In this document: piece after piece, positions 1 through 64,000 of the stretch | How positions within the stretch are numbered: position 1 is the stretch's first letter | How the letters are laid out: the number at the start of each line of letters is the position of its first letter | Assembly (NCBI RefSeq): GCF_007744075.1 | Contig: NZ_CP036266.1 | Location: 3,581,748 to 3,645,747, forward strand | Reading direction: 5' to 3' | Length of the DNA stretch: 64,000 nt | DNA from: Gimesia chilikensis | Lineage (GTDB): Bacteria; Planctomycetota; Planctomycetia; Planctomycetales; Planctomycetaceae | Notes under the pieces: model-generated | Told to the model about the DNA's origin: nothing | Databases searched by the model: none | What the model saw: the letters and a program-made list of their open reading frames with translations, nothing else | Position numbers and translations under genes: made by a program

Positions 1-353
1 GCAACGAACGCGAGCTTTTAGCGTCCTGCTTGAAATCGTTCGGTTATGATGTCGAGACCGCCGGCGATGGCGTTGAGGCACTGGAATACCTGCAGGAACA
101 CCAACTGCCGGATGTGGTTTTGCTGGATATGGCGATGCCTGTCTGCGATGGTCCCCTGGCGGTACGTCACATCCGCGAAACTCCCTGGATGCGAAACCTG
201 AAAGTATTCGGCGTCAGTGGCGCTGATCCTGGTGAAGCCGGCGTAGCCATCGGTCCAGAAGGTGTGGATGGCTGGTTCAAGAAGCCGCTGGATCCCGCAC
301 GTATGATCGGACAGATTCGCCAGGAAACGTTTGGCTCAATCACTACCGTCTAA
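1..353 (+). CDS. Response regulator receiver domain, 5' truncated by window edge
   Basis: This is the C-terminal part of a CheY-like receiver domain that accepts phosphate from a histidine kinase. The frame is open to the left edge, where it reads NERELLASCLKSFGYDV, so the TTG at 30 is only an internal codon. Visible motifs are the phospho-acceptor Asp in VLLDMAMPVCDG, the conserved Ser in FGVSG and the Lys in WFKKPLDP. There is no output domain after the receiver, so the protein or its last module ends here. Its stop overlaps by 4 nt the stop of the convergent kinase at 350-4093. Whether the two are partners is inference. Confidence 0.85.
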   Translation, partial: NERELLASCLKSFGYDVETAGDGVEALEYLQEHQLPDVVLLDMAMPVCDGPLAVRHIRETPWMRNLKVFGVSGADPGEAGVAIGPEGVDGWFKKPLDPARMIGQIRQETFGSITTV

Positions 354-3300
354 TTACCGCTTTTTTTGAGCAAGGCTAACAGTCGGTCGAGGTCCAATGG
401 TTTGACCAGGTATTCGTCGAATCCCGCCTCTTTCGCACGTTGAATGTCTTCTGGCTGACCATAGCCCGTCAAGGCGATGAGAAACAGGTCGTCACCGCGT
501 TCGGAGCGTAGTGTGCGGGCGACTTCATTACCATTGAGTTCGGGGAGTCCCAGGTCGATTACTGCTGCATCGGGATCGGTATTTCGAATGAGCTGGAGAC
601 CTGTTTTACCGTTCTCCGCGGTACTCACGTCGAAACCTTCCATGCCCAGTAAGGCATTCAGCATCTCGCGGTTGTCCTGCTGGTCTTCAATGACCACAAC
701 GCTGCGGATCTGCTGCCTGGACTGTTCGCGATGAGAGTGACTGCTCGATTTTCCGTTCCCCTCTGAGGGTTTCGGTTTGCCGTTTCCTCCATTGGATGAT
801 TCATCAATCTGGCTGAGATCCTGTTGCTCCAGCAATGGCAGACGAATCGAGAAGACACTACCCCGATTGATTCCTTTGCTTTTGACCTGAATGTCGCCAT
901 CGTGTCCATCGATGATGAATTTGACCAGGGAGAGACCAACGCCCATGCCGCCATCCTGGTCATCGTGAGTGCGATGCGACTGGACGAACGGTTCAAAGAT
1001 GGTTTCCATCATCTCGTTCGAGATTCCTTTACCGTTATCTTTTAATTCCAGAACGGCACCATCCGACTCCCTGCGGACATTCATCCGGATGACATCGCCC
1101 CGAAATGAGTATTTTACTGCATTGTCGAGTAAATTCACGACGACCTGCCTTAAGCGGTCTTCATCGCCGTAGAGGTTCAGCGGATCGTCTGTGATATTCA
1201 GTTCCAGTTCCTGGTCCTGCTGCTTGATGGAAGGCAGCATCGAATCGATGGCTTCCTGCAGGGGATCATGCAGATCAAATTTCTTCTTGCGGAGTTCCAG
1301 TTTGTCCTGGGTCATGCGCGAAATATTCAGCAGGTCATCCAGCAGGCGTGCCATGTGAGCGGCCTGTCTCTGGATGACGGTAACCGCTTTCTGCGATTCT
1401 TCAGTTTCGCTGATGCGGTTGTTCAATAATCGAGACGCACTGAAGACGGCACTGATGGGATTGCGCAGTTCATGAGACAGCATGGCCAGGAACTGCTCGC
1501 GGTTTTTGACTGCCGCGGCCAGGGAATCCTGTGTCCGTTTCAGAGTGTTGATGTCTATGAGAGTCAGTACCACGCCCTTCAGATCTCGCTTGGAACGGTA
1601 CGGCAGGACGCGGAGGTACATCCAGCGTCCCTCATCATCCTGGACTTCTTCTTCGATCGCTTCTCCTGTATTCAATACATTTCGAATCTCTTTGATTAAA
1701 CCGGGGCGGTCAATGTGATGGGCGAAGCTGTCGATGCAGCGGCCCATGTCGTGCGACATCAGTTTGAAAATGGGCCCAATCTGAGGCGTAAATTTCCGAA
1801 TGCAGAGGTTTTCGTCCAGGAAGACGGTCGCGACATCGGTACTTTCCATCAGACTGTCCAGGTCGGAGGTCATATCCGTCAGGTCATTGATCTTGTTCTG
1901 ATACTCAGCATTAACGGTATAGAGTTCTTCGTTGACCGAATGGAGCTCTTCGTTTGTGCTCTGTAACTCTTCGTTAGAGGCGATCAGTTCTTCGTTCGCT
2001 GCCTGCAGTTCTTCATTGGATGTCTCCAGTTCTTCGACAGTGGCCTGCAGACTTTCCTTGGTGTGCTGCAGTTCGGTTTCCAGAGTCTTAATACGTTCCC
2101 GGGCGATGCGCTCTGAACTGAAATCTTTCATGTGGGAGCTCGAATCGCGGCTGGTATCCGCTTCATCATCATCCATCTTTTCAAACATAATCAACAACTG
2201 CTGCTGCGAGGCGTGTTTGTTTTCGACAGGCTCGATGGAGACACGATACAGGCCCTCTGCACTCCCGGATTCGACGCGCATGCCGCTATAGCAGACGGGA
2301 ACCTGGTCTTTGCTGATGCTCTGCATGGCTGCCAGCAGCGCTGTGCGGAGATCGTCTGTGAACAGATCGAGCGCGTCTTTACTTGGACGACCTTTGCGGA
2401 TCTTCATGAATTTTTCCGCGTCGCCGAATACGTGCAGCAGTTCGCGGGATTCGTCGATCAGGACGGCAGCCGGCATGTGATGCGCGAGAACCCAGTCGTA
2501 GGCGCCCAGCAGGCTGATATCCATCAGTTCGCGTTTCTTGGTGGCGGGCTGCCTGGTTTCTTCAACTTTTGTCGAGGTCAGGCTGGTATGGGTCAACGGG
2601 CCACGGATATCCGCGGGCAGTCGGATGTCACGACGTTTGTGGTACAGCTTCCAGTGTCCATCAATGACTTCGAATTCATCGGCCAGTTCCCCGGGGGACT
2701 CACTGGGACCCAGCATGAGAATGCCGTTGGCTTTGAGGCCAAAATGGAACAGGGACAGAGCCCGTTTCTGCGCGCGGTTCTGGAAGTAGATCAACAGGTT
2801 GCGGCAGGATATGAGATCCAGCTTGGTAAAGGGAGCGTCTTTCAACACGTTATGGGGTGCGAAGACGATCATCTTACGCAGATCCGGATCGACAGAGTAA
2901 CCCTTCTGCGTTTTATTGAAGTAGCGTTTCAGACGTCTGTCGGAAACTTCCTTGAAGGCGTCTTCTTCATAGTTACCCGCACTGGCAAACTCGAGTGAGG
3001 CTTTATGTGCATCGGTGGCAAAGATCTTGATGTTGATGGGGCGGTTGCGTTCTTCGAGCTGTTCATGAAATAGAATCGCGATGGAATAAGCTTCTTCCCC
3101 TGTCGCGCAGGCTGCGATCCAGATGCGGATTTCTTCTTCAGGGGGGATGCTGTCGAGCAGATTCGGGATAATCTTCTTTTCCAGAATCGAGAATGCTTCT
3201 GGATCGCGGAAAAAGCGGGTGACGCCGATCAGCAGATCCATGTAGAGCGAATTCAGTTCCTGGGAATTCTCCCGCAACTGCTCTGCGTAGTCATTAATCG

Positions 3301-4093
3301 AATCGACCTGCTGCATCAGCAGACGGCGCTGGATTCTTCGTCCGACGGTACTGGACTTGTAGTGGGAAAAATCGATGCCGTATTCCTGGTTCAGGAGTCC
3401 GAAGATCAATTCGACGCCTTCGTCAAGTGGTTTTTCCTCTACCTGATTCGATGTCAGGGAGTTGTTGTGAAAGGTGACATGCTTTTCAATGGCACCGGCT
3501 ATTTCTCGCGGTTTCAGGACCAGATCCACCAGTCCCGTTTCTCGTGCCGACTGGGGCATTCCATCAAATTTTGCGGTTTCATTACTCTCACAGATTACAA
3601 GTCCGCCTGCGTCGTGAACGTCACGAATGCCACGCGAACCATCACTGCCACTGCCCGAGAGCACGACCGCGATCGACCGGGAGCCTGCTTCCTGAGCCAG
3701 TGAGCGGAAAAAATAATCAATGGGCAGCGTCAGGGTTTCTTTGGGATCTTTATCTCGCAGACGAAAGCGTCCATCGGAGAGGATCGCCTCTTTCTTAGGA
3801 GGGATCAGAAAAATCCGATTGGGAGAGATCGGCAGTCCATCTTCCGACTGTTGGATGGGGATATCAGTCCGTCGCGCCAGGAGCTCATCCATGACGCTTT
3901 TGAAATCGGGGGACAGGTGCTGCACCACGACAAATGCGATGCCGCTGTCGACGGGAACCTTGGCGAACAGCTCTTCCAGGGATTCCAGTCCACCTGCTGA
4001 CGCACCGACGCCGACGATCGGAAAACTGCTCGGTTCATCGTCCTCATCTGAATTACGATTGGTTTCACCCAGCTTAGCCTTATCGCTGTTCAT
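350..4093 (-). CDS. CheB-CheR-PAS-histidine kinase-receiver fusion protein
   Basis: This is a cytoplasmic multi-domain signalling protein of about 1247 residues. The CheB methylesterase domain (about 22-205) keeps a Ser-His-Asp set in GASAGG (S32), VQHLSPD (H59) and SGSGSDGS (D151). The CheR methyltransferase domain (about 230-490) carries CATGEE for AdoMet and [10 protein letters not shown] heptad-rich coiled coil built of NEEL repeats follows (675-750), then a PAS domain, HisKA with SHELRNP (H874), HATPase with DNAVKYS, DNGKGIS and GMGVGLSL, and a C-terminal receiver with D1180 and K1231. The ATG at 4093 was chosen because AAGGA lies 11 nt upstream; the TTG/ATG pair at 4129/4126 has no Shine-Dalgarno. 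No chemoreceptor or CheA is nearby, so a general two-component role is more likely than chemotaxis. Confidence 0.93.
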
Positions 4094-4370
4094 CGTTGAA
4101 TGTCCTTTTCTCAGATTACGCTGCATCAACGTGCGATCATTTTGACGCGCTTACAAATTTCTCTGTTTGCCACTCCCAAAAGCGAACGGCATGCCAGTCA
4201 TGTCCACAGAGTGTCGTTCGTGTTGTAAGTGGCTACTGTGTAATGATATGCGGTGAAGGGAGGTGGAAGGGAAACCAGCAGAAGGGGCAATGAAATGGCT
4301 GCCCATCGATCAGTTCGGCGGCTGATAATACGGCTTTGTGTAGCCTGTTCATCAGAATGTGCAGTCCTGA

Positions 4371-4880
4371 TTAAGACCGCGGATCCCGCAGGAACAGCCA
4401 GAGGAAAATCGAGAACAGGCCGAGCAGCCCCAGGCCGATATGCAGGGATGCGACACTGATCGAACCTGCGAGCGCATTGCCGGTGGTGAGTGGCCAGAAG
4501 GGATGCATGTCGGCGTGCATCAGGCTGTCGAGGAAGACATGAGAGACTCCGCCGATCAAACCGGCGATGAGAGACTGTAGCAGCAGCCGTGTCCGGGATG
4601 TTTGCGCGAGACGCTGTTTCCAGCGTGAGGTTGGGGGCATGAGTCGGGCCAGAAAAAGTATGAGTCCCCACATCAGCAGACCAGCCACGAGTCCTGCGGC
4701 GCTGCCTCCCAGGTAGGTATGCAGACTGCGGTGGAGAGGCAGCTCATTGCGGCTCATATAGTAGAGCACTTCCACATCAATCAGCACGTTGGCCGCCATA
4801 AAGGAGGTCAGCCAGAATGAACGGGGACCGCAGACTTTGGTGAGCAGGCCGGGACTGAAATGAAACGGGGTGAGCGGAAT
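4371..4880 (-). CDS. Small multi-TM membrane protein, DUF457/DUF4184-like, apparent AUU start
   Basis: This is a polytopic inner-membrane protein of about 169 residues with four hydrophobic segments. The SHVFLDSLMHADMHPF stretch has the His/Asp pattern of membrane-bound metal-dependent hydrolase-like proteins (DUF457/DUF4184 type); its function is unknown. An ATG at 4799 would remove a family-like N-terminus: the frame continues upstream as IPLTPFHFSPGLL, where related proteins begin MPLTPFH. No ATG, GTG or TTG occurs there. Codon ATT at 4880 is preceded by GGAGG with a 7-nt spacer, so an AUU start is the best reading. The only nearby ATG (4894) is out of frame and soon stops. Confidence 0.7.
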   Translation of the reverse strand: MPLTPFHFSPGLLTKVCGPRSFWLTSFMAANVLIDVEVLYYMSRNELPLHRSLHTYLGGSAAGLVAGLLMWGLILFLARLMPPTSRWKQRLAQTSRTRLLLQSLIAGLIGGVSHVFLDSLMHADMHPFWPLTTGNALAGSISVASLHIGLGLLGLFSIFLWLFLRDPRS

Positions 4881-5068
4881 GAGTGATCCTCCATGCTGAA
4901 ATATTTCTGGCCGGAATCATAGTCGGATGAGCGCGAATCTGTCTATCGCTGTTTGGACGTGTCTGAGGGATGCTGGCTGGAAATAGTTCTTGAATGCCGG
5001 TTTGCACGGACTATGATGGCGGATGTATGACTGTGCCCAAATGAATCGGCGACGCTGCAAGAGACAGG

Positions 5069-5665
5069 CTATTGGCCTGGTACCCCCTGCTGCGGAGGTG
5101 GGGTACGCAACTGGCTGGGGTCGGGCTCGACTGTGACCAGCAGGAAGTTGTACCACACATTATCTTCCGGCTCGCCTCTGGTAATGCGCTGAAAACACCA
5201 GCGCATGGGATTGATCACAGGCTGTCCGGCCTCCTCAGTGAGTTGAAGTGTGACGGCTTTAGTTTCGGGATCAATTTTCCATTCACTCGGCTTGACTGTT
5301 TTAATCACCTCACCAATATAGGCTCCCCAGAGATAGCTCCGCGCAGACGGCGTGATCGAGCGGTCCGCGTTTGGATCCTGAAGATAGCGTTCCCGCGATT
5401 TGGCCAGAATCTGTTCTACCTTCTCAACAGATTCCGGAGAGTAATCCAGGTCGACCTGAAATACGTCTTGCGCTAACCGGACTGCCCGTTCTGCCTCTTG
5501 TTTCATATGACCGGAAGCTCCCAGCCGATCGATTTTCGGCAGACTGACATAGTAATGGCTCAACTGCACGCAGCCGGCGACTCCCAGAATGATGAGCAGG
5601 ATGATTACATAAATTCTGAGATTACTTTTGGGAGAACTGGTCGTTTTGGGGGCTGTTTCGTTCAT
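5069..5665 (-). CDS. Membrane-anchored hypothetical protein
   Basis: This 198-residue protein is not assigned to a named family. An N-terminal cytoplasmic stretch is followed by one transmembrane segment (about 17-36, VIILLIILGVAGC) and a soluble domain. The soluble part resembles small domains that carry YSPESVEKVEQIL, then ARSYLWGAYIGEVI and a Trp-containing strand; these are common, function-unknown proteins in planctomycetes. The C-terminal tail is Pro/Gln-rich (TPPPQQG). It lies on the same strand as 4371-4880 but is separated by 188 nt, so it is probably its own unit. Confidence 0.75.
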   Translation of the reverse strand: MNETAPKTTSSPKSNLRIYVIILLIILGVAGCVQLSHYYVSLPKIDRLGASGHMKQEAERAVRLAQDVFQVDLDYSPESVEKVEQILAKSRERYLQDPNADRSITPSARSYLWGAYIGEVIKTVKPSEWKIDPETKAVTLQLTEEAGQPVINPMRWCFQRITRGEPEDNVWYNFLLVTVEPDPSQLRTPPPQQGVPGQ

Positions 5666-5792
5666 GAGTTCGCTTGATCTGCAGAGAGAAGGATTCGCGC
5701 TGGGGCTTATTTTACGCTACACAGCAGGCAGGGAGAATATCGACAGGTCGAAATAGAGCAGATGTTGAAAGATCCGCTGCAGCAAACAGCAA

Positions 5793-5820
5793 TTGACAGG
5801 CTCCCCTGCTCTTTTAAGAT
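5793..5820 (+). promoter_or_regulatory. Sigma-70-like promoter, probably giving a leaderless mRNA
   Basis: TTGACA (5793-5798), a 16-nt spacer and TAAGAT (5815-5820) form a near-consensus promoter. The ATG of the next gene begins at 5827, only 6 nt after the -10 box. Transcription would therefore start at or next to the start codon, and no Shine-Dalgarno is present. Confidence 0.6.
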
Positions 5821-5826
5821 AGCGGG

Positions 5827-6300
5827 ATGGCTGTATTTGCAAACATCATCTTTCTGTTGATCTTATTCATGATCGGATTCGCAATCATTGCGCTGATTTT
5901 GATGGGGACGTTATATTTTTTGCGTGTCAATCGAAAGTGGCAGTGGCTGCTGGGGGCGTTTGTGATTTACTGCAGTGCCCTGGGAATCTGGCAATACGGG
6001 TTATCACGTCCAGCCGCCGTCTTTGAACGGCAGTTTGGCTTTGCCCCACCAGCTGATGTCTGCGAGTTGCAGTCTTCTACATGGATCCTGGGGGATGCGG
6101 GACATATCCGGCTCTCGTTTAATGGGAGCCGTGAGACGGTGCAGCGGATTCTGAAACGTGGTCTCCAGCGGCAGGAGGACATGGGATTTCTGGAACGTTA
6201 TAATCGCGAGTTTTCAGAATACTTCGTGCACGAACGGGAAGAGCTGATTTATAACAAGGATACCGGGCATGTGGAATTCACCTGGCAGGGCATTGATTAA
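5827..6300 (+). CDS. Hypothetical two-TM membrane protein
   Basis: This 157-residue protein has two N-terminal transmembrane helices (about 4-32 and 39-57) and a soluble C-terminal domain of about 100 residues. I recognise no family. The soluble part is rich in charged and aromatic residues and ends in VEFTWQGID. It is a single gene between convergent neighbours, with its own promoter at 5793-5820 and probably a leaderless transcript. It stops 15 nt before the convergent GT2 stop at 6315. Confidence 0.75.
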   Translation: MAVFANIIFLLILFMIGFAIIALILMGTLYFLRVNRKWQWLLGAFVIYCSALGIWQYGLSRPAAVFERQFGFAPPADVCELQSSTWILGDAGHIRLSFNGSRETVQRILKRGLQRQEDMGFLERYNREFSEYFVHEREELIYNKDTGHVEFTWQGID

Positions 6301-6314
6301 ATAGTGAGTTTCAA

Positions 6315-7046
6315 TCAACGTTGTTTTTTCCTGCCGAACCAGCGACCGATGAGGGCGTAGCGATACCAGCGGAAGTATTTGGGAAGCCAGCGGAAGAGCT
6401 GGAAGCGGGATTCGCCGGCGTCGCGGTCTTTCCAGGTAGTGGGAATCTCGCCGATCTTTTCGCCGCGGACAAAGGCCTTGGCGGTCAACTCCAGGGCGAT
6501 TTCGAAGCCCTGCTCGCTTTCGATCTGCAGTTCATTGACCAGGGCGGCGTCATACAGACGGAAATTATTGGTCGCGTCGTGGGTGGGGAAGCCGACCAGG
6601 TAATAGAGTGAGAGTCCCGCCAGGCGGCTGAGCGTGCGTTTGAGCAGCGGACCGCCGAGTTGCCTGCCTCCCTGCATATAACGTGAGGCGCAGACGATCC
6701 GGCATCCAGAATGATAAAGCTCGAGCATGGGTGCGACATCGTTGAGGTCGTCGGAAAGGTCGGCCATGATGACCAGGGCCGGTCCGTTGTCTGCCGCCTG
6801 GAAGCCGGCCCGGATGGCATTCGCGGGTCCCCTGCCCAGTTCGTTTTTGACCAGTGAGAGGTAGGGACGCGTGGTCGCCAGTTCGCGGGCCACCGGAACC
6901 GTGGTGTCTTCGTCAAAGTCGTAGACAACCAAGACGCGGAAAGGTTGCGGCAGCCGCTGGTCGATGGCATCGATCAGGCGGGGGAAGTTTTCGTCCTCGT
7001 TATAGACGGGGACGATGACCGAGAGAGGAGTGGCTGCCTGCTCCAT
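6315..7046 (-). CDS. Family 2 glycosyltransferase, DPM-synthase-like
   Basis: This 243-residue GT-A fold enzyme would move a sugar from a nucleotide donor to a lipid or glycan acceptor. It begins with SVIVPVYNEDENFPRLI, carries YDFDEDTT and an acidic MADLSDD near the DxD position, and ends with a basic tail without the TM pair of GtrB-type enzymes. It overlaps the upstream epimerase gene by 1 nt (TGATG), so the two are translationally coupled. It is the last gene of a four-gene glycan operon. The closest recognisable type is dolichol/polyprenyl-phosphate-sugar synthase; the true acceptor is not deducible. Confidence 0.88.
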   Translation of the reverse strand: MEQAATPLSVIVPVYNEDENFPRLIDAIDQRLPQPFRVLVVYDFDEDTTVPVARELATTRPYLSLVKNELGRGPANAIRAGFQAADNGPALVIMADLSDDLNDVAPMLELYHSGCRIVCASRYMQGGRQLGGPLLKRTLSRLAGLSLYYLVGFPTHDATNNFRLYDAALVNELQIESEQGFEIALELTAKAFVRGEKIGEIPTTWKDRDAGESRFQLFRWLPKYFRWYRYALIGRWFGRKKQR

Positions 7047-8068
7047 CAGATGGTTCCGCGTGCAATCTGTTCTTTAATCCAGGGGATGACCTCGTCCAGC
7101 ATCTGATCCAGAGTGGTGTCGGCGGTGAAGCCGAGCATGTCTTTTGCTTTCTCAACTGCGGGAGAGCGATACTGCACATCGTGTGGGAATGGCTGTTCGC
7201 TTTGATAGCGGAAAGGCTTATCGGGCCCATGAATTTTCTGCCAGATCGTCTCGGCCAGTTCGAGGACCGTCGTCGCCTGGGGGGTGGAGAGGTTGAAGTC
7301 TTCGTTGAGGGCCTGGGGATGTTCGACACAGAGCCGGATGCCCCGGGCGAGGTCTCCGCCGTAGGTGTAGTGACGGACCTGCGAGCCGTCGCCGAGAATC
7401 TGCAGCGGGTCCTGCCCTTTCATGATTTTCTGAACGAGGTCGGGGACGACATGGCTGAGAGCGAGTTCGATATCACCCGATTTGACATCTTCATCGGTGA
7501 CTGCCCGGCGTTCTCCGATGCCGACGCAGTTGAAGGGGCGGGCAATTGTGTAAGGCAGACCGTATTGCTGATGTGCTCCCTGGGCATAATACTCCACGGC
7601 GAGTTTCTGAAAGCCGTAGGTCGATTCGGGAGGCGGGCAGGTGCGCTGGTCCCCTTCCTGACTGGGAAACTGCTGCGCACATTCAAAGACCATCGACGAG
7701 GAAATGACGGTGATTTTCTGCAGTTGTCCTTCACGATGGGCGGCGAGAGCCGCGTCGAAAGCGGCCGCTGTGATGCGTTCATTTTCTGCGAGCAGGTCGT
7801 AGGCGAATTTGTGGAAGTAGGAAATACCGCCGATCATCGCGGCGCCGGCGATGAAGTGATCGCAGTCCTTGAGCAGCCGACTGAGCAGGTCGATGTCTTT
7901 GGCATCGGCCTGCAGGAATTCGTAGCGGGGATGTCCCTGGTGAGCGGGACTTAATTCGCCGTACTTGGAGAAATTGTCCAGACCGACGACATCGTAGCCG
8001 GCCTCCAGCAGTTCTCCGACAACATAACTGCCTATAAACCCGGCGGCGCCGGTAATCAGAACTTTCAT
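7046..8068 (-). CDS. NAD-dependent epimerase/dehydratase (extended SDR)
   Basis: This 340-residue enzyme acts on nucleotide sugars. The Rossmann motif is TGAAGFIGSYV at residues 6-16. SSSMVF supplies the catalytic Ser region and YGFQK the YxxxK pair. A C-terminal block HYTYGGDLARGI is typical of UDP-glucose 4-epimerase and dTDP-glucose dehydratase relatives. Substrate cannot be fixed from sequence. It is preceded, with a 4-nt overlap, by the nucleotide-sugar dehydrogenase and followed by the GT2, so it probably converts the oxidised sugar nucleotide before transfer. Confidence 0.9.
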   Translation of the reverse strand: MKVLITGAAGFIGSYVVGELLEAGYDVVGLDNFSKYGELSPAHQGHPRYEFLQADAKDIDLLSRLLKDCDHFIAGAAMIGGISYFHKFAYDLLAENERITAAAFDAALAAHREGQLQKITVISSSMVFECAQQFPSQEGDQRTCPPPESTYGFQKLAVEYYAQGAHQQYGLPYTIARPFNCVGIGERRAVTDEDVKSGDIELALSHVVPDLVQKIMKGQDPLQILGDGSQVRHYTYGGDLARGIRLCVEHPQALNEDFNLSTPQATTVLELAETIWQKIHGPDKPFRYQSEQPFPHDVQYRSPAVEKAKDMLGFTADTTLDQMLDEVIPWIKEQIARGTI

Positions 8069-9288
8069 GGCTCCTGCCTTGTTGTGAATCCAAATACGTC
8101 AATCAGGGGTTTGGTGGTCTGTAAACTGCGATACTCGTCGTGACAGGCCCCGAGGATCAGAATGTCTGACTCCTGCTGAATGGTTTCGAGCGAAACGAAA
8201 TCGGAACTGTCGATGAAGGGATCGGTACAAAGCACCCGCCGGCATTCCAGCGTCAGCACTTTTCTGAGTTTGTACGATAAAGAACTCCGAGGATCATCGC
8301 AATTCCCCTTGAAGCCCATTCCCAGAATCCCGACCGTCAAGCCGGTCAGGTCGTGATTTTTCTTGAGTCGTTCCACAATGAACCCGGGGAGTCCCTCGTT
8401 GACCGCCATCGCAGTCTGACCGAGGGTGAGCAGGTTGTGATTGAAGGATGCCAGCTGCATGGTGTCTTTGAGCAGACAGGGACCGCCGGCAAACCCGGCG
8501 CGGGCAAAGCCGTTCATGCGGGGGTACTTGTAGGTGATCGCATGATAGATGCGGTCGAAGTCGGCCTCGTAACGCTGGGCCAGCATGTAGAACTGATTCG
8601 AGATCGCGAAGTTAATGTAGCGATAGGAATTGGTAAACAGCTTACCCAGTTCGGCTTCGACGGGAGAAAGCTCGATGACTTCCTGACCGAAATCGGAGAA
8701 GAAACTGGCCGCCCGCTGTGCTGCCTGTGGGGTACAGCCGCTGACTAACTGGGGGAGTTGTGTCAGTTCCAGGAGTGCCCGACCCTGGGCAATCCGTTCG
8801 GGGCAATAGGAGACATCGATCTGCAGGTCACGTTCGGCGACGAGTCGCCCCAGTCGCTGGGTGACTCCGGGGAAGACCGTACTGCGAATGATAAGTAACT
8901 GACCGGGGCGGCAGTGCTGGAAGACATCTTCCATCACCTGATCGAAGGCTCTGAGACTGGGGTCGAGATATTCATCAACCGGGGTGCCGATGGTGACGAT
9001 GATCACATCCTGTTCGGAAAGCGCCGTGAAGCTCGTGGAACAATGCAGGCGGCCGGATTCGAGAACTCGCGGTAGAAGCTGGTCCGCGTTGATTTCCTGG
9101 AACGGCATCTGGCCGGAGCGGATTGTATCGAGCTGCGCCTCGTTGAGATCGACGAGCGTTACCGTGTGTCCGCAGTCACACAAGGCCAGGCCGAAAGGGA
9201 GTCCCACATGACCGCCTCCCCCGATGATGGCCACGCGGAGAGGATGTTGCACCTGTGTCGTCTCTGTCTGTCCCTCTTGCGCGTTCAA
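8065..9288 (-). CDS. UDP-sugar 6-dehydrogenase family protein
   Basis: This is an NAD-dependent dehydrogenase of the UDP-glucose/UDP-ManNAc dehydrogenase family, about 407 residues. The GGGGHVGLP nucleotide-binding loop, the TIGTPVDE strand, the catalytic Cys in FAGGPCLLKD and the GMGFKGNCDDPR segment are all present. The ATG-like start at 9402 would overlap the upstream GT39 gene by 83 nt and add a basic, His-rich tail foreign to the family. A TTG at 9288 has AGGAG 7 nt upstream and leaves a 31-nt gap, so it was preferred. The 3' end overlaps the epimerase by 4 nt. The product is presumably a UDP-uronic acid for a surface polymer. Confidence 0.88.
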   Translation of the reverse strand: MNAQEGQTETTQVQHPLRVAIIGGGGHVGLPFGLALCDCGHTVTLVDLNEAQLDTIRSGQMPFQEINADQLLPRVLESGRLHCSTSFTALSEQDVIIVTIGTPVDEYLDPSLRAFDQVMEDVFQHCRPGQLLIIRSTVFPGVTQRLGRLVAERDLQIDVSYCPERIAQGRALLELTQLPQLVSGCTPQAAQRAASFFSDFGQEVIELSPVEAELGKLFTNSYRYINFAISNQFYMLAQRYEADFDRIYHAITYKYPRMNGFARAGFAGGPCLLKDTMQLASFNHNLLTLGQTAMAVNEGLPGFIVERLKKNHDLTGLTVGILGMGFKGNCDDPRSSLSYKLRKVLTLECRRVLCTDPFIDSSDFVSLETIQQESDILILGACHDEYRSLQTTKPLIDVFGFTTRQEP

Positions 9289-9319
9289 CCGGTGACTCCT
9301 GTGCTGGTGATGATGGTTG

Positions 9320-10966
9320 TCATTTCTGACTGGTCTGATCGAGGCTCTGTACCGGGCTGTCTTCCGGCACATAAACTTCGACAAAACAGCTGAAGGGATC
9401 ATCCGGATCTCCCCAGGTTGCCACGAGACGCCCTTTGAATTCTTGACTCAACTCCCTGTCCCGCATGTCATGGCTGACAATGAGGTAATCGTAGGGAAAA
9501 GGACGTGCATCAAAGGCGAATTCGCGGTTGTCCCCGAGGAGCGTCTGACGTCCCGCGGCTGCAAAATTGAAGACATAGGCGCGATCGACCGTATAACGGG
9601 CGTCTGCAGGTAACTCCTGAATGATCCGACTGATAAATCGAGGTGCATTGTAATTCACATTCGACCAGTTCGCAATGTGAGCGCCCCAGGTGCGGATCCC
9701 CGAACCGGGAAGCATCGCCAGCACAAAACAGGCTGCACCAACCAGTACCGGAAGACGCCAGACGACGCTGCGGTTCCAGAGTGGCGTAGCGAGGCGGCTC
9801 AGCCCCCAGCCCAGGCAGAGGAACAGGAGCACGCCGGGATACGACCAGTAGCCTTTGGTCGGGTGGTGGCCCTGGCAGGCAATGAGCAGGTAAATAGAGG
9901 ACCAGGTGAGCAGCAGCAGGATACGCTGACGATGGTCCCGGGAGCGCCAGGCCAGCCCGGTGCCGATGACTAATCCTGCGGCCATGAGTGAGAGCTGAAT
10001 CGTGCCCGCGTGTTCGCGGAGCAACTGAAACTGCGTGGCGAAGTAAGGCCAGGGAAACAGAAGACGGGAGATCAGTCCCGGACCGGAGCGGTCGAGGACG
10101 TTGGTGAAAAACTGATAGCGGAACGGTTCGGGGTAAGCCAGTATCAGAGGGAGCCATAAGGCGAAGACCGCGAGGGCGCATCCGGTGATCACGGTGCCCC
10201 GCAACAGGCGTTGTTGCCAGGTCCCGTTGACGAGCAGTGCCCAGCAGCAGAGCTGAATGCAGTAGACCAGCGCAAAGGGATGCGTGAGCATGCCCAGTCC
10301 CAGCAGGAGGCCGACGAGACCCAGGTCGCGGTAGCGTCGTGCGCTATCATGCCAGTGATACATCATCAGGATTGCCAGCAGTCCCCAGAGGCAGCAGAGC
10401 ATGTCGGGTCGGGAGATGACAGCGGGGAAATAAAGGAGCCGGGAGAGGCTGAAGAGCCCCGCGGCGATCAGTCCGGCCTGTGGGTCTTTGAATACGCGCA
10501 CGGCGAGCAGGTACATCAGAATCAGGGTTCCGACCCCAGCCGCGATGGAGACGAGCCGCGTCGTGCTGTAAGTTGGAGGCAGGAAGGCGTACAGCGGTGC
10601 GGAGACATAAAAGTAAAGCGGCGGAAGTGCGAAGAGCGCTTCGTCAGCCTGATAGAAGGCGCTGCCAGTCTGGCGTTGTGGAGCATACGGGACGCGGGGG
10701 ATGGCTGTCTCGAGAATCGTCCACCCGGGAATGGCGAACCATTCTTCATCCTGGCCCCCTGCCTCGCGGAGTACGAGGGGGACCCGCCAGATCAGAAAGA
10801 GGATCACAATCCCGGCGAGGGCCCAGCGACACCAGTGGCTGGTGTGAGAGGTGGTCTGATTCGATTCGGGTTCGGACAAGGTCGGCAGCAGGCTTTCGGT
10901 GACGGGACGCGCGGAAGTCGTTTCTAAGATTTTACCGACGATAAACGGTTTTCCAGTCGGGATCAA
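9320..10966 (-). CDS. GT39/ArnT-like membrane glycosyltransferase
   Basis: This 548-residue integral membrane protein has about 10-12 predicted helices. It resembles the dolichyl-phosphate-mannose mannosyltransferase/ArnT family, which takes a sugar from a polyprenyl-phosphate donor. The acidic loop after TM1 (GQDEEWFAIPG, D73-E75) matches the catalytic position, and the SRPDM and LTHPF segments are also typical. The start is a TTG with only a weak GGAA upstream, so a later start is possible. It heads the glycan operon and begins 36 nt after the stop of the cyclase-fold gene 11003-11953, which may be co-transcribed. Confidence 0.85.
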   Translation of the reverse strand: MIPTGKPFIVGKILETTSARPVTESLLPTLSEPESNQTTSHTSHWCRWALAGIVILFLIWRVPLVLREAGGQDEEWFAIPGWTILETAIPRVPYAPQRQTGSAFYQADEALFALPPLYFYVSAPLYAFLPPTYSTTRLVSIAAGVGTLILMYLLAVRVFKDPQAGLIAAGLFSLSRLLYFPAVISRPDMLCCLWGLLAILMMYHWHDSARRYRDLGLVGLLLGLGMLTHPFALVYCIQLCCWALLVNGTWQQRLLRGTVITGCALAVFALWLPLILAYPEPFRYQFFTNVLDRSGPGLISRLLFPWPYFATQFQLLREHAGTIQLSLMAAGLVIGTGLAWRSRDHRQRILLLLTWSSIYLLIACQGHHPTKGYWSYPGVLLFLCLGWGLSRLATPLWNRSVVWRLPVLVGAACFVLAMLPGSGIRTWGAHIANWSNVNYNAPRFISRIIQELPADARYTVDRAYVFNFAAAGRQTLLGDNREFAFDARPFPYDYLIVSHDMRDRELSQEFKGRLVATWGDPDDPFSCFVEVYVPEDSPVQSLDQTSQK

Positions 10967-11002
10967 GCAGATTCCGAAGCAACGATGTGAATCGGCGTTC
11001 GC

Positions 11003-11953
11003 TTATTGCGGCAGGCATTCCAGAAGGCCGAGTACCGCCCAGGTGGTGCCCCAGTAGACGGCAGTTTCTTCGATGCGATCTTTCTTCTTGGCTTTGGTCC
11101 CTTTGACCGGCCAGGAGCCATCTTTTTTCTGAGTCGAGATCAGAAACTGCTCCGCCCGTCGGACTGGGTCGGCCTCTAAATCAACGCCTGCTTTACGGAG
11201 GGCGTACAGTGCCATGCCGGTGCCGAGGGCATCGCTGGGATCGCTGGTGAGCCAGCCCCAGCCACCATCATCGTGTTGCAGGCTCTGTAATTGCTGGATC
11301 ATCTGGTCGCGCTGCTGGTCTTGTTTCTGGCTGGTCGCGAGCAAGAGTTTCATGACGTACCATTCGGTGCTTTTGCCCGGTGCACTCTTGTCGATAAAGG
11401 TCTGGGCCTGCTGGATGGTCTTTTGATTTTGAGGATCATCGGCGGCGGTCAGCAAACCGAGCGTGAGCCACATGGTACTTACGGCATCGGTTTCCGGTTT
11501 GGGACGCTTCTGAAAGGGAAGTTGCCCGCCTGCTTTCCAGGAGCCGTCGGGCCTCTGATCGACACGCAGCAGACCGATCAGTTTTTTGCGGGTTTCCGGA
11601 TCTGAGTTGGCTGGCGTAAATGCGAACAATTGCTGGACTACGCCTTCTTTATTAGTCGTCCCCGCGATCTGGCCTTTGTCGTTCTTGGCCAGTGCCTTAT
11701 CGTTGGCCCAGTCGGTCCATTCCTGCAGACGGTCGCTGACGGTGAAGCCATGCTGCTTCGCGTTCTGCAGACTCCAGAGCATGGTTCCCACGCGGTGGCA
11801 GGACGCACATTTCTTTTCCTCAATCCACCACAGGCCCTGTTTTTCAATATACGGGATGCTGCGCTCTACGGTCGACCGAACTTCGGCGGTGGTGGGCTGG
11901 GCGTCGGAGACTGCGCCGGTCAGAGCGAGGAGGAGTGAGCTGAAGAGGAACAT
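11003..11953 (-). CDS. Secreted squalene-cyclase-fold repeat protein with CxxCH motif
   Basis: This 316-residue protein has a signal peptide (cleavage near SDAQP). A single c-type haem motif CASCH lies at about residues 49-53, followed by an alpha-toroid of the prenyltransferase/squalene cyclase type. QW-like repeats are visible as RPDGSWK, HDDGGWGW and KKDGSWPV. The DxDD motif of class II cyclases is not seen, so a catalytic terpene role is unlikely. Haem attachment in the periplasm is inferred from one motif; without other cytochrome features CASCH could instead bind metal. The gene has a potential promoter (TAGAAT) just upstream and is adjacent to the glycan operon. Confidence 0.82.
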   Translation of the reverse strand: MFLFSSLLLALTGAVSDAQPTTAEVRSTVERSIPYIEKQGLWWIEEKKCASCHRVGTMLWSLQNAKQHGFTVSDRLQEWTDWANDKALAKNDKGQIAGTTNKEGVVQQLFAFTPANSDPETRKKLIGLLRVDQRPDGSWKAGGQLPFQKRPKPETDAVSTMWLTLGLLTAADDPQNQKTIQQAQTFIDKSAPGKSTEWYVMKLLLATSQKQDQQRDQMIQQLQSLQHDDGGWGWLTSDPSDALGTGMALYALRKAGVDLEADPVRRAEQFLISTQKKDGSWPVKGTKAKKKDRIEETAVYWGTTWAVLGLLECLPQ

Positions 11954-12046
11954 GGTGAGCGCCTTTGGTTAGGAGACGGATCTGAGGATTAATACTTGCT
12001 TCTATTCTAACAGACCAGCATCCATTTATCAGAGTGAAATATAAAA

Positions 12047-12063
12047 CGATTTCGATGAAATCG
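12047..12063. repeat. 7-bp perfect inverted repeat between divergent genes
   Basis: CGATTTC and GAAATCG flank a 3-nt GAT. The site lies between 11003-11953 (minus) and 12214-12705 (plus) and could be an operator for either. A similar ACGATTTCGA core occurs in the speD leader at 62278-62292. Confidence 0.4.
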
Positions 12064-12147
12064 GGATAGAATTTCCGATTCTCAATGATGTGCCTTTGTT
12101 CCCGTTAAGAATTGATGAATCGCAATTTATGAAATCCAGAGAATCTC

Positions 12148-12175
12148 TTGCTGACTTAAGAAAGCACGACATAAT
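12148..12175 (+). promoter_or_regulatory. Candidate sigma-70-like promoter of the S1-like gene
   Basis: TTGCTG and CATAAT are separated by 16 nt and lie 39 nt before the chosen start codon at 12214. The match is moderate. Confidence 0.4.
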
Positions 12176-12213
12176 TGCCATGAAGCATGCTAAAAAGGAG
12201 GGAGCACAAGTCG

Positions 12214-12705
12214 ATGTTAAATTCAGGGGATATCTTGGCAGCTGAGGTCCTGGCGGTGCAGGTCTTCGGAGTTTTTTGCGCGTCTGACAAGCAGGAGATT
12301 CAGGTGCTGATCCCGGAGATCTCCTGGATCGCCTCTTTTAATTCTTGTGTGCAGTTTGCATCTCCGGGTGATCAATTACGGGTTAAGATCATTCATGTTG
12401 ATGCGGCAGGCGGTCGGATTGCTGGTACGATTAAAGGAATGTACCCGGACCCCTGGGAGTCGAATCAGTTTGAAGTGGGAACAATTTTTTCGTCAAAAGT
12501 GATGCGTCATGTCGATCAGGCAGATCGATGCGATGGACAGTCTGGCTATCTGGTTGAACTGATACCAGGGTCTTATGCGATGTTATGTGAGCAGAACATT
12601 TCACTCACACCAGGTGAGCACTGTTCCGTCATCGTGAACGCAGTCAATCGGCGGCAACATGCAGTGCGTATCTCTCTGGTATCTCCGAACCAAAAAGCCT
12701 GTTAA
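12214..12705 (+). CDS. S1-like RNA-binding domain protein
   Basis: This 163-residue cytoplasmic protein begins with a GDILAAEVLAVQVFGVFC segment, which fits the first strands of an S1/OB-fold RNA-binding domain. A second, weaker copy may follow (VGTIFSSKVM to YLVELIPGSYAMLC). No catalytic domain is present. An ATG at 12187 is possible, but GGAGGGAG (12197-12204) sits inside that reading and is correctly spaced for the ATG at 12214. It is a single gene with its own candidate promoter. A role in translation or RNA handling is inference from fold. Confidence 0.72.
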   Translation: MLNSGDILAAEVLAVQVFGVFCASDKQEIQVLIPEISWIASFNSCVQFASPGDQLRVKIIHVDAAGGRIAGTIKGMYPDPWESNQFEVGTIFSSKVMRHVDQADRCDGQSGYLVELIPGSYAMLCEQNISLTPGEHCSVIVNAVNRRQHAVRISLVSPNQKAC

Positions 12706-12803
12706 GAAACGGTGAAGCATCCCGAGCGCGACTGGAACCCCGGATGCGTGACGATTAAGCTTTTGTTTCTCTTGTCAGTCAGGTTCTTCAAAGGTTTGTG
12801 TCA

Positions 12804-13616
12804 ATGGGTTTCAGTCGATTGTTTTTCGTTGTGCTGCTGGTTATCAGTTGTAGCTTCACGTCATTGAATGCGGAGGAGAAGACGCAGACGCCCCTGTTTC
12901 AGGCGCATGCCCATAATGATTATGAACATGCCCGACCATTGCACGATGCGCTGGAGCATGGGTTCTGGTCTGTGGAGGCGGACATTTACCTGGTGGATGG
13001 TGAACTGCTGGTGGCCCACGATCGGCCTGATGTAACGCCGGAACGGACGCTGCGGAAACTTTACCTGGATCCGCTGCAGGCATATTTTCAGAAACGCACT
13101 TTTTCCAGTCAGGAGAAAACGCCCCCCTTCACTCTGCTGGTGGATATTAAAACGGATGGTGCGGCGGTTTACCCCATATTACGGCAGCAACTGGAAGACT
13201 ATGCCGCGCTGTTGTGCAGGGTTGAGGATGGGAAATCGATTCCCGGGGCGGTGCAAATTGTGATTTCGGGAGACCGGCCGAAGAGACTGATCGCCGACGC
13301 CAACCCGCGGTATATGGGGATTGACGGGCGGCTGAGTGATCTGGGCTCGAAGCAGCCGGCGGAACTGATGCCGCTGATCAGCGATCGCTGGACGTCGCAT
13401 TTCAAATATCGCGGCAAAGGAAGCATGTCTGAGGTGGAACGCACCAAACTGCGGACGATAGTGAAGCAGGCGCATGCCGCGGGGCGGCGGGTGCGGTTCT
13501 GGGCAACGCCGGAGTCAGAAGCCGTCTGGCGGGAACTGGTGGCCGCGGATGTGGATCACATTAACACGGATCAGCTCGAACGGCTGAGTGCGTTTCTTAA
13601 GAGGCAGACCGATTAG
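12804..13616 (+). CDS. Secreted PLC-like phosphodiesterase
   Basis: This protein of about 270 residues has a clear signal peptide ending near SLNAEE. The mature domain starts AHAHNDYEHARPL and continues with SVEADIYLV and LLVAHD, the His/Glu/Asp pattern of glycerophosphodiester and PI-PLC-like TIM barrels. It is close to the Aim6/altered-inheritance type, which is usually uncharacterised. The ATG at 12804 was chosen over GTG at 12798 because AAAGG is 9 nt upstream. It probably hydrolyses a phosphodiester in the periplasm; the substrate is unknown. Confidence 0.8.
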   Translation: MGFSRLFFVVLLVISCSFTSLNAEEKTQTPLFQAHAHNDYEHARPLHDALEHGFWSVEADIYLVDGELLVAHDRPDVTPERTLRKLYLDPLQAYFQKRTFSSQEKTPPFTLLVDIKTDGAAVYPILRQQLEDYAALLCRVEDGKSIPGAVQIVISGDRPKRLIADANPRYMGIDGRLSDLGSKQPAELMPLISDRWTSHFKYRGKGSMSEVERTKLRTIVKQAHAAGRRVRFWATPESEAVWRELVAADVDHINTDQLERLSAFLKRQTD

Positions 13617-13650
13617 CTGGTTGCTGGTAAATTTACTCTCCCAGGGATGA

Positions 13651-14625
13651 CTATTTCTGATCAGCGGCTTTCTCTGGATGCTCCCAATCCGCAGGCTGTG
13701 TTTCCCGTAACCATTGGATCATGCTGATGTCTTCTTTGCCGGGACGCAGGAAACCAATGTTCCCGATTTTCTCAACATACTGATTTGCTGTTGCGCCCTC
13801 GAGCGTCTGTCGAAGATATTTATCTATGAAGCCGCGTTCATTTTTATTTCGCATTTCTGCTGCGGCAGGAGTCGCGATCTCAATGAATACCAGTGCGTTG
13901 CTGAGGTAATAAACCCTGATGCATCTGCCAGAACCCATGCTGGCGTCTGGGGGGCCGAGCACCGAATGGAGCGGTTTCCCGATGGCACCCCCACCCAGCG
14001 TGTGTAGTTTTCGCATCCGTTGTTGTATTAGAGCGTCACTCAATTCTGGAGGCTTGAGTTTCTGCCAATGATCAAAGGCGCGATACAGGACTTCTTGGGT
14101 ACCATCGTTGTGAACGTGTACTACCTGGGCTGCTTTATCTTTGTAATGACCGCTTCGGCCAATCAAATATAAAACAGGTTCAACGACGAGATAGCCATCG
14201 TCAACCTGATAGCATTTCCCCTCGAATCCTGCCGAATCGAAGGCGGGGCCTGCAAATTGAGGCAGGACAGTAAAGGATCTGGTTGTCAGATATTTTTTAC
14301 GCTCGGCGAGGTGTTCCGGTGCTAACTTACCGCCCCAGGTATAAAAACAGTTATTGATTTCTCCATTGGGGGCTTTCAGATCACAATTCAGAAGCGTGCT
14401 GTTCTGATAATCCAGTTTCAACTCTCCCTCCGGCAGGTGGTAAATGTCTGTGGTTTCGCTAACTGAGTCCGGTTTGCCCGCAAGCTTGTGAAGCTGAGAA
14501 CGCGTGATGTCGGGAGTCAGTTTGTGGTACCACTTCCATTCGATTTCCTGGGATACTACGATGGATGAGTTCAGGAAAGTACAGACCAGGGAAAATAAGC
14601 AGAGAAATTTATTTGGCTGCATCAT
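13651..14625 (-). CDS. Secreted hypothetical protein
   Basis: This 324-residue protein has an N-terminal signal peptide (LCLFSLVCTFL, cleavage near VVSQE). No family is recognised. It contains two similar SmpA/BamE-like phrases: TRSQLHKLAGKPDSVS with a Tyr-rich strand after it, and GKPLHSVLGPPDASM later. Such motifs are common in outer-membrane-associated lipoproteins, but there is no lipobox here. It is alone on this strand and faces the next genes. Confidence 0.7.
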   Translation of the reverse strand: MMQPNKFLCLFSLVCTFLNSSIVVSQEIEWKWYHKLTPDITRSQLHKLAGKPDSVSETTDIYHLPEGELKLDYQNSTLLNCDLKAPNGEINNCFYTWGGKLAPEHLAERKKYLTTRSFTVLPQFAGPAFDSAGFEGKCYQVDDGYLVVEPVLYLIGRSGHYKDKAAQVVHVHNDGTQEVLYRAFDHWQKLKPPELSDALIQQRMRKLHTLGGGAIGKPLHSVLGPPDASMGSGRCIRVYYLSNALVFIEIATPAAAEMRNKNERGFIDKYLRQTLEGATANQYVEKIGNIGFLRPGKEDISMIQWLRETQPADWEHPEKAADQK

Positions 14626-14829
14626 AGCTCTCCTGGCTGAAAATTACTGCGAAATGAAACTACGCGTCGTTTCTGTTCACTGTATGCGACGCGAAATCGT
14701 AGCAGACACAGGCAACCTGTCAACAGAAAGTGTCGATTAGACCTTACCGTGCGGCAACGAATTGTAGCTGAAAAGTGTGTTTCGGGTTTTGATGCACCGA
14801 GCGATTTGATTTACACTAGGAGAGAAGAA

Positions 14830-15243
14830 ATGTCAGCCTCTCTGGGAACCAGTCAACCGGAGCCGGATGCTGGATCAGACCGGACAGCAGAAACTGAAGC
14901 GGCGCTTATGGGGAGACGTCACTTCCTTGGGCTCTCAATCTTCCTCTGGTTGGTCCCATTAATCGTTTCCTGGGGACTGTTTATCTTTTCATGGGGAGAT
15001 TTTGAGTATCTTGGGTTCTGGGGCGTCTTGCATGCTGGCCCGTTGCTCTCAATGCTCTCTGGAAATGTATCGAATTCAGAGTTGTTAATTTGCGTGATTT
15101 TATTCGATGCCGCCTTTCTGGTTGCGATCTCGATGATCTATCGGTCACAATCATTTCGACTGGGCTTACCGCTGCTATTTACTCTGATTGGCTGGTATCT
15201 CTGGGCAGCTTATGATTTCCTCAAACATCTCCATATCGCGTAG
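14830..15243 (+). CDS. Hypothetical three-TM membrane protein
   Basis: This protein of about 137 residues has a charged N-terminus rich in Glu/Asp, then three hydrophobic helices (about 30-50, 77-100 and 110-128). No family is recognised. An upstream in-frame codon exists at 14749, but AGGAG 7-8 nt before the ATG at 14830 decides for the shorter form. It stands alone between two minus-strand genes. Confidence 0.65.
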   Translation: MSASLGTSQPEPDAGSDRTAETEAALMGRRHFLGLSIFLWLVPLIVSWGLFIFSWGDFEYLGFWGVLHAGPLLSMLSGNVSNSELLICVILFDAAFLVAISMIYRSQSFRLGLPLLFTLIGWYLWAAYDFLKHLHIA

Positions 15244-15312
15244 GATGAATGCATATCATGAAGCATGAGCTGGCATGGCCAGACAGCTTAAGGCTGTGAT
15301 CGATAGGATCGA

Positions 15313-15789
15313 TTACTCAAACTCGATATCAGTAATCACGGTACCCGGGGGGAGGTCTTTAACCTGATCGTGGATCTGGCCGTGGACGCTGACGTGCACG
15401 GCGACGTCGATCGGTTCGATGTTATCGAGTTCATCTTCGCCACTGAGGACGAGGGGCGTCTGGTGGCCGTAGACCTGGCCCGGTTCCAAGGTGACGCCGG
15501 CATCGCGAAGTTCCAGCACGCGGGCGGGAAAGAACAGGTCGGTGACGAAATCGGGATCCTGAAGCAATGTTTCAAATTCGCTGCTGTCCTCGGCGACCGG
15601 GGAGATCTTGCCTTCGACCATATCGGCAAAGTAGATGGCCCCCGATTCCCCCTGCGCGAAGACGTCCCCCATGGCGGTGACCAGTACGGTCTGCATCGAT
15701 TCGGGCATGGCCCAGGTCCAGTCGTCGAGCAGGACCTTGCAGTCGACCTGATCCAGATTGATTGTCAAATCATTTAATGTGAGTGCCAC
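15313..15789 (-). CDS. Tdi1/DUF1851-type immunity-like protein
   Basis: This 158-residue cytoplasmic protein has the layout of the T6SS Tdi1 C-terminal/DUF1851 family: GDVFAQGESGAIYFADM, then a SSEFETLL helix and a C-terminal strand-rich tail. The family protects against or accompanies type VI-delivered toxins in some bacteria, but many members have no known role. No toxin or T6SS gene lies in this window. The SUKH-like gene 15906-16760 is next to it on the same strand, with a 116-nt gap. Confidence 0.7.
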   Translation of the reverse strand: MALTLNDLTINLDQVDCKVLLDDWTWAMPESMQTVLVTAMGDVFAQGESGAIYFADMVEGKISPVAEDSSEFETLLQDPDFVTDLFFPARVLELRDAGVTLEPGQVYGHQTPLVLSGEDELDNIEPIDVAVHVSVHGQIHDQVKDLPPGTVITDIEFE

Positions 15790-15905
15790 GGTAACCTCGT
15801 ACTGGGTAATGAATGTGAATGGTGACGGGATGTCTTGATTTCTGTGGCTGAGAATTTAACAAGATTAAAGTCAGCTGACAAATGCAGACTCGCGATTCCT
15901 ATAAA

Positions 15906-16760
15906 TTATGTGTCTGTTTCAGTGTCAGGTTGAGTAGTACTACCTTGCTGCAGTGCCTGTTCTGCTGCAAGCCGACATTCGTCCGCTTTCGCCTGCAGGG
16001 AATCTGCCTGCTGCTGAAATTCGCGGGCCAGGCGTTCGAAGTGGATGCGTTTAACGATTGGGTTGGCATTCGGTTGTGCCAGGTACTCGGCCAGGTTTCC
16101 TGTCTGCGGGGGATGCATACGGTTGGCCTCAGTGAGCAACGTGGCAAAAGGTTCGGCCGCTTCGCTGGAGGAAAAGCCGATCCAGTTGTCCTGGTACACT
16201 AGCGCGTGGTGATCGACGAGATAGAACTGTGTTTCCAGGAGTTGATCGAGACAGGGATAGAGTCCGTTCAGCCAGAGGGGGTTGACGCGGAAGCCGGCCT
16301 GCTCAAGTGTGGTTTTGATCCCATCCTGGCTGTAGAGACAGGGCGCTCCGAGAGTCAATTCCTGCAGACAGAGAGTGACAAGGAAGTTTGCCAACGAGGG
16401 GTGTTCGAGGACGGGTTCATCAGGCTCTGCGATAATCCAGACGGGAGGATCGTCGCCGGTGGGCTCAGTCAATGCGCTCCAGCAGCCCTGGTTTTCCAGG
16501 GCAAACAACAGACGCCCCTGTTCGTTCCGCGTCAGTTCAAAAGGGAGCAGATAATCCTGATGCCAGAAGGGAAACGGACGCCCATCCGCTCCCGGCATAT
16601 TTCCCAAAGCGCCATAGAGACGGGCCAGTGGTTGGGGAAGCGTAACCGCCTGCAGTTTCTCTTCGCTCACCCCGTACCAGGGACGAATTCCCTGCCATTC
16701 GTCTACGAATGCGATTAACGAGTCCAGCAGATGGACGGGATCCTGAGGATGGTCAAACAT
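15906..16760 (-). CDS. SMI1/KNR4 (SUKH)-like protein with C-terminal coiled coil
   Basis: This 284-residue protein has the SUKH-type pattern: an N-terminal helix LDSLIAFVDEW, LPQPLARLYGALGN, then FALENQGCWSAL and DDPPVWI. A Gln/Ala-rich coiled coil of about 45 residues follows (FQQQADSLQAKADE). SUKH proteins are widespread immunity proteins of polymorphic toxin systems. Here no toxin gene is adjacent, so an orphan immunity or housekeeping role remains open. It lies upstream of the Tdi1-like gene and may be co-transcribed with it. Confidence 0.7.
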   Translation of the reverse strand: MFDHPQDPVHLLDSLIAFVDEWQGIRPWYGVSEEKLQAVTLPQPLARLYGALGNMPGADGRPFPFWHQDYLLPFELTRNEQGRLLFALENQGCWSALTEPTGDDPPVWIIAEPDEPVLEHPSLANFLVTLCLQELTLGAPCLYSQDGIKTTLEQAGFRVNPLWLNGLYPCLDQLLETQFYLVDHHALVYQDNWIGFSSSEAAEPFATLLTEANRMHPPQTGNLAEYLAQPNANPIVKRIHFERLAREFQQQADSLQAKADECRLAAEQALQQGSTTQPDTETDT

Positions 16761-17264
16761 AATGCGACTTAATCAATGTGCAAGAAGGACGTTCCAGTAG
16801 CGAGAGCGTACCAGATGTGAAAAGACAGTCAAGCAGGATCTATCACACTGAAATTCCAGTGTCCTGGTAATGAATGATAGAGAGGAAATTCCCGCTACGG
16901 GCAGAGATTTGCAGAGGAGAGCAAAAGTTTGCAGATGGTTGTCTGGTCAAAATACCCTTGGTTTTACGATTGCCGAGAGAAAAAATGTAACATCAGCTAC
17001 AAATTCATACAGGTTCTTAACGTGAGACTCGCTCTGGTATGCAGCCCGGGAAAAAGATCGCAACTATATTGATTTGACTTACTTCGGTCATGTTCAAGGA
17101 GTGAGAGTCAGATTCTGTCAGGAGACTGGTGGATAGGAAAAATACCTATGCGGGAACTCAGGGGAATTCCTGCATTTGAAAACGCGGTATGGGGTTTGCT
17201 TTTCAAGATTAACAACGCGGCCAGGAATATTCATTTTTCCTCCACTTGAAAGGAAGGTGCTCAA
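16761..17264. other. 504-nt intergenic region upstream of the secreted-protein array
   Basis: No convincing gene is seen. The last 46 nt form a leader shared with the paralogue at 18858. A small palindrome around GGAATTCC (17162-17169) is the only other structure noticed. Confidence 0.5.
17219..17264 (+). promoter_or_regulatory. Conserved leader shared by GHWWY family genes, copy 1
   Basis: GGCCAGGAAT at 17219, then TTGAAAGGAAGG at 17246-17257 and TCAA directly before the ATG. The copy before 18858 has the same blocks at nearly the same spacing (46 versus 47 nt from GGCCAGG to ATG). It contains the Shine-Dalgarno; the upstream block may be a post-transcriptional or transcriptional site. Confidence 0.5.
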
Positions 17265-17750
17265 ATGAAAGGCCTTAGTTTAAAAGTGTTGACTGTGACT
17301 GCAGCGTTGGGGCTCTGTCCTCTGCTGTTGTCAGCCCAGGTCCAAACTCCTCCCGATGCACAACCGAATTCGGGCGATCAGCTGCAGATTGATCCGGTCG
17401 TTCGTGCGGGAACCGCGCATCTGAATCTGGACGATGCAACCCGGGCCCGGTATCGCTACCATGACGGTCACTGGTGGTTTAAGACAGCTCAGAATGGCTG
17501 GCTGGTGGAACAGAATGGTCAATGGGAAGAATTTTCTCCCATGACTTACATTTCTCAGTCCTCATCTGCAACTGCTCAAACGACTCAGAACGACAACACG
17601 GGTAACGCCCAGACCACGGGGAGTGGTAATTACTACTATGGAACCCAGTACACATCGGCTGGTGCCCACAAGCCATTCAGTCACCACCATTTTGGTGGGG
17701 CACAGTTTGGTCACTGGGGAACCGGTTATCGTGGCTGGAGTGCTCACTGA
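17265..17750 (+). CDS. Secreted GHWWY-module protein, paralogue 1
   Basis: This 161-residue exported protein has a signal peptide (MKGLSLKVLTVTAALG..., cleavage after LLSAQ). The common module at about 44-95 reads DPVVRAGTAHLNLDD, RYRYHDGHWWF, then WLVEQNGQWEEFSP. The C-terminus is Thr/Gln/Asn-rich, then Tyr/Gly/His-rich, ending GTGYRGWSAH. Cysteine-free and low-complexity at the end, it looks like an envelope or matrix protein. Function unknown. Members follow at 18858, 20320 and 21242. A strong intrinsic terminator lies at 17913-17950. Confidence 0.8.
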   Translation: MKGLSLKVLTVTAALGLCPLLLSAQVQTPPDAQPNSGDQLQIDPVVRAGTAHLNLDDATRARYRYHDGHWWFKTAQNGWLVEQNGQWEEFSPMTYISQSSSATAQTTQNDNTGNAQTTGSGNYYYGTQYTSAGAHKPFSHHHFGGAQFGHWGTGYRGWSAH

Positions 17751-17912
17751 GTTTAATCCTGTCCGGCTCTGACCTGATAGGCCTATAGCGCCGCGAGGCC
17801 AGAAATCAGGTCAGCTGACGGAGTTCAGGAGCTGCTGACTGCTCGAAGTGACTCGCTTAGATGAAACGTTCATCAGGATCTTCGGACGGTCATCACAATC
17901 AGGAGTGTGTTT

Positions 17913-17950
17913 AAGGCAGACCAGTAGCTTGTTGCTGATCTGCCTTTTTT
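17913..17950 (+). terminator. Intrinsic terminator, repeat type shared across the array
   Basis: A hairpin with arms AGGCAGACCAG and CTGATCTGCCT followed by TTTTT. Nearly the same sequence stands after the second paralogue at 20089-20128 and a degenerate copy after the fourth. It also lies 25 nt beyond the stop of the convergent gene 17975-18493. Confidence 0.8.
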
Positions 17951-17974
17951 GCTGCGCTGATACTCACAGGCGAT

Positions 17975-18493
17975 TCAATCTGTGTCCCTGGTGATGAACT
18001 CAATGGTCAGTTCATTTTGTCTGCCATGCATTTCTGCGAAGTGGAGTGCGAGGATCCAGGATGTGTGGCTGGGGAGACAGATCGTTGCTCCGGGAGCCGC
18101 GGAGAGGATCTGATCTGTGAATGAGGGCCCCAGCTGTTTCAGATGTTGCGGATCGTGCCAGTCCATGCGACAGAGCAGGCATTGGCCCGCCTCTGGATGC
18201 AGGGGAACCCCACAGAAGCGGCAGGGAACCGTGTCCGGCGTTACCAGGGGATGGGGACCGTCTTTGTGCTGAGCCCAGATTTTGGCCCACGTTAAACGGC
18301 AGCCTGTTCTGGTGCGCAGGGTTTTGATGGTTTCAAAAAGGCTGGCCTGTTTGAGTTCTGTCCGCTCTTCTGGAGTGATGTCTGCGAATTCGGGGATATA
18401 GAGACCGCAGGCGGGGCAGAAGATTCCCCGCGCGGGTAACTGAGTTCCAAGGCCCTTGATTTCGGCGCGGGTATAAGGGACTGGTGAAGTCAT
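17975..18493 (-). CDS. Zinc-ribbon hypothetical protein
   Basis: This 172-residue cytoplasmic protein carries several CxxC pairs: CPAC near 26-29, CRFC and CLLC in the middle, consistent with two zinc-binding knuckles. No enzyme motif is visible. The C-terminal 50 residues are hydrophobic with a beta-strand pattern ending ELTIEFITRDTD. It is embedded, in opposite orientation, between paralogues 1 and 2 of the secreted family and converges on terminator 17913-17950. Any link to that family is unproven. Confidence 0.65.
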   Translation of the reverse strand: MTSPVPYTRAEIKGLGTQLPARGIFCPACGLYIPEFADITPEERTELKQASLFETIKTLRTRTGCRLTWAKIWAQHKDGPHPLVTPDTVPCRFCGVPLHPEAGQCLLCRMDWHDPQHLKQLGPSFTDQILSAAPGATICLPSHTSWILALHFAEMHGRQNELTIEFITRDTD

Positions 18494-18857
18494 GGTTGAT
18501 ACGATCCCTGCAGGAAATTCGATGCGAGTCGGGTTTGAAAAAATTCTGGTATTTGTTTTTTCGAACGAAGGAACGACACCCGAGCACTCTTACTGGTTCG
18601 TTGTTCAGAGTTCGGACAAGATCAACGGGTGGCTGGTCTTACAACGGGCAACAGTCTGGCGGATTTCAGACCGGCATGACCGCTCATCGTTCGCCGCCCA
18701 ATTCTGCTGATCTGTCTGTGAGTGGCAAAAGCGCGACATTCTGTCGCTTTTGGGGTGATTTCAGGTCTTTTTCTCAAGTTGGTATGCCGGTTGCGATTGT
18801 CGAAAAGCGTGGCCAGGAAATACCACTAATAACAATAATTGAAAGGAAGGATTTCAA
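18494..18857. other. 364-nt intergenic region upstream of paralogue 2
   Basis: A 125-codon plus-strand frame exists here but its composition is unlike a protein gene and it overlaps both neighbours, so it is not called. The region ends with the conserved leader at 18811-18857. Confidence 0.5.
18811..18857 (+). promoter_or_regulatory. Conserved leader shared by GHWWY family genes, copy 2
   Basis: GGCCAGGAA at 18811, TTGAAAGGAAGG at 18839-18850 and TTTCAA before the ATG at 18858. It matches copy 1 upstream of 17265 while the sequence between the blocks differs. Confidence 0.5.
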
Positions 18858-20024
18858 ATGAAAGGCCTGAGTTTAAGAGTATTGACAGCAGCGACAGCGC
18901 TGGGGATCAGTCCCCTGCTTCTGTCCGCACAGTTAGAGACAGGTGCACAACTCGACGCAGGGGCCAAAGCAGCCGGCAAGGCTGTTCAGGGAGCGGGCAG
19001 CAAAGCTGCCGCTGGTGCTGATGCCGGTGCGAAAGGCGCAGTGCAGACGCCAAACCGAGATGCCGCTCCTACGCCGCCAAACACAAAGACACCCGGTAAA
19101 GCGCTGGATCAGGCGCCTCCCAAATTAGATAGTGAAACAGATGCAAATCTGAAGGGTAAGACGAACGTTCCGACACCCGGTGAAGCTGATTTGAAAGGTA
19201 AATCAAACCTGGATGGCAAGGCGAATGTTCAGACTCCCGGTGAAGCCAACCTGCGAGGAAAAGCAAACCTGCAGAATAAGACAGATGCCGACCTGAACGA
19301 CGGTGTCAACCTGCAGAACGATGCTGATGCCCGGATCCAGGGAAACATGAAAGCCGATGGTCCTATGCGTCGCCGGACCAACCGTCCTAATATGGATGCT
19401 GAAGGAAGCGTCCAGGGGCAGGTCAATGGAGACATTGATCCCATGGTTCGAGAAGGGACTGCTCATCTCGACATCGACGAAGCAACCCGTGCCCGGTATC
19501 GTTACCACAACGGTCACTGGTGGTATCAGACTGAAAATGGTCAGTGGTTGTTCGATAATAATGGAAGCTGGGAATCTTTTGATCCTATGACCTACCGGAA
19601 CCCGCGTCAGCAGATGGCACCGCCACAGACATTTCAGAACGACAGTGATGGAAATGCTCAGGTTGATGTAGATTCAGGTGCTTACTACTACGACAACTCA
19701 CCCGGTAATGGTTACTACTACGACAATGGTTCGTACTATAGTGGTAACTATGGAAGCCCCTATTACAACAACCGTGGACGTCGATTCTACAATGGTCGCG
19801 GTTACTACAACGGTGGCTACTATGGTGACGGATACTATAACCGTGGTTACAACAATCGTGGTTGGAACCAGGGTTGGAACAATGGTCGTTATGGAACCGG
19901 TTACCGTGGATGGTCACGAGATCAACGCCAGGGAGCCGCAATCGGTGCTGGAATTGGTGGTTCACTCGGTGGTCGAACCGGAGCTGCCATTGGTGCCGGA
20001 ATCGGTGCTGAAGTTGCCGACTAG
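18858..20024 (+). CDS. Secreted GHWWY-module protein with repeats and glycine zipper, paralogue 2
   Basis: This 388-residue protein is the largest of the four paralogues. After a signal peptide (cleavage near LLSAQ) comes a low-complexity Ala/Gly/Lys region, then repeated PGEADLKGK/NLxGKANVQ units (about 100-165). The shared module follows at 194-246 (RYRYHNGHWWYQ, WLFDNNGSWESFDP). A Tyr/Gly/Asn-rich tract (260-355) with many YY pairs precedes a C-terminal glycine zipper, GAAIGAGIGGSLGG then GAAIGAGIGAEVAD, a motif used by membrane-embedding proteins. No Cys. Export and surface location are inferred; function unknown. Confidence 0.8.
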   Translation: MKGLSLRVLTAATALGISPLLLSAQLETGAQLDAGAKAAGKAVQGAGSKAAAGADAGAKGAVQTPNRDAAPTPPNTKTPGKALDQAPPKLDSETDANLKGKTNVPTPGEADLKGKSNLDGKANVQTPGEANLRGKANLQNKTDADLNDGVNLQNDADARIQGNMKADGPMRRRTNRPNMDAEGSVQGQVNGDIDPMVREGTAHLDIDEATRARYRYHNGHWWYQTENGQWLFDNNGSWESFDPMTYRNPRQQMAPPQTFQNDSDGNAQVDVDSGAYYYDNSPGNGYYYDNGSYYSGNYGSPYYNNRGRRFYNGRGYYNGGYYGDGYYNRGYNNRGWNQGWNNGRYGTGYRGWSRDQRQGAAIGAGIGGSLGGRTGAAIGAGIGAEVAD

Positions 20025-20088
20025 TCTTAATTCGGCAAGGAGGAATCTGATCAATTGAGTTTGATCATTCCATAAAGGAGTATGTTTA

Positions 20089-20128
20089 AGGCAGATCAGC
20101 CCAGCCCTGAAGCTGATCTGCCTTTTTT
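20089..20128 (+). terminator. Intrinsic terminator after paralogue 2
   Basis: GGCAGATCAGC (20090-20100) pairs perfectly with GCTGATCTGCC (20112-20122), followed by TTTTTT. It is nearly identical to the terminator at 17913-17950. Confidence 0.85.
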
Positions 20129-20319
20129 CGTGCGCGGTGAAAAAGTGGATGTGCAGGATCTTGTTGATTTGTGATGAGGAGAACGGTTCAAAATGTGTTG
20201 TCTGGAGCTTGTTTCTGGTATGATAGAGAGACTGCAATGCTGCTCGCTGTCTGTGATCTAAGTGGTCTGAAACGAGCGCTGACATTCAGCAGGATCTGAA
20301 ATGAACAGGAGTATTTTCC

Positions 20320-21072
20320 ATGCAAGGCCTCCGTTTCAAAAAGTCGATTGCGGTACTGGCGTGGGGCATCGGTCCCCTGCTCTGCTCAACACCGGCAGTG
20401 AATGCGGCGAGTGAGGTGGATCGCGATGCCGGTCCGATCGCTGCCGAGAAGCCGGTCACGGAATCTGCGACTGATGCTCCCGAGCAATCGGATGCGAAGG
20501 GAAAACAGCCAAAGCTGTCACCGATCAAAATCGATCCGGTAGTTCGCGAAGGAACAGCGCATCTGGATATCGATGAAACGACACGTTCCCGCTACAGCTA
20601 CTATAACGGACACTGGTGGTTTTATCTGGGAGACGGCAACTGGATGATCTCCAGGAACGGAAAATGGGAGGATGTGGATACTTCCCGGTATCATCAATCG
20701 CAGCAGAAGATGGGATCGTCGGGAGCCGCCGTCCAGGGTGGTGCTAAACCTAAGTTACAGTCTGGCACTACAAGGTACTACGACGATTCTCCCGCCTATG
20801 GCAACTACTACGGGAATGGTACCTACTACGACGGGAGCTACACCCGCCCCTTCTATAACAATAACGGCCGGGGAGATTATGGGCGCGGTTATTATGGCAA
20901 TGGCTTTTACGGACGCGGCTACTACGGTCGTGGCTATTACGGAAACGGTTACTACGGACGTGGTTTGAACAACGGTTCCAGCAACGGGCGCTGGGGGACT
21001 GGAGCGGGTGGATATTCGGGAGGCCGGGGATTCGGTTCCTCCGGTGGTGCCGCAATTGGTTTTGGGCCGTGA
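20320..21072 (+). CDS. Secreted GHWWY-module protein, paralogue 3
   Basis: This 250-residue exported protein has a signal peptide (cleavage near AVNAASE). The shared module spans about 70-125: IDPVVREGTAHLDID, RYSYYNGHWWFY, WMISRNGKWEDVD. The rest is a Tyr/Gly/Asn/Arg tract with GYYGRGYYGNG-type repeats. Unlike the other members it starts MQGLRFKKS and its Shine-Dalgarno is CAGGAG. A candidate promoter with TATGAT lies at 20219-20224. Tandem repeats of GYYG resemble adhesive or matrix low-complexity proteins, but no homology is claimed. Confidence 0.8.
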   Translation: MQGLRFKKSIAVLAWGIGPLLCSTPAVNAASEVDRDAGPIAAEKPVTESATDAPEQSDAKGKQPKLSPIKIDPVVREGTAHLDIDETTRSRYSYYNGHWWFYLGDGNWMISRNGKWEDVDTSRYHQSQQKMGSSGAAVQGGAKPKLQSGTTRYYDDSPAYGNYYGNGTYYDGSYTRPFYNNNGRGDYGRGYYGNGFYGRGYYGRGYYGNGYYGRGLNNGSSNGRWGTGAGGYSGGRGFGSSGGAAIGFGP

Positions 21073-21147
21073 CTGATAGATTCGATCTTTATCCCTCAGG
21101 ATTTGTCGAGCGGAAATGCTCTGTTTGCAGCGGAAATAGTGAAAAGC

Positions 21148-21175
21148 TTGCGTTTTGGTCCAGAGTTGGTATTGT
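21148..21175 (+). promoter_or_regulatory. Candidate promoter of paralogue 4
   Basis: TTGCGT and TATTGT with a 16-nt spacer, 66 nt upstream of the ATG at 21242. Moderate match to a sigma-70-like pattern. Confidence 0.35.
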
Positions 21176-21241
21176 GAATAAAAGATTCCCTGTTTAACCA
21201 GGTTTGCCTATTTGCTCTGGAGATAAAAGGACGAAATTCAA

Positions 21242-21775
21242 ATGAAAAGCCTTTGTTTGAAAGTAATGACCGTAACGGTGGCGTTGGGAGTCAGTCCTCT
21301 GCTCCTGTCCGCACAGAAAGTGACTGCAGATTCTGAGGTAAAACTCGACCCGATTGTGGCAGAGGGAACGGCCCATCTGAATCTGGATGACGCGACCCGG
21401 GCTCGTTATCAATACATGAACGGCCACTGGATGTATCAGACTGAAGAGGGCAAATGGCTGGTCCATAAGGACGGAGCCTGGAAAGTGGCTGATCCGACCT
21501 TCTATACAGTCCCGCCGTTGCCACGGCCGGGTGGAAATCCGCTGGGACCCTATTTTGATCAATTCATCCCCGAGTACGCCCGCTGGGGAGCCATCCGTCC
21601 CATCGGAAAAGCGTATTATGATCAGTTTATCCCCGCCAATGGCAGCTGGGGATATGACGGTCCGATCGGTACCGCTTACTACGATCAGTTTATTCCTGCC
21701 AACAGCGACTGGGGATACAATGGACCGATTGGCACCGGCTATTACGACCAATACATTCCCGAATACGCTTATTGA
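21242..21775 (+). CDS. Secreted GHWWY-module protein with 21-residue repeats, paralogue 4
   Basis: This 177-residue exported protein has a signal peptide very like those of paralogues 1 and 2 (MKSLCLKVMTVTVALG). The module at about 36-87 reads DPIVAEGTAHLNLDD, RYQYMNGHWMYQ, WLVHKDGAWKVADP. Instead of a Tyr/Gly tract it ends in three and a half 21-residue repeats of the form YYDQFIPANGSWGYDGPIG. The Shine-Dalgarno AAAGGA lies 9-10 nt before the ATG. A weaker copy of the shared terminator follows. Function unknown. Confidence 0.8.
   Translation: MKSLCLKVMTVTVALGVSPLLLSAQKVTADSEVKLDPIVAEGTAHLNLDDATRARYQYMNGHWMYQTEEGKWLVHKDGAWKVADPTFYTVPPLPRPGGNPLGPYFDQFIPEYARWGAIRPIGKAYYDQFIPANGSWGYDGPIGTAYYDQFIPANSDWGYNGPIGTGYYDQYIPEYAY
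21551..21772 (+). repeat. Tandem 63-bp coding repeats within paralogue 4
   Basis: Three full 21-codon units and a partial fourth. Each unit starts (Y/F)YDQ(F/Y)IP-like, has a Trp at position 12 and ends PIG plus two residues. The first copy is the most divergent. Confidence 0.8.
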
Positions 21776-21799
21776 TCCCAGCGATATAAAGACTGTTTC

Positions 21800-21838
21800 A
21801 GGCAGATTAACCACTGTAGTGTGTTGATCTACCTTTTC
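21800..21838 (+). terminator. Degenerate copy of the array terminator after paralogue 4
   Basis: AGGCAGATTAAC and GTTGATCTACCT pair with one mismatch and one G-U, followed by TTTT. It matches the two stronger terminators at 17913 and 20089. Confidence 0.6.
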
Positions 21839-21860
21839 TGTTGCGCGGTGCGAGATTCTG

Positions 21861-21888
21861 TTGACAGCTTTGCTTTGCGATTTATGAT
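21861..21888 (+). promoter_or_regulatory. Sigma-70-like promoter of the pyruvate-kinase-like gene
   Basis: TTGACA (21861-21866), 16-nt spacer and TATGAT (21883-21888). The start codon is at 22064, leaving a leader of about 170 nt. Confidence 0.6.
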
Positions 21889-22063
21889 CGAAGCGGGTTG
21901 AGCGGCTGCCTCGCGCTGTTCTGTCCTGTTAAGATTTAGTGAAATCAGGCGTACTGCCTGTTGCTATCCGTTGCGATTCTGTGTTCATCGTTCAGAGTAA
22001 TATCAGCGACTTAGTCGTTGTTTATGAATCAGAGATCTCAACGGTTTTTCACGAGGTTGTCAT

Positions 22064-23995
22064 TTGTCGGCAGAACAAGGTGACTCCGATTACCTTTCCG
22101 GTCATCAGGAGTATCAACAGGTCTTTGAGGAACTGGTTGTCGTTCGAGATAGACTGGTGGCAGAGGTCGTCTGCTCACAGCCTCTGCTGGATCAGATTCA
22201 CGTGCAACATCGCGAAAGTGCGCGGAACCTGTTGTACTATCTGGCACTCAGACGTCGCGACCTGAGACCTTTGCAGATACGACTGGCGGCGCTGGGACTC
22301 TCTTCCCTGGGACGGGCGGAATCGCATGTCATGGCGACCATCGATGCCGTTCTGGAAATGCTGCAGAGACTGCTTGATAAGACCACAGATGTTACAGACT
22401 CCGGCGAATCATCAATCGATTTCAACACGGGGGAACGATTGCTGGCGGCGCATGCCGAATCGCTGTTAGGGCCTGCTGCCCCGGGACGCGGCGTGCGGAT
22501 TATGGTGACGATGCCCAGTGAGGCCGCCGATGATTACGAGTTGATCTATCACCTGTTGCAACAGGACATGGAGTGCATGCGGATTAACTGCGCGCACGAT
22601 GATGTGGAAGCCTGGTCGCGGATGATCGCACATCTCCGCCGGGCCGAGCATGCATTGGGAAAGCGGTGTCGAGTTGTGATGGACCTGGGCGGTCCTAAAC
22701 TGCGGACCGGTCCGCTAGAGCCGGGTGCTGCTGTGGTCAAGGTGCGTCCCCGCCGTGATGAGTATGGCCGGGTGATCGCTCCCGCACGCATCTGGCTTTA
22801 CCCGGCTGAGCAACCAGCGGCCTCCCCTGCCCCCGCGGATGCCTGTCTGCCGGTCGAGGCGGCCTGGCTGAAGCGTCTGGAAGTGGGCGATAAAATCAGG
22901 CTGATCGACGCCCGCCACTCGCGACGGAGTTTGCGAGTGGTCGATTGTCTGGATCAGGGTTGCTGGCTCGAAGCGAACAAGACAACCTACCTGGTGCCGG
23001 GAACGACATTACGCTTACGGAGTCATAAAGGTAAAAAACTGAGAGCGACAGAAATCGTCGCGGTATCGCCCCGCGAAAACTGTCTGCTGCTGCATCCGGG
23101 AGATCAGTTGATCGTCACCCGGGATCAGACGCCGGGACGACCCGAGGTGCGGGACAGTGCCGGACAGGTACTGACGCCGGCCCGGATTGGTTGTTCTATT
23201 CCCAGTGTCTTTAATGATGTGCAGTCAGGCGAGTCGATCTGGTTTGATGATGGTAAAATTGGCGGCGTGGTGGAAAAAGTTGCATCGGATCAGGTGCAGG
23301 TGCGGATCACACAGACCCGTCTACAGGGGGCGAAGCTCAGGGCCGACAAAGGGATCAATCTGCCTGAGAGTCAACTCCGTCTCCCCGCACTGACGCAGCA
23401 GGATCTGGAAGACTTGTCGTTCGTCGCGCAGCATGCGGATGTGGTGGAACTCTCGTTTGCTAATCGGGCGAGTGATATCGAACAGTTGCAGTCAGAACTG
23501 CAGCGGCTGGACGGACGGCAGCCGGCGATCGTCTTGAAAATTGAAACCCGGCTTGGTTTTGAAAATCTGCCGGATATGCTACTCACGGCGATGCGTTCCC
23601 CCTGTTGTGGAGTTATGATTGCCCGCGGCGATCTGGCAGTCGAGTGCGGTTTCGAACGGATGGCGGAAGTGCAGGAAGAGATTCTCTGGATTTGTGAAGC
23701 TGCCCACGTTCCGGTGATCTGGGCGACGCAGGTGCTGGAGACGCTGGCCAAAGAAGGCATGCCCTCTCGCGCGGAAATCACCGATGCCGCGATGGGGCAC
23801 CGGGCGGAATGCGTGATGCTCAACAAGGGCCCCCACGTATTACATGCGGTCAAGACGCTGGATGATATTTTAAGACGGATGCAGGCGCATCAGACCAAAA
23901 AACGTTCGATGCTCCGCGAACTTCGATTAGCGACTCACTCTTCAGGAAAACAGGACCAGGATGGACATCAGAGCAACGACGTCAACGGATCTTGA
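22064..23995 (+). CDS. Atypical pyruvate-kinase family protein
   Basis: This 643-residue protein retains the pyruvate kinase core. RINCAH (173-178) matches the RxNxSH segment, DLGGPKLRTG (207-216) the phosphate loop, KGINLP (429-434) the post-B-domain strand. Catalytic and metal residues are kept: LKIE (K492, E494) and MIARGDL (D523); ATQVLETL and PSRAEITD follow. Two features are unusual: a helical N-terminal extension of about 140 residues and an enlarged B-domain region (about 220-425). The C-terminal regulatory domain is missing; the protein stops soon after the barrel. TTG is the start, with GAGG 7 nt upstream. Activity on phosphoenolpyruvate is likely but unproven. Confidence 0.85.
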   Translation: MSAEQGDSDYLSGHQEYQQVFEELVVVRDRLVAEVVCSQPLLDQIHVQHRESARNLLYYLALRRRDLRPLQIRLAALGLSSLGRAESHVMATIDAVLEMLQRLLDKTTDVTDSGESSIDFNTGERLLAAHAESLLGPAAPGRGVRIMVTMPSEAADDYELIYHLLQQDMECMRINCAHDDVEAWSRMIAHLRRAEHALGKRCRVVMDLGGPKLRTGPLEPGAAVVKVRPRRDEYGRVIAPARIWLYPAEQPAASPAPADACLPVEAAWLKRLEVGDKIRLIDARHSRRSLRVVDCLDQGCWLEANKTTYLVPGTTLRLRSHKGKKLRATEIVAVSPRENCLLLHPGDQLIVTRDQTPGRPEVRDSAGQVLTPARIGCSIPSVFNDVQSGESIWFDDGKIGGVVEKVASDQVQVRITQTRLQGAKLRADKGINLPESQLRLPALTQQDLEDLSFVAQHADVVELSFANRASDIEQLQSELQRLDGRQPAIVLKIETRLGFENLPDMLLTAMRSPCCGVMIARGDLAVECGFERMAEVQEEILWICEAAHVPVIWATQVLETLAKEGMPSRAEITDAAMGHRAECVMLNKGPHVLHAVKTLDDILRRMQAHQTKKRSMLRELRLATHSSGKQDQDGHQSNDVNGS

Positions 23996-24503
23996 GACGG
24001 TCAAAGCGGTTCACCGCGAGGCATTTGGACCTGAAGAAGGCCCCGTCATTGTCGCGCTGCTGGATGAACTGTTCCCCGATCCGACAGCAGCGCCGTTGCT
24101 CTCTCTCCTGGCTGAAAATGCAGGAAATGTGCTGGGGCATGTGCTGTTCACGAACGTGGTTGTTCACGGGGCTGAGTCTGTCACCGCGCGGATTCTGGCA
24201 CCCCTGGCGGTGCTTCCCTCTGCCCGGAAACAGGGTGTGGGGCGACAGCTGATCGAAGCCGGACTTTCCCAGTTGCGCGATGCGGGAGTCGAACTGGTGT
24301 TTGTGCTGGGGGATCCCGCTTTTTATTCGCGGTTTGGTTTTGAACCGGCGGGCGTGCGAGGTTTGCAGGCACCGCATCCTCTGCCGGCGGAATACGCGGA
24401 AGCGTGGATGGTACAGGAACTCTGTTCTGGCGTGCTGGGACGCGTTACAGGTGAGGTGGAATCTTCGCAGGTACTCAACCGGCGAGAATACTGGATCGGT
24501 TAG
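23961..24503 (+). CDS. GNAT-family N-acetyltransferase
   Basis: This 180-residue acetyl-CoA-dependent transferase resembles the YhbS group. LAPLAVLPSARKQGVGRQLI contains the acetyl-CoA-binding loop (RKQGVG), and VFVLGDPAFYSRFGFEPA is the characteristic C-terminal block. Substrate unknown. The gene overlaps the end of the pyruvate-kinase-like gene by 35 nt in another frame, so the two are probably co-transcribed. Confidence 0.88.
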   Translation: MDIRATTSTDLETVKAVHREAFGPEEGPVIVALLDELFPDPTAAPLLSLLAENAGNVLGHVLFTNVVVHGAESVTARILAPLAVLPSARKQGVGRQLIEAGLSQLRDAGVELVFVLGDPAFYSRFGFEPAGVRGLQAPHPLPAEYAEAWMVQELCSGVLGRVTGEVESSQVLNRREYWIG

Positions 24504-24537
24504 CGTCTGTGTTACTCGTCCGTGCTCGAGCCGTTTG

Positions 24538-24565
24538 TTGACAGTCACCTTGAGTCTGGTACGAT
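24538..24565 (+). promoter_or_regulatory. Sigma-70-like promoter of the thiamine-binding-like gene
   Basis: TTGACA (24538-24543), 16-nt spacer and TACGAT (24560-24565), 65 nt upstream of the ATG at 24631. Confidence 0.55.
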
Positions 24566-24630
24566 TTGAGAAGACTGTTCTCCCAGGAACAAGGCTCGTT
24601 GACGCTTCATTATCAAAGGACTGCCCCATC

Positions 24631-24879
24631 ATGATCAGCACTGCCGAAATCAGTTTCTATCCCCTGCAGGAAGAATACAAACCGCTTATCAAAGAATTCA
24701 TCGCAAAGCTGCAGAGCTATTCCGGTCTCCGCGTGACCCCGGGCTCTACGTCAACGTATGCTGTCGGCGACTACGACCGGCTGATGGAATGCATGACCGA
24801 GATCATGGCCTGGAGCCACGAAGAACAGGGCAAAGGCGTGTTCGTGGTGAAGTTTCTGCCCGGATATGAGGCGAAGTGA
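24631..24879 (+). CDS. YKOF/thiamine-binding-type small protein (MTH1187 family)
   Basis: This 82-residue protein matches the small ferredoxin-fold family of MTH1187/YqgV type (thiamine-binding, DUF77). It starts ISTAEISFYPL, has STSTYAVGDYDRLM in the middle and a last strand GVFVVKFLPGYEAK. A longer reading beginning at 24280 runs through the acetyltransferase gene and is not used. Family members bind thiamine or related pyrimidines; the ligand here is inferred. It has its own promoter and is followed after 5 nt by 24885-25808. Confidence 0.8.
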   Translation: MISTAEISFYPLQEEYKPLIKEFIAKLQSYSGLRVTPGSTSTYAVGDYDRLMECMTEIMAWSHEEQGKGVFVVKFLPGYEAK

Positions 24880-24884
24880 TTTAG

Positions 24885-25808
24885 ATGACAGACCGTATTG
24901 ATCCTGAAACTCAAGAGATGATCCTTCAGTTTGTGCAGAAGCGGATTGACTTAATTCGTGCGGGGGACCGGGCTGGCCTGGATCAGACCTATGTTGAGTT
25001 AGACCTTAAGCGGCGGAATCCATACAACAGCCACGATTACGACTGGTATCTGAATCTGATTGAAGAAGGATTTGGGGAAAAAACACAACGGATTGATATC
25101 CAGCCTTGCAAGCATCCTGATTCCCTGCCTTTCTCGGGCCTGGTTACAGTTCCGTGGGCGCCGGATTACAAAGTCTTTATCTATACTGTCACCGATCGCC
25201 GCACCCTCTGGATGATCAGAATGTTCGATGATGGCCCGAAAGTTGTGCTCCCTGCATTCGGAGGTAAAACTGCTGATCAGGTTGCAACGGGAGTCTGGCA
25301 GTTACCGTTACCAGGAGAACAGATTGAGGATGCTACGACCATTCTGGAATTTCACCCTGAGAAATTTACCGCTGATGTCGTTGAGTCTTTGAGATTAAGC
25401 TTACCAGTGTGGCAACGTCTCCTTCAATTCGAGAAAATCAGGGCGCTCGTTCTGGATTGCTTTCCCTGGTATGGTCAATGCTGGATCGCGTTTCTGACCA
25501 ATCATGAAGATTTTCCTGAAGAAGAGACTGGTAAATGGGATATTGGCGATTGGCGCTGGGGAGAGGCAACTGAAATTAGTCTCAATCTACTTGAACTTCT
25601 GAGAAAGTATTATGAAGGAAAAACTGTAACGGACACTGATTTGACACTTCAAGAGCGCGCAGATGTGATCTATCGTTGCCTGGCGAAGGCCCTGCAGCAT
25701 CCGCAGATTACTGAAATCATCCAGAGGTTTGATCTGGCAGATGATTTTGAAATCGCCGTATTTGATCCGGATCATTTTGATCGTGGGAATTTCTGTGGGC
25801 AGCAATAA
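24885..25808 (+). CDS. Hypothetical protein
   Basis: This 307-residue soluble protein has no signal peptide or membrane segment. No family is recognised. It is rich in Trp and acidic residues (KWDIGDWRWGEATE), with an N-terminal helical part and a central strand-rich part (VFIYTVTDRRTLWMIRMF). It follows the thiamine-binding-like gene by 5 nt, so they are likely co-transcribed. Its last 70 residues are helical and end in FDRGNFCGQQ. Confidence 0.65.
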   Translation: MTDRIDPETQEMILQFVQKRIDLIRAGDRAGLDQTYVELDLKRRNPYNSHDYDWYLNLIEEGFGEKTQRIDIQPCKHPDSLPFSGLVTVPWAPDYKVFIYTVTDRRTLWMIRMFDDGPKVVLPAFGGKTADQVATGVWQLPLPGEQIEDATTILEFHPEKFTADVVESLRLSLPVWQRLLQFEKIRALVLDCFPWYGQCWIAFLTNHEDFPEEETGKWDIGDWRWGEATEISLNLLELLRKYYEGKTVTDTDLTLQERADVIYRCLAKALQHPQITEIIQRFDLADDFEIAVFDPDHFDRGNFCGQQ

Positions 25809-25876
25809 CTTATAGGTTTCTACCCCTGCCATCTGAATCAAAAACAACATCGACTGTGAAAGGTGGAATGAGGAGT

Positions 25877-26188
25877 ATGAACCAACTGATAGTCAGTGTT
25901 GATCCCTCCAGAAAGGAGAATCCAGATCTGGATATTCGTTATGACCTGTTCGATTTCCTGGATGAGTTGTTTCCTGATATGCTGAAAGACGGAGGCTACG
26001 ATTATGCAGGAACACAACCGCTGTTACTGATCTTCATTGAGATCCGACGTGAGTCGCCCCGTCCGCAACTGGATTCATTGCTGGAAGCGATTAAGTCATA
26101 TCAGCGATATGGGACTGATTTTAAAAACGCCATCAAGATTTTCATCGATTCTGTGGACAATAATCCGGTTTACTCCTATTCAGATTAA
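25877..26188 (+). CDS. Small hypothetical protein
   Basis: This 103-residue acidic soluble protein starts MNQLIVSVDPSRKEN. Three in-frame starts exist (25856 GTG, 25868 ATG, 25877 ATG); the last has AGGTGGA about 9 nt upstream and was preferred. No family recognised. Helical content looks high (DLFDFLDELFPDML, LDSLLEAIKSYQRYG). It lies between two other small unknown genes on the same strand. Confidence 0.5.
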   Translation: MNQLIVSVDPSRKENPDLDIRYDLFDFLDELFPDMLKDGGYDYAGTQPLLLIFIEIRRESPRPQLDSLLEAIKSYQRYGTDFKNAIKIFIDSVDNNPVYSYSD

Positions 26189-26259
26189 TGCCAGACGCGT
26201 ATTCAAAGATTTATTGGAGACATTCCCCGTTCTCGTTGTGATGTCGGTAGAGGAATGAT

Positions 26260-26553
26260 ATGGAGAATGACAGGCAAACAAGGGCCTTGTCCTGGTGGTT
26301 ACTACTGCCGTTCCGGTTTGTGGCCGAGGTGACTGTTGGACTCTATGATTTTATTCTTAGTCGGTATCTCGTCGCGGCTGTTCTGATCGGAATTATCTGG
26401 GTGCCACTCCACCTTATCTGGGGGATCTCGACAGGATATTATAAATGGCCCACTCTGATCATTGGGTTGATATTGACGGGTTTGTGGGAGGGATGTTCGA
26501 TCTTCACGATCCGACATCGAGTGCCACGCTGGATGTTACTCAGGGAAGATTGA
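26260..26553 (+). CDS. Small two-TM membrane protein
   Basis: This 97-residue protein has two long hydrophobic helices (about 30-53 and 60-80), with a basic C-terminus (RHRVPRWMLLRED). AGAGGA stands 6 nt before the ATG. No family recognised. Confidence 0.55.
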   Translation: MENDRQTRALSWWLLLPFRFVAEVTVGLYDFILSRYLVAAVLIGIIWVPLHLIWGISTGYYKWPTLIIGLILTGLWEGCSIFTIRHRVPRWMLLRED

Positions 26554-26609
26554 AGCGGCCCGCTGACTGATCTATGATGACAGTTTCTATTCAGTCAATG
26601 TTCGGTTAA

Positions 26610-26975
<366 letters not shown>

Positions 26976-27014
26976 GCGGGTAGGGTTCCAGATTCGCATT
27001 ATGGAAGACTGATC

Positions 27015-27272
27015 ATGTATGAGCAGATTGCGCGTGAGAGTTCTTCGACGGAAGTGGCTCTTGAGAAGCTGCATCGTGCCGGTGCGGGGCCGATTGAGGC
27101 GATTAAGGCCCTACGCGCCGGCCGGGGCCTTACGCTGGCGGAAGCCAAGCAGCGACTGCATCAGTCCCCTGCCTGGAGCACAGAGGTCCGGAATGCTGAG
27201 TTATTGCATGAGGCTTTATGGGAGGCACTGGATGAAGAGGACCTCCAGGAGACAGAGGGAGATGAGGATTAA
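27015..27272 (+). CDS. Small protein with L7/L12 C-terminal-like helix motif
   Basis: This 85-residue protein has a central segment AIKALRAGRGLTLAEAKQRL. It resembles the ribosomal bL12 C-terminal motif (KxIRxxTGLGLKEAK), which is also used by some small stand-alone proteins. The C-terminus is very acidic. A function is not assigned. Confidence 0.6.
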   Translation: MYEQIARESSSTEVALEKLHRAGAGPIEAIKALRAGRGLTLAEAKQRLHQSPAWSTEVRNAELLHEALWEALDEEDLQETEGDED

Positions 27273-27391
27273 CTCCGGTTCGATTTCTCAAGAACGTTAA
27301 GCATGGTGTTGCTTCGTCTGGCATCCGGCGGTAAACCATAAAGATTGTTTACTCCTGCTGAAAACTGATCCTGCAAAACTGGTCTGCCATC

Positions 27392-29362
27392 ATGATATTA
27401 TCCTGCCTGCGTCAATGGACTTTTCTGGCGATCCTGAGTCTGGTCGCCTTTTCCGGAACGAATACTGCTGTGGCGCAGCCTGAAACCGTGGAAGCGGATG
27501 TCTGCATTTACGGGGCGACTCCTTCGGGAATCCTGGCGGCGGTGGCGGTGCAGCGTGCGGGGCGGGCGGCGGTGATTGTGGAGCCCAGCCGCTGGGTGGG
27601 GGGCATTCTGGGGTCGGGGCTTAAGCCGATGCAGGACTGTCCCAACTATGCAGCAACCGGGGGGATGACCCGGGGGTTGTTGAAAAGCCTGGGGCAGCCG
27701 AACTGGACCGAAGATCGAACTGAGAACCGCCGGGTGCTGGCGGAGATCAGCCCGAAAACGATTCGCGAAGACTTTCAGAAACTGCTCGCGGCGCACAAGA
27801 TCAGGGTGATCTTCGATCATCGCATTGCCGGTTGTAAACCACAGGATGGAGACAAAACCGCGATTCAGGCGGCTCTGTTCGATCGGGCTCCCTTTAACGA
27901 ACTGGGGACGCCGGTCGTGGAACCCGCAGCCCGCGAAGCGTTGCGTGTCGCGGCGAGGATCTTTATTGATGCCAGTTACGAAGGGGATCTGCTGGCGAAA
28001 GCGGGCGTGTCCTATCGCGTCGGGCGGGAATCATCGGAGGAGTTTGGCGAGGAATTCGCCGGTGTGCAGCCCCCGGTGGGGTTGACTCCCGTGGATCCGT
28101 TTCAGACGCCCGGCGATCCGGAGAGTGGCCTGTTACGCGGTGTGGAAAAAGATCATGGGAAGCCGCTGGGGTCGGCGGACGATTACACGCAGGCTTACAA
28201 TTTTAGGTATTACACCACCAGCGATCCCGCACACCGGGCTCCGTTTGGTGTGCCTAAGGATTACCGGGCGGAAGACTTCGAACTGGTGGGCCGGTATGTG
28301 GAATATCTGAAGCAGCTGCATCCCCGCGAGAAGGACCTGCGGCAGCGGCTGATCGGGATCTTTCCGGGCTGGAAGAACTCGGGCGAGTGGAACTACCAGC
28401 GGAGTTCGCTGATTTCGATGTCGCCGGTGGGTATCAGCCGGTTTTATGCCGACGGTGATGTCGCCGCGCACGTGAAGATCTGGCAGGCACACCGGGACTA
28501 TTTGAGCGGGCTACATCATTTCATGAGTACCGATGAACGCGTGCCTGAGTTTTATCGTCAGGAAGTGGCTGAACTCGGGTTGGATAGACGCCCTCATCCC
28601 GAGACAGCCGGCTGGCCGCATCAGTTGTATGTGCGTGTGTCGCGACGCCTGGCGGGGCGATATACGGTGACGGCGCACGATGTGTATAACAAGACAGAGA
28701 TCGAGGACCCAATCTGCCTGGCGCAGTACGGGATCGACGTGTACCCGGTCCGGCGGATCTGGTTACAGCAGAAGGGACAGACCCTGGTCGGCCTGGAGGG
28801 CAAGATGTTTGTCGGCGGTTCCAAGGGACCGACGAATCAGCCCTACCCGATTGCCTATCGGGCGATCACACCTCAGCAGGACGAATGCACAAATCTGCTG
28901 GTGCCAGTCTGTTTTTCAGCGACGCATCTGGGATACGCCTCGGCACGAATGGAGCCGGTGTTTATGATCTGCGGTGAGTCGGCGGGGATCGCGGCCTGCC
29001 AGGCACTGGCGGAAAACTGTGCCGTGCAGGAGATCGATGCGAAAGCCTATCGACGGGCCCTGGAGCGGGCCGGGCAGAAACTGGTGTGGGATCCCGCGAC
29101 GGATCAACCCGATTCAGGGATGGGAAAATCAGGGGGCCGCTATACGATGCAGGGGCTGCTCCGGGAGTGCGATGCGGATGACAACGGGACGGTCTCCCAG
29201 GCGGAATGGAATGAGAAGAAAGCTCCCTATGAATGGCTGTTCGTGTTCATTGATGCGAACAGCGACGGACAGATCGTCGCCGGCGAATATGAGGCGTTTC
29301 AGAGGTATAAAGCGCAGCACACGGACTGGCAGAAACGGATTAAAACCGCAGGCCTGAAGTGA
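27392..29362 (+). CDS. Secreted FAD-dependent oxidoreductase with C-terminal EF-hand pair
   Basis: This 656-residue protein belongs to the FAD_oxidored (PF12831-like) family common in planctomycete polysaccharide loci. A signal peptide (cleavage near VAQPE) precedes the dinucleotide fold YGATPSGILAAVAVQRAG and the signature FIDASYEGDLLAKAG. GRESSEEFGEEFAG follows. The last 90 residues hold two EF-hand-like loops, DADDNGTVSQAEW and DANSDGQIVAGEY, suggesting calcium binding. The second family member is at 30638-32242 on the other strand. The substrate is unknown; a sugar or sugar-derived substrate is inferred from context. Confidence 0.88.
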   Translation: MILSCLRQWTFLAILSLVAFSGTNTAVAQPETVEADVCIYGATPSGILAAVAVQRAGRAAVIVEPSRWVGGILGSGLKPMQDCPNYAATGGMTRGLLKSLGQPNWTEDRTENRRVLAEISPKTIREDFQKLLAAHKIRVIFDHRIAGCKPQDGDKTAIQAALFDRAPFNELGTPVVEPAAREALRVAARIFIDASYEGDLLAKAGVSYRVGRESSEEFGEEFAGVQPPVGLTPVDPFQTPGDPESGLLRGVEKDHGKPLGSADDYTQAYNFRYYTTSDPAHRAPFGVPKDYRAEDFELVGRYVEYLKQLHPREKDLRQRLIGIFPGWKNSGEWNYQRSSLISMSPVGISRFYADGDVAAHVKIWQAHRDYLSGLHHFMSTDERVPEFYRQEVAELGLDRRPHPETAGWPHQLYVRVSRRLAGRYTVTAHDVYNKTEIEDPICLAQYGIDVYPVRRIWLQQKGQTLVGLEGKMFVGGSKGPTNQPYPIAYRAITPQQDECTNLLVPVCFSATHLGYASARMEPVFMICGESAGIAACQALAENCAVQEIDAKAYRRALERAGQKLVWDPATDQPDSGMGKSGGRYTMQGLLRECDADDNGTVSQAEWNEKKAPYEWLFVFIDANSDGQIVAGEYEAFQRYKAQHTDWQKRIKTAGLK

Positions 29363-29393
29363 TTTCACTAGAGTCCTGCGGCGCGTGTTCCGT

Positions 29394-30641
29394 CTAGTTA
29401 TGATCTGCTTTCAACAAAGCATCGATGTCGGTGAGTTTCACGCGGAAGACTTCGGTCTGCAGTTTGTTGCGTGAGAAGGCGATGTAGAGGGAATCGTCGT
29501 GCTCGATGACGTGCGGGTATTGTAGACTGGCGATGCCGGCACTGAATTTCTTGTTTAGCGAGGCAAGCTCAGCGGGGAGTTCGGCTGGAGAGGGGATTTC
29601 CAGCTTCGCCAGGCGGGTGAAGGTTTTGTTATCGGGGCTGACTGCGAGGTGCAGTTCGCGGCGGTTGACCTGGGGATTTGCATTGAGAACGAGTACACGG
29701 TAGCCGTGGCTGGTGGCCAGCGAAAACAGTTTGCTTTTGGCGTTGGGGAAGTTAGAGAGGACCGGGGTATCCCAGGTGCGACCTTCATCTTGAGAGGTCG
29801 AGAAGAAGAGCCGTTGCGATTTGCCGTTATCGCGGAAGAGTGCATACAGGCTGTTGTCGGGCAGGACCCAGAAGATCGGTTCGTCGGGACGGAAGCCGGA
29901 GACCTGTTTGACGCCCACGACGGGAAAGGACTGCCAGTCGTCGAGCGCTTTGACACCGCCGATCAGTACGCTGACATTGAACCGCGAATCGCGGCGGGTG
30001 AGAATCCAGTTGTCGGAGGGGAGTTTCTGCGGGGGGAAGTTGTTGATGGCATTGTCGTAGAGCTTGCCTTCATAGACCCACTTATCCTGCTGTGGCTCCC
30101 AGCGGTAGGCGACCAGTTCCAGGTGCTTTTTATCCGGAGGGCCGAACGCGCCGTGTCCCTGGTATTTCGCTGCCAATATCAGTAGTTGACCATCGCGGAG
30201 CCAGAGTCCGCGGGCGATGAAGGCGTGGGGCTTTTCGGGAGTGCCGGTGACTGATTTTGCTGGGCTCCAGTGGAGTCCATCGACGCTGGTGGCGTACTTG
30301 ATTTCCTGGGTCGGTTCGTCTTCGATGCGGGGACCGTCGCTCCAGATGCACCAGAATTTGCCATCATGATAGATCAGGTAGTTGTGCAGGTTCAGTCGCA
30401 GGTCGCGGAGGTCGATCTTGTCTGATTTCCGCGGGTAAGGACCGAGGGCCGCCGGGTTGATGATGGCGTGTTCGCCTTTGAGGACCGGGAGACTTTGGTA
30501 ATCGATGGCAGCCGGATCGGTGCCGGAACCGGGGAGGTTCAGGACGATGACCGGTGATTCTGATTTCTCTGCTGCGACGGCAGTAACGAGTGCTGCGGTG
30601 ATCGAGGTTAGTAGGGTGAGCGTATAAATCAGATGTTTCAT
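29394..30641 (-). CDS. Secreted sialidase-like beta-propeller protein
   Basis: This 415-residue exported protein (signal peptide ending near AVAAEKS) carries Asp-box-like repeats: SVDGLHWSP and SQDEGRTWDTP. These are typical of sialidase/BNR six-bladed propellers. The catalytic Arg triad and Tyr/Glu of true sialidases cannot be identified by eye, so the substrate is open. It is the last gene of the operon with 30638-32242 and 32239-33783, overlapping the former by 4 nt. Confidence 0.8.
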   Translation of the reverse strand: MKHLIYTLTLLTSITAALVTAVAAEKSESPVIVLNLPGSGTDPAAIDYQSLPVLKGEHAIINPAALGPYPRKSDKIDLRDLRLNLHNYLIYHDGKFWCIWSDGPRIEDEPTQEIKYATSVDGLHWSPAKSVTGTPEKPHAFIARGLWLRDGQLLILAAKYQGHGAFGPPDKKHLELVAYRWEPQQDKWVYEGKLYDNAINNFPPQKLPSDNWILTRRDSRFNVSVLIGGVKALDDWQSFPVVGVKQVSGFRPDEPIFWVLPDNSLYALFRDNGKSQRLFFSTSQDEGRTWDTPVLSNFPNAKSKLFSLATSHGYRVLVLNANPQVNRRELHLAVSPDNKTFTRLAKLEIPSPAELPAELASLNKKFSAGIASLQYPHVIEHDDSLYIAFSRNKLQTEVFRVKLTDIDALLKADHN

Positions 30642-32242
30642 GACTGGGGTTCCCTGGTGGAAGCGTGGTTGAGTTCAGGTTGATGTTTGAGGATCTGACC
30701 TTCGCTGGCCAGTTGCTGTTGCAGTTCGTGAATCGGAATGTTGCGGGGGGCACACTGTTGCGCAATCGCCAGGTGGGCAGCGACGCCGGCGGCCTGCCCG
30801 AGGGCCATCCAGGTCGGTTCCATTCTAATCGAAGAAAAGGCGACATGCGTCGTCGAGGCAGCCACCGGGACGAGGAGTCCGTCGATGGTTTGCGGCACCA
30901 TGATCCGATAGGGGATCTCGTAGGGGCGGGTAATCTGGTCCAGCATACCAAGGTAGCCTTCGAGGACGATGGTATCGCCCGGTTGTCTGGGCTGGCAGGG
31001 GAAGCTGTCTATGGGGAATTCGCCGATGGCGATGGTGTCGGCGAAGGTTTCGATTTCTGCCTGGTCGATCCCCTGCTCCGGCTGATGGGTGATGTGGCGT
31101 TCCGTGAGCGTGAATTCTCCCTGGAGGCGACGCCCCTCGCGGATGTAGAGCTGCCAGGGGAAGTGTTGGTTATCGGCAAATTCGTCCTGCGGGAGATGGT
31201 ATTGTCGGGCGATCTGGCGATGTTGCGTTGGGATCTGTGTGTCGTTTTGCAGGAACCAAAGCAGGCCGAGAGTCCGATTGCGGATGCGGGTGGAGATAGC
31301 GGTGCGGGTGGCGGTGTCTCCGGTGATATAGCCGCGGTTCAGTTCCGGAAAGGGGAAGCCGAGCGGACGCGGGTTGATGTTGACGTCGGTTTTGTGATTG
31401 GGGAGCGGCGTAACGCTGAGGGCGCGGACCAGCGTGTTAAAGTGCGCCGGTTCGTAGCCCCGGCCCGGTTTGAGTTGCAGCGGACCGGCCAGGCGCCCGG
31501 TGGCCAGGTCGTCGAAGTAGCCGACGTAGGGGCGGCGATCATAGTCGGGAGGCGGCTCTGTTAAGGGGGCCGCGTTCGCGGGGTCGGTGGTCAGGCAGAG
31601 ACGGTACGTGTAGGCGGGGAGTCGGTCGTCGCCTACCCCGGTGCTGCTGGCGAGAAACTGTTGTCGCTGGTAATCGAAGTAGATCTGACCGGCATGGGGT
31701 TCGTCGAATTCGTCGCGGGATTCGCGTCCCAGTCGAAAGTCGGCACCTGCAGCAGCCAGGAGATCGCCTTCATACGTGGCGTCGAGGAAGACCTGCGCGT
31801 GAACGGTGATGCGTTGTTGCTTAGGGCTGAGAATGTCGATTGTGGTCAGTCGGTTTTCTCTGGTGGTCGCGGAGTTCAGAGAGTGACTGGTGAGGACTGT
31901 GATCTGCAGTTGTGCCTGGAGCATGTCGTGGAATACGGTTTCGGCGACCGAGGGTTCGAAGTAATAGCCGTCCTGGCAGAGGGCGAGGTCCTCTGATTCG
32001 GGGGCGTAGCGATCGAGGTAGTACTGGTGGATCCGCTGTGTAAATTCCTGAAACAGGCCGCCAATCAGGTGGCGGCGTTCGACGTCGCTTTTGCCCAGAC
32101 CGCTGGTGGACATACCGCCGAGATGGGCCTGGGGTTCGATCAACAGCACGCTGCGTCCGAGGCGGGCGGCAGCGATAGCCGCGGCGATGCCGCCGGGTGT
32201 GCCTCCGAGGATGGCGATGTCGGTCTGTAGAGTGCTGCTCAT
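30638..32242 (-). CDS. FAD-dependent oxidoreductase, cytoplasmic form
   Basis: This 534-residue protein of the same PF12831-like family as 27392-29362 lacks a signal peptide. LGGTPGGIAAAIAAARLG is the FAD-binding loop, HLGGMSTSGLG the following glycine segment, and FLDATYEGDLLAAAG the family signature. GRESRDEFDEPHAG also matches. It overlaps the symporter gene by 4 nt upstream and the sialidase-like gene by 4 nt downstream. It probably oxidises a sugar or glycan-derived compound imported by the symporter; this is inference. Confidence 0.88.
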   Translation of the reverse strand: MSSTLQTDIAILGGTPGGIAAAIAAARLGRSVLLIEPQAHLGGMSTSGLGKSDVERRHLIGGLFQEFTQRIHQYYLDRYAPESEDLALCQDGYYFEPSVAETVFHDMLQAQLQITVLTSHSLNSATTRENRLTTIDILSPKQQRITVHAQVFLDATYEGDLLAAAGADFRLGRESRDEFDEPHAGQIYFDYQRQQFLASSTGVGDDRLPAYTYRLCLTTDPANAAPLTEPPPDYDRRPYVGYFDDLATGRLAGPLQLKPGRGYEPAHFNTLVRALSVTPLPNHKTDVNINPRPLGFPFPELNRGYITGDTATRTAISTRIRNRTLGLLWFLQNDTQIPTQHRQIARQYHLPQDEFADNQHFPWQLYIREGRRLQGEFTLTERHITHQPEQGIDQAEIETFADTIAIGEFPIDSFPCQPRQPGDTIVLEGYLGMLDQITRPYEIPYRIMVPQTIDGLLVPVAASTTHVAFSSIRMEPTWMALGQAAGVAAHLAIAQQCAPRNIPIHELQQQLASEGQILKHQPELNHASTREPQS

Positions 32243-33783
32243 GTCTGTCGCTCCTGCGTCCAGACGGTCAGGCCGGTGAGATCGCGGTTGTTGGGGCTGC
32301 GGAAGAGGCTGATCAGCAGGGCCAGCGATATAAAGGCCAGGTTGACGAACAGGCCGACCCAGTAGGTGTGAATCTGGAGGGACCAGGCTGCGGGCAGCCA
32401 GCCGCCGGTGCTCAGGCCGAGATAGAGGTTGACAAGGATTGCTCCGGCCAGTCCGATGACAGCGGCGGTGTTATCAACGCGGCGGGTGAAAAAGCCGAGC
32501 ATGAACAGGCCGAGCAGACAGCCGCCAAAGACGGAGGCAATGATCCAGCTGAGGTCGTTCATGCTTTCCTTTTCGACGGAACTGAAGAAGACGGCACCGC
32601 CGATCATGACGACTGAAGCCAGGACGGCGATCAGGCGGGCGCACCGCAGGTAGAAGCGGTCTTCCCTACCCGGGGCCAGCCAGGGTTTGAGCAGATCGAC
32701 CGTGGTGACTGTGGCGATGGAGTTGATCGAGGAGTCGAGGCTGGACATGGCAGCCGCGAGGACTCCCGAGATGACGAGCCCGGCGAGGCCCGCGGGGACC
32801 TGGGTGAGGATGAACCAGGGGAAAACTTCGTCGGCCTGGAGGTTGGTGACTGCGGATTCCGGGAAGACGCGGTAGAAGACGAAGACGCAGGTGCCGACGA
32901 GGAAGAAGAAGGACCAGGTCAATACGGCGAGGACGGAGTAAATCGTGGTCGCCTTGCGGGCTTCGCGGAGGCTGCGGGCGGCGATGAACCGCTGGACGAC
33001 GTTCTGGTCGCTGGAGTAAATCGTCAGCCAGTTGAGCAGGCCCAGCAGGGAGACAGTCCAGAAAGTGCGTTCGGTCAGGTTGAAGTCAAACGAGCCGATG
33101 CCGAACTTACCCTGGGCGGAACCGACTTCAAAGACCTGAGCGAGTCCGCCGGGCAGACGCAGGATGATGATCGTGAAACAGAGAATGCCCCCCAGCCAGA
33201 GGACGATGGTTTGAATGACGTCGGTCCAGATGACGGCTTCGATTCCTCCGGCGATGGTGTAGAAGGAGATGAAGATGCCGACGCCGATGATGACGAGGCG
33301 GATATCCCAGCCGGTGAGCAGGCTGACCGGAATCGAAACCAGGAAGAGAACTTTTCCGAGGCGAATCAGTTGCAGGAGAATGAAACTGAGGGTGCCGTAT
33401 AGACGGGGGATGGTGCCGTAACGGTCGCCCAGGTATTCGAAGGCACTGGTGGTGTTTCCCCGACGAAAGAAGGGGATGAAGACGATGATGGCCAGTACCG
33501 CGACGAAGGGTAAGGTGAGGTTGGAGATCAGCTGTCGCCAGTCGAGGGCGAAGGCAGCCGCCGGGAAGGCGAGGAACGTAACCGAGCTGATGGAGGTGCC
33601 CAGCATGGAGAGGCCGATGGCCCAGCCGGGGAAATTTCGATCGCCGAGGAAGTAGTGTTCGGTGGACTGGTTGCGGCGGGAAAACCAGATTCCCATTCCT
33701 GCCATGAGCGTGAGATAGACGAGGATCGCGGCCAGATCGAGTGGCCGAAAGTGAACCGAATTGGCGAGGAGCACTGATAACAT
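32239..33783 (-). CDS. Sodium:solute symporter (SSS family)
   Basis: This 514-residue membrane protein has about 13 helices and the SSS pattern: GMGIWFSRR in the first loop, STEHYFLGDRNFPGWAIGLS, GTSISSVTFLAFP, and YTIAGGIEAVIWTDVIQ. SSS proteins import sugars, sialic acids, amino acids or nucleosides with sodium. Given the sialidase-like and oxidoreductase genes behind it, a sugar or sugar acid is the likely cargo. It is first in the operon and faces the AraC regulator across an 79-nt gap. Confidence 0.92.
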   Translation of the reverse strand: MLSVLLANSVHFRPLDLAAILVYLTLMAGMGIWFSRRNQSTEHYFLGDRNFPGWAIGLSMLGTSISSVTFLAFPAAAFALDWRQLISNLTLPFVAVLAIIVFIPFFRRGNTTSAFEYLGDRYGTIPRLYGTLSFILLQLIRLGKVLFLVSIPVSLLTGWDIRLVIIGVGIFISFYTIAGGIEAVIWTDVIQTIVLWLGGILCFTIIILRLPGGLAQVFEVGSAQGKFGIGSFDFNLTERTFWTVSLLGLLNWLTIYSSDQNVVQRFIAARSLREARKATTIYSVLAVLTWSFFFLVGTCVFVFYRVFPESAVTNLQADEVFPWFILTQVPAGLAGLVISGVLAAAMSSLDSSINSIATVTTVDLLKPWLAPGREDRFYLRCARLIAVLASVVMIGGAVFFSSVEKESMNDLSWIIASVFGGCLLGLFMLGFFTRRVDNTAAVIGLAGAILVNLYLGLSTGGWLPAAWSLQIHTYWVGLFVNLAFISLALLISLFRSPNNRDLTGLTVWTQERQT

Positions 33784-33862
33784 AATCGGCCATCCTACTG
33801 TTGACGGTGCCGCTGCGGAATAGGAGAATCGGTTATTTATATGTCAAAAACGATCATGGGGC

Positions 33863-34612
33863 GTGGCTGTGGCGGGAAGTCCTTTTCAGTATGTTGCGAG
33901 CAGCCGGGTGCGCTTTCACCAGGAACTGCATCTGCGGCCCCGACGGATCTCGCATTACCGGTTTCTGTATGTGGAAGCGGGCAGCGGTGCGTATCGGATC
34001 GCTGAGGAATCGTTTGAGGTCACTGCGGGTTGGCTGGGCCTCCTGGCACCCGGAGTGCGGGAGAACCGGTATTTCGGGCGGGAGCCGGTGTCGTATCTGT
34101 TCGTCGAATTTCAGGCGGCAACGCGGCTGACCGAACAGCGCGCGGTCCCCTTCCCGGGTCAGGATCCGCAGCGATCGGCGCTGATCGGTTTGTTGAAAAC
34201 GATCCAGGCGGAACAGGCGGATGCGGGGGGCTGTCTCTTGGCGGCGTCGGTGCGGCTGATGTTTCCGGAGGGCGATCAAGGCACACAGCGACGGCTGGAT
34301 GATCGACTGCGGAAGGTGGTGCGGCTGATTGAGGCGGCTCCGGATCAGAATCATCGGATCAGCGCGCTGGCGGAGACTGCGGGGCTCTCGGAGCCGCATC
34401 TCAGGCGGTTATTTCGTGAGCAGGTGGGCGAGAGTCCCAAGCAGTTTCTGAGACGGACCCGCATGGAATTCGCACGGCGGCTGATGCAGCAGGAGGGGCT
34501 GCGGGTGGGAGAAGTCGCGCACCTGTTGGGCTTTGCGAGTGTCTTTCAGTTCTCGGCCCAGTATCGGCAGGTGCTGGGGCATCCGCCTTCGGCGGATCGG
34601 GGGACGGGATGA
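33863..34612 (+). CDS. AraC-family transcriptional regulator
   Basis: This protein of about 249 residues has an N-terminal cupin-like sensor region (RISHYRFLYVEAGSGAYRIAEE, GWLGLLAPGVREN). A C-terminal double helix-turn-helix follows: ISALAETAGLSEPHLRRLF and GLRVGEVAHLLGF. The GTG at 33863 is the best start I can find; no strong Shine-Dalgarno was seen. It is divergent from the symporter/oxidoreductase/sialidase-like operon, so it most likely activates that operon when the imported compound is present. Confidence 0.85.
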   Translation: MAVAGSPFQYVASSRVRFHQELHLRPRRISHYRFLYVEAGSGAYRIAEESFEVTAGWLGLLAPGVRENRYFGREPVSYLFVEFQAATRLTEQRAVPFPGQDPQRSALIGLLKTIQAEQADAGGCLLAASVRLMFPEGDQGTQRRLDDRLRKVVRLIEAAPDQNHRISALAETAGLSEPHLRRLFREQVGESPKQFLRRTRMEFARRLMQQEGLRVGEVAHLLGFASVFQFSAQYRQVLGHPPSADRGTG

Positions 34613-34641
34613 TGCGTCAGCAGGAGAATCTGTTTCGCTTC

Positions 34642-34670
34642 CTGACGTCGATATTCCGGGTGTGTATGAT
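34642..34670 (+). promoter_or_regulatory. Candidate promoter before the small-gene cluster
   Basis: CTGACG and TATGAT with a 17-nt spacer, 76 nt upstream of the ATG at 34747. Confidence 0.35.
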
Positions 34671-34746
34671 GTATGTGGTAAGATGATCTGATGGTGGCAG
34701 GAGTGTCGTTACTGCAATGTATTCAAAGAGAACTGGTGGAGAGGTG

Positions 34747-35166
34747 ATGGACGTCTTTAAGCGAATCAATGAGATTGTTGAGAAAACGAATATTGATGAT
34801 TTCAGAATAGATTCTTATACAGGGGCTGATCTTCTGATTACCGGAAGTTTTGATTTCGCGTATTATCACGAGGTCGAAGTCGAGTTTCACGAGGTTATGT
34901 ATCTTTCCTTGCCAGTTCTGTTTTCGAACCCACTCTTTCGGCTGGCCTCCGATGACGAAATCGAAGTGGTTCGAAAATTCATTGCCGTCAGTGACAGGCA
35001 TACGGTTTTTTGTATTGAAGCTGAAAGTGATGCCAGTTTTGAGAAAATTCCTTTTTATGTGGTTGCTGAAAGTGTCAGGCTGCGAGAAGGGATCGTTTAT
35101 TATTATGAACGGGAACATTTAGAAGAGAATGAGCGGATTGCGGACTGGGTGAAACGAAAATCCTGA
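34747..35166 (+). CDS. Hypothetical acidic protein
   Basis: This 139-residue soluble protein has no recognised family. It starts MDVFKRINEIVEK. GGAG lies just upstream of the ATG at 34747; the ATG at 34717 has no ribosome binding site. The sequence is an alternation of strands with one HEVEVEFHEVMYLSLP stretch and a helical C-terminus; the size and acidity recall small immunity-type proteins, but no motif supports that. First gene in the 34.7-43.3 kb unknown-gene run. Confidence 0.55.
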   Translation: MDVFKRINEIVEKTNIDDFRIDSYTGADLLITGSFDFAYYHEVEVEFHEVMYLSLPVLFSNPLFRLASDDEIEVVRKFIAVSDRHTVFCIEAESDASFEKIPFYVVAESVRLREGIVYYYEREHLEENERIADWVKRKS

Positions 35167-35272
35167 AGGTGGCCTGCTGCTCTTTTTTTCAGCCGGATGG
35201 GCGTTGTCTGGTATTCACTGTCGGGCAAGCCGACAGGTGGCACCCCGTGAGAGAGGAATCGTCAGAACAAAC

Positions 35273-35653
35273 ATGATTAAGAACATCAGAGAATGTATCC
35301 TTGTATTGTTTTTTATCCTGCTCTTACCGATTCTTGTGCCTTATTCGCTGTTAATGGACCGGGTTGAGAAGCGCAGACGCAGACAGCTGGCGAGTCGGTT
35401 TGTCTGTGAGCAATGCGGTAAAGTGCTCGGGGTCGAGGCGCTTCAACTGGCGGATGAACGCTGGGATGAGATCGTGAAAGAAATTATCGCAAAGAGTGAA
35501 CCAGGAACCAGGCTGAGGCTGGTTCGCACGGTCGATGCGATCTGTCCGCACTGTGGTTGCCAGTATCTGTATCGCAAAGCGGAACGGACCTTCGTGGTAC
35601 GTGAGGTGTCTCCTGAGTGGGAACGGCTGGAATCGAAACTGGATTCAGAATAA
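35273..35653 (+). CDS. Membrane-anchored zinc-ribbon protein
   Basis: This 126-residue protein has an N-terminal hydrophobic helix (VLFFILLLPILVPYSLL) followed by a basic stretch. Two Cys pairs, CEQCGK and CPHCGC, form a zinc ribbon split by a helical insertion. Function unknown. The start at 35273 is chosen because the TM helix then sits near the N-terminus; a longer form from 35204 lacks support. Confidence 0.55.
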   Translation: MIKNIRECILVLFFILLLPILVPYSLLMDRVEKRRRRQLASRFVCEQCGKVLGVEALQLADERWDEIVKEIIAKSEPGTRLRLVRTVDAICPHCGCQYLYRKAERTFVVREVSPEWERLESKLDSE

Positions 35654-35754
35654 TGAGATTGAGTTGTTCCCTGCTCTGGAGAAACTGCTTGCAGTCTGCT
35701 GGCTAGATTGCTACGTTGAGGCTGGCACTAGTCTCGATCAAAGCATGACATTCT

Positions 35755-35773
35755 CACAGTAAGCTTTACTGTG
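35755..35773. repeat. 8-bp inverted repeat
   Basis: CACAGTAA and TTACTGTG flank a 3-nt GCT loop. There is no T-tract, so this is more likely an operator or RNA hairpin in the leader of 35891-36748 than a terminator. Confidence 0.4.
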
Positions 35774-35890
35774 TGAGGGGGAGACTCTGCCTGAGCCGCG
35801 ATGGCGGTTCGCATTTCTTCCGCTCACAGTCTGCTGTGTATTCATGCCGTCCCTTCACAAAAATGCCTATCGAATCTACAGGAGTGTGCA

Positions 35891-36748
35891 ATGATCGTTC
35901 ACGATCTGGTGCAGGCGCAACGCACCTTGCTACGAAATGTCTGGTTCTGCTGTCTGGGGCTGACGATGTTCACGGTTGCACCGCTGGCAGTGCAGGCAGA
36001 TGAGGAACCGCGGACTTCGGAAAATGATCCAGAACTGCAAGAGGACCTGAAAAAGCTGCAGGGGACATGGGAACTGTACCACGGCAATGAACTCAAAGGA
36101 GCACCCAATACTCGCAGCGTGAAGATGATCGAAGGGAACATAGAAACGATGCGGCGTTACAACCTGCAGGGGAAATTGGCTCGTGAATGGCAGGTCGAAT
36201 TCATTCTGCAGAAAGACGGGGATTTGAAGATCTTTACGTTCTATCCCGTCGGCGGAAAACCGGGTCAGGGGGCTTCGTTTCTGTATCGCATCCAGGGGGA
36301 TCGTTTTTTTGATGTGCCGGGGATGTTCACAGGCGAAAAATACCGCAACTATCTGCGGGAGCCGGCGTTCTGGGTCTGGAACCGAGTAAAGGATGAGGAT
36401 GCGGACAGACAGCAGCAGACGAAATTGACGCCCGCGCAGCTGAATATCATCACGGTGATGCCGGGAGATCATATCTTTGTGGGGCATCGCCATCAGAACA
36501 AGTATCGAGAGATGAATCTGGATGAGCTGAAAGCGCACCTGGAAAAATATAAACCGAAGCAGGTCACGCTGGCCGTAGATCAGAAAGCGGAGATGGAATT
36601 CACGAACAAGGTGATTCAACTGTGCCAGGACCTGGGAGTGAAAGAGCTGGAGATCAGGAAGACGAGTGATGATCCGCTCTTGAAGTCGGAAGCCAAACCA
36701 GAAGCGAAGCCGGAAGCAAAGCCCGCAGAGTCAGCCACGATATTTTAG
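35891..36748 (+). CDS. Secreted protein with lipocalin-like and ExbD-like parts
   Basis: This protein of about 285 residues has a signal peptide (cleavage near VQADEE). LKKLQGTWELYHGNELKG resembles the start of the planctomycete TIGR03067 lipocalin-like domain. The region DELKAHLEKYKPKQVTLAVDQ followed by a helix and GVKELEI resembles the periplasmic ExbD/TolR domain but without its TM helix. It ends in a repeated EAKP tract. AGGAG 7 nt before the ATG decides the start at 35891 over 35801. A role is not assigned. Confidence 0.65.
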   Translation: MIVHDLVQAQRTLLRNVWFCCLGLTMFTVAPLAVQADEEPRTSENDPELQEDLKKLQGTWELYHGNELKGAPNTRSVKMIEGNIETMRRYNLQGKLAREWQVEFILQKDGDLKIFTFYPVGGKPGQGASFLYRIQGDRFFDVPGMFTGEKYRNYLREPAFWVWNRVKDEDADRQQQTKLTPAQLNIITVMPGDHIFVGHRHQNKYREMNLDELKAHLEKYKPKQVTLAVDQKAEMEFTNKVIQLCQDLGVKELEIRKTSDDPLLKSEAKPEAKPEAKPAESATIF

Positions 36749-36761
36749 CAGGTGTTCTGTT

Positions 36762-37127
36762 ATGGCCGGTCAACCGAATGACTGTCCGCTGTGTGCGGCT
36801 CCTGTGGAATACAAGCTGGATGCTGACGCCGAATTGCTCTGCTGTCCGGTGTGTGGTTGTCGGATCGAGGGGGCCTCGCTGCTGCTGGCGTTCTGGGAAC
36901 GGGAGCGGACGGCGATCGAACTCTCGCTCTCCGGCCCTGTGACACTGGAGACCCGGTTAAGCGAACTGGAGTATGAATCACTGACGCTGGTCGAACTGGT
37001 GATGTTGCTGGAAGGCAATGTCGATGTCGTCGGTTCAGAAGTCGATTATGAGGCATTGAATCAGGCGCGGACAGTGCGTGAGTTGTTCGGCCGCCTGTCG
37101 CATGTGGTTGCAATGCGGGAAGATTGA
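36762..37127 (+). CDS. Zinc ribbon fused to acyl-carrier-like domain
   Basis: This 121-residue cytoplasmic protein has an N-terminal zinc ribbon (C8, C11, C28, C31). Residues 60-115 look like an acyl carrier protein: TRLSELEYESLTLVELVMLL, then DYEALNQARTVRELFGRL. In ACP the same positions read GADSLDTVELVMALE and TVGD; Ser73 would be the phosphopantetheine site, with Glu replacing the usual Asp of DSL. Helix I is short or missing. AGGTG lies 8 nt upstream of the ATG. If it is pantetheinylated it is a new kind of carrier; otherwise it is a fold-only relative. Confidence 0.6.
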   Translation: MAGQPNDCPLCAAPVEYKLDADAELLCCPVCGCRIEGASLLLAFWERERTAIELSLSGPVTLETRLSELEYESLTLVELVMLLEGNVDVVGSEVDYEALNQARTVRELFGRLSHVVAMRED

Positions 37128-37130
37128 AAC

Positions 37131-37436
37131 GTGTTGACTTTTTTCAGATCGATGTATCTCACTCAAAAGTATCGGGAAGAATTGAAAGGGTGCGAAGAAC
37201 GCGTGCTGGCGGAATGCTTTGCCGGGCTGGAGCGTGGCAGGTCCATCAATGATGGCATGACGGCGATACTGACCGTTTTTCTATACGGGAAGGTCGTTCG
37301 AGAAGAGCACGGTCGACTCTATATCGAATTTTGTTACTACCTCAAAAATAAAGGATTTGTTGAGGCACGCGGAATTGTGGACTGTGTTTCTGAAAACGGG
37401 GTTGTGACTGAAATCAGACTTGAGGAGAAATCATGA
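37131..37436 (+). CDS. Small hypothetical protein
   Basis: This 101-residue soluble protein starts at a GTG 3 nt after the previous stop, so it is likely coupled to 36762-37127. It is an alpha/beta pattern, with GRLYIEFCYYLKNKG and VTEIRLEEKS. No family recognised. The next gene overlaps it by 4 nt. Confidence 0.55.
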   Translation: MLTFFRSMYLTQKYREELKGCEERVLAECFAGLERGRSINDGMTAILTVFLYGKVVREEHGRLYIEFCYYLKNKGFVEARGIVDCVSENGVVTEIRLEEKS

Positions 37437-37822
37437 ACGAGCGACTGGAGGAGAAAACGAATCCGTTGATGGAGGCGGTGACCTCTGACGCACGGTGGGA
37501 ATTAGAAGACGAGCTGCTGGTGCAGGTGCTGGGCTTTACGCTGTATGGTTATGCGTTTGGTGTGGGGCGTGTCATCTTTCTGATGGATGTGGAGGACATC
37601 AATGCGAGTGTGGCGGGACAACTGGCGGCACTGGGAGTCGGTCCGAAATATGCGCAGGGTCTGGTCGAAGCGGCGTTCGAATGTTTTATGAATGAAGAGG
37701 ATCAATCGGTGCATTCGCAACTGGTGAATATCGGGCACTCGCATATCGCATCCGAGGATTTGAGCGAGTGTGTGGAATCGATTTTCACGAACACCGAAAC
37801 GCTGCGCGAGCATCTGGAATGA
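37433..37822 (+). CDS. Small hypothetical protein
   Basis: This 129-residue acidic protein begins with the ATGA overlap and is therefore co-translated with 37131-37436. It is helical, with a Gly-rich FTLYGYAFGVGRVIFLMDV stretch and many Glu residues. No family recognised. It is the third of three coupled genes that start with the zinc-ribbon/acyl-carrier-like protein. Confidence 0.55.
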   Translation: MNERLEEKTNPLMEAVTSDARWELEDELLVQVLGFTLYGYAFGVGRVIFLMDVEDINASVAGQLAALGVGPKYAQGLVEAAFECFMNEEDQSVHSQLVNIGHSHIASEDLSECVESIFTNTETLREHLE

Positions 37823-37947
37823 GCTGGTGGCGTAGTGCTGGCACGCGCTGAGGCGCAAGATTGATGTGCACACATCTGAGAATCGTGGCGTCAGATAACG
37901 ACTGCGGGAATTCCTGAGATTAATTACGTTTCTCTCTGAAAACGTTT

Positions 37948-37974
37948 TTGAACTGGTGATCAGTATGGTATAAG
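37948..37974 (+). promoter_or_regulatory. Weak candidate promoter
   Basis: TTGAAC and TATAAG with a 15-nt spacer, about 118 nt before the ATG at 38092. The spacer is short. Confidence 0.25.
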
Positions 37975-38091
37975 TGTGAGTGTTCTGTGCTGGCTCCAGT
38001 ACAGGCGCGGCAGAAGCACAATAGCGCGCGACGTGGTCTTCTGCATTCTACGTTAGCACGAATGAATACATCACTTCAGGGGAAATGAGCT

Positions 38092-38454
38092 ATGAGTAAC
38101 GCAGAAGCGGCGTCGCAGGATGAAATGATCCAGGCTGTCTATCACTTCGCTGCAGAGAAGATGCGGGACGGCGCGTCGAATCAGGAGATCCAGAAGGCAC
38201 TGATGGAACAAGGCGTCGATGAAGAATCAGCGGGCATCATCGTGACGCAGTTGAATGAACTGCGGGATCAACAGGCGAAAGAAGCCGGTCAGAAAAACAT
38301 GATGTTTGGCGCCCTGTGGTGCATCGGCGGGATCGTGGTTACCGCACTGACGTATTCCGCTGCTTCCGAAGGGGGCTCTTACGTAGTTGCCTGGGGCGCG
38401 ATTATTTTTGGTGCCGTTCAGTTCTTCCGGGGGATGTTTCAGACCGGGATGTGA
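38092..38454 (+). CDS. Small membrane protein with N-terminal helical domain
   Basis: This 120-residue protein has a helical, charged N-terminal half (IQKALMEQGVDEESAGIIVTQL, somewhat like a UBA/DUF fold). Two TM helices follow (FGALWCIGGIVVTALTY and VVAWGAIIFGAVQFF). Proteins of this layout are common in planctomycetes and have no assigned role. AGGGG is upstream of the ATG. Confidence 0.65.
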   Translation: MSNAEAASQDEMIQAVYHFAAEKMRDGASNQEIQKALMEQGVDEESAGIIVTQLNELRDQQAKEAGQKNMMFGALWCIGGIVVTALTYSAASEGGSYVVAWGAIIFGAVQFFRGMFQTGM

Positions 38455-38471
38455 GACTTGGAGACTTGTTG

Positions 38472-39626
38472 ATGCGACGGGGAATTGTACTTATTCAAGT
38501 GTGTGTGCTGTTGCTGCTGGCGCCGACTCCCCTGCCCGCCTGTTTCTGGGATTACGATACCCTGCAGATGGAGCGGCAACGGTTTCCTTACGCGCAGGAA
38601 CTGATTGCCGGTCATTTTCTCAGACATTCCGAGGCTTATTATCAATGGCGTGTTCAAGACCGGAGTGCGAAACCATCTGCAGAACGGTCACTCGCTGATT
38701 TTGATGATCTGGCGGTGGCGTATGAAAAGCTGGGAGAACATGACAGGGCGATCGAGGTCATTCAGGAAAAAATGGCGAGCTGGCCAGATGAAGGCCGCTA
38801 TGAGTCGGAAGCGAACCTGGGGACGTTCCTGATTCACGCCGGTCGGTACGAAGAGGGGCTGGAACATATTCAACGGGCGATTGAAATCAACCCGGAAGCC
38901 CATTTCGGTCGTGAGATCTATCAGAAGCTGCTGGTGAAATATGTGATTCGGCAGAGGGAACAGGGAGCGACCCTGCCATTAAAGCAAAGAGGAAACAACG
39001 GGTTTACTGCGTTTGTATTCGAACAGCAACAGATTCCGGAAGAAGACAGACAGGCGGAAATCCGCAAGGCTGTGAAAGGTGTCCTGGGCATGATGCGTTT
39101 TGGGAATTATCGTTCGCCCATCCTGCTGGAAGCGCTGGGTGATCTGCTGCTGTCGAATGGACAGCAGGATGATTCCAAGCTGCTGGCTGCACGGGCGTAC
39201 TTGAAGGCCTCCTATGAAGCTCCCGAGACGAAAGCGAAAGAAGAATATCGAACGAAAGCTGCCGAGGCGCTGCAGATGCAGTTTGGAAAAAAACTGAGTG
39301 AGCTGGAAACGGAATTACAGCAGGATATTAAAACGGCAGAAGAATACTACTCCCGGATTGAAGCGGATGAACATCGCTGGTCTGAAAACGGGAAAAATCT
39401 GGATCATGAATTCAATTTGAAATATTATAAGAATCCAACGTTACCTTATGCCCCGGATCCGGAAGTCGCACAATCTGGCTTCAAAGCAAAAACGGGGCTT
39501 CCGGTTGCCCAACTGGTTCAGAGGGCTCTGCTCTATGTCATGCTGGCTGGTGCGGTGGTATTATTGATCGTTCTCAGAATTTCCCGTAATCGGCGACGCA
39601 GGCTGGTGACAGATCAGGGACCATAA
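38472..39626 (+). CDS. Membrane-anchored TPR protein
   Basis: This protein of about 384 residues has a signal/anchor helix (LIQVCVLLLLAPTPLPAC), then tetratricopeptide-like helices (DDLAVAYEKLGEHDRAIEV, ANLGTFLIHAGRYEEGLEH). A second TM lies near the C-terminus (LVQRALLYVMLAGAVVLL) followed by a basic tail. A longer frame starting at 38316 runs through the preceding gene and is rejected. GGAG 9 nt upstream supports 38472. Probably a periplasmic scaffold; role unknown. Confidence 0.7.
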   Translation: MRRGIVLIQVCVLLLLAPTPLPACFWDYDTLQMERQRFPYAQELIAGHFLRHSEAYYQWRVQDRSAKPSAERSLADFDDLAVAYEKLGEHDRAIEVIQEKMASWPDEGRYESEANLGTFLIHAGRYEEGLEHIQRAIEINPEAHFGREIYQKLLVKYVIRQREQGATLPLKQRGNNGFTAFVFEQQQIPEEDRQAEIRKAVKGVLGMMRFGNYRSPILLEALGDLLLSNGQQDDSKLLAARAYLKASYEAPETKAKEEYRTKAAEALQMQFGKKLSELETELQQDIKTAEEYYSRIEADEHRWSENGKNLDHEFNLKYYKNPTLPYAPDPEVAQSGFKAKTGLPVAQLVQRALLYVMLAGAVVLLIVLRISRNRRRRLVTDQGP

Positions 39627-39639
39627 GAAAGTCGAAACG

Positions 39640-40410
39640 ATGCAACAAACATCATCCTCTCTCATCGAAGCGCCGGCGACGCCGGAGTATGTGCTGGAGG
39701 TGCTGCTGGATCAGTCGCGTCAGGAGTGGAGCAAAAGTTTAAATATTTCCGAGGAAGAAGAAATCCCGGTGACACTCGATTCTCCACTGGACACGCTATT
39801 TGAGGCCTGCCAACTCTATGACTCGGCGTTGATTAGTATATTTACTAAAAACTGGCTGGGGTTGAGCGAGTCAGACTGGACGCAGGTGGTATCGGGGCCT
39901 CAGATGCACACAGTGCGCGATTTTTGTGAACGGATCGCCGTGCGAATGACAATGCCGGTGATTTCACTGGAGACTTTTATCGGTCGAACGTGTCGACCTG
40001 CGTCTGCTTTTCTGGCGATTCGTTCGCTGTTGCAGGAGGCTGGTGTTGATGTCGCGGACGTTGCTCCCTCGACTTCGTTATCGAAACTGACACGGCAACA
40101 CCTGGATCTGTTTCTGGGACCGATCGCCAAACTGGCCCCGGGGGGCTTACCTACGGTGCGGGTGAAAAGACCGGTGTGCGATACGAACTGGATTGGAACC
40201 GCGGCTATCTTATTCTATCTCCTCCTGTGCCCTCTGAGTGTTGGGTATGGGACCGCAGCTTATCTGTTGTGTATGTTTCTGTTGGCATGCCTGGTGATTG
40301 CTGCCTATGGTACTAAAGAACGTGATCCGGCCCGGGTACGATTCGGGAACCTGCGAACCTTTAGAGATCTGTCGGAACTGATTGCCCAGCGTGCTGTGTT
40401 TCGAGTGTGA
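39640..40410 (+). CDS. Hypothetical membrane protein, duplicate family A1
   Basis: This 256-residue protein is a paralogue of 41135-41917. Both have a soluble helical part with FCERIAVRM / VCELIARHA, a FxGRTCRPASAFLAIRSLLQEAG block, APSTSL, then LAPGGLP, and two TM helices before a last RFGNLRTFRDLSELIA segment. No known family is recognised. The conserved CRPASAF core suggests a ligand or partner site. Confidence 0.65.
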   Translation: MQQTSSSLIEAPATPEYVLEVLLDQSRQEWSKSLNISEEEEIPVTLDSPLDTLFEACQLYDSALISIFTKNWLGLSESDWTQVVSGPQMHTVRDFCERIAVRMTMPVISLETFIGRTCRPASAFLAIRSLLQEAGVDVADVAPSTSLSKLTRQHLDLFLGPIAKLAPGGLPTVRVKRPVCDTNWIGTAAILFYLLLCPLSVGYGTAAYLLCMFLLACLVIAAYGTKERDPARVRFGNLRTFRDLSELIAQRAVFRV

Positions 40411-40441
40411 ATGGTGCACAAGAAAGAGTATGATCTTTGAG

Positions 40442-41110
40442 ATGTCGAATTATATTTTTAAAAAGTCCACCGGATTCACGGATGTTCTGATCAGCTTGAT
40501 TCTCCTGTCAGCGATTCTGGACGGAGTGGCGGTTGTCAAGAATTATCAGCAGTATGAACTGCTGATGTCTGCGAAGAATGGTGTGGATGTGAAGATGGAT
40601 GAAGCAGGTTCCCTTCTGGTGCATCTCTTTCTGATCAATGTGACGCAACTGGGGTTCAACATTGTTCTCGGGATACTGTTTCTGATGTGGGTCTATCGAA
40701 TGTGTCGTAATGCGCACTGTGTGGAAGCCGGTAAACCAACGGCTTCGCCGGTTTGGGCGGCAGGGGTTTATTTGATTCCGGTGTTGAATATGTGGAAGCC
40801 CTATCTGATTATGAAAGAGATCTACGAAGCCTTCAGACAGCGACCGAGCGACAGCAAAGTACTACCGTTCTGGTGGTCTGCGTGGGTGCTGAGCAATGTT
40901 GTCGGATGTTTTACATCATACTATATGTCGCGTGCTGAAACACTGGATGAACTGCTGGTGGCCAGTCGCTGGGGGATTGCGTTAGACGCATCGCTGGTTA
41001 TTCTCAATATCGCGGCGGCCCTGATGGTTTATGTGGTGAATGAGGCGTCTGTCGAATGGCATGAAGTAACGCAATACAAAGACCTGGGAGTCTACTGGGA
41101 ACTGGTCTGA
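40442..41110 (+). CDS. DUF4328-type membrane protein
   Basis: This protein of about 222 residues has five or six helices. VYRMCRNAHCVEAGKPTASPVWAAGVYLIPVLNMWKP-like ordering and PFWWSAWVL fit the DUF4328 family. The function is unknown. ATG 40442 gives a family-like MSNY start; ATG 40430 is an alternative 4 codons upstream. It sits between the two paralogues 39640 and 41135, an arrangement suggesting a shared operon. Confidence 0.7.
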   Translation: MSNYIFKKSTGFTDVLISLILLSAILDGVAVVKNYQQYELLMSAKNGVDVKMDEAGSLLVHLFLINVTQLGFNIVLGILFLMWVYRMCRNAHCVEAGKPTASPVWAAGVYLIPVLNMWKPYLIMKEIYEAFRQRPSDSKVLPFWWSAWVLSNVVGCFTSYYMSRAETLDELLVASRWGIALDASLVILNIAAALMVYVVNEASVEWHEVTQYKDLGVYWELV

Positions 41111-41134
41111 GCTGGATCAGAACGGGAGTATGAT

Positions 41135-41917
41135 ATGGATGGCGATCTGCTGATATTAAAAGAACCAGTGACTGCAAAATATGTGCTGTCGGTGTTTCGG
41201 GAACAGCATCGACTCTATTTTCTGCTTGATTTTGATATGCTCCCACGAGAGGAATTGACCTTCGAATCAACGGTTGAAGAGTGGCGGGAACAGATGGACC
41301 TGCTTGACTGGCGGCCTCTGGGCCAGGCCGAGAATGAACTCTGGGAGATCAATCTGCCGGATGAAGAATGGAAGCAGGTGCTGGAGCCCGAGGATGAGAA
41401 AACTCTGGGAGGTGTGTGTGAGTTGATCGCCCGGCATGCATCTGCCCCCGTGATTCGTGAAGAGACGTTTTTCGGGAAACCATGTCGCCCTGCCTCGGCG
41501 TTTCTGACGATCCAGGCTCTGTTACAGGAAGCTGGCGCGGATGTGTCTGAGATTTCGCCTTCGACAGATTTGAGTGCGTATTCTTATCAGTATGGCCGGA
41601 CCTTCCTCTATAAAATTGCCAATCTGTCGCCGGGGACTCTCCCCCGACCTGAGATTCTGAATGGGGATTCGTATCGAGGGGCCGATCTGAGTCTGCTCTG
41701 GATGACGGGGACGCTGCCTTTCGCGTTGATGTTTTCTCTGGGGATGCGCAGTCCCTGGTTCCTATTAATACCAGGGGTGTTTTTCCTGATGTATCTGCTG
41801 TTTCGCTGGGAACTTCAGCGACTGGGAGGCACGCAGTTGAAATTTGGTGAACTGAAAACTTTTCGTGATCTGGCGGAACTGATGGCAGCCAAGGCGCCGG
41901 TAGTCGTGTCGATCTGA
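41135..41917 (+). CDS. Hypothetical membrane protein, duplicate family A2
   Basis: This 260-residue paralogue of 39640-40410 has aligned blocks CELIARHASAP, FGKPCRPASAF, LLQEAGADVSEISPSTDL, LSPGTLP, two TM helices and KFGELKTFRDLAELMA. The soluble N-terminal half is acidic. Function unknown; the two copies differ most in the first 80 residues. Clearly a local duplication separated by the DUF4328 gene. Confidence 0.65.
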   Translation: MDGDLLILKEPVTAKYVLSVFREQHRLYFLLDFDMLPREELTFESTVEEWREQMDLLDWRPLGQAENELWEINLPDEEWKQVLEPEDEKTLGGVCELIARHASAPVIREETFFGKPCRPASAFLTIQALLQEAGADVSEISPSTDLSAYSYQYGRTFLYKIANLSPGTLPRPEILNGDSYRGADLSLLWMTGTLPFALMFSLGMRSPWFLLIPGVFFLMYLLFRWELQRLGGTQLKFGELKTFRDLAELMAAKAPVVVSI

Positions 41918-42166
41918 GTGAGCTGGAGAGGATGTTATATACCAAAGTCGTTTCAAACGGGCCTGACGCCCTGCGACTCAGTTCCTGCTGATCCGGGTAA
42001 CTCAAACATTTCTCTAAAACGACTCCTGGTTTTCACTGCTGCACTGCATCGGTGTCTGTTTTTCAGCTATGCGATGTCGGGAACCTGTCATACCATCTGA
42101 TTCTGGCTATCTGGTCCTTGCCAGACCTGGCAATTCGGTAGTGCGGATTTCTGATAGAGAACGACA

Positions 42167-42520
42167 GTGATGATGATCGATAGAAATGATTTTGTGGAAC
42201 TGCGGGTGGGCGTCAAGAGGGAATTGTGCTTTGAGTACTTCGGGAAATGCAGTGAGTATACTGTGAGTTATCTGCGAAATCGGTTGAATGTGCTCCGAAA
42301 TGATTTGAAATTGTACGAGACAGGGAGAACCGATGCGGGTTGTTCCGGTGAAAAACTGGAAAAATCGACGGTGATTCAGGTGAAGCCGGGTCACTTAAGC
42401 GTCGTGTTCCAGTGCACGCATCGTCCGCCTCGCGCGCGAAGCACAATTGCAACACTTTACGATTCGGAGAGTGATGATCAAGTGCAATCTGAGCATGTAC
42501 CGGTGAGCCAGGTTCAGTGA
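42167..42520 (+). CDS. Small hypothetical protein, weakly supported
   Basis: This 117-residue frame starts at GTG ATG ATG and has a plausible helical N-terminus (MIDRNDFVELRVGVKREL). The C-terminal third is low in secondary-structure signal. Nothing recognised; the Shine-Dalgarno is weak. It might be a non-coding stretch. Confidence 0.4.
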   Translation: MMMIDRNDFVELRVGVKRELCFEYFGKCSEYTVSYLRNRLNVLRNDLKLYETGRTDAGCSGEKLEKSTVIQVKPGHLSVVFQCTHRPPRARSTIATLYDSESDDQVQSEHVPVSQVQ

Positions 42521-42742
42521 TAAAAACGAATGACGAAACAGAACAGGCGGTTTGTGGTTGCCGAGATAATTTAATCCGGATTCGGGCCGACTGCGTTGAT
42601 GCTAAAGGGAAGTCAGAAAATGAACCGGTTTCTATTCCCAATGAGACGCGGAGCTCACTTTGGCAGTGTTGTTCTGATATGATAATTACTGGATGAAAAT
42701 ATATGTTTGAGAAGCCGATACGATTCGGCGGGAGAGAGTTTC

Positions 42743-43273
42743 ATGCAAAAAGAAGATGTGGCTTATATTGGTTGTCGACTGGTGGGGTTGTTCTATGCGA
42801 TCAAGGCGCTGGAGACCGTGGCATCGTTCATCATGACGTTAGTGGCCTTCAGAGCGGGGGCTGAGTTTCCGGCATCGAAGGCAGCGATGTTTTATCTGCA
42901 ACTGATGCCGTTCACGTTTTATACGATTGTGGCCTGTATGCTCTGGTTTGGAGCCGGGACGATTGTCAAATATCTGCTGCCGGAGATTGATGCTAAAGCT
43001 TCCTCATCCAAACCAACTGTCGAGCAGATTCAAGCGGTGCTGTTTTCCGCGGTGGGGCTGCTGGTGTTGACCTGGGGGATCACCGATTTGGGGAGCGTGC
43101 TGTATCAACTGTTTCAGTTGAAAAAAGCCAGCAACTATGCCGTGATCCCCCCGACCCTGCAGGCTCAGTGTGTGGCGGTCGCCTGCCGACTGCTGCTGGG
43201 TTTCTTACTGGTGTTTGGTTCGCGTGGTTTGAGCGGTCTGTTGACGCGGTTCCGGCAGCCTGAGCTCAGGTGA
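42743..43273 (+). CDS. Hypothetical four-TM membrane protein
   Basis: This protein of about 176 residues has four helices, with a charged linker of DAKASSSKPTVEQIQ in the middle. No family recognised. GGGAG precedes the ATG at 42743; a 12-codon longer form is possible from 42707. It is the last gene of the unknown-gene run. Confidence 0.6.
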   Translation: MQKEDVAYIGCRLVGLFYAIKALETVASFIMTLVAFRAGAEFPASKAAMFYLQLMPFTFYTIVACMLWFGAGTIVKYLLPEIDAKASSSKPTVEQIQAVLFSAVGLLVLTWGITDLGSVLYQLFQLKKASNYAVIPPTLQAQCVAVACRLLLGFLLVFGSRGLSGLLTRFRQPELR

Positions 43274-43530
43274 AAGTCACTGTTCGTATTACACAGAGTT
43301 TTCATGGCCGAAGTCAGCAGCTGTGATAAAAGTAATCTGATCCGAAATATCCGTTGAAGCCCAAAGTGGTATTGGTCTGTTGTTAATTCGGATTAAAATG
43401 TCCCCTAGTAAATGTTGTCGTGAGAACCCCGATTGTGAGTATGTGCGAGGTTGCGTACTGATGAGATGATTTTGATTCTCATCCAGAGAGTGTCCCAGTT
43501 TGTTTTAATCACGATCCTGTTGGGAGTGAG

Positions 43531-46500
43531 GTGCTTGTGCAGCGGTCATCAGAAACCTTACCTGAGGTCAGTTTGATCCTGGAACTGATCAGCAAAGGGC
43601 ACTCACTTACAGATACTTTGACGACATTGATCGAATATCTGGAGTCGAAGTGCGAGGACATGGTCTGTTCGATTCTGCTGGTGGATGAAGAAAACCGACT
43701 GCGCAACGGCGCTACGCTGCATCTGCCGGAGGAATATGTCCGACTTACCGATGGGGCTCCGATTGGGCCGGAAGTGGGTTCGTGTGGTGCGGCTGCCTAT
43801 CACAACAGGCAGGTTGTGGTGACGGATATTGAGACGGACCCTCTCTGGAAAGACTATAAAGACCTGGCTTTGAAACATAATCTGCGCGCCTGCTGGTCGA
43901 CTCCGATTCGTTCTTCCACGGGAGCGGTGTTGGGGACATTTGCGATTTATTATCACAGTCCGGGGGAGCCGACCGATTATCACCGGCATCTAATCGAACA
44001 GGCGGTTTACCTGGCAGCGATTGCGATCGAGCATGTCCGGATTGAAGCAGACTTACAGAAAAGCGAACAGGAGTCTCATCGGCTGCGGCAGCATCTGCAG
44101 GAGGCGATCGAATCGTTGACCGAGGGTATCGTAATTTATGATTCGGATGATCGGCTGGTGATGTGTAATTCGAAGTACCTGGAGATCTATAGTGAGAGTC
44201 GGGATATCCTGGTGCCTGGACAGCGTTTCGAGGATCACATCCGGATTTCAGCCTACCGGGGACAGGTAGCTGATGCGGTCGGCCGGGAAGAGGAATGGAT
44301 TAAGGAACGAATATGCCAGCACCAGAATCCTGCAGGCAGTTTTCGCCAGAAATTGTGCAATGGGCGCTGGCTAAAGATTTCCGAACAGAGGACGGCAGAA
44401 GGAGGTATTTCCGGAGTCCGCACTGACATTACCCAGCAGGTGCTGTATGAAGAGAAACTGCGGAAATCGATTCACCTGATCGAGACTATCCGCAGGCTGT
44501 TGTCACAATACATCTCTGATACGAATCCGGATAAGGTATTTGACGATCTGTTGCAGACGTTTTTAAATATCACAGAAAGTGAGTCCGGTTTTTTTGGAGA
44601 GGTCCGTCAATCAAAAGTAGGGAACTATGAACTGATTCCCCGGGCAAGCTGTTATCGCGCGTCACTGACTGCTGACTGGGATTGTGCGGAAGTCGAGAAG
44701 AATCGAACCCGGGAATTCTTTGAACAGCAGGGATTGTTTGAACGGATCATAACAGACAAAGAGTCGCTGATCGTTAACGATATTCAGAGGGCTTACGAGG
44801 GTGACACTACGGCAGCGGGTAGATCTGATGTCGGTGTGATTAAATCGTTTCTGGTGCTCCCCGTTTTCTCCCAGGGAGAACTTTCAGGGGTAGCGGGAAT
44901 CGCAAATTGTCCGTCTGGTTATGACGCAGCTCTGATTGAGTTTATCAAACCACTGCTGGCTGCTGCGGGGACGCTGCTCACCGATTATCGGAATGAAGTC
45001 AGGCGACAGGAGAATGAACGGGCGCTGCAAATCTCGGAAGAGCGATTTTCCAAAATCTTTCGACTCAACCCGATTGCCAAGGGAATTCTGAGTCTGTCGA
45101 CAGGCTCTGTGATCGATGTCAACGAATCATTCCTGACGACCACACGTTATCAACGCGAAGAGGTGGTTGGGAATACGATCCATGAACTGCAGTTCTTTCC
45201 GGATGCCAGTTACTGGGAAGAGATCATTCAGAGTGTGTGTGAAAACGGGCACGTCTATGAGCAGGAAATAGTAGCACTCATCAATGGTGGTGAAAAAAGG
45301 ATCATGGACTGTTCCGCCTGGATTATTGAAAGTGACGATGAACCGCTGTTGCTGTTAATGATCAAGGATCTGACGGAACAGCGGCAGACCGAAGAACAAA
45401 ATCGGCAGATGCAGATTCAGCTGCAACACAGCCAGAAGATTAAAGCGATCGGCCAGCTGGCAGCGGGAGTGGCGCACGAGTTTAATAATATTCTCGTCGG
45501 CATCAATTTGAATGCAGAACTGTTGTTACTGACACCTGAGGAGCAGATTCCGGAAGACTTTCGAGAACCCTTGCGGGAGATTCAAAAGTCAGGCGAACGT
45601 GCTGCGGAACTCGTTAAACAACTGCTGGCTTTCGGACGGAAGAAAGCCCCGAATACTTCCTGGTTTGATGTAAATGCACTGATCATGAATCATCGTGCCA
45701 TGATCCAACGAATCCTGGGAGATTCCGTTAAACTGATCCTGGATCTGTCACCCATGGCTGGGATGGTCTGGGCGGATGAAGCCGAGATCGAGCAGGCGTT
45801 GATGAATCTGGTCGTCAATGCGCGAGACGCGATGGTCTCAGGCGGCGAGCTTATTTTAGGAACTCAGAATGTGAGTCTCACCGCAGCTCAGATGGCTGAT
45901 CAGGGTGGATGTCTGCCTGGAAGTTATACGCTTCTGACTGTGGCGGATACCGGTTGTGGGATGACGTCCGAAGTTCTGGAGCGAATTTTCGAACCGTTTT
46001 TTACGACCAAACCTGCAGCGGAAGGGACCGGACTGGGGTTGTCCACCGTCCAGCGTAATCTGTCTGACAATGGCGGATTTATTTCAGTAGAAAGCCAGCC
46101 GGAAGAAGGGACTCAATTTCGAGTCTATTTACCGCAGGATCAGCGCATCAAGGCGAGAGAAACCAGGCAGACCGAAACTCCCACGAACAATAAGCAGATG
46201 GCCGGTGGTTCGGAAACAATTCTGGTCTGCGATGACGAACCGATTGTGCTGTCGACGATATCAGCACTCTTGAGCCGACTGGGGTATAAGGTGCTCCGGG
46301 CACTGGGGCCGGTGGAGGCGCTGAAAACTGTCGAAACGCATACCGAAGCGATCTCGTTGTTATGTACCGACTTTAACATGCCTCAGATCAATGGCGTGGA
46401 ACTGGCACAGCGATTAATGGAGATGCGTCCCGGCTTGAAGGTGGTCTATTTATCCGGGATTGCAGAGAAGATCCCGGCTTCCGCGCTGACTGGGGGCAGT

Positions 46501-46587
46501 CTGGTCATTCAGAAGCCAGCGAACCTGGGAGAACTTTCGGTCGTCATCCGACAGGTTCTGGATGAGGGGGCAAAACAGAAGGTATAA
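43531..46587 (+). CDS. Hybrid sensor histidine kinase, GAF-PAS-GAF-PAS-HisKA-HATPase-REC
   Basis: This 1018-residue cytoplasmic kinase has GAF (about 20-170), PAS (about 190-305), GAF (about 330-485), PAS (about 500-620) and a coiled coil. The histidine domain is GVAHEFNN (H649), the ATPase motifs are NARDAM, VADTGCGM and EGTGLGLST, and the receiver has CDDEP, D947 in CTDFNMP and K995. The AHEFNN type of H-box marks the NtrB-like group, often regulating sigma-54 or REC-only partners. GTG at 43531 or 43537 are both acceptable starts. No partner gene is adjacent. Confidence 0.92.
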   Translation: MLVQRSSETLPEVSLILELISKGHSLTDTLTTLIEYLESKCEDMVCSILLVDEENRLRNGATLHLPEEYVRLTDGAPIGPEVGSCGAAAYHNRQVVVTDIETDPLWKDYKDLALKHNLRACWSTPIRSSTGAVLGTFAIYYHSPGEPTDYHRHLIEQAVYLAAIAIEHVRIEADLQKSEQESHRLRQHLQEAIESLTEGIVIYDSDDRLVMCNSKYLEIYSESRDILVPGQRFEDHIRISAYRGQVADAVGREEEWIKERICQHQNPAGSFRQKLCNGRWLKISEQRTAEGGISGVRTDITQQVLYEEKLRKSIHLIETIRRLLSQYISDTNPDKVFDDLLQTFLNITESESGFFGEVRQSKVGNYELIPRASCYRASLTADWDCAEVEKNRTREFFEQQGLFERIITDKESLIVNDIQRAYEGDTTAAGRSDVGVIKSFLVLPVFSQGELSGVAGIANCPSGYDAALIEFIKPLLAAAGTLLTDYRNEVRRQENERALQISEERFSKIFRLNPIAKGILSLSTGSVIDVNESFLTTTRYQREEVVGNTIHELQFFPDASYWEEIIQSVCENGHVYEQEIVALINGGEKRIMDCSAWIIESDDEPLLLLMIKDLTEQRQTEEQNRQMQIQLQHSQKIKAIGQLAAGVAHEFNNILVGINLNAELLLLTPEEQIPEDFREPLREIQKSGERAAELVKQLLAFGRKKAPNTSWFDVNALIMNHRAMIQRILGDSVKLILDLSPMAGMVWADEAEIEQALMNLVVNARDAMVSGGELILGTQNVSLTAAQMADQGGCLPGSYTLLTVADTGCGMTSEVLERIFEPFFTTKPAAEGTGLGLSTVQRNLSDNGGFISVESQPEEGTQFRVYLPQDQRIKARETRQTETPTNNKQMAGGSETILVCDDEPIVLSTISALLSRLGYKVLRALGPVEALKTVETHTEAISLLCTDFNMPQINGVELAQRLMEMRPGLKVVYLSGIAEKIPASALTGGSLVIQKPANLGELSVVIRQVLDEGAKQKV

Positions 46588-46699
46588 CCAGTCTGAGACT
46601 GTCGCAAAGATGCCGGTATGAACGCGAACCTGTGAGGCTGGCTGGCTGTCTTGTCGATGTCGTGTGTTTGTGTGAGAACTTAGCTAGGGATACAGCTTG

Positions 46700-47470
46700 A
46701 TGCCTGTCTGGGATGCGGATCAGTATTTAAAATATCAGCGTGAACGGACGCAGCCTGCCATCGATCTGGCAGCACGGGTACAGCTGGAATCGCCTGAGCG
46801 TGTTGTGGATGTGGGCTGTGGTCCCGGGAACAGTACCGCGGTGCTGGCACAGCGTTTTCCCGAGGCAAAGCTGAGTGGTCTGGACAGCTCTACAGAAATG
46901 CTGGAGACCGCGCGGGAGGCTCTGCCTGACGTGCACTGGTTCCAGGCTGATATCACCACGTGGCAACCGGATGAGGCATTTGATCTGTTGTTTTCGAATG
47001 CCGTCCTGCAGTGGGTGCCGGACCATGAAACGATCTTTCCCCGGCTGATGAGTTTTCTCAAACCCGGTGGGGCACTGGCTGTGCAACTGCCCGCGCATTA
47101 TGCGTCTCCCCTGCACCGCTGTGTGGTTGAGCTTTCCCAGCTACCGGACTGGCACGATGCGACCGCTGCTGCACGACAGGCTCTGGGCTGCGAATCGCGG
47201 TCGTTCTATTACGATCTACTGGCTCCGTTGAGTTCCCAACTGGAACTCTGGGAGACTGAATATATCCACGTGCTGGAGAGTGTCGAGGCCATCCTGGAGT
47301 GGTTCCGGGGAACGGGACTGCGACCCTATCTGGAAGCGTTACCCGATGAAGCCACCCGCAACCGGTTCGAGGCGGAACTGCTGAAGCGTTTTGCGATTGC
47401 TTATCCCCTGCAACAGAACGGGAACGTGTTGTTTCCGTTTCGCAGGTTTTTTCTGGTGGCGTATCGTTAG
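46700..47470 (+). CDS. tam: Trans-aconitate 2-methyltransferase
   Basis: This enzyme of about 256 residues methylates trans-aconitate with AdoMet, detoxifying a citric-acid-cycle by-product. It begins VWDADQYLKYQRERTQPAIDL, typical of Tam. DVGCGPGNST is the AdoMet motif I, LSGLDSSTEML motif II and SNAVLQWVPDH motif IV. AGGGA precedes the ATG at 46700 by 9 nt. Lone gene. Confidence 0.9.
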   Translation: MPVWDADQYLKYQRERTQPAIDLAARVQLESPERVVDVGCGPGNSTAVLAQRFPEAKLSGLDSSTEMLETAREALPDVHWFQADITTWQPDEAFDLLFSNAVLQWVPDHETIFPRLMSFLKPGGALAVQLPAHYASPLHRCVVELSQLPDWHDATAAARQALGCESRSFYYDLLAPLSSQLELWETEYIHVLESVEAILEWFRGTGLRPYLEALPDEATRNRFEAELLKRFAIAYPLQQNGNVLFPFRRFFLVAYR

Positions 47471-47535
47471 GCACGATATTTCACTGGCTGAATGTTGTTT
47501 TGATTTCTCTCTGGGAACCTGATGTGGTGAGTGTG

Positions 47536-47850
47536 ATGTCGTATTGTGTGTTGCTGGGGCTGCTCTGCCTGTGGGTTACGGGCAGCCGGTGTTTGTCGAG
47601 GCTGGGGTTGAAAACCGGCTCCTGTTGTCTGACGGCTATTGTGTTCGGTTGTTTCGGACTGAGTTACCTGGTGGGCCTGTTCTACAATTTCGGGTTATAT
47701 AATTCAGGTCATTTTTCGACAGCGATTCTGCTGAGCTATCTGCTGGTAGCCCTGGTCGTCAGCCTGTTTCTGATCCCTCTTTCCTTTGTGGCTGCTCTCT
47801 ATACACCCTCAGCCAGTCTGCGGATTCTTGAGCGTTCTAAACAGGTATGA
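47536..47850 (+). CDS. Small membrane protein
   Basis: This protein of about 104 residues has three hydrophobic helices and a polar C-terminus (SLRILERSKQV). No family recognised. The start is uncertain (TTG at 47500 or ATG at 47536). It converges on the molybdoenzyme gene. Confidence 0.45.
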   Translation: MSYCVLLGLLCLWVTGSRCLSRLGLKTGSCCLTAIVFGCFGLSYLVGLFYNFGLYNSGHFSTAILLSYLLVALVVSLFLIPLSFVAALYTPSASLRILERSKQV

Positions 47851-47934
47851 GCACTGGTATGGACTGGACTTGAACAAGCTGCGCCGATTGATACCATTCC
47901 TGTTCGAGTGAGTTCCCTTAGCTTGGGAGCTGAA

Positions 47935-50124
47935 TCAGTTTGGAATTACATCTTCCACTTCCAGGGTGACCCGTGTCGATTTGAAGCCGGGGGTTTTTGA
48001 CAGGGGGTCGACGGTGTGTGGGACGAGGACGTTGGCTTCGGGATAATACATCAGGGCGCTGCCGGCGCGGATGTCGAATTCGCGGACCAGGATATACGGC
48101 ATCTCCCCTGCCTCGCTTTTGACTTTCACGCGTTGATCGGGTTTGAGGCCGAGACGGTCGATGTCGGCTCGGTTCATCAGGATGACGTCGCGGCGTTCCT
48201 GTCCGCGGTAGATGTCTTCCTCGTCGTAGACGACACTGTTGAACTGGCCTTCGGAACGGATAGTGATCAGCCGCAATTCATTTTCAGCAACGGAGAGATC
48301 GGGCAGCGGGAGGGCGTGAAACTTGGCTTTGCCGCTCTCGGTGGGGAAATTGTATTCCTCAACGGCGCGCCCGGTGACGTGGAATTCCTTATGGGACTGG
48401 AGAGTTTCTTTCATGTTTTCGTAGCCGGGTATCAGGTCGGCGATCAGTTCCTGAATGGCACTGTGACTCTCCAGTTTTTTCCAGTCGATGCGGTCATCGC
48501 CGGCGAACAGTTTCTGTCCGATGGCCGCCAGGATCGAGACTTCGCTGCGAGGGCCGGTAAAGCGGGATTTGCCGCCGTCACTCATGCGGACGTAACTGAA
48601 CATGGACTCCTGAGTCGTGGGCTCGGGTTCTTCGTCACGAGGGAGTACCGGAAGAATCAGGGTTTCTTCCCCGGTTCCCCAGACGTGACCGGTATTCAGC
48701 GTGGTCGAAAGGTAGAGCACAGTTTTGATGCGGCTCATGGCTTCGAGTGCGTATTTCGTATCAGGGTTACTGCCGAAGAGGTTGCCTCCGAGGCAGAACG
48801 CGAAGTCGATCTCGCCGCGATGGGAAGCTTCCATGCAGGCCATCGTGTCGTACCCGGGCGTGGTGGGGACCTTGATGCCGAGCTGTTTCTCAAAGCGTTC
48901 GAGCATCGCCTGTTTCATACCGGGGACGACGCCGACCGAACCGAGACCTTGTACGTTGCTATGGCCGCGGATGGGCATGAGTCCCGCTTTGCGGCGGCCG
49001 ACCATACCGCGGAGCAAGGAGAAGTTGACGATCGACTGCACACTGTTGGTCCCGTGCAGATGATGCGTGATTCCCATGCACCAGCCGATGACGACGTTTT
49101 TCGCGGAAAGGTACTGGTCTGCGATGTTGCGAATGGTCTCTCTGTCGACGCCGCTCTGGGCGATGATGTCGTCCCAACTGGTTTCTGTGACCTGCTGTTT
49201 GAAAGCGTCAAAGTTTTCGGTGTGGGCGTCGATAAAAGCCTGGTCGTGTGCGTTGCGTTCCAGGACCTCTTTCGAGAGGCCGATCAGCAGGGCCATGTCA
49301 CCGCCGACGTGCGGTTGCACGTAGGTGGAAGCGATGCTGGAGCCGAAGAGCAGACTGCGGACGTCACTGGGAACCTTGAAATTGACGAGCCCCAGTTCCT
49401 TAACCGGATTGACGACGATGACTTTGCCGCCCCGTCTGCGGATTTCCATGAAGGCCTTCATCAGGCGAGGATGATTCGACGAAGGGTTTGCGCCGATCAG
49501 GATGTAGAGGTCGGTGTGATCCAGATCTTCCAGACGGAGTGTGCCGGCTCCGGTGCCAATACTCGAACCCAGGCCAACGCCACTGGCCTGATGACAGTAA
49601 AAGGAGCAGTTATTCACGAAGTTGGTGCCCATCAGGCGGGACATCAACTGGAAGAGAAAGCCGGCTTCGTTGGAGGAGCGGCCACTGGCATAATAGAAAG
49701 TACGCTCGGGGCCGGCGGCTTTGAGTCGCTCGACGACCAGGTCGAAGGCTTCGTCCCAGGAAATCGGCTTGTAATGTTTTTCACCGGGCGAGAGCAGCAG
49801 TGGCTGGGTGAGACGGCCACTGTATTCGAGCTTGCGAGAGGACATGGCGCGGAGCTGGTCGATGTTGTTTTTCGCGAAGAAGTCATTAGCGACCGCGGGC
49901 TGCATGTCGGCGGCCATCGCCTGGAAGGATTTTTTGCAGACTTCGGGGAACAGACCGGCTTCGTTGACCATGCCCCCTTTCTGTCCCCCCATGCCAACCG
50001 CGCAGGTCTTACAGGCATTGCGGGTCCGCATGGATTTCCAGAGCTTCCACCAGCCGACCTTGTTTGCCAGTGTCAGACTGTATTTGATCGCCTTCCAACC
50101 GCCGCCGCTTCGTGGAGCTTTCAC
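47935..50124 (-). CDS. Molybdopterin oxidoreductase, YdeP/FdhF-like
   Basis: This 729-residue molybdenum-bis(guanine dinucleotide) enzyme belongs to the formate-dehydrogenase-alpha-like YdeP group. An iron-sulfur region has Cys at 38, 41 and 63 (fewer than the classical four). Cys177 in NNCSFYCHQASG is the likely Mo ligand. GANPSSNHPRLMKAF and GYDTMACMEASHRGE are typical binding strands. The last 110 residues (NRADIDRLGL...) form the cofactor-capping domain. Physiological reaction is unclear for this group; acid resistance is one reported link in E. coli. No accessory subunit lies nearby. Confidence 0.88.
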   Translation of the reverse strand: MKAPRSGGGWKAIKYSLTLANKVGWWKLWKSMRTRNACKTCAVGMGGQKGGMVNEAGLFPEVCKKSFQAMAADMQPAVANDFFAKNNIDQLRAMSSRKLEYSGRLTQPLLLSPGEKHYKPISWDEAFDLVVERLKAAGPERTFYYASGRSSNEAGFLFQLMSRLMGTNFVNNCSFYCHQASGVGLGSSIGTGAGTLRLEDLDHTDLYILIGANPSSNHPRLMKAFMEIRRRGGKVIVVNPVKELGLVNFKVPSDVRSLLFGSSIASTYVQPHVGGDMALLIGLSKEVLERNAHDQAFIDAHTENFDAFKQQVTETSWDDIIAQSGVDRETIRNIADQYLSAKNVVIGWCMGITHHLHGTNSVQSIVNFSLLRGMVGRRKAGLMPIRGHSNVQGLGSVGVVPGMKQAMLERFEKQLGIKVPTTPGYDTMACMEASHRGEIDFAFCLGGNLFGSNPDTKYALEAMSRIKTVLYLSTTLNTGHVWGTGEETLILPVLPRDEEPEPTTQESMFSYVRMSDGGKSRFTGPRSEVSILAAIGQKLFAGDDRIDWKKLESHSAIQELIADLIPGYENMKETLQSHKEFHVTGRAVEEYNFPTESGKAKFHALPLPDLSVAENELRLITIRSEGQFNSVVYDEEDIYRGQERRDVILMNRADIDRLGLKPDQRVKVKSEAGEMPYILVREFDIRAGSALMYYPEANVLVPHTVDPLSKTPGFKSTRVTLEVEDVIPN

Positions 50125-50299
50125 TTTGATGCCTTCCTATGTTGTTCCTCAGGAGCACACTGCAGCCAACCAGGTGAATTTCGGATGAAGGTAAACAGGA
50201 ATCTTTTACCAAAATCTGAAACCATTATAAGTTACGTCGAGTATATCCAAAGGAAAGAGAGCAATCAATCTGGCCGGGCTCTATTCTGTACAGTGGGGG

Positions 50300-50329
50300 T
50301 TGCGGGGGTTTCCGGGCGGTTGATAGAAT
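50300..50329 (+). promoter_or_regulatory. Weak candidate promoter of the redoxin fusion gene
   Basis: TTGCGG and TAGAAT with an 18-nt spacer, 42 nt before the ATG at 50371. Confidence 0.35.
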
Positions 50330-50370
50330 GAACGCACCCGTCGTTACCTGTTCTGGAGGAAGGATCGTAG

Positions 50371-52356
50371 ATGTTTCGTCGTAATTTCACATTCCTGTGT
50401 GCGCTCGCATTGCTGGGCACCAGTTCCCTGCTGGCTGAAACGAAAACCAAATCGTCGCAGGATGCCTCCCACACGTTTCGGCTGCCAACCGCTCAGGGTA
50501 AAGTGGTCGAGTTAACGGCTGAGCCAGAGTCGAAAGCGACTGTAGTCTGTTTTCTGGGGGCGGAATGTCCGCTGGCCCGGCTGTATGGTCCCAAGCTGAA
50601 TGAGATGCAGGCTGCTTATGCGGCGCAAGGCGTCCAGTTCATCGGTGTGAACAGCAATCAGCAGGACTCTCTGGAAGATGTAAAGCAGTACGTCAAGCGG
50701 TACGAGATCTCGTTTCCGATGGCGAAGGACTATAACAACGAAGTCGCCGACCGATTTCATGCGGTACGCACACCTGAAGTTTTTGTACTGGATCAGCAGC
50801 TGACCGTCCGGTATCGTGGGCGGATCGATAACCAGTACCTGCCAGGCATCTCACGGGCTGAGACGACCACGCATGATCTGAAGAACGCACTGGATCAACT
50901 GCTGGCGGGTAAGCCGATTGAAGTGAGTGAGACCAAACCGAATGGCTGTTTCATCGGCCGGGTGAAACAGAATGAAGTGACCACCAAACTGACTTTCTGC
51001 AAGGAAGTCGCGGGGGTCTTGCATCGTCATTGTGTGGAATGCCACCGCACGGGAGAAATCGCACCATTCAGTCTGACCGACTACGATGAAGTTCGGGGCT
51101 GGGCGGATACGATGCTGGAGACCATTGAAGATGGCCGGATGCCCCCCTGGCACGCCAGTCCGAAATATGGTCATTACGCGAATGCCCGGTTCATGCCCGA
51201 AAAAGATAAGGAAATTCTGCGGGAATGGGTGGCCGGAGGCATGCCTTATGGTGATATCAAGGATCTGCCGGAACTGCCCAGGTTCCGCGAAGGTTGGCAC
51301 CTGCCCCGAGTGCCAGATGTCGTTTATGAAATGCGGAAGCGCCCCTTTGTCGTTCCCAAAGAGGGCGTCGTGGAATATCAGTATTTCGTCGTCGATCCCG
51401 GTTTCAAAGAGGATAAGTGGATCACCGGAGCACAGGTCCTGCCGGGGAATCGGTCGGTCGTGCATCATGCGATTGTTTTTATTCGTCCCCCTGATGGAGC
51501 CGATTTCCGTGGGATTGGCTGGTTGACGGCTTATGTGCCGGGACAGCGGATCAATATGTTGCCTCCCGGGCGGGCGCGCAAGGTTCCCGCCGGCTCGAAA
51601 CTGGTATTTCAGATGCACTACACACCGACGGGATCGGTGGCAGAAGACATTTCGAAAGTCGGTTTGATTTTCGGCAAAGATGAGGAGATATCCCACGAAG
51701 TCTTTACACTGATCGGCATCGATCAGGAATTCGAGATCCCGCCGCACGCCAGTGATTTTCCGGTGTCGGCGAAGGTTCGTCGCATACCTCCGCACGCGGA
51801 ACTGCTGGCGATTGCCCCACACATGCATCTGCGCGGGAAATCCTTCCGCCTGTTTACAAAGCAGGACAAGAAGAAAGAGATTCTGCTTGATGTGCCCAAT
51901 TATGATTTCAACTGGCAGCATATCTATGAACTGAGCAAGCCGATGTCGCTGGATACGGTCGACGGGCTCGAGTTCACGGTCAAATTCGATAATTCAAAAG
52001 ACAATCCGTTCAACCCGGATCCCAATGAATATGTGACCTGGGGCGATCAGACCTGGGAAGAGATGGCGATTGCTTTCTTTGAAGTCGCTGAACCCCGGAA
52101 ACAGAAGTCTCAGGAAACGAAACAGAAGCCAGAGAAAAAACTGACCAAAGCGGAAGCGGAGAAACAGCGGGAGGTGGAGTTGAAAAAAGAGCTCGATAAG
52201 CGTGCCGCTGCTTTTTTCAAACGGTTCGACAAGAATGGCGATGGACGCGTTGATGTGGAAGAAGTCCCGCTGGCGACGCAGCGCTATGGGCGTATCCGGG
52301 ATGATAACGGTGACGGTGTGATTCAGAGAGAGGAACTCAGATTGCAGGTTCGCTAA
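50371..52356 (+). CDS. Redoxin-cytochrome c-copper monooxygenase-EF-hand fusion
   Basis: This 661-residue exported protein (signal peptide ending near LAET) has four parts. A thioredoxin-like redoxin (40-180) keeps a single Cys in GAECPLARLYG. A haem c motif CVECH lies at 221-225. A copper type II monooxygenase-like module has VVHHAIVF, MHYTPTG and APHMHLRG His/Met ligands. The C-terminal EF-hands are DKNGDGRVDVEEV and DDNGDGVIQREEL. The arrangement is known from planctomycetes but has no established reaction. It lies 86 nt before the RND exporter. Confidence 0.88.
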   Translation: MFRRNFTFLCALALLGTSSLLAETKTKSSQDASHTFRLPTAQGKVVELTAEPESKATVVCFLGAECPLARLYGPKLNEMQAAYAAQGVQFIGVNSNQQDSLEDVKQYVKRYEISFPMAKDYNNEVADRFHAVRTPEVFVLDQQLTVRYRGRIDNQYLPGISRAETTTHDLKNALDQLLAGKPIEVSETKPNGCFIGRVKQNEVTTKLTFCKEVAGVLHRHCVECHRTGEIAPFSLTDYDEVRGWADTMLETIEDGRMPPWHASPKYGHYANARFMPEKDKEILREWVAGGMPYGDIKDLPELPRFREGWHLPRVPDVVYEMRKRPFVVPKEGVVEYQYFVVDPGFKEDKWITGAQVLPGNRSVVHHAIVFIRPPDGADFRGIGWLTAYVPGQRINMLPPGRARKVPAGSKLVFQMHYTPTGSVAEDISKVGLIFGKDEEISHEVFTLIGIDQEFEIPPHASDFPVSAKVRRIPPHAELLAIAPHMHLRGKSFRLFTKQDKKKEILLDVPNYDFNWQHIYELSKPMSLDTVDGLEFTVKFDNSKDNPFNPDPNEYVTWGDQTWEEMAIAFFEVAEPRKQKSQETKQKPEKKLTKAEAEKQREVELKKELDKRAAAFFKRFDKNGDGRVDVEEVPLATQRYGRIRDDNGDGVIQREELRLQVR

Positions 52357-52442
52357 TACCTGAAGCTGGTTGAGATTCAGCGCCTGGTAATCTTCAACCT
52401 GATCCCTTTAACATTCTACCGCTGAGAGAAAGTGAATCGCGC

Positions 52443-54794
52443 GTGTCTCGTACGTTCAATCGCTGTTCGGTCTGGATGGTTGACCATCCCCTGCTGGTAA
52501 CTTTGTTCATTCTGCTGCTGAGTGGAATCGCACTGCTGGGGTACACCATGCCCGAGGAAGTTCGCGACTGGTTCACAGCAAAGCCCGAACCGGTTCCCCA
52601 GGTAGACCAGCAGAAAGCAGACAAGCCGCGCAAGGTTCGGGAAACACCGCCTGATGTCGACCCGATCAGCCTGACCGACGCTGATACGATCCTGGTGATT
52701 GATTCCAATCAATTCTTCACCGCCGACGGCCTCAAGGCCCTGCGGGAGATCGTTGCCGAAATCGAATCGCTGGATTACGTGGAAAGTGTTTTCTGGCTGG
52801 AGGATATTCCCAACCTGAATATCTTCGGCCTGCGGGAACCGATCCTCCCGAATGAGCGGGCCTCCCAGAAACGACTCGATGACGCTAAGGAGAAGGCAAT
52901 CAAGCATCCGCTGGTAGGCGGCCAGCTGTTATCAGTAGATGCGCAGACCATTCTGCTGATGGTAAAATTCAAATGGATGTATGTGACGGACGACGATGCC
53001 TGTACGACCGGATTGAAAGAAGTCGCGAAAAAAGTCGTCACTGAATATCCGGATGTGAAGTTTTCCTTCACGACCACGGGCCGCGTACCCATCTATCTGA
53101 CCGCGGTGCGTACGCATAATGCGAACAAGGTCAAATACCAGGTGATCGGCTATGGGATGATTCTGCTGATGGCCATCATTCTGTTCCGGGGAATCACAGC
53201 AGTGATCATTGTCGCTCTGGCACCGATGTTCGGCGTGTTTCTGACGATGGGGATCATTCAGTTCTTCGATTTCCAGGACAACCCGTTTAACGATGTGGTT
53301 TTGCCGGTTTTGTTGAGTCTGGTAGGGTTAACCGACGGCGTGCATCTCATGGTGCAGATCCGCCGCCATCGGGCTTCTGGTCTATCGGGAAGGGATGCTG
53401 CCCGGCGTGGTATTCAGGAAGTGGGACTGGCCTGCTTTCTGACTTCGGTTACGACGGCCATCGGCTTCGGTTCGCTTTCGCTGGCTCATCATGAGACGGT
53501 CCGCGAATTTGGTTACAGCTGTGTGGTCGGCGTGCTGTTGACTTTCATTGCGGTGGTGACGGTGATTCCCCTGGCCTGCCGCACCGGGCTGGGGCGTTCC
53601 ATTCACGTGGGCTATGGTAAGGGAGTTATCGACAAAAACCTGAACCGGATCAGCGTGATCATCGAAATGGTGTTGAAGCGTGCGGGGTGGATCAGCAAGG
53701 TGGGCATAGGCCTGACGGCGGTACTGATTCTGATTTCGCTGACATTGCGTCCCGATGAACGCCGGGCCAATATGTTGCCCGATGGTTCGGAAGCAGCGAC
53801 TGCCTTGAATCATATGGACCAGGCGATGGGAGGGCTCGAGCATTCGCGGGTCGAAGTGAAATGGTCGGATGAGGTCGAATCGGATTCACCCGAAGTTCTG
53901 GTTGCCATCAGCGAAGTGGATCAACTGCTGAACCAGGAAGCGTTGATTGGTCATCCGATATCGATTGCGAATATTCTCTCAGCGCTACCTGGTGAGGGAC
54001 CTCCTGAAGAGCGGATGTCAATGATCGACCTGCTGCCTCCACCGTTGAAACGGGCGTTTTATACGCCGGAGCGGAACCAGGCGACGGTCAGTTTTCACGT
54101 TCAGGACTTGGGAATTGCTAAATACGGGCCGACCTTCACCCGCATTGAAGAGGGACTGGCCAAGATCGGAAGCCAGCATCCGGAGTTTCAGTTTCAGTTG
54201 ACGGGGTCAGCTGTCTGGCGCTGGCGGAACCTGTATCAGATTGTCGTCGATCTGGCGTCCAGTCTGGGGAGTGCCGCGATTATCATCCTGATTGTGCTGG
54301 CGATCGCGTTTCGTTCATTGCGACTGGGGCTGATCTCCATCATTCCCAACATGTTTCCCCTCGCCGTAACGGGGACCTTCCTGGTCTTTACGGGACAGGC
54401 ACTCGAGATCGTCAGCGTATGTGCGTTTACGGTCTGCCTGGGGATTGCCGTCGACGATACGATTCACTTCCTGACCCGCTTCCGCGAAGAACAGCTCCAG
54501 GTTGAGAGTGATGACGAAGCGATCCGTAAGGCGTTTACAGGGGTGGGAACCGCGTTGATCATGACGACGGTCATCCTGGTCGCCGGCTTCTCGACCGTGA
54601 TCTTCAGCGACATGCGGGATCAGCGAATCTTCGCCATCATGAGTGGCCTGACGATTGGCTCGGCCCTGTTTGGCGATCTCATCTTCCTGCCGGCACTGCT
54701 GGCCCGCTATGCCAAACGTTCGCAGGTGCCTGCGATGGAGGAAGAGGAACTGATTCCCGATGAACCGATGCAAGAGTCGCTGGTACGGGAATAA
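52443..54794 (+). CDS. RND/MMPL-family exporter
   Basis: This 783-residue inner-membrane protein has about 12 helices in two similar halves with large periplasmic loops. LTDGVHLMVQIRRHR and VDDTIHFLTRFREE are the two charged SSD/RND motifs. It resembles MMPL lipid and HpnN hopanoid transporters more than AcrB drug pumps. GTG is the start. No membrane-fusion or outer-membrane partner lies next to it. The ligand is not known. Confidence 0.88.
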   Translation: MSRTFNRCSVWMVDHPLLVTLFILLLSGIALLGYTMPEEVRDWFTAKPEPVPQVDQQKADKPRKVRETPPDVDPISLTDADTILVIDSNQFFTADGLKALREIVAEIESLDYVESVFWLEDIPNLNIFGLREPILPNERASQKRLDDAKEKAIKHPLVGGQLLSVDAQTILLMVKFKWMYVTDDDACTTGLKEVAKKVVTEYPDVKFSFTTTGRVPIYLTAVRTHNANKVKYQVIGYGMILLMAIILFRGITAVIIVALAPMFGVFLTMGIIQFFDFQDNPFNDVVLPVLLSLVGLTDGVHLMVQIRRHRASGLSGRDAARRGIQEVGLACFLTSVTTAIGFGSLSLAHHETVREFGYSCVVGVLLTFIAVVTVIPLACRTGLGRSIHVGYGKGVIDKNLNRISVIIEMVLKRAGWISKVGIGLTAVLILISLTLRPDERRANMLPDGSEAATALNHMDQAMGGLEHSRVEVKWSDEVESDSPEVLVAISEVDQLLNQEALIGHPISIANILSALPGEGPPEERMSMIDLLPPPLKRAFYTPERNQATVSFHVQDLGIAKYGPTFTRIEEGLAKIGSQHPEFQFQLTGSAVWRWRNLYQIVVDLASSLGSAAIIILIVLAIAFRSLRLGLISIIPNMFPLAVTGTFLVFTGQALEIVSVCAFTVCLGIAVDDTIHFLTRFREEQLQVESDDEAIRKAFTGVGTALIMTTVILVAGFSTVIFSDMRDQRIFAIMSGLTIGSALFGDLIFLPALLARYAKRSQVPAMEEEELIPDEPMQESLVRE

Positions 54795-54854
54795 AACTCC
54801 TTTTATTGATGACTTCATGGTTGACGGTTGTTCTTCTAAGTAAACTTAAATAAT

Positions 54855-54883
54855 TTGACGCGGCTGCCGATATAGGGTACTAT
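54855..54883 (+). promoter_or_regulatory. Sigma-70-like promoter of the PSD1/DUF1501/M14 operon
   Basis: TTGACG (54855-54860), 17-nt spacer and TACTAT (54878-54883), leaving a leader of about 85 nt before 54972. Confidence 0.6.
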
Positions 54884-54971
54884 AGAACCTCACCAAAACA
54901 GTTAATTTCACAGCTTTTATGTGATTTAACTCCCGCCCTGAATGTGTTTCCTCTGAAAAAGGAATCCTGCC

Positions 54972-57620
54972 TTGTATATCCGCGCCATCGCTTTCCTGCT
55001 GACGGCTGTTTCTGCCTGTCTCCTCGGGAGTGGATCGAGCTCCGCCGCTGATTCGCGAGTGACTTTTGAAAAAGACATTCGGCCCATTTTTAAGGCGTAC
55101 TGCTTTCACTGTCATGGCGAGGAGAAAGAACTTTCCGGTGCACTGGATGTGCGGTTACGTCGCCTGATTATGAAGGGCGGCGATTCCGGAGAGGCTGTCG
55201 TTCCCGGTAAACATGCAGAGAGCCTGCTGTTTCAGTACGTTGAATCGGGAGACATGCCCCCCGATGAGAAACTGCGACTCAAACCAGAAGAAGTCGCTCT
55301 GATTGCGAAATGGATCGATCAGGGGGCAAAGACAGAGGGGTCGGAACCCGAAGGGGACATCAAGCCGGGCGACTTCCTGATCACCAGCGACGAACGCTCC
55401 CACTGGGCGTTTCGTCCCATTCAGAAAGTTGCTCTGCCCGAACTGCCCCAGTTACAAAAAGAAAATGGAAAGCAGCCAGTCAATCCGGTCGATGCTTTTA
55501 TCGGACGAAAGCTGAAAGCGAACGGCCTCTGGTTTTCTGAAGAAGCAGATCGACTGACGTTGATCAGACGGGCCGCCTTTGACCTGACCGGACTCCCCCC
55601 TGCTCCGGAAGACGTCGATACTTACTTGGCAGACAAGTCGCCTGACGCATACGAAAAGATGATCGATCGGCTGCTGGAATCACCCCACTATGGGGAGCGC
55701 TGGGCACGGCACTGGCTGGATGTTGCCGGCTATGCCGACTCAGAAGGCTACAACGACAAAGACATTATCCGTCCCGATGCCTGGCATTACCGGGATTATG
55801 TGATTCGCTCTCTGAATGCAGACAAGCCCTGGGATCAGTTTATCACCGAGCAGCTCGCCGGCGATGAAATGGTCAAAGCCACGCATGCAACGGCTCAGAA
55901 ACTGGTAGACCAGGATCCCGCGGTCTGTGAGAAGTTGACCGCGACCGGTTACCTGCGGCTGGCTCCCGATGGGACCGGCTCGAGTCCCATGGATCCTGCC
56001 ATCGCACGCAACCAGGTGATTACAGAGACGGTGAAGATCATGTCTTCTTCACTGCTGGGCATGACCGTGGGTTGTGCGGAGTGCCATCATCACCGCTTCG
56101 ACCCGATTCCGCAGGAAGACTTTTATCGTCTGCGGGCGGTGATTGCTCCCGTGTATGACGATCAAAAATGGCGAATGCCTGCCAGTCGACGGGCGGCCCT
56201 GATGTCAGCAGAAGATAAAGCCAAAGCTGCAAAGATGTCAGCGCAGGTCAAGGAACTGGATGCCGAGCACAACAAAGTCAAAGCGGAAGTGACCCAGCTG
56301 ATTGCCGAGCGGGTGCTGAAGGAAGTCCCCAAGGCAGACCGCGAACAGGCGCGCACCGCTTATGAAACCGCGGTTAAAGAACGTTCGAAAGAGCAGGCGG
56401 ATTTTCTGAAACAGAAATACCCGATGCTGGACCTGTTGGTGCCGGGACGCCTGCACCTGTTTTTGGCACGCTTCAAAGACGGAAACGATCTGAAGAAACG
56501 CTATGAGGATATCAAGGCGGAAGCAGACAAGCTGCGGGCGCAGATTCCCAAGCCGGAATACATTCGCGTCGCGACCGAAGACACACAGCACCTGCCTCAG
56601 ACGTTTGTCTTTTATCGGGGGGATATCTCTTCCCCTGAGAAAGATTTGATCGCTCCCGGTGGTCTGACTGTGATTTCTTCTAAAGCAGACAACACGTTTG
56701 AGCTGAATGATCCCCAGCTGCCGACCACGGGACGTCGACTGGCGTATGCCCGCTATCTGACCAATGGAAAGCACCCGCTGGTGGCGCGTGTGTTGATGAA
56801 CCGGTTCTGGATGCATCATTTCGGACAGGCGATTGTCGATTCCACGGGTGACTTTGGTTCCCGGTCTTCCGTCCCCACACATCCCGAACTGCTGGACTGG
56901 CTGGCGGCTGACTTTATGGAACAGGGCTGGCAGCTCAAACGCATCCATCGCCTGATCATGACCTCACGGACTTATAAGCAGACCTCTGCGACCCACTCCG
57001 AACAAGCAGCCGCGATTGACTCTGATAACCGTCTCTACTGGCGCATGACAATGCAACGCCTGGAAGCGGAATCGATCCGCGATGCTATCCTGGCGGTCAG
57101 CGGTGAATTGAACCGAGAGCAGTTTGGTGAGCCAGTACCGGTTGCATTGGCGGACAGCGGCATTATTACGGTCGGCGCTGGTAAAGTATCAAAAGATCGC
57201 CGGGAACTGAAACGTTCCATTTACGTGCAGGTCCGGCGGACACAGCCGGTGACAATGCTGAATGCCTTTGATGCCCCCAGCATGGAGCCTAACTGCGAGC
57301 GACGGGTCTTTTCGACAGTGGCAACACAGTCACTGGCGCTGCTCAATAGTGAATTCATGCGGAATCAATCTGAGGCCTTTGCTAAGCGAGTACTCACCAC
57401 GGCAGGGAAAGACGCCGACGATACTAAGCTAATCAAGACAGCCTGGAAGCTGGCTTTAAGTAGTGAGCCTTCCCCGGCTGAACTGCAGGCGCTTGAGAAA
57501 AACTTCGCGCTGCAGTTGAAAGAATATCAGACAAAGAAAGCCAAACAGCCTCGGGAGGAAGCACTGGCTGCCGTCTGTCATGTGCTGTTTGGAACCAACC
57601 AGTTTCTGTATGTGGAATAA
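54972..57620 (+). CDS. PSCyt1-DUF1549-DUF1553 cytochrome protein
   Basis: This 882-residue exported protein is the standard planctomycete fusion of PSCyt1 (haem motif CFHCH, about 40-45), DUF1549 (RLTLIRRAAFDLTGLPP) and DUF1553/PSD1 (NRFWMHHFGQAIVDSTGDFG). The family is greatly expanded in planctomycetes and is coupled with DUF1501 proteins; the reaction is unknown. A coiled region (415-480, ELDAEHNKVKAEV) is inserted between the two domains. The start is a TTG. The partner DUF1501 gene follows after 61 nt. Confidence 0.92.
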   Translation: MYIRAIAFLLTAVSACLLGSGSSSAADSRVTFEKDIRPIFKAYCFHCHGEEKELSGALDVRLRRLIMKGGDSGEAVVPGKHAESLLFQYVESGDMPPDEKLRLKPEEVALIAKWIDQGAKTEGSEPEGDIKPGDFLITSDERSHWAFRPIQKVALPELPQLQKENGKQPVNPVDAFIGRKLKANGLWFSEEADRLTLIRRAAFDLTGLPPAPEDVDTYLADKSPDAYEKMIDRLLESPHYGERWARHWLDVAGYADSEGYNDKDIIRPDAWHYRDYVIRSLNADKPWDQFITEQLAGDEMVKATHATAQKLVDQDPAVCEKLTATGYLRLAPDGTGSSPMDPAIARNQVITETVKIMSSSLLGMTVGCAECHHHRFDPIPQEDFYRLRAVIAPVYDDQKWRMPASRRAALMSAEDKAKAAKMSAQVKELDAEHNKVKAEVTQLIAERVLKEVPKADREQARTAYETAVKERSKEQADFLKQKYPMLDLLVPGRLHLFLARFKDGNDLKKRYEDIKAEADKLRAQIPKPEYIRVATEDTQHLPQTFVFYRGDISSPEKDLIAPGGLTVISSKADNTFELNDPQLPTTGRRLAYARYLTNGKHPLVARVLMNRFWMHHFGQAIVDSTGDFGSRSSVPTHPELLDWLAADFMEQGWQLKRIHRLIMTSRTYKQTSATHSEQAAAIDSDNRLYWRMTMQRLEAESIRDAILAVSGELNREQFGEPVPVALADSGIITVGAGKVSKDRRELKRSIYVQVRRTQPVTMLNAFDAPSMEPNCERRVFSTVATQSLALLNSEFMRNQSEAFAKRVLTTAGKDADDTKLIKTAWKLALSSEPSPAELQALEKNFALQLKEYQTKKAKQPREEALAAVCHVLFGTNQFLYVE

Positions 57621-57681
57621 GCGGGAAATGACGCCCGTTTCCTGACAGAATATAAATATCGATCTCCAGAGGGAGTCTCTC

Positions 57682-59136
57682 GTGTCTCAATTTATCAATC
57701 AAAACTCCGCCAGTTCTCGCCGTCACTTTCTGGCCCAGAGTGCCTTTGGCGTCTCCTCACTGGCACTGGCCTCGCTGTTAAACGACGAACAGCTGCTGGC
57801 GGCTCCGGAAAAGCCGGCTCTGGAAGAGAAAACGTACGATCTGCTGCCGAAGCAGACCAGCCATCCAGCCCGCGCCAAATCGATGATCTCAATTTTCTGC
57901 GGTGGTGGACCGAGTCACCTGGATCTGTTCGATCGAAAGCCGACACTCGACAAGTATGCGGGCAAGAGATTTCCCGGCGACGGAATCAAATACGATAACG
58001 CCGGTCAGGCGACTTCGATCATCATGCCCTCTCCCAACACGTTTGAGAAGTGTGGTGAATCGGGGATGGAGATCAACACCGCCCTGCTACCCCACCTGGG
58101 AGAGATTGTTGACGATATCACGCTGATTCGCTCTATGCAGCTGCCCAATATTCGGAATCACGTGGCCGGCATGCGGGCCATGACCACCGGTCGAGGGCGA
58201 GAAGGCTGGCCTTCGCTGGGGAGCTGGATCACTTATGGTCTGGGAGCCGAGACACAGAATCTGCCGGCGTTCGTAGCGATTACGATTCCCCGCAACCCGG
58301 TCGGCTCACCGTACTGGGACAGCCGCCATTTACCTTCGATTTACCAGGGAACCGTGGTCAGCAAGTCAGAGCCGCGGATTGCGAATCTGAATCCGATACG
58401 CGAACTGCGCGGCAAGCCCCAGTCAAATCAGTTGGATCTTCTGAAAGAGTTGAACCAGATCCATCAGCAGCGTCATCCCGGCGAAGACGATCTGGCAGCT
58501 CGCATTGCCAGCTATGAACTGGCGGCCCGGATGCAGACCGCAGCGACCGAAGCGCTCGATCTGACTAAAGAGACTGAAGCCACCCATCAGATGTATGGAG
58601 CCGATGATCCGGTGACCAAAGAATTCGCAGATGCCTGTATGCTGGCCCGTCGATTCGTGGAACGTGGCGTCCGTTTCGTGCAGATCTGGAATTACGCCTG
58701 GGACATGCACGAGAATATCTTCGCTGCACTGGAATCCCGTTGTAAAACCTGTGATAAGCCGTGTGCAGCCCTGGTAACCGATTTGAAGAATCGGGGACTG
58801 CTGGATTCCACGATGGTCCAGTGGGGCGGCGAAATGGGACGTCTGCCTGTCATTCAGGACCGCGGTAAAGGCAAGAAACCGGGACGCGACCATAACACGG
58901 AAGGTTTCAGTATCTGGATGGCCGGTGGCGGCATCAAAGAGGGGCACATTCATGGAGCGACAGATGACTTCGGCCATCGGGCGGTTCAAGATGTGGTGAC
59001 CCAGCATGACTTCCATGCGACGCTGCTGCATCAGTTCGGTCTGAACTATGAAGGCCTGAATTTCGAACATAACGCCCAGTCAGTGGCACTGGTCGAACCC
59101 GGTCAGGGAAAGGTGGCGTCTGGCATCCTCAAGTAA
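57682..59136 (+). CDS. DUF1501 Tat-exported protein
   Basis: This 484-residue protein of the sulfatase-like alkaline phosphatase fold (DUF1501) begins with a twin-arginine signal, SSRRHFLAQSAFGVSSL. FCGGGPSHLDLFDRKP is the family motif near the N-terminus; GRDHNTEGFSIWMAGGG is near the C-terminus. It partners with the preceding PSD1 protein in planctomycetes. GTG start with GGGAG 6 nt upstream. Confidence 0.92.
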   Translation: MSQFINQNSASSRRHFLAQSAFGVSSLALASLLNDEQLLAAPEKPALEEKTYDLLPKQTSHPARAKSMISIFCGGGPSHLDLFDRKPTLDKYAGKRFPGDGIKYDNAGQATSIIMPSPNTFEKCGESGMEINTALLPHLGEIVDDITLIRSMQLPNIRNHVAGMRAMTTGRGREGWPSLGSWITYGLGAETQNLPAFVAITIPRNPVGSPYWDSRHLPSIYQGTVVSKSEPRIANLNPIRELRGKPQSNQLDLLKELNQIHQQRHPGEDDLAARIASYELAARMQTAATEALDLTKETEATHQMYGADDPVTKEFADACMLARRFVERGVRFVQIWNYAWDMHENIFAALESRCKTCDKPCAALVTDLKNRGLLDSTMVQWGGEMGRLPVIQDRGKGKKPGRDHNTEGFSIWMAGGGIKEGHIHGATDDFGHRAVQDVVTQHDFHATLLHQFGLNYEGLNFEHNAQSVALVEPGQGKVASGILK

Positions 59137-59161
59137 TCCCCTTGCGCAACAGGGAGCGTCG

Positions 59162-60421
59162 ATGCAAACAGCTGGTTATCGTCAGAGTAGTCTGATTCTG
59201 TCACTGTTATTACTGGTTCTTCCTGTAGAAGCTGGTGAGCTGGTCGTTACAGCTGACTTTCCGGGAGGCTCGGCTGAGGTTCTGAAAGTCGATCAGCGTA
59301 CGCGTTCGATTACCGTGCGTCCTGCCGGAGATCCACAGTTTGGCTGGCCCTGCTGGTGGTATTTCAAAGTCTCCGGCGTTAAACCAGGTGAAACGCTGAC
59401 TGTTTCGGTCGATGCGAGTACTCTCAAACAGGCAAACGGCTCGAAGCTGTCTGCCAACTGGGCTCTGCCCGAGCGGGCGGCGTTTAGTCCCGATGGGAAG
59501 TCCTGGAAACAGACTGGTTCTGGAACCAGGGAGAAGGACCACAGTCGCTGGACACAACAGGTAGATGCCGAACAAGCCTGGTTTGCCTGGGGCCCTCCAT
59601 TTGTGCCCTCGGATGCACAGACACTGGTTGATCGCCTGAGCCAGAAATATGATTATGTGACGGCATTTGAATTATGCAAAACCCGCGCTGGGCGCAGTGT
59701 GCCTGCGCTGGCGGTGAGCCCGGATGGGAAACATTCCGACGATCGCATGGTGATCTGGGTTCAGGCCCGCCAGCATGCCTGGGAAACAGGGGGCAGCTGG
59801 GTTGGGCGTGGCTTCATTGAATGGGCTGTGAGCGATGATCCTCTGGCGGTGGCTTTGCGGGAAAAGGTCGTTATCTACTACGTTCCAATTATGGATATCG
59901 ACAATGCGGCGACCGGGAATGGCGGCAAGAACCAGGTCCCCCACGATCATAACCGTGACTGGTCTGAGATGCCCCGCTGGAACGCAGTGCAGGCAGCCAT
60001 GAAGGCGCTGAAACAGTTCGACAAGCAGAACCGACTGGTGATGTTTGTCGATCTACATAACCCCGGTGCCAGTTCGAAACAGCCGTTTTTTTATATTGCG
60101 CCTCCTGAACTGAATACTCAGCGAAGAAAAGCACTGCAAGATGCTTTTATTGCAGTCTGTCGCGAGGAGATGCAAGAGCCTCTGAAGCTCGATCGAAGTA
60201 CACCCTCGACGGGACCAAAGTACGACAAACACTGGAAAGAGATCTCCAGTAACTGGGTACGTAGTGCCACCCGCGAACATGTCGTGGGAATTACGCTCGA
60301 GACCTGCTGGAATACGCCCCACAGTCACCCGCAGGGTTACATGACTGTGGGACAACTACTGGGTCGGGGGATCGCCCGCTATCTGAAACAGGATCCTCGC
60401 CAGTCCCCTGCTCTGGATTGA
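59162..60421 (+). CDS. M14-family zinc carboxypeptidase, exported
   Basis: This 419-residue protein has a signal peptide (cleavage near VEAGE), an N-terminal beta domain and a C-terminal M14 domain. QARQHAWETGG holds the zinc-binding HxxE, VDLHNPG the third ligand His, HDHNRDW a substrate strand and ITLETCW the catalytic Glu. The protein most resembles the AGBL/cytosolic carboxypeptidase-like branch with the beta domain in front. It is the third gene of the PSD1 operon, starting 25 nt after DUF1501. Confidence 0.88.
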   Translation: MQTAGYRQSSLILSLLLLVLPVEAGELVVTADFPGGSAEVLKVDQRTRSITVRPAGDPQFGWPCWWYFKVSGVKPGETLTVSVDASTLKQANGSKLSANWALPERAAFSPDGKSWKQTGSGTREKDHSRWTQQVDAEQAWFAWGPPFVPSDAQTLVDRLSQKYDYVTAFELCKTRAGRSVPALAVSPDGKHSDDRMVIWVQARQHAWETGGSWVGRGFIEWAVSDDPLAVALREKVVIYYVPIMDIDNAATGNGGKNQVPHDHNRDWSEMPRWNAVQAAMKALKQFDKQNRLVMFVDLHNPGASSKQPFFYIAPPELNTQRRKALQDAFIAVCREEMQEPLKLDRSTPSTGPKYDKHWKEISSNWVRSATREHVVGITLETCWNTPHSHPQGYMTVGQLLGRGIARYLKQDPRQSPALD

Positions 60422-60432
60422 GCCAGAGCAGG
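60407..60432 (+). terminator. Hairpin overlapping the stop of the M14 gene
   Basis: CCTGCTCTGG and CCAGAGCAGG form a perfect 10-bp stem with a 6-nt loop that includes the TGA stop. The following tail TTATCTAGCTCTTAG is only partly T-rich, so termination is plausible but not strong. Confidence 0.45.
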
Positions 60433-60481
60433 TTATCTAGCTCTTAGTTTCATCCTGTCTGTGGAAGCCTCAAACCACAGT

Positions 60482-61570
60482 TTATGAAGCGGAGTCCAGT
60501 TTTTCGAACACGGCTTTCATCAGCAGTGGGAGTACGACGGTGGCATCAGAATAGACTTCCGCGAACCGACCGCCATCCTGGGGTGAAAGGAATTTGCCCC
60601 AACTGACTCCTTCAGAATAAGTGCATCCAGAGAGACCTCCCCAGTGAACCGGTTCGGGGCAGATACGAATGCCATAGCGGAAGCGGGGCTCTTTCCACTC
60701 TGTGCCCAGGCGGTAGTTGGCAATTTCGTAATACGGGGCAACCTGCTGTGCCCAGTTACGGGGAACTCCCCCACCAATGGTAAAGATGCCGAAGGTAACG
60801 GCATCCCGCATCAGGCGGGCATATTCCTGCAGGTCGAGAAACGGGTTGAAGCTGGGGAGTGCGGTGAGAATTTCTTCCTGTTCGAGCTCTTCCAGAGGCT
60901 TGCCTGATTTGGCGATCAGTTCGGACATGGCCCAGGTGGAGACGTCGAGGCCGATTTCACTGTCAGTGAAGGCGGGGATGAAAACAGGCACATTCTGCTC
61001 ATATGCACTGCGGAGGATGCCGCGTCCGTCGTTGATTTCGGAGAGCCGCTGACCGAGTGCCCGGCAGAGACGGGCCGAAGACCAGACGCCATCTTCGGGC
61101 TGGGATTCCCTCAGGACCGAGCGGACCAGCTTTTCGACGTTATTCAGATTCGACTCCATTTCCAGGGTGTCGTAAATCCGGTTGTAGCCTTTTTTGTAGA
61201 GTGTTTCGTCGGAATCCGTGGGGTTGTACTGGTAGTGGACCAGGCCGATCGATTCGGTGAGACCGTGGGCAATCAGGGCACCAGTGGCGACGACGGCATG
61301 CACGAGGCCACGGTCAATCATGTCACAGATGATGCTGCCCTGTTTGGCGACGGTCATGGCACCGGAAAGAGTGAGGACGACTTTGCATTCAGAGTCTTGT
61401 GCCATATCCAGCAGAATGTCGTAGGCATCCCCCAGGCGTCTGCCCGAGAACGCGGTTGCAGACATGGCCTGCAGCAGTTCGCCAAACGAATTGACACTCG
61501 ACAGGTCCAGGCTTTTCAGTGGTTTTAAGCCGTCTCCTCGACCGTCGTGGAACTCTCGATCTCCACTCAT
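60482..61570 (-). CDS. Deoxyhypusine-synthase-family protein
   Basis: This 362-residue protein has the NAD- and spermidine-binding fold of deoxyhypusine synthase. The catalytic Lys of the eukaryotic enzyme (K329, in SWGK) is kept as K326 in EGVSWGKF. The neighbouring HH of GGGVAKHH is replaced by NW here (GGGVPRNW), as in many bacterial members. Bacteria lack eIF5A, so this group may make homospermidine or modify another amine. It follows speD on the same strand after a 221-nt gap. Strong Shine-Dalgarno AGGAAG upstream. Confidence 0.88.
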   Translation of the reverse strand: MSGDREFHDGRGDGLKPLKSLDLSSVNSFGELLQAMSATAFSGRRLGDAYDILLDMAQDSECKVVLTLSGAMTVAKQGSIICDMIDRGLVHAVVATGALIAHGLTESIGLVHYQYNPTDSDETLYKKGYNRIYDTLEMESNLNNVEKLVRSVLRESQPEDGVWSSARLCRALGQRLSEINDGRGILRSAYEQNVPVFIPAFTDSEIGLDVSTWAMSELIAKSGKPLEELEQEEILTALPSFNPFLDLQEYARLMRDAVTFGIFTIGGGVPRNWAQQVAPYYEIANYRLGTEWKEPRFRYGIRICPEPVHWGGLSGCTYSEGVSWGKFLSPQDGGRFAEVYSDATVVLPLLMKAVFEKLDSAS

Positions 61571-61628
61571 GATTCACTCTTCCTTCGTGAGTTGATGCGG
61601 GGCGCAAAAAAAGAAAACAACGCTCAGT

Positions 61629-61671
61629 CAGGTGCGCTCCTTGTCTGAATACAGACTTCAAAGCGCACCTG
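61629..61671. repeat. Nested inverted repeat between speD and the DHS-family gene
   Basis: CAGGTGCGCT and AGCGCACCTG (61629-61638 and 61662-61671) form a 10-bp stem enclosing a second stem GTCTG/CAGAC. Read on the minus strand it comes 58 nt before the DHS-family start and a T-rich stretch follows 14 nt later. It might be a terminator after speD or a leader control element. Confidence 0.5.
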
Positions 61672-61791
61672 GCATGATGCGATGTTTATACCGTAATTCA
61701 ACGCCTTTCAGATTTCCAGAGTGGGAACGGTTTATCAGCTGTAATCAATAGATACAGGAGTGGTTCCCGTCAGGAACTTTCAGGTGGGAAT

Positions 61792-62211
61792 TTACAGAGC
61801 AACAACCTGATCCGCTTCGCAGTGGGAACCGGCTGGTTCCTGAAGCGCAGGTTGCCCATTTGGAATGGGGAACCGGGGCATTTCGAGAATGCTGACGTCA
61901 CCCAGATCGACTTCTTCCCGAATGTAACGGAGAACGTCATTCGGATCAGTATTGCCGCAGGTGAAGACGTCGAGAGCGATTAAGCCCAGGTCGGCGTAAC
62001 AGTGGGCTGAGCAGTGGCTTTCATCAAGAAGGCACATCGCGGTGAAGCCCGGTGCTGAATTATGACCAAAGTGATATCGTACCTGTGAGATCACAGTAGC
62101 ACCAGCACGGGTAGCTCCACGTGCCATGGCTTCCAGAATCAGTTGGTCGTTTAGACAAATGTCCCGCGAGACATTACGACAATCAATGAGAAGATGTCTT
62201 CCTTTATGCAA
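61792..62211 (-). CDS. speD: S-adenosylmethionine decarboxylase proenzyme
   Basis: This 139-residue pyruvoyl enzyme makes decarboxylated AdoMet for polyamine synthesis. The self-cleavage site is the Ser of LLDESHCSAH; the catalytic His (SAH) and the Cys of FTCGNTDP are both in place. It has the short SpeH/SpeD form. The start is TTG at 62211, 8 nt after GGAGGG; an out-of-frame ATG at 62216 is only 3 nt after the same Shine-Dalgarno. It is preceded by a good promoter and lies upstream of the DHS-family gene. No spermidine synthase was found in this window. Confidence 0.9.
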   Translation of the reverse strand: MHKGRHLLIDCRNVSRDICLNDQLILEAMARGATRAGATVISQVRYHFGHNSAPGFTAMCLLDESHCSAHCYADLGLIALDVFTCGNTDPNDVLRYIREEVDLGDVSILEMPRFPIPNGQPALQEPAGSHCEADQVVAL

Positions 62212-62277
62212 CTCATAAACCCTCCACTGAGGTGCCAGAAAAAAACAGGCATCCGATTTTTAATGAAACTGTTCGAG

Positions 62278-62292
62278 ACGATTTCGAATCGT
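62278..62292. repeat. Inverted repeat in the speD leader
   Basis: ACGATT and AATCGT flank TCG. It sits between the speD promoter and the start codon and shares the ACGATTTCGA core with the site at 12046-12055. Confidence 0.4.
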
Positions 62293-62312
62293 AATGCCTA
62301 TATCGGTACGCT

Positions 62313-62341
62313 TTTTTAAAAGTTCGAGATTATTATGTCAA
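62313..62341 (-). promoter_or_regulatory. Sigma-70-like promoter of speD
   Basis: On the minus strand, TTGACA (62341-62336), 17-nt spacer and TAAAAA (62318-62313). It leaves a leader of about 95 nt before the TTG start at 62211. Confidence 0.5.
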
Positions 62342-62434
62342 AGGGGGAGAAAATACAAGAAATAAATCGATCATTTTGCGTGGAATTTACAAAAATTGAA
62401 ACAAGTATTTCCCACGTCTGAAGACGGGCAGAAT

Positions 62435-62598
62435 CCTGGGCCCAACCCTTGGCGGGGCTGGGGGTTCCAGCCTGTCTAAAAATGCGTCAGTCGCCCCCGG
62501 AAACAGCCTGCCAAAGTAAACGGAGATGCGCAAGTTCTACACTATGTTAACTCCCCGTCGGTCGGGAGATTGCCAGCCAAGAAAACCGAAGGCCCGGG
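62435..62598 (+). ncRNA. Candidate structured RNA, class unknown
   Basis: CCTGGGCC (62435-62442) can pair over 164 nt with GGCCCGGG (62591-62598), and the single non-Watson-Crick pair is a G-U only if the plus strand is the RNA. Internal hairpins are GGCTGG/CCAGCC (62456-62472) and CTCCC/GGGAG (62551-62568). No match to tmRNA, RNase P, SRP or 6S RNA could be recognised. Strand and boundaries are tentative; no clear promoter was seen. Confidence 0.35.
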
Positions 62599-62634
62599 TA
62601 GCTTTAAGTGATGATTGCAGGCCAGTTTAAGAAA

Positions 62635-62667
62635 CAGGGCTGAAGCTCGCATTGAACTTCAGCCCTG
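62635..62667 (-). terminator. Intrinsic terminator of the DUF1559 gene
   Basis: CAGGGCTGAAG and CTTCAGCCCTG form a perfect 11-bp stem 32 nt after the stop, followed on the minus strand by TTTCTT. The plus-strand tail is T-poor. Confidence 0.7.
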
Positions 62668-62699
62668 GTATAGACACTTTTGGTTTGAGAAACCGAAGC

Positions 62700-63677
62700 T
62701 TAAAACTCGCCGATGGGGTTGCCGTCGGCGATCATTCCGAGTCGCTGGAAGGTCTCGTAGCTCATGTTCTCACTGAGGAAGCGGACCGCCCCGTCGCCTA
62801 GCAGGAAGTGGGCTCCCCCTTCATGCTTACTGGAGAAATTGGCAATGTGGTTCGTGGTGTTGGGGGGATGGTGCATGGCCATCATACTCATCATGGCCGG
62901 CTGACCGACATGCCCCAGAATCAGGGATGCCGGCCCCTCAGTCATGGAAGGCATGCTCATCATCCCTGCCGGTCGGGTGGCGTTGGGGATGGCGGCGTAC
63001 CAGGTGGAATCAGCCTCGATGATTGAGGCCGCACCCACGAACTGATGCTGATGAGAGCGTTCCCCGGCGACAATCGTATTCGACGTTCCGTCGATGACAT
63101 CGCGAACTCTGACATTACTGTTGCGGTAGAGAATCCCTTTCTGCATGGGATTCCCCGGGGTCATCGTCAGGCTGCCATACCCGAAAACACCCACATAGTT
63201 CGCAGAAGACAGTTGGTAGGTGTTAGAACCATCGGTGACCGAGAAGACGCCCTGGTTGGTGTCACTGGGACAGCGAAAGATGGGTACAACCTGGTCAGCG
63301 AGATCGATATTGGGAGAAACGGTAGCATTCAGATTCAGGTTGAGCTGGTTATACAGCGGAGCCTGGTCCAGGAACGGGAGCAACATGACGCCCCAGGCAA
63401 AACCGGAGCCGGTTTCAGAAGAACTGGGATCACTGTTGACGACACCTCGTGCGATGTAGCCCGGAGGATACGTGCCGTGCGTATCGTGGTAATTGTAAAG
63501 CGCCAGGCCGATCTGCTTGAGGCTGTTTTTGCAGGTGGAGCGGCGAGCCGCTTCCCGGGCCTGCTGGACAGCAGGCAGGAGTAAGGCGATCAGGATTGCG
63601 ATGATGGCGATGACCACCAGCAGTTCAATGAGGGTGAAGCCACGTCGATGAGGGCGAGGATTCTGTGAAAAATTCAT
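62700..63677 (-). CDS. DUF1559 prepilin-like protein
   Basis: This protein of about 325 residues is a type II secretion pseudopilin-like protein. It has the prepilin cleavage motif and helix GFTLIELLVVIAIIAILIAL and the signature QQAREAARRSTCKNSLKQIG. The C-terminal GGAHFLLGDGAVRFLSE block closes the DUF1559 domain. Members are numerous in planctomycete genomes and their exact cargo is unknown. The ATG at 63677 has AAAGG 9 nt upstream; the longer form from 63716 is unlikely. An intrinsic terminator follows. Confidence 0.92.
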   Translation of the reverse strand: MNFSQNPRPHRRGFTLIELLVVIAIIAILIALLLPAVQQAREAARRSTCKNSLKQIGLALYNYHDTHGTYPPGYIARGVVNSDPSSSETGSGFAWGVMLLPFLDQAPLYNQLNLNLNATVSPNIDLADQVVPIFRCPSDTNQGVFSVTDGSNTYQLSSANYVGVFGYGSLTMTPGNPMQKGILYRNSNVRVRDVIDGTSNTIVAGERSHQHQFVGAASIIEADSTWYAAIPNATRPAGMMSMPSMTEGPASLILGHVGQPAMMSMMAMHHPPNTTNHIANFSSKHEGGAHFLLGDGAVRFLSENMSYETFQRLGMIADGNPIGEF

Positions 63678-63716
63678 GGTAGGTTTACCTTTTATGTTAC
63701 GTTGCATGTCGCGCAA

Positions 63717-64000
63717 TCGTAAACCGGATGTTGGGTGGGAAAGAGTTGCCAGCGCAGCAGATCGGACATTTCCAATCTCTGAGTGCCTGCTGTCAAACTT
63801 GCTTGGTAAGGCGGGGTCTACGCCCTGGGGGGAGGGATTTCCGGTTGCTGAGACAGCGAAGTGATCGTGTCATCAGCCACAAGCAGAGAGTCGAGCCGAG
63901 TATTGTCAGAAATGATTCGAGGAGCCAGGTTTAACTGGCGGGGATCTGAGACATACCAGCCTTTGAGTTGAGAATCGCCACAGCCACAAATACGAGAAAC
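63717..64000. other. Intergenic sequence at the right edge
   Basis: 284 nt beyond the DUF1559 gene. Two short overlapping plus-strand frames are present but show no ribosome binding site or family signal, and I do not call them. The leader of the DUF1559 gene is presumably here. Confidence 0.4.

Follow-up and report, generated by a model that had tools for sequence, protein, structure and literature searches.

The window analysed here, a 64,000-nucleotide stretch of the Gimesia chilikensis genome, contains a cluster of four paralogous plus-strand open reading frames that have related N-termini, one module in common, and four unlike tails (Table 1). The four plus-strand genes of the preliminary description are all present, but they are not consecutive, as a minus-strand gene separates genes 1 and 2. 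This intervening gene is retained in two of the four other genomes with clustered family genes and probably lies outside the four-gene system. The differing C-termini are as had been described, with the addition of a Tyr/Gly/Asn tract in gene 2, and the common module is borne out both by protein comparison and by a four-copy DNA repeat that covers 98 nt of it (71-79% identity to the reference copy). A second four-copy repeat covers 99 nt of the start and signal peptide (61-77% identity). Comparison of gene 2 with the whole genome recovered the other three genes at E values of 5e-41, 4e-29, and 1.5e-18 and nothing beyond the four at E ≤ 1; a 20-row module profile (E ≤ 10) found the four genes as the only places in the 8.29 Mb genome. 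A Tdi1_C immunity-like gene is a neighbour of the cluster.

Table 1. Genes and sequence features of the Gimesia cluster, with positions numbered within the window.
Feature	Position	Strand	Description
Tdi1_C immunity-like gene	15313-15789		
Leader, gene 1	17246-17257	+	TTGAAAGGAAGG; probably Shine-Dalgarno
Gene 1	17265-17750	+	161 aa; signal-peptide-like start, module, Thr/Gln then His/Gly tail ending GTGYRGWSAH
Module, gene 1	17388-17549	+	54 residues
Terminator hairpin, gene 1	17913-17950	+	AAGGCAGACCAGTA..TGCTGATCTGCCTT plus T run
Intervening gene	17975-18493	-	172 aa; sub-threshold zinc-ribbon match
Leader, gene 2	18839-18850	+	TTGAAAGGAAGG; probably Shine-Dalgarno
Gene 2	18858-20024	+	388 aa; signal-peptide-like start, Ala/Gly/Asn/Asp/Lys linker, module, then Tyr/Gly/Asn tract, GTGYRGW, Gly-zipper
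Module, gene 2	19434-19595	+	54 residues
Gly-zipper, gene 2	19932-20021	+	GAAIGAGIGGSLGGRTGAAIGAGIGAEVAD; PF13488, 15.3 bits (curated cut-off 25)
Terminator hairpin, gene 2	20088-20128	+	AAGGCAGATCAGC..GCTGATCTGCCTTTTTT
Gene 3	20320-21072	+	250 aa; diverged signal-peptide-like start, module, YYG/RGYYGNG tail
Module, gene 3	20530-20691	+	54 residues
Gene 4	21242-21775	+	177 aa; signal-peptide-like start, module, 21-residue YYDQFIPxxxxWGYxGPIGTx repeats
Module, gene 4	21344-21505	+	54 residues
Degenerate terminator hairpin copy, after gene 4	21800-21839	+	3 mismatches

Genes 1, 2, and 4 encode related hydrophobic N-termini that end in LLLSAQ. Comparison of the N-terminal sequences establishes a common hydrophobic start of predicted signal-peptide type in all four proteins, diverged in gene 3, which agrees with the earlier view of an exported-looking family with a common signal peptide. 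After residue 30, no 12-residue stretch in the products of genes 1, 3, and 4 has a mean hydropathy above 0.85, and the same measure reaches 1.46 in the Gly-zipper of gene 2. This zipper shares a GAAIGAGIGG-type C-terminal repeat with the Gly-zipper_Omp (PF13488) family, as does a related protein from another genus, L068, with the YMGG Gly-zipper (PF13441). However, both scores are under the cut-off (for L068, 14.5 bits against 28.9), the remainder of the gene 2-type protein is unrelated to these families, and genes 1, 3, and 4 lack the zipper and any PF13488 match.

The two halves of the module differ in distribution. The first, DPxVxxGTAHLxxD, was seen in the genus Gimesia only (12 of 17 genomes), whereas the second is how a class-wide core, [W/A]RYxxHNGxWWYxxxxxxWMxxxxGxW (the W-core), appears in Gimesia. 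A W-core profile has matches in 44 of 347 genomes and 20 of 170 genera of the class, and at E ≤ 1e-5 the tryptophan half is present in eight families of the class besides that of Gimesia. Alignment of the Gimesia modules with 18 non-Gimesia cores using hhalign gave a probability of 98.9 and an E value of 3.8e-17 over 37 columns. A profile made from these non-Gimesia cores only identified 35 places in the genus, in exactly the 12 genomes found with the Gimesia profile, and detected the four window genes at E values of 1.7e-9 to 3.1e-7. An arginine and three tryptophans (R4, W12, W21, and W29) are invariant and fixed in spacing across 16 aligned core rows. The Gimesia cores have Ala or Ser rather than Trp before this arginine and no proline after WWY, and gene 4 has WM in place of the class-typical doubled WW, traits that mark Gimesia as a diverged branch of the W-core group.

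Six proteins (L067-L072) from genera g59 and g61, which belong to one other family of the class, have their parts in the order of gene 2 as judged by eye, and most of the other core proteins of the class that were inspected combine, again by eye, a signal-peptide-like start with low-complexity linkers. As a rule a chain carries a single core; L111 and L144 were seen to have two. At the level of sequence, these comparisons establish that other families of the class have a homologous tryptophan core and that the architecture recurs. The preliminary description had considered the system lineage-specific, a view not supported in that form, given the eight other families with the tryptophan half and the two other genera with the gene 2 architecture. 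A lineage-specific origin was rejected for the tryptophan half; it was retained for the GTAHL half, which showed no convincing match outside the genus. One match to columns 1-36 within a 2862-residue frame of genome G179 (E 7.7e-4) was set aside as unlikely; the part of the frame that was read would in our judgement be from a nonribosomal peptide synthetase, and the genome is unlisted by the non-Gimesia core profile. In scans of named genomes, from which near records may have been left out, gene 2 as a single-sequence query returned no relative and the profile returned five loci.

Searches for known domains left the module without a family name, as had been stated before. No Pfam or NCBIfam entry matched the four proteins above the cut-off, nor did any Pfam entry match ten other proteins of the class (nearest, a low-complexity HSP70 match at 18 of 20.6 bits). 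Gene 2 had no match among plasmids, no PDB sequence was found at E below 0.33, and among PHROGs, phrog_17990 (no function assigned) weakly covers the gene 4 module (E 0.015). Nothing in the openly licensed part of the literature was recognised as this protein family, although absence there does not equal absence from print. An AlphaFold model of the module predicts a four-stranded beta-meander (strands 26-29, 32-36, 42-46, and 49-53) with moderate confidence (pLDDT about 85 as far as residue 50); in four of the five module models, mean pLDDT is near 60. The gene 4 model has the same meander and is too weak outside the module for a fold search. Foldseek comparison of the module model with PDB folds gave no significant match (best E 0.56, the choline-binding domain 3hia), and a second structural alignment yielded no significant relative among eight rows with Z ≥ 2 (best Z 2.9), which does not amount to proof of a new fold. 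A WW domain, 2ltx, appeared at a Foldseek E value of 2.3, and no Pfam WW match was listed.

The flanking elements also bear on the origin of the cluster. The similar leaders reported earlier hold for genes 1 and 2, which are preceded by exact copies of TTGAAAGGAAGG, but the leader of gene 4 deviates (AAAGGACG) and gene 3 has neither form. When the window was shuffled 100 times, 6 of the shuffles gave at least two matches with at most one mismatch, and the leader resembles an ordinary Shine-Dalgarno sequence (AAGGA); a role as a special regulatory element is not supported. Likewise, the claim of similar terminators stands for genes 1 and 2, whose hairpins agree fully in the 17 bases of the 3' arm and in the T run, and in degenerate form for gene 4, but no hairpin of this type was found 3' of gene 3. 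The 17-mer is nearly unique, with two exact sites in the genome, one with one mismatch, and six with two (reversed control, 0), and a generic terminator repeated genome-wide was rejected. These hairpins were missed by a simple terminator scan, which reported two sites against a shuffle mean of 4.7.

Counterparts of genes 1, 2, and 4 are scattered in other species, and many carry a related terminator hairpin with compensatory changes, which points to old duplications of whole transcription units. Together with the DNA repeats and the near-unique 17-mer, these hairpins uphold the earlier proposal, and the duplication of transcription units in the family is established from comparison of the DNA. 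Purely local tandem duplication was rejected, since in both G131 and G146 the members of classes 1, 2, and 4 are at three different loci; in G136, classes 1 and 2 are at two. The gene 1-type copy in G131 and G136 adjoins the same GDPD-type gene that in the window lies upstream of gene 1, a few genes away, so the present site of gene 1 is probably the ancestral one. By our own sorting of the 35 places, the gene 2 class is present in all 12 genomes with the family, classes 1 and 4 in nine each, and class 3 in four. The family is missing from 5 of 17 Gimesia genomes, including three with a completeness of 96% or more, and is thus not essential for the genus. An extra gene 2-like copy in G126 lacks the zipper, and the gene 2 copy of G097 is interrupted by an in-frame TAG.

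Given these features, we suggest, with a probability of roughly 55%, that the four genes are paralogues encoding exported envelope or matrix proteins, that they fall within a broader domain group of the class that has no name, and that gene 2 is the anchored member. A surface or matrix location is plausible from the predicted proteins. The exported core would fold as a four-stranded aromatic beta-meander and bind a common partner, for which a polysaccharide of the surface or a further matrix protein is the likeliest candidate, and the tails (Tyr/Gly tract, Thr/Gln tract, and YYDQFIP repeats) may serve in packing or cross-linking of a coat. The C-terminal Gly-zipper of gene 2 would enter the outer membrane, and genes 1, 3, and 4 would provide soluble subunits with the same core. 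Gimesia strains described in one study form rosettes and aggregates that are linked by stalks, and fibres extend across their entire cell surface (PMC7716864). The planctomycete envelope, with its protein-rich walls, stalks, fibres, and pits, has parts that are poorly explained. The W-core, which recurs in exported-looking proteins across many of the class's families, often beside a short motif, has no Pfam or NCBIfam name and offers an HMM handle on candidate envelope or matrix proteins whose annotation would otherwise stop at hypothetical. As a compact test case, the Gimesia cluster supplies a likely anchor along with three likely subunits.

The invariant tryptophans at columns 12, 21, and 29 and the G-x-W turns could instead indicate a carbohydrate-binding aromatic beta-hairpin unit of the choline- or glucan-binding type, in which case the proteins would be adhesins, docking on the cell's own or algal polysaccharide, rather than structural matrix. 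This is a possible, if doubtful, reading. The choline-binding domain tops the Foldseek matches and Choline_bind_4 is touched by 1 of 16 core rows, but neither score is significant (E 0.56 and 0.15), no choline-binding-type chain is among the eight rows of the second structural alignment, and no choline- or cell-wall-binding repeat family matched the four whole proteins at E ≤ 1. Choline- and glucan-binding repeat families form tandem arrays, whereas the W-core is mostly present as a single copy. It is unlikely that the proteins are instead periplasmic or outer-membrane integrity proteins of the envelope-stress Gly-zipper type and not surface-exposed: the zipper-like C-terminus of gene 2 has counterparts in other families and the low-complexity linkers could span the periplasm, but genes 1, 3, and 4 have no zipper, and the Tyr/Gly-rich tails would be more typical of extracellular matrix. 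We regard as very improbable that the cluster encodes fast-evolving secreted effectors or antimicrobial proteins with diversifying tails, as might be read from the variable tails, the gene content that varies between relatives, a broken family copy in G119, and the Tdi1_C neighbour. No toxin family was matched, and whole orthologues are conserved in clustered species, with protein identities to G126 and G141, for genes 1-3, of 96 and 99% (gene 1), 85 and 95% (gene 2), and 94 and 97% (gene 3). An arms race would fit poorly with the gene 2 architecture, which recurs in a second family of the class.

Within the proposed envelope or matrix role, the [ST]xGYRG element may be a second contact or sorting signal. 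GYRG is located C-terminal to the core in 15 of 36 representatives (1000 tail shuffles: mean 2.06, maximum 7) and is missing from the other 21; in other reading frames of the same loci it occurs in 3 of 318, one being a core protein that the pattern missed. It is present in genes 1 and 2, degraded in gene 3 (GTGAGGY), and absent in gene 4. A more speculative extension, which taken as a whole we consider improbable, is that the W-core and [ST]xGYRG form a two-part attachment code, found in part of the class, by which exported carriers of both would all become part of a single envelope or fibre layer; the Gimesia version of the code would have acquired the second, helical half DPxVxxGTAHLxxD, and its copies would have become one anchor (gene 2) and as many as three coat subunits, interchangeable with each other.

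The four proteins can be set beside envelope proteins already described in Planctomycetes. The YTV-domain cell-wall proteins resemble them in cell-envelope setting only and are cysteine-rich in the account given (PMC8567305), whereas none of the four Gimesia chains has a cysteine after residue 22. PF07595, presented in the same source as a planctomycete cell-surface export signal that marks surface proteins (PMC8567305), matched none of the four at E ≤ 1, and these carry ordinary-looking hydrophobic starts instead.

Genes 1–4, plus-strand open reading frames on the single 8.29 Mb contig of the genome, encode proteins that have in common a signal-peptide-like N-terminus (MKGLSLKVLTVTAALGLCPLLLSAQ in gene 1, diverged in gene 3) and a 54-residue module, composed of a GTAHL half (DPxVxxGTAHLxxD) followed by a tryptophan core (W-core), with 21 invariant columns in the alignment of the four. 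With gene 2 as the query against its own genome, genes 1, 3 and 4 were recovered at E values of 5e-41 to 1.5e-18, and no match outside the four was obtained at E ≤ 1; a 20-row module profile matched only genes 1–4 in the whole genome at E ≤ 10. They are a real paralogue family of uncharacterised proteins of a familiar kind, and the preliminary description of the family was accurate in most details. The product of the minus-strand gene intervening between genes 1 and 2 has a zinc-ribbon match below threshold; this gene is present in the clusters of comparison genomes G141 and G097 and was not seen in those of G126 and G150.

Positions of the features discussed (in the window unless a fetched locus, L, is named)
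Feature	Position	Strand	Length (aa)
Squalene-hopene-cyclase-like gene	11003-11953	-	316
Tdi1-like gene	15313-15789	-	158
Gene 1	17265-17750	+	161
Intervening gene	17975-18493	-	172
Gene 2	18858-20024	+	388
Gene 3	20320-21072	+	250
Gene 4	21242-21775	+	177
Sigma-70-like site	21861-21888	+	
Pyruvate-kinase-like gene	22064-23995	+	643
SGYRG protein, G131	L172 7565-8074	-	
SGYRG protein, G131	L172 8454-8804	-	
Partial gene-1-type copy, G119	L177 3079-4285		

A profile search located the module in 12 of 17 Gimesia genomes. At E ≤ 0.01, a full-protein profile matched 9 of 150 genomes of the taxonomic family to which Gimesia belongs, all of that genus, and a profile search of named records returned five loci, all in two Gimesia sp. 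MAGs. Because the proteins were not found in G038 and G110, both 99% complete, they cannot be essential for the genus. The clustered arrangement is common to G000, G141, G126, G097 and G150, with the same neighbourhood within the fetched stretches; gene 3 was not found in the G150 cluster. A tree was built from 76 columns and covers all intact places but one (34 of 35); the search pattern had missed a G131 copy of the gene 1 class (L172; classes denote likeness to genes 1–4). Good support was obtained for 10 of the 27 inner branches. Gene 3 groups with copies from G097, G126 and G141 (100/100), and gene 4 with a set from G131, G146, G151 and G155 (88/89). Gene 1 and copies from G097, G126, G141 and G150 form a clade (98/92) nested in a larger group (93/98) whose inner order is not settled and to which the gene 4 clade and the gene-1-like copies at dispersed loci also belong. 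The fork of gene 2 is likewise not settled in the tree, and its assignment to the MLRR-type proteins is suggested by shared architecture and by an R-x-TNRP motif that some of them show on visual inspection. Two family matches in G097 (L019, L027) contain an in-frame TAG, and these proteins may be shortened or decayed. In G119, only the 3′ part of a gene-1-type copy is present, directly downstream of a transposase-like ORF that we take to be of IS3 type; by eye, a hairpin of the family's type is still in place.

Similar leaders and terminators had been claimed for all four genes, which holds except for gene 3. Exact copies of the leader TTGAAAGGAAGG precede only genes 1 and 2, the related AAAGGACG lies upstream of gene 4, and gene 3 has neither; most relatives carry a GGA-type, Shine-Dalgarno-like stretch at this position. 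Downstream of genes 1 and 2 lies the hairpin AAGGCAGAYCAG..GCTGATCTGCCTTTTTT, downstream of gene 4 a decayed version of it, and none of this type was found after gene 3. Folding z-scores downstream of genes 1, 2, 3 and 4 are -3.6, -5.4, -1.3 and -2.5, respectively; the hairpins of genes 1, 2 and 4 are not among the sites listed by a consensus terminator scan of the window. The 17-base 3′ arm with its T run has two exact sites in the genome, one with one mismatch and six with two mismatches (reversed control, 0). In other species, related hairpins are frequent at those copies of the gene 1 and gene 2 classes that lie at unlinked loci. Of the 187 cells in a hand alignment of 17 arm pairs, 12 of them distinct, 184 are paired, and both sides have changed at 6 of the 11 positions; as the alignment was made by eye on pairing, the count leans towards pairing. 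This count omits hairpins too different to place (gene-2-class G131, G146 and G151; gene-4-class G151 and G155), near-identical ones (G141 gene 1, three G150 copies) and copies where no hairpin of this kind could be identified (gene 3 copies, gene-4-class G131 and G146, two G097 genes). With pairing kept through two-sided changes at unlinked copies, we read whole transcription units as having been duplicated before the species split.

The W-core extends beyond the genus. A 54-column profile matched, outside Gimesia, 8 of 392 genomes of the phylum at E values between 4e-7 and 8e-4; seven belong to the class. The matched proteins of two genera of the class (g59, g61) consist, in order, of a signal-peptide-like start, an Asp/Ala/Asn-rich linker, a core of the form WR[YF]K..NGxWWY[WY]TPxxxWM, a Tyr/Gly-rich tract and a Gly-zipper-like C-terminal end, which, judged by eye, is the plan of gene 2. 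A 37-column profile (9 Gimesia cores, 7 of these non-Gimesia cores) matched at least 44 of 347 class genomes (12 in Gimesia; four marginal, best E 0.005-0.009) in at least 20 of 170 genera, both lower bounds because scoring in many genomes covered just some of the candidates from the first look. Reciprocally, a profile of 18 non-Gimesia cores alone, selected from those seen, recovered 35 places in Gimesia, spread over precisely those 12 of the 17 genomes in which the module had been located, and aligned with the Gimesia profile at E 3.8e-17; at E ≤ 0.001 it matched 15 of 392 phylum genomes (7 Gimesia, 8 others), all in the class. The label 'lineage-specific' is therefore wrong for this half of the module. 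The distribution is patchy, as Gimesia's own taxonomic family is nearly empty outside the genus (one marginal match, G059, E 0.009), and loss or transfer could account for it. With Ala or Ser at the position of the first tryptophan of the other cores, Gimesia is also a diverged branch of the core group. The largest set in the class-wide search, eight matches, belongs to G584 (L111/L137, L138, L151, L155, L156), with two in one protein of L111.

A second motif, G[YF]RG, occurs in the tail downstream of the core. After clustering at 50% identity, which left several Gimesia relatives in the set, 15 of the 36 representatives carry it, whereas 1000 shuffles per tail gave a mean of 2.06 and a maximum of 7; for the wider pattern [STA]x?[GA]YRG the count is 17 (shuffled mean 0.61, maximum 4). 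GYRG is present in genes 1 and 2, degraded in gene 3 and absent from gene 4. Among 318 other ORFs of the searched loci, 5 have the wider form and 3 have GYRG: a core protein missed by the pattern and two small Tyr/Gly-rich SGYRG proteins near the G131 gene-1-class copy, neither with a Pfam match at E ≤ 0.001.

AlphaFold2 modelling of the module on nine sequences (the window and related loci from named records) gave one model with a mean pLDDT of 74.6 and pTM of 0.54, the remaining four averaging 59–62. The GTAHL half is predicted to form two short helices and the tryptophan half four strands; a gene 4 model predicts the same meander at lower confidence, with its repeat tail lacking resolved structure. 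PDB sequence and fold searches returned nothing significantly similar.

New here are the class-wide core and the reciprocal search that confirms it, the GYRG motif that accompanies it, and the putatively old transcription-unit duplication with its hairpin. We infer all functional steps: most economically, these would be exported envelope or matrix proteins in which the core may serve as a docking unit common to all members and the tails may differ in assembly role. Gene 2 is likely the membrane-anchored member, since no other gene of the cluster encodes the zipper, the gene 2 plan is seen outside the genus, and the gene 2 class, by our sorting, is the only one in 12 of 12 family-bearing genomes (one copy TAG-cut, one on a partial contig). 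In a species description, the Gimesia strains studied are reported to have rosettes, stalks and fibres that cover the entire cell (PMC7716864), a context into which such proteins would fit.

Near the cluster, one protein matches the C-terminal domain of the T6SS immunity protein Tdi1 (PF08906, 42.5 bits, cut-off 27.4). Another protein of the window has squalene-hopene-cyclase-like repeats (PF13249, PF13243). A sigma-70-like site (TTGACA-16-TATGAT, 11/12 matches) lies downstream of gene 4, ahead of the pyruvate-kinase-like gene, whose product has the pyruvate kinase barrel at residues 341-587 and a long N-terminal extension.
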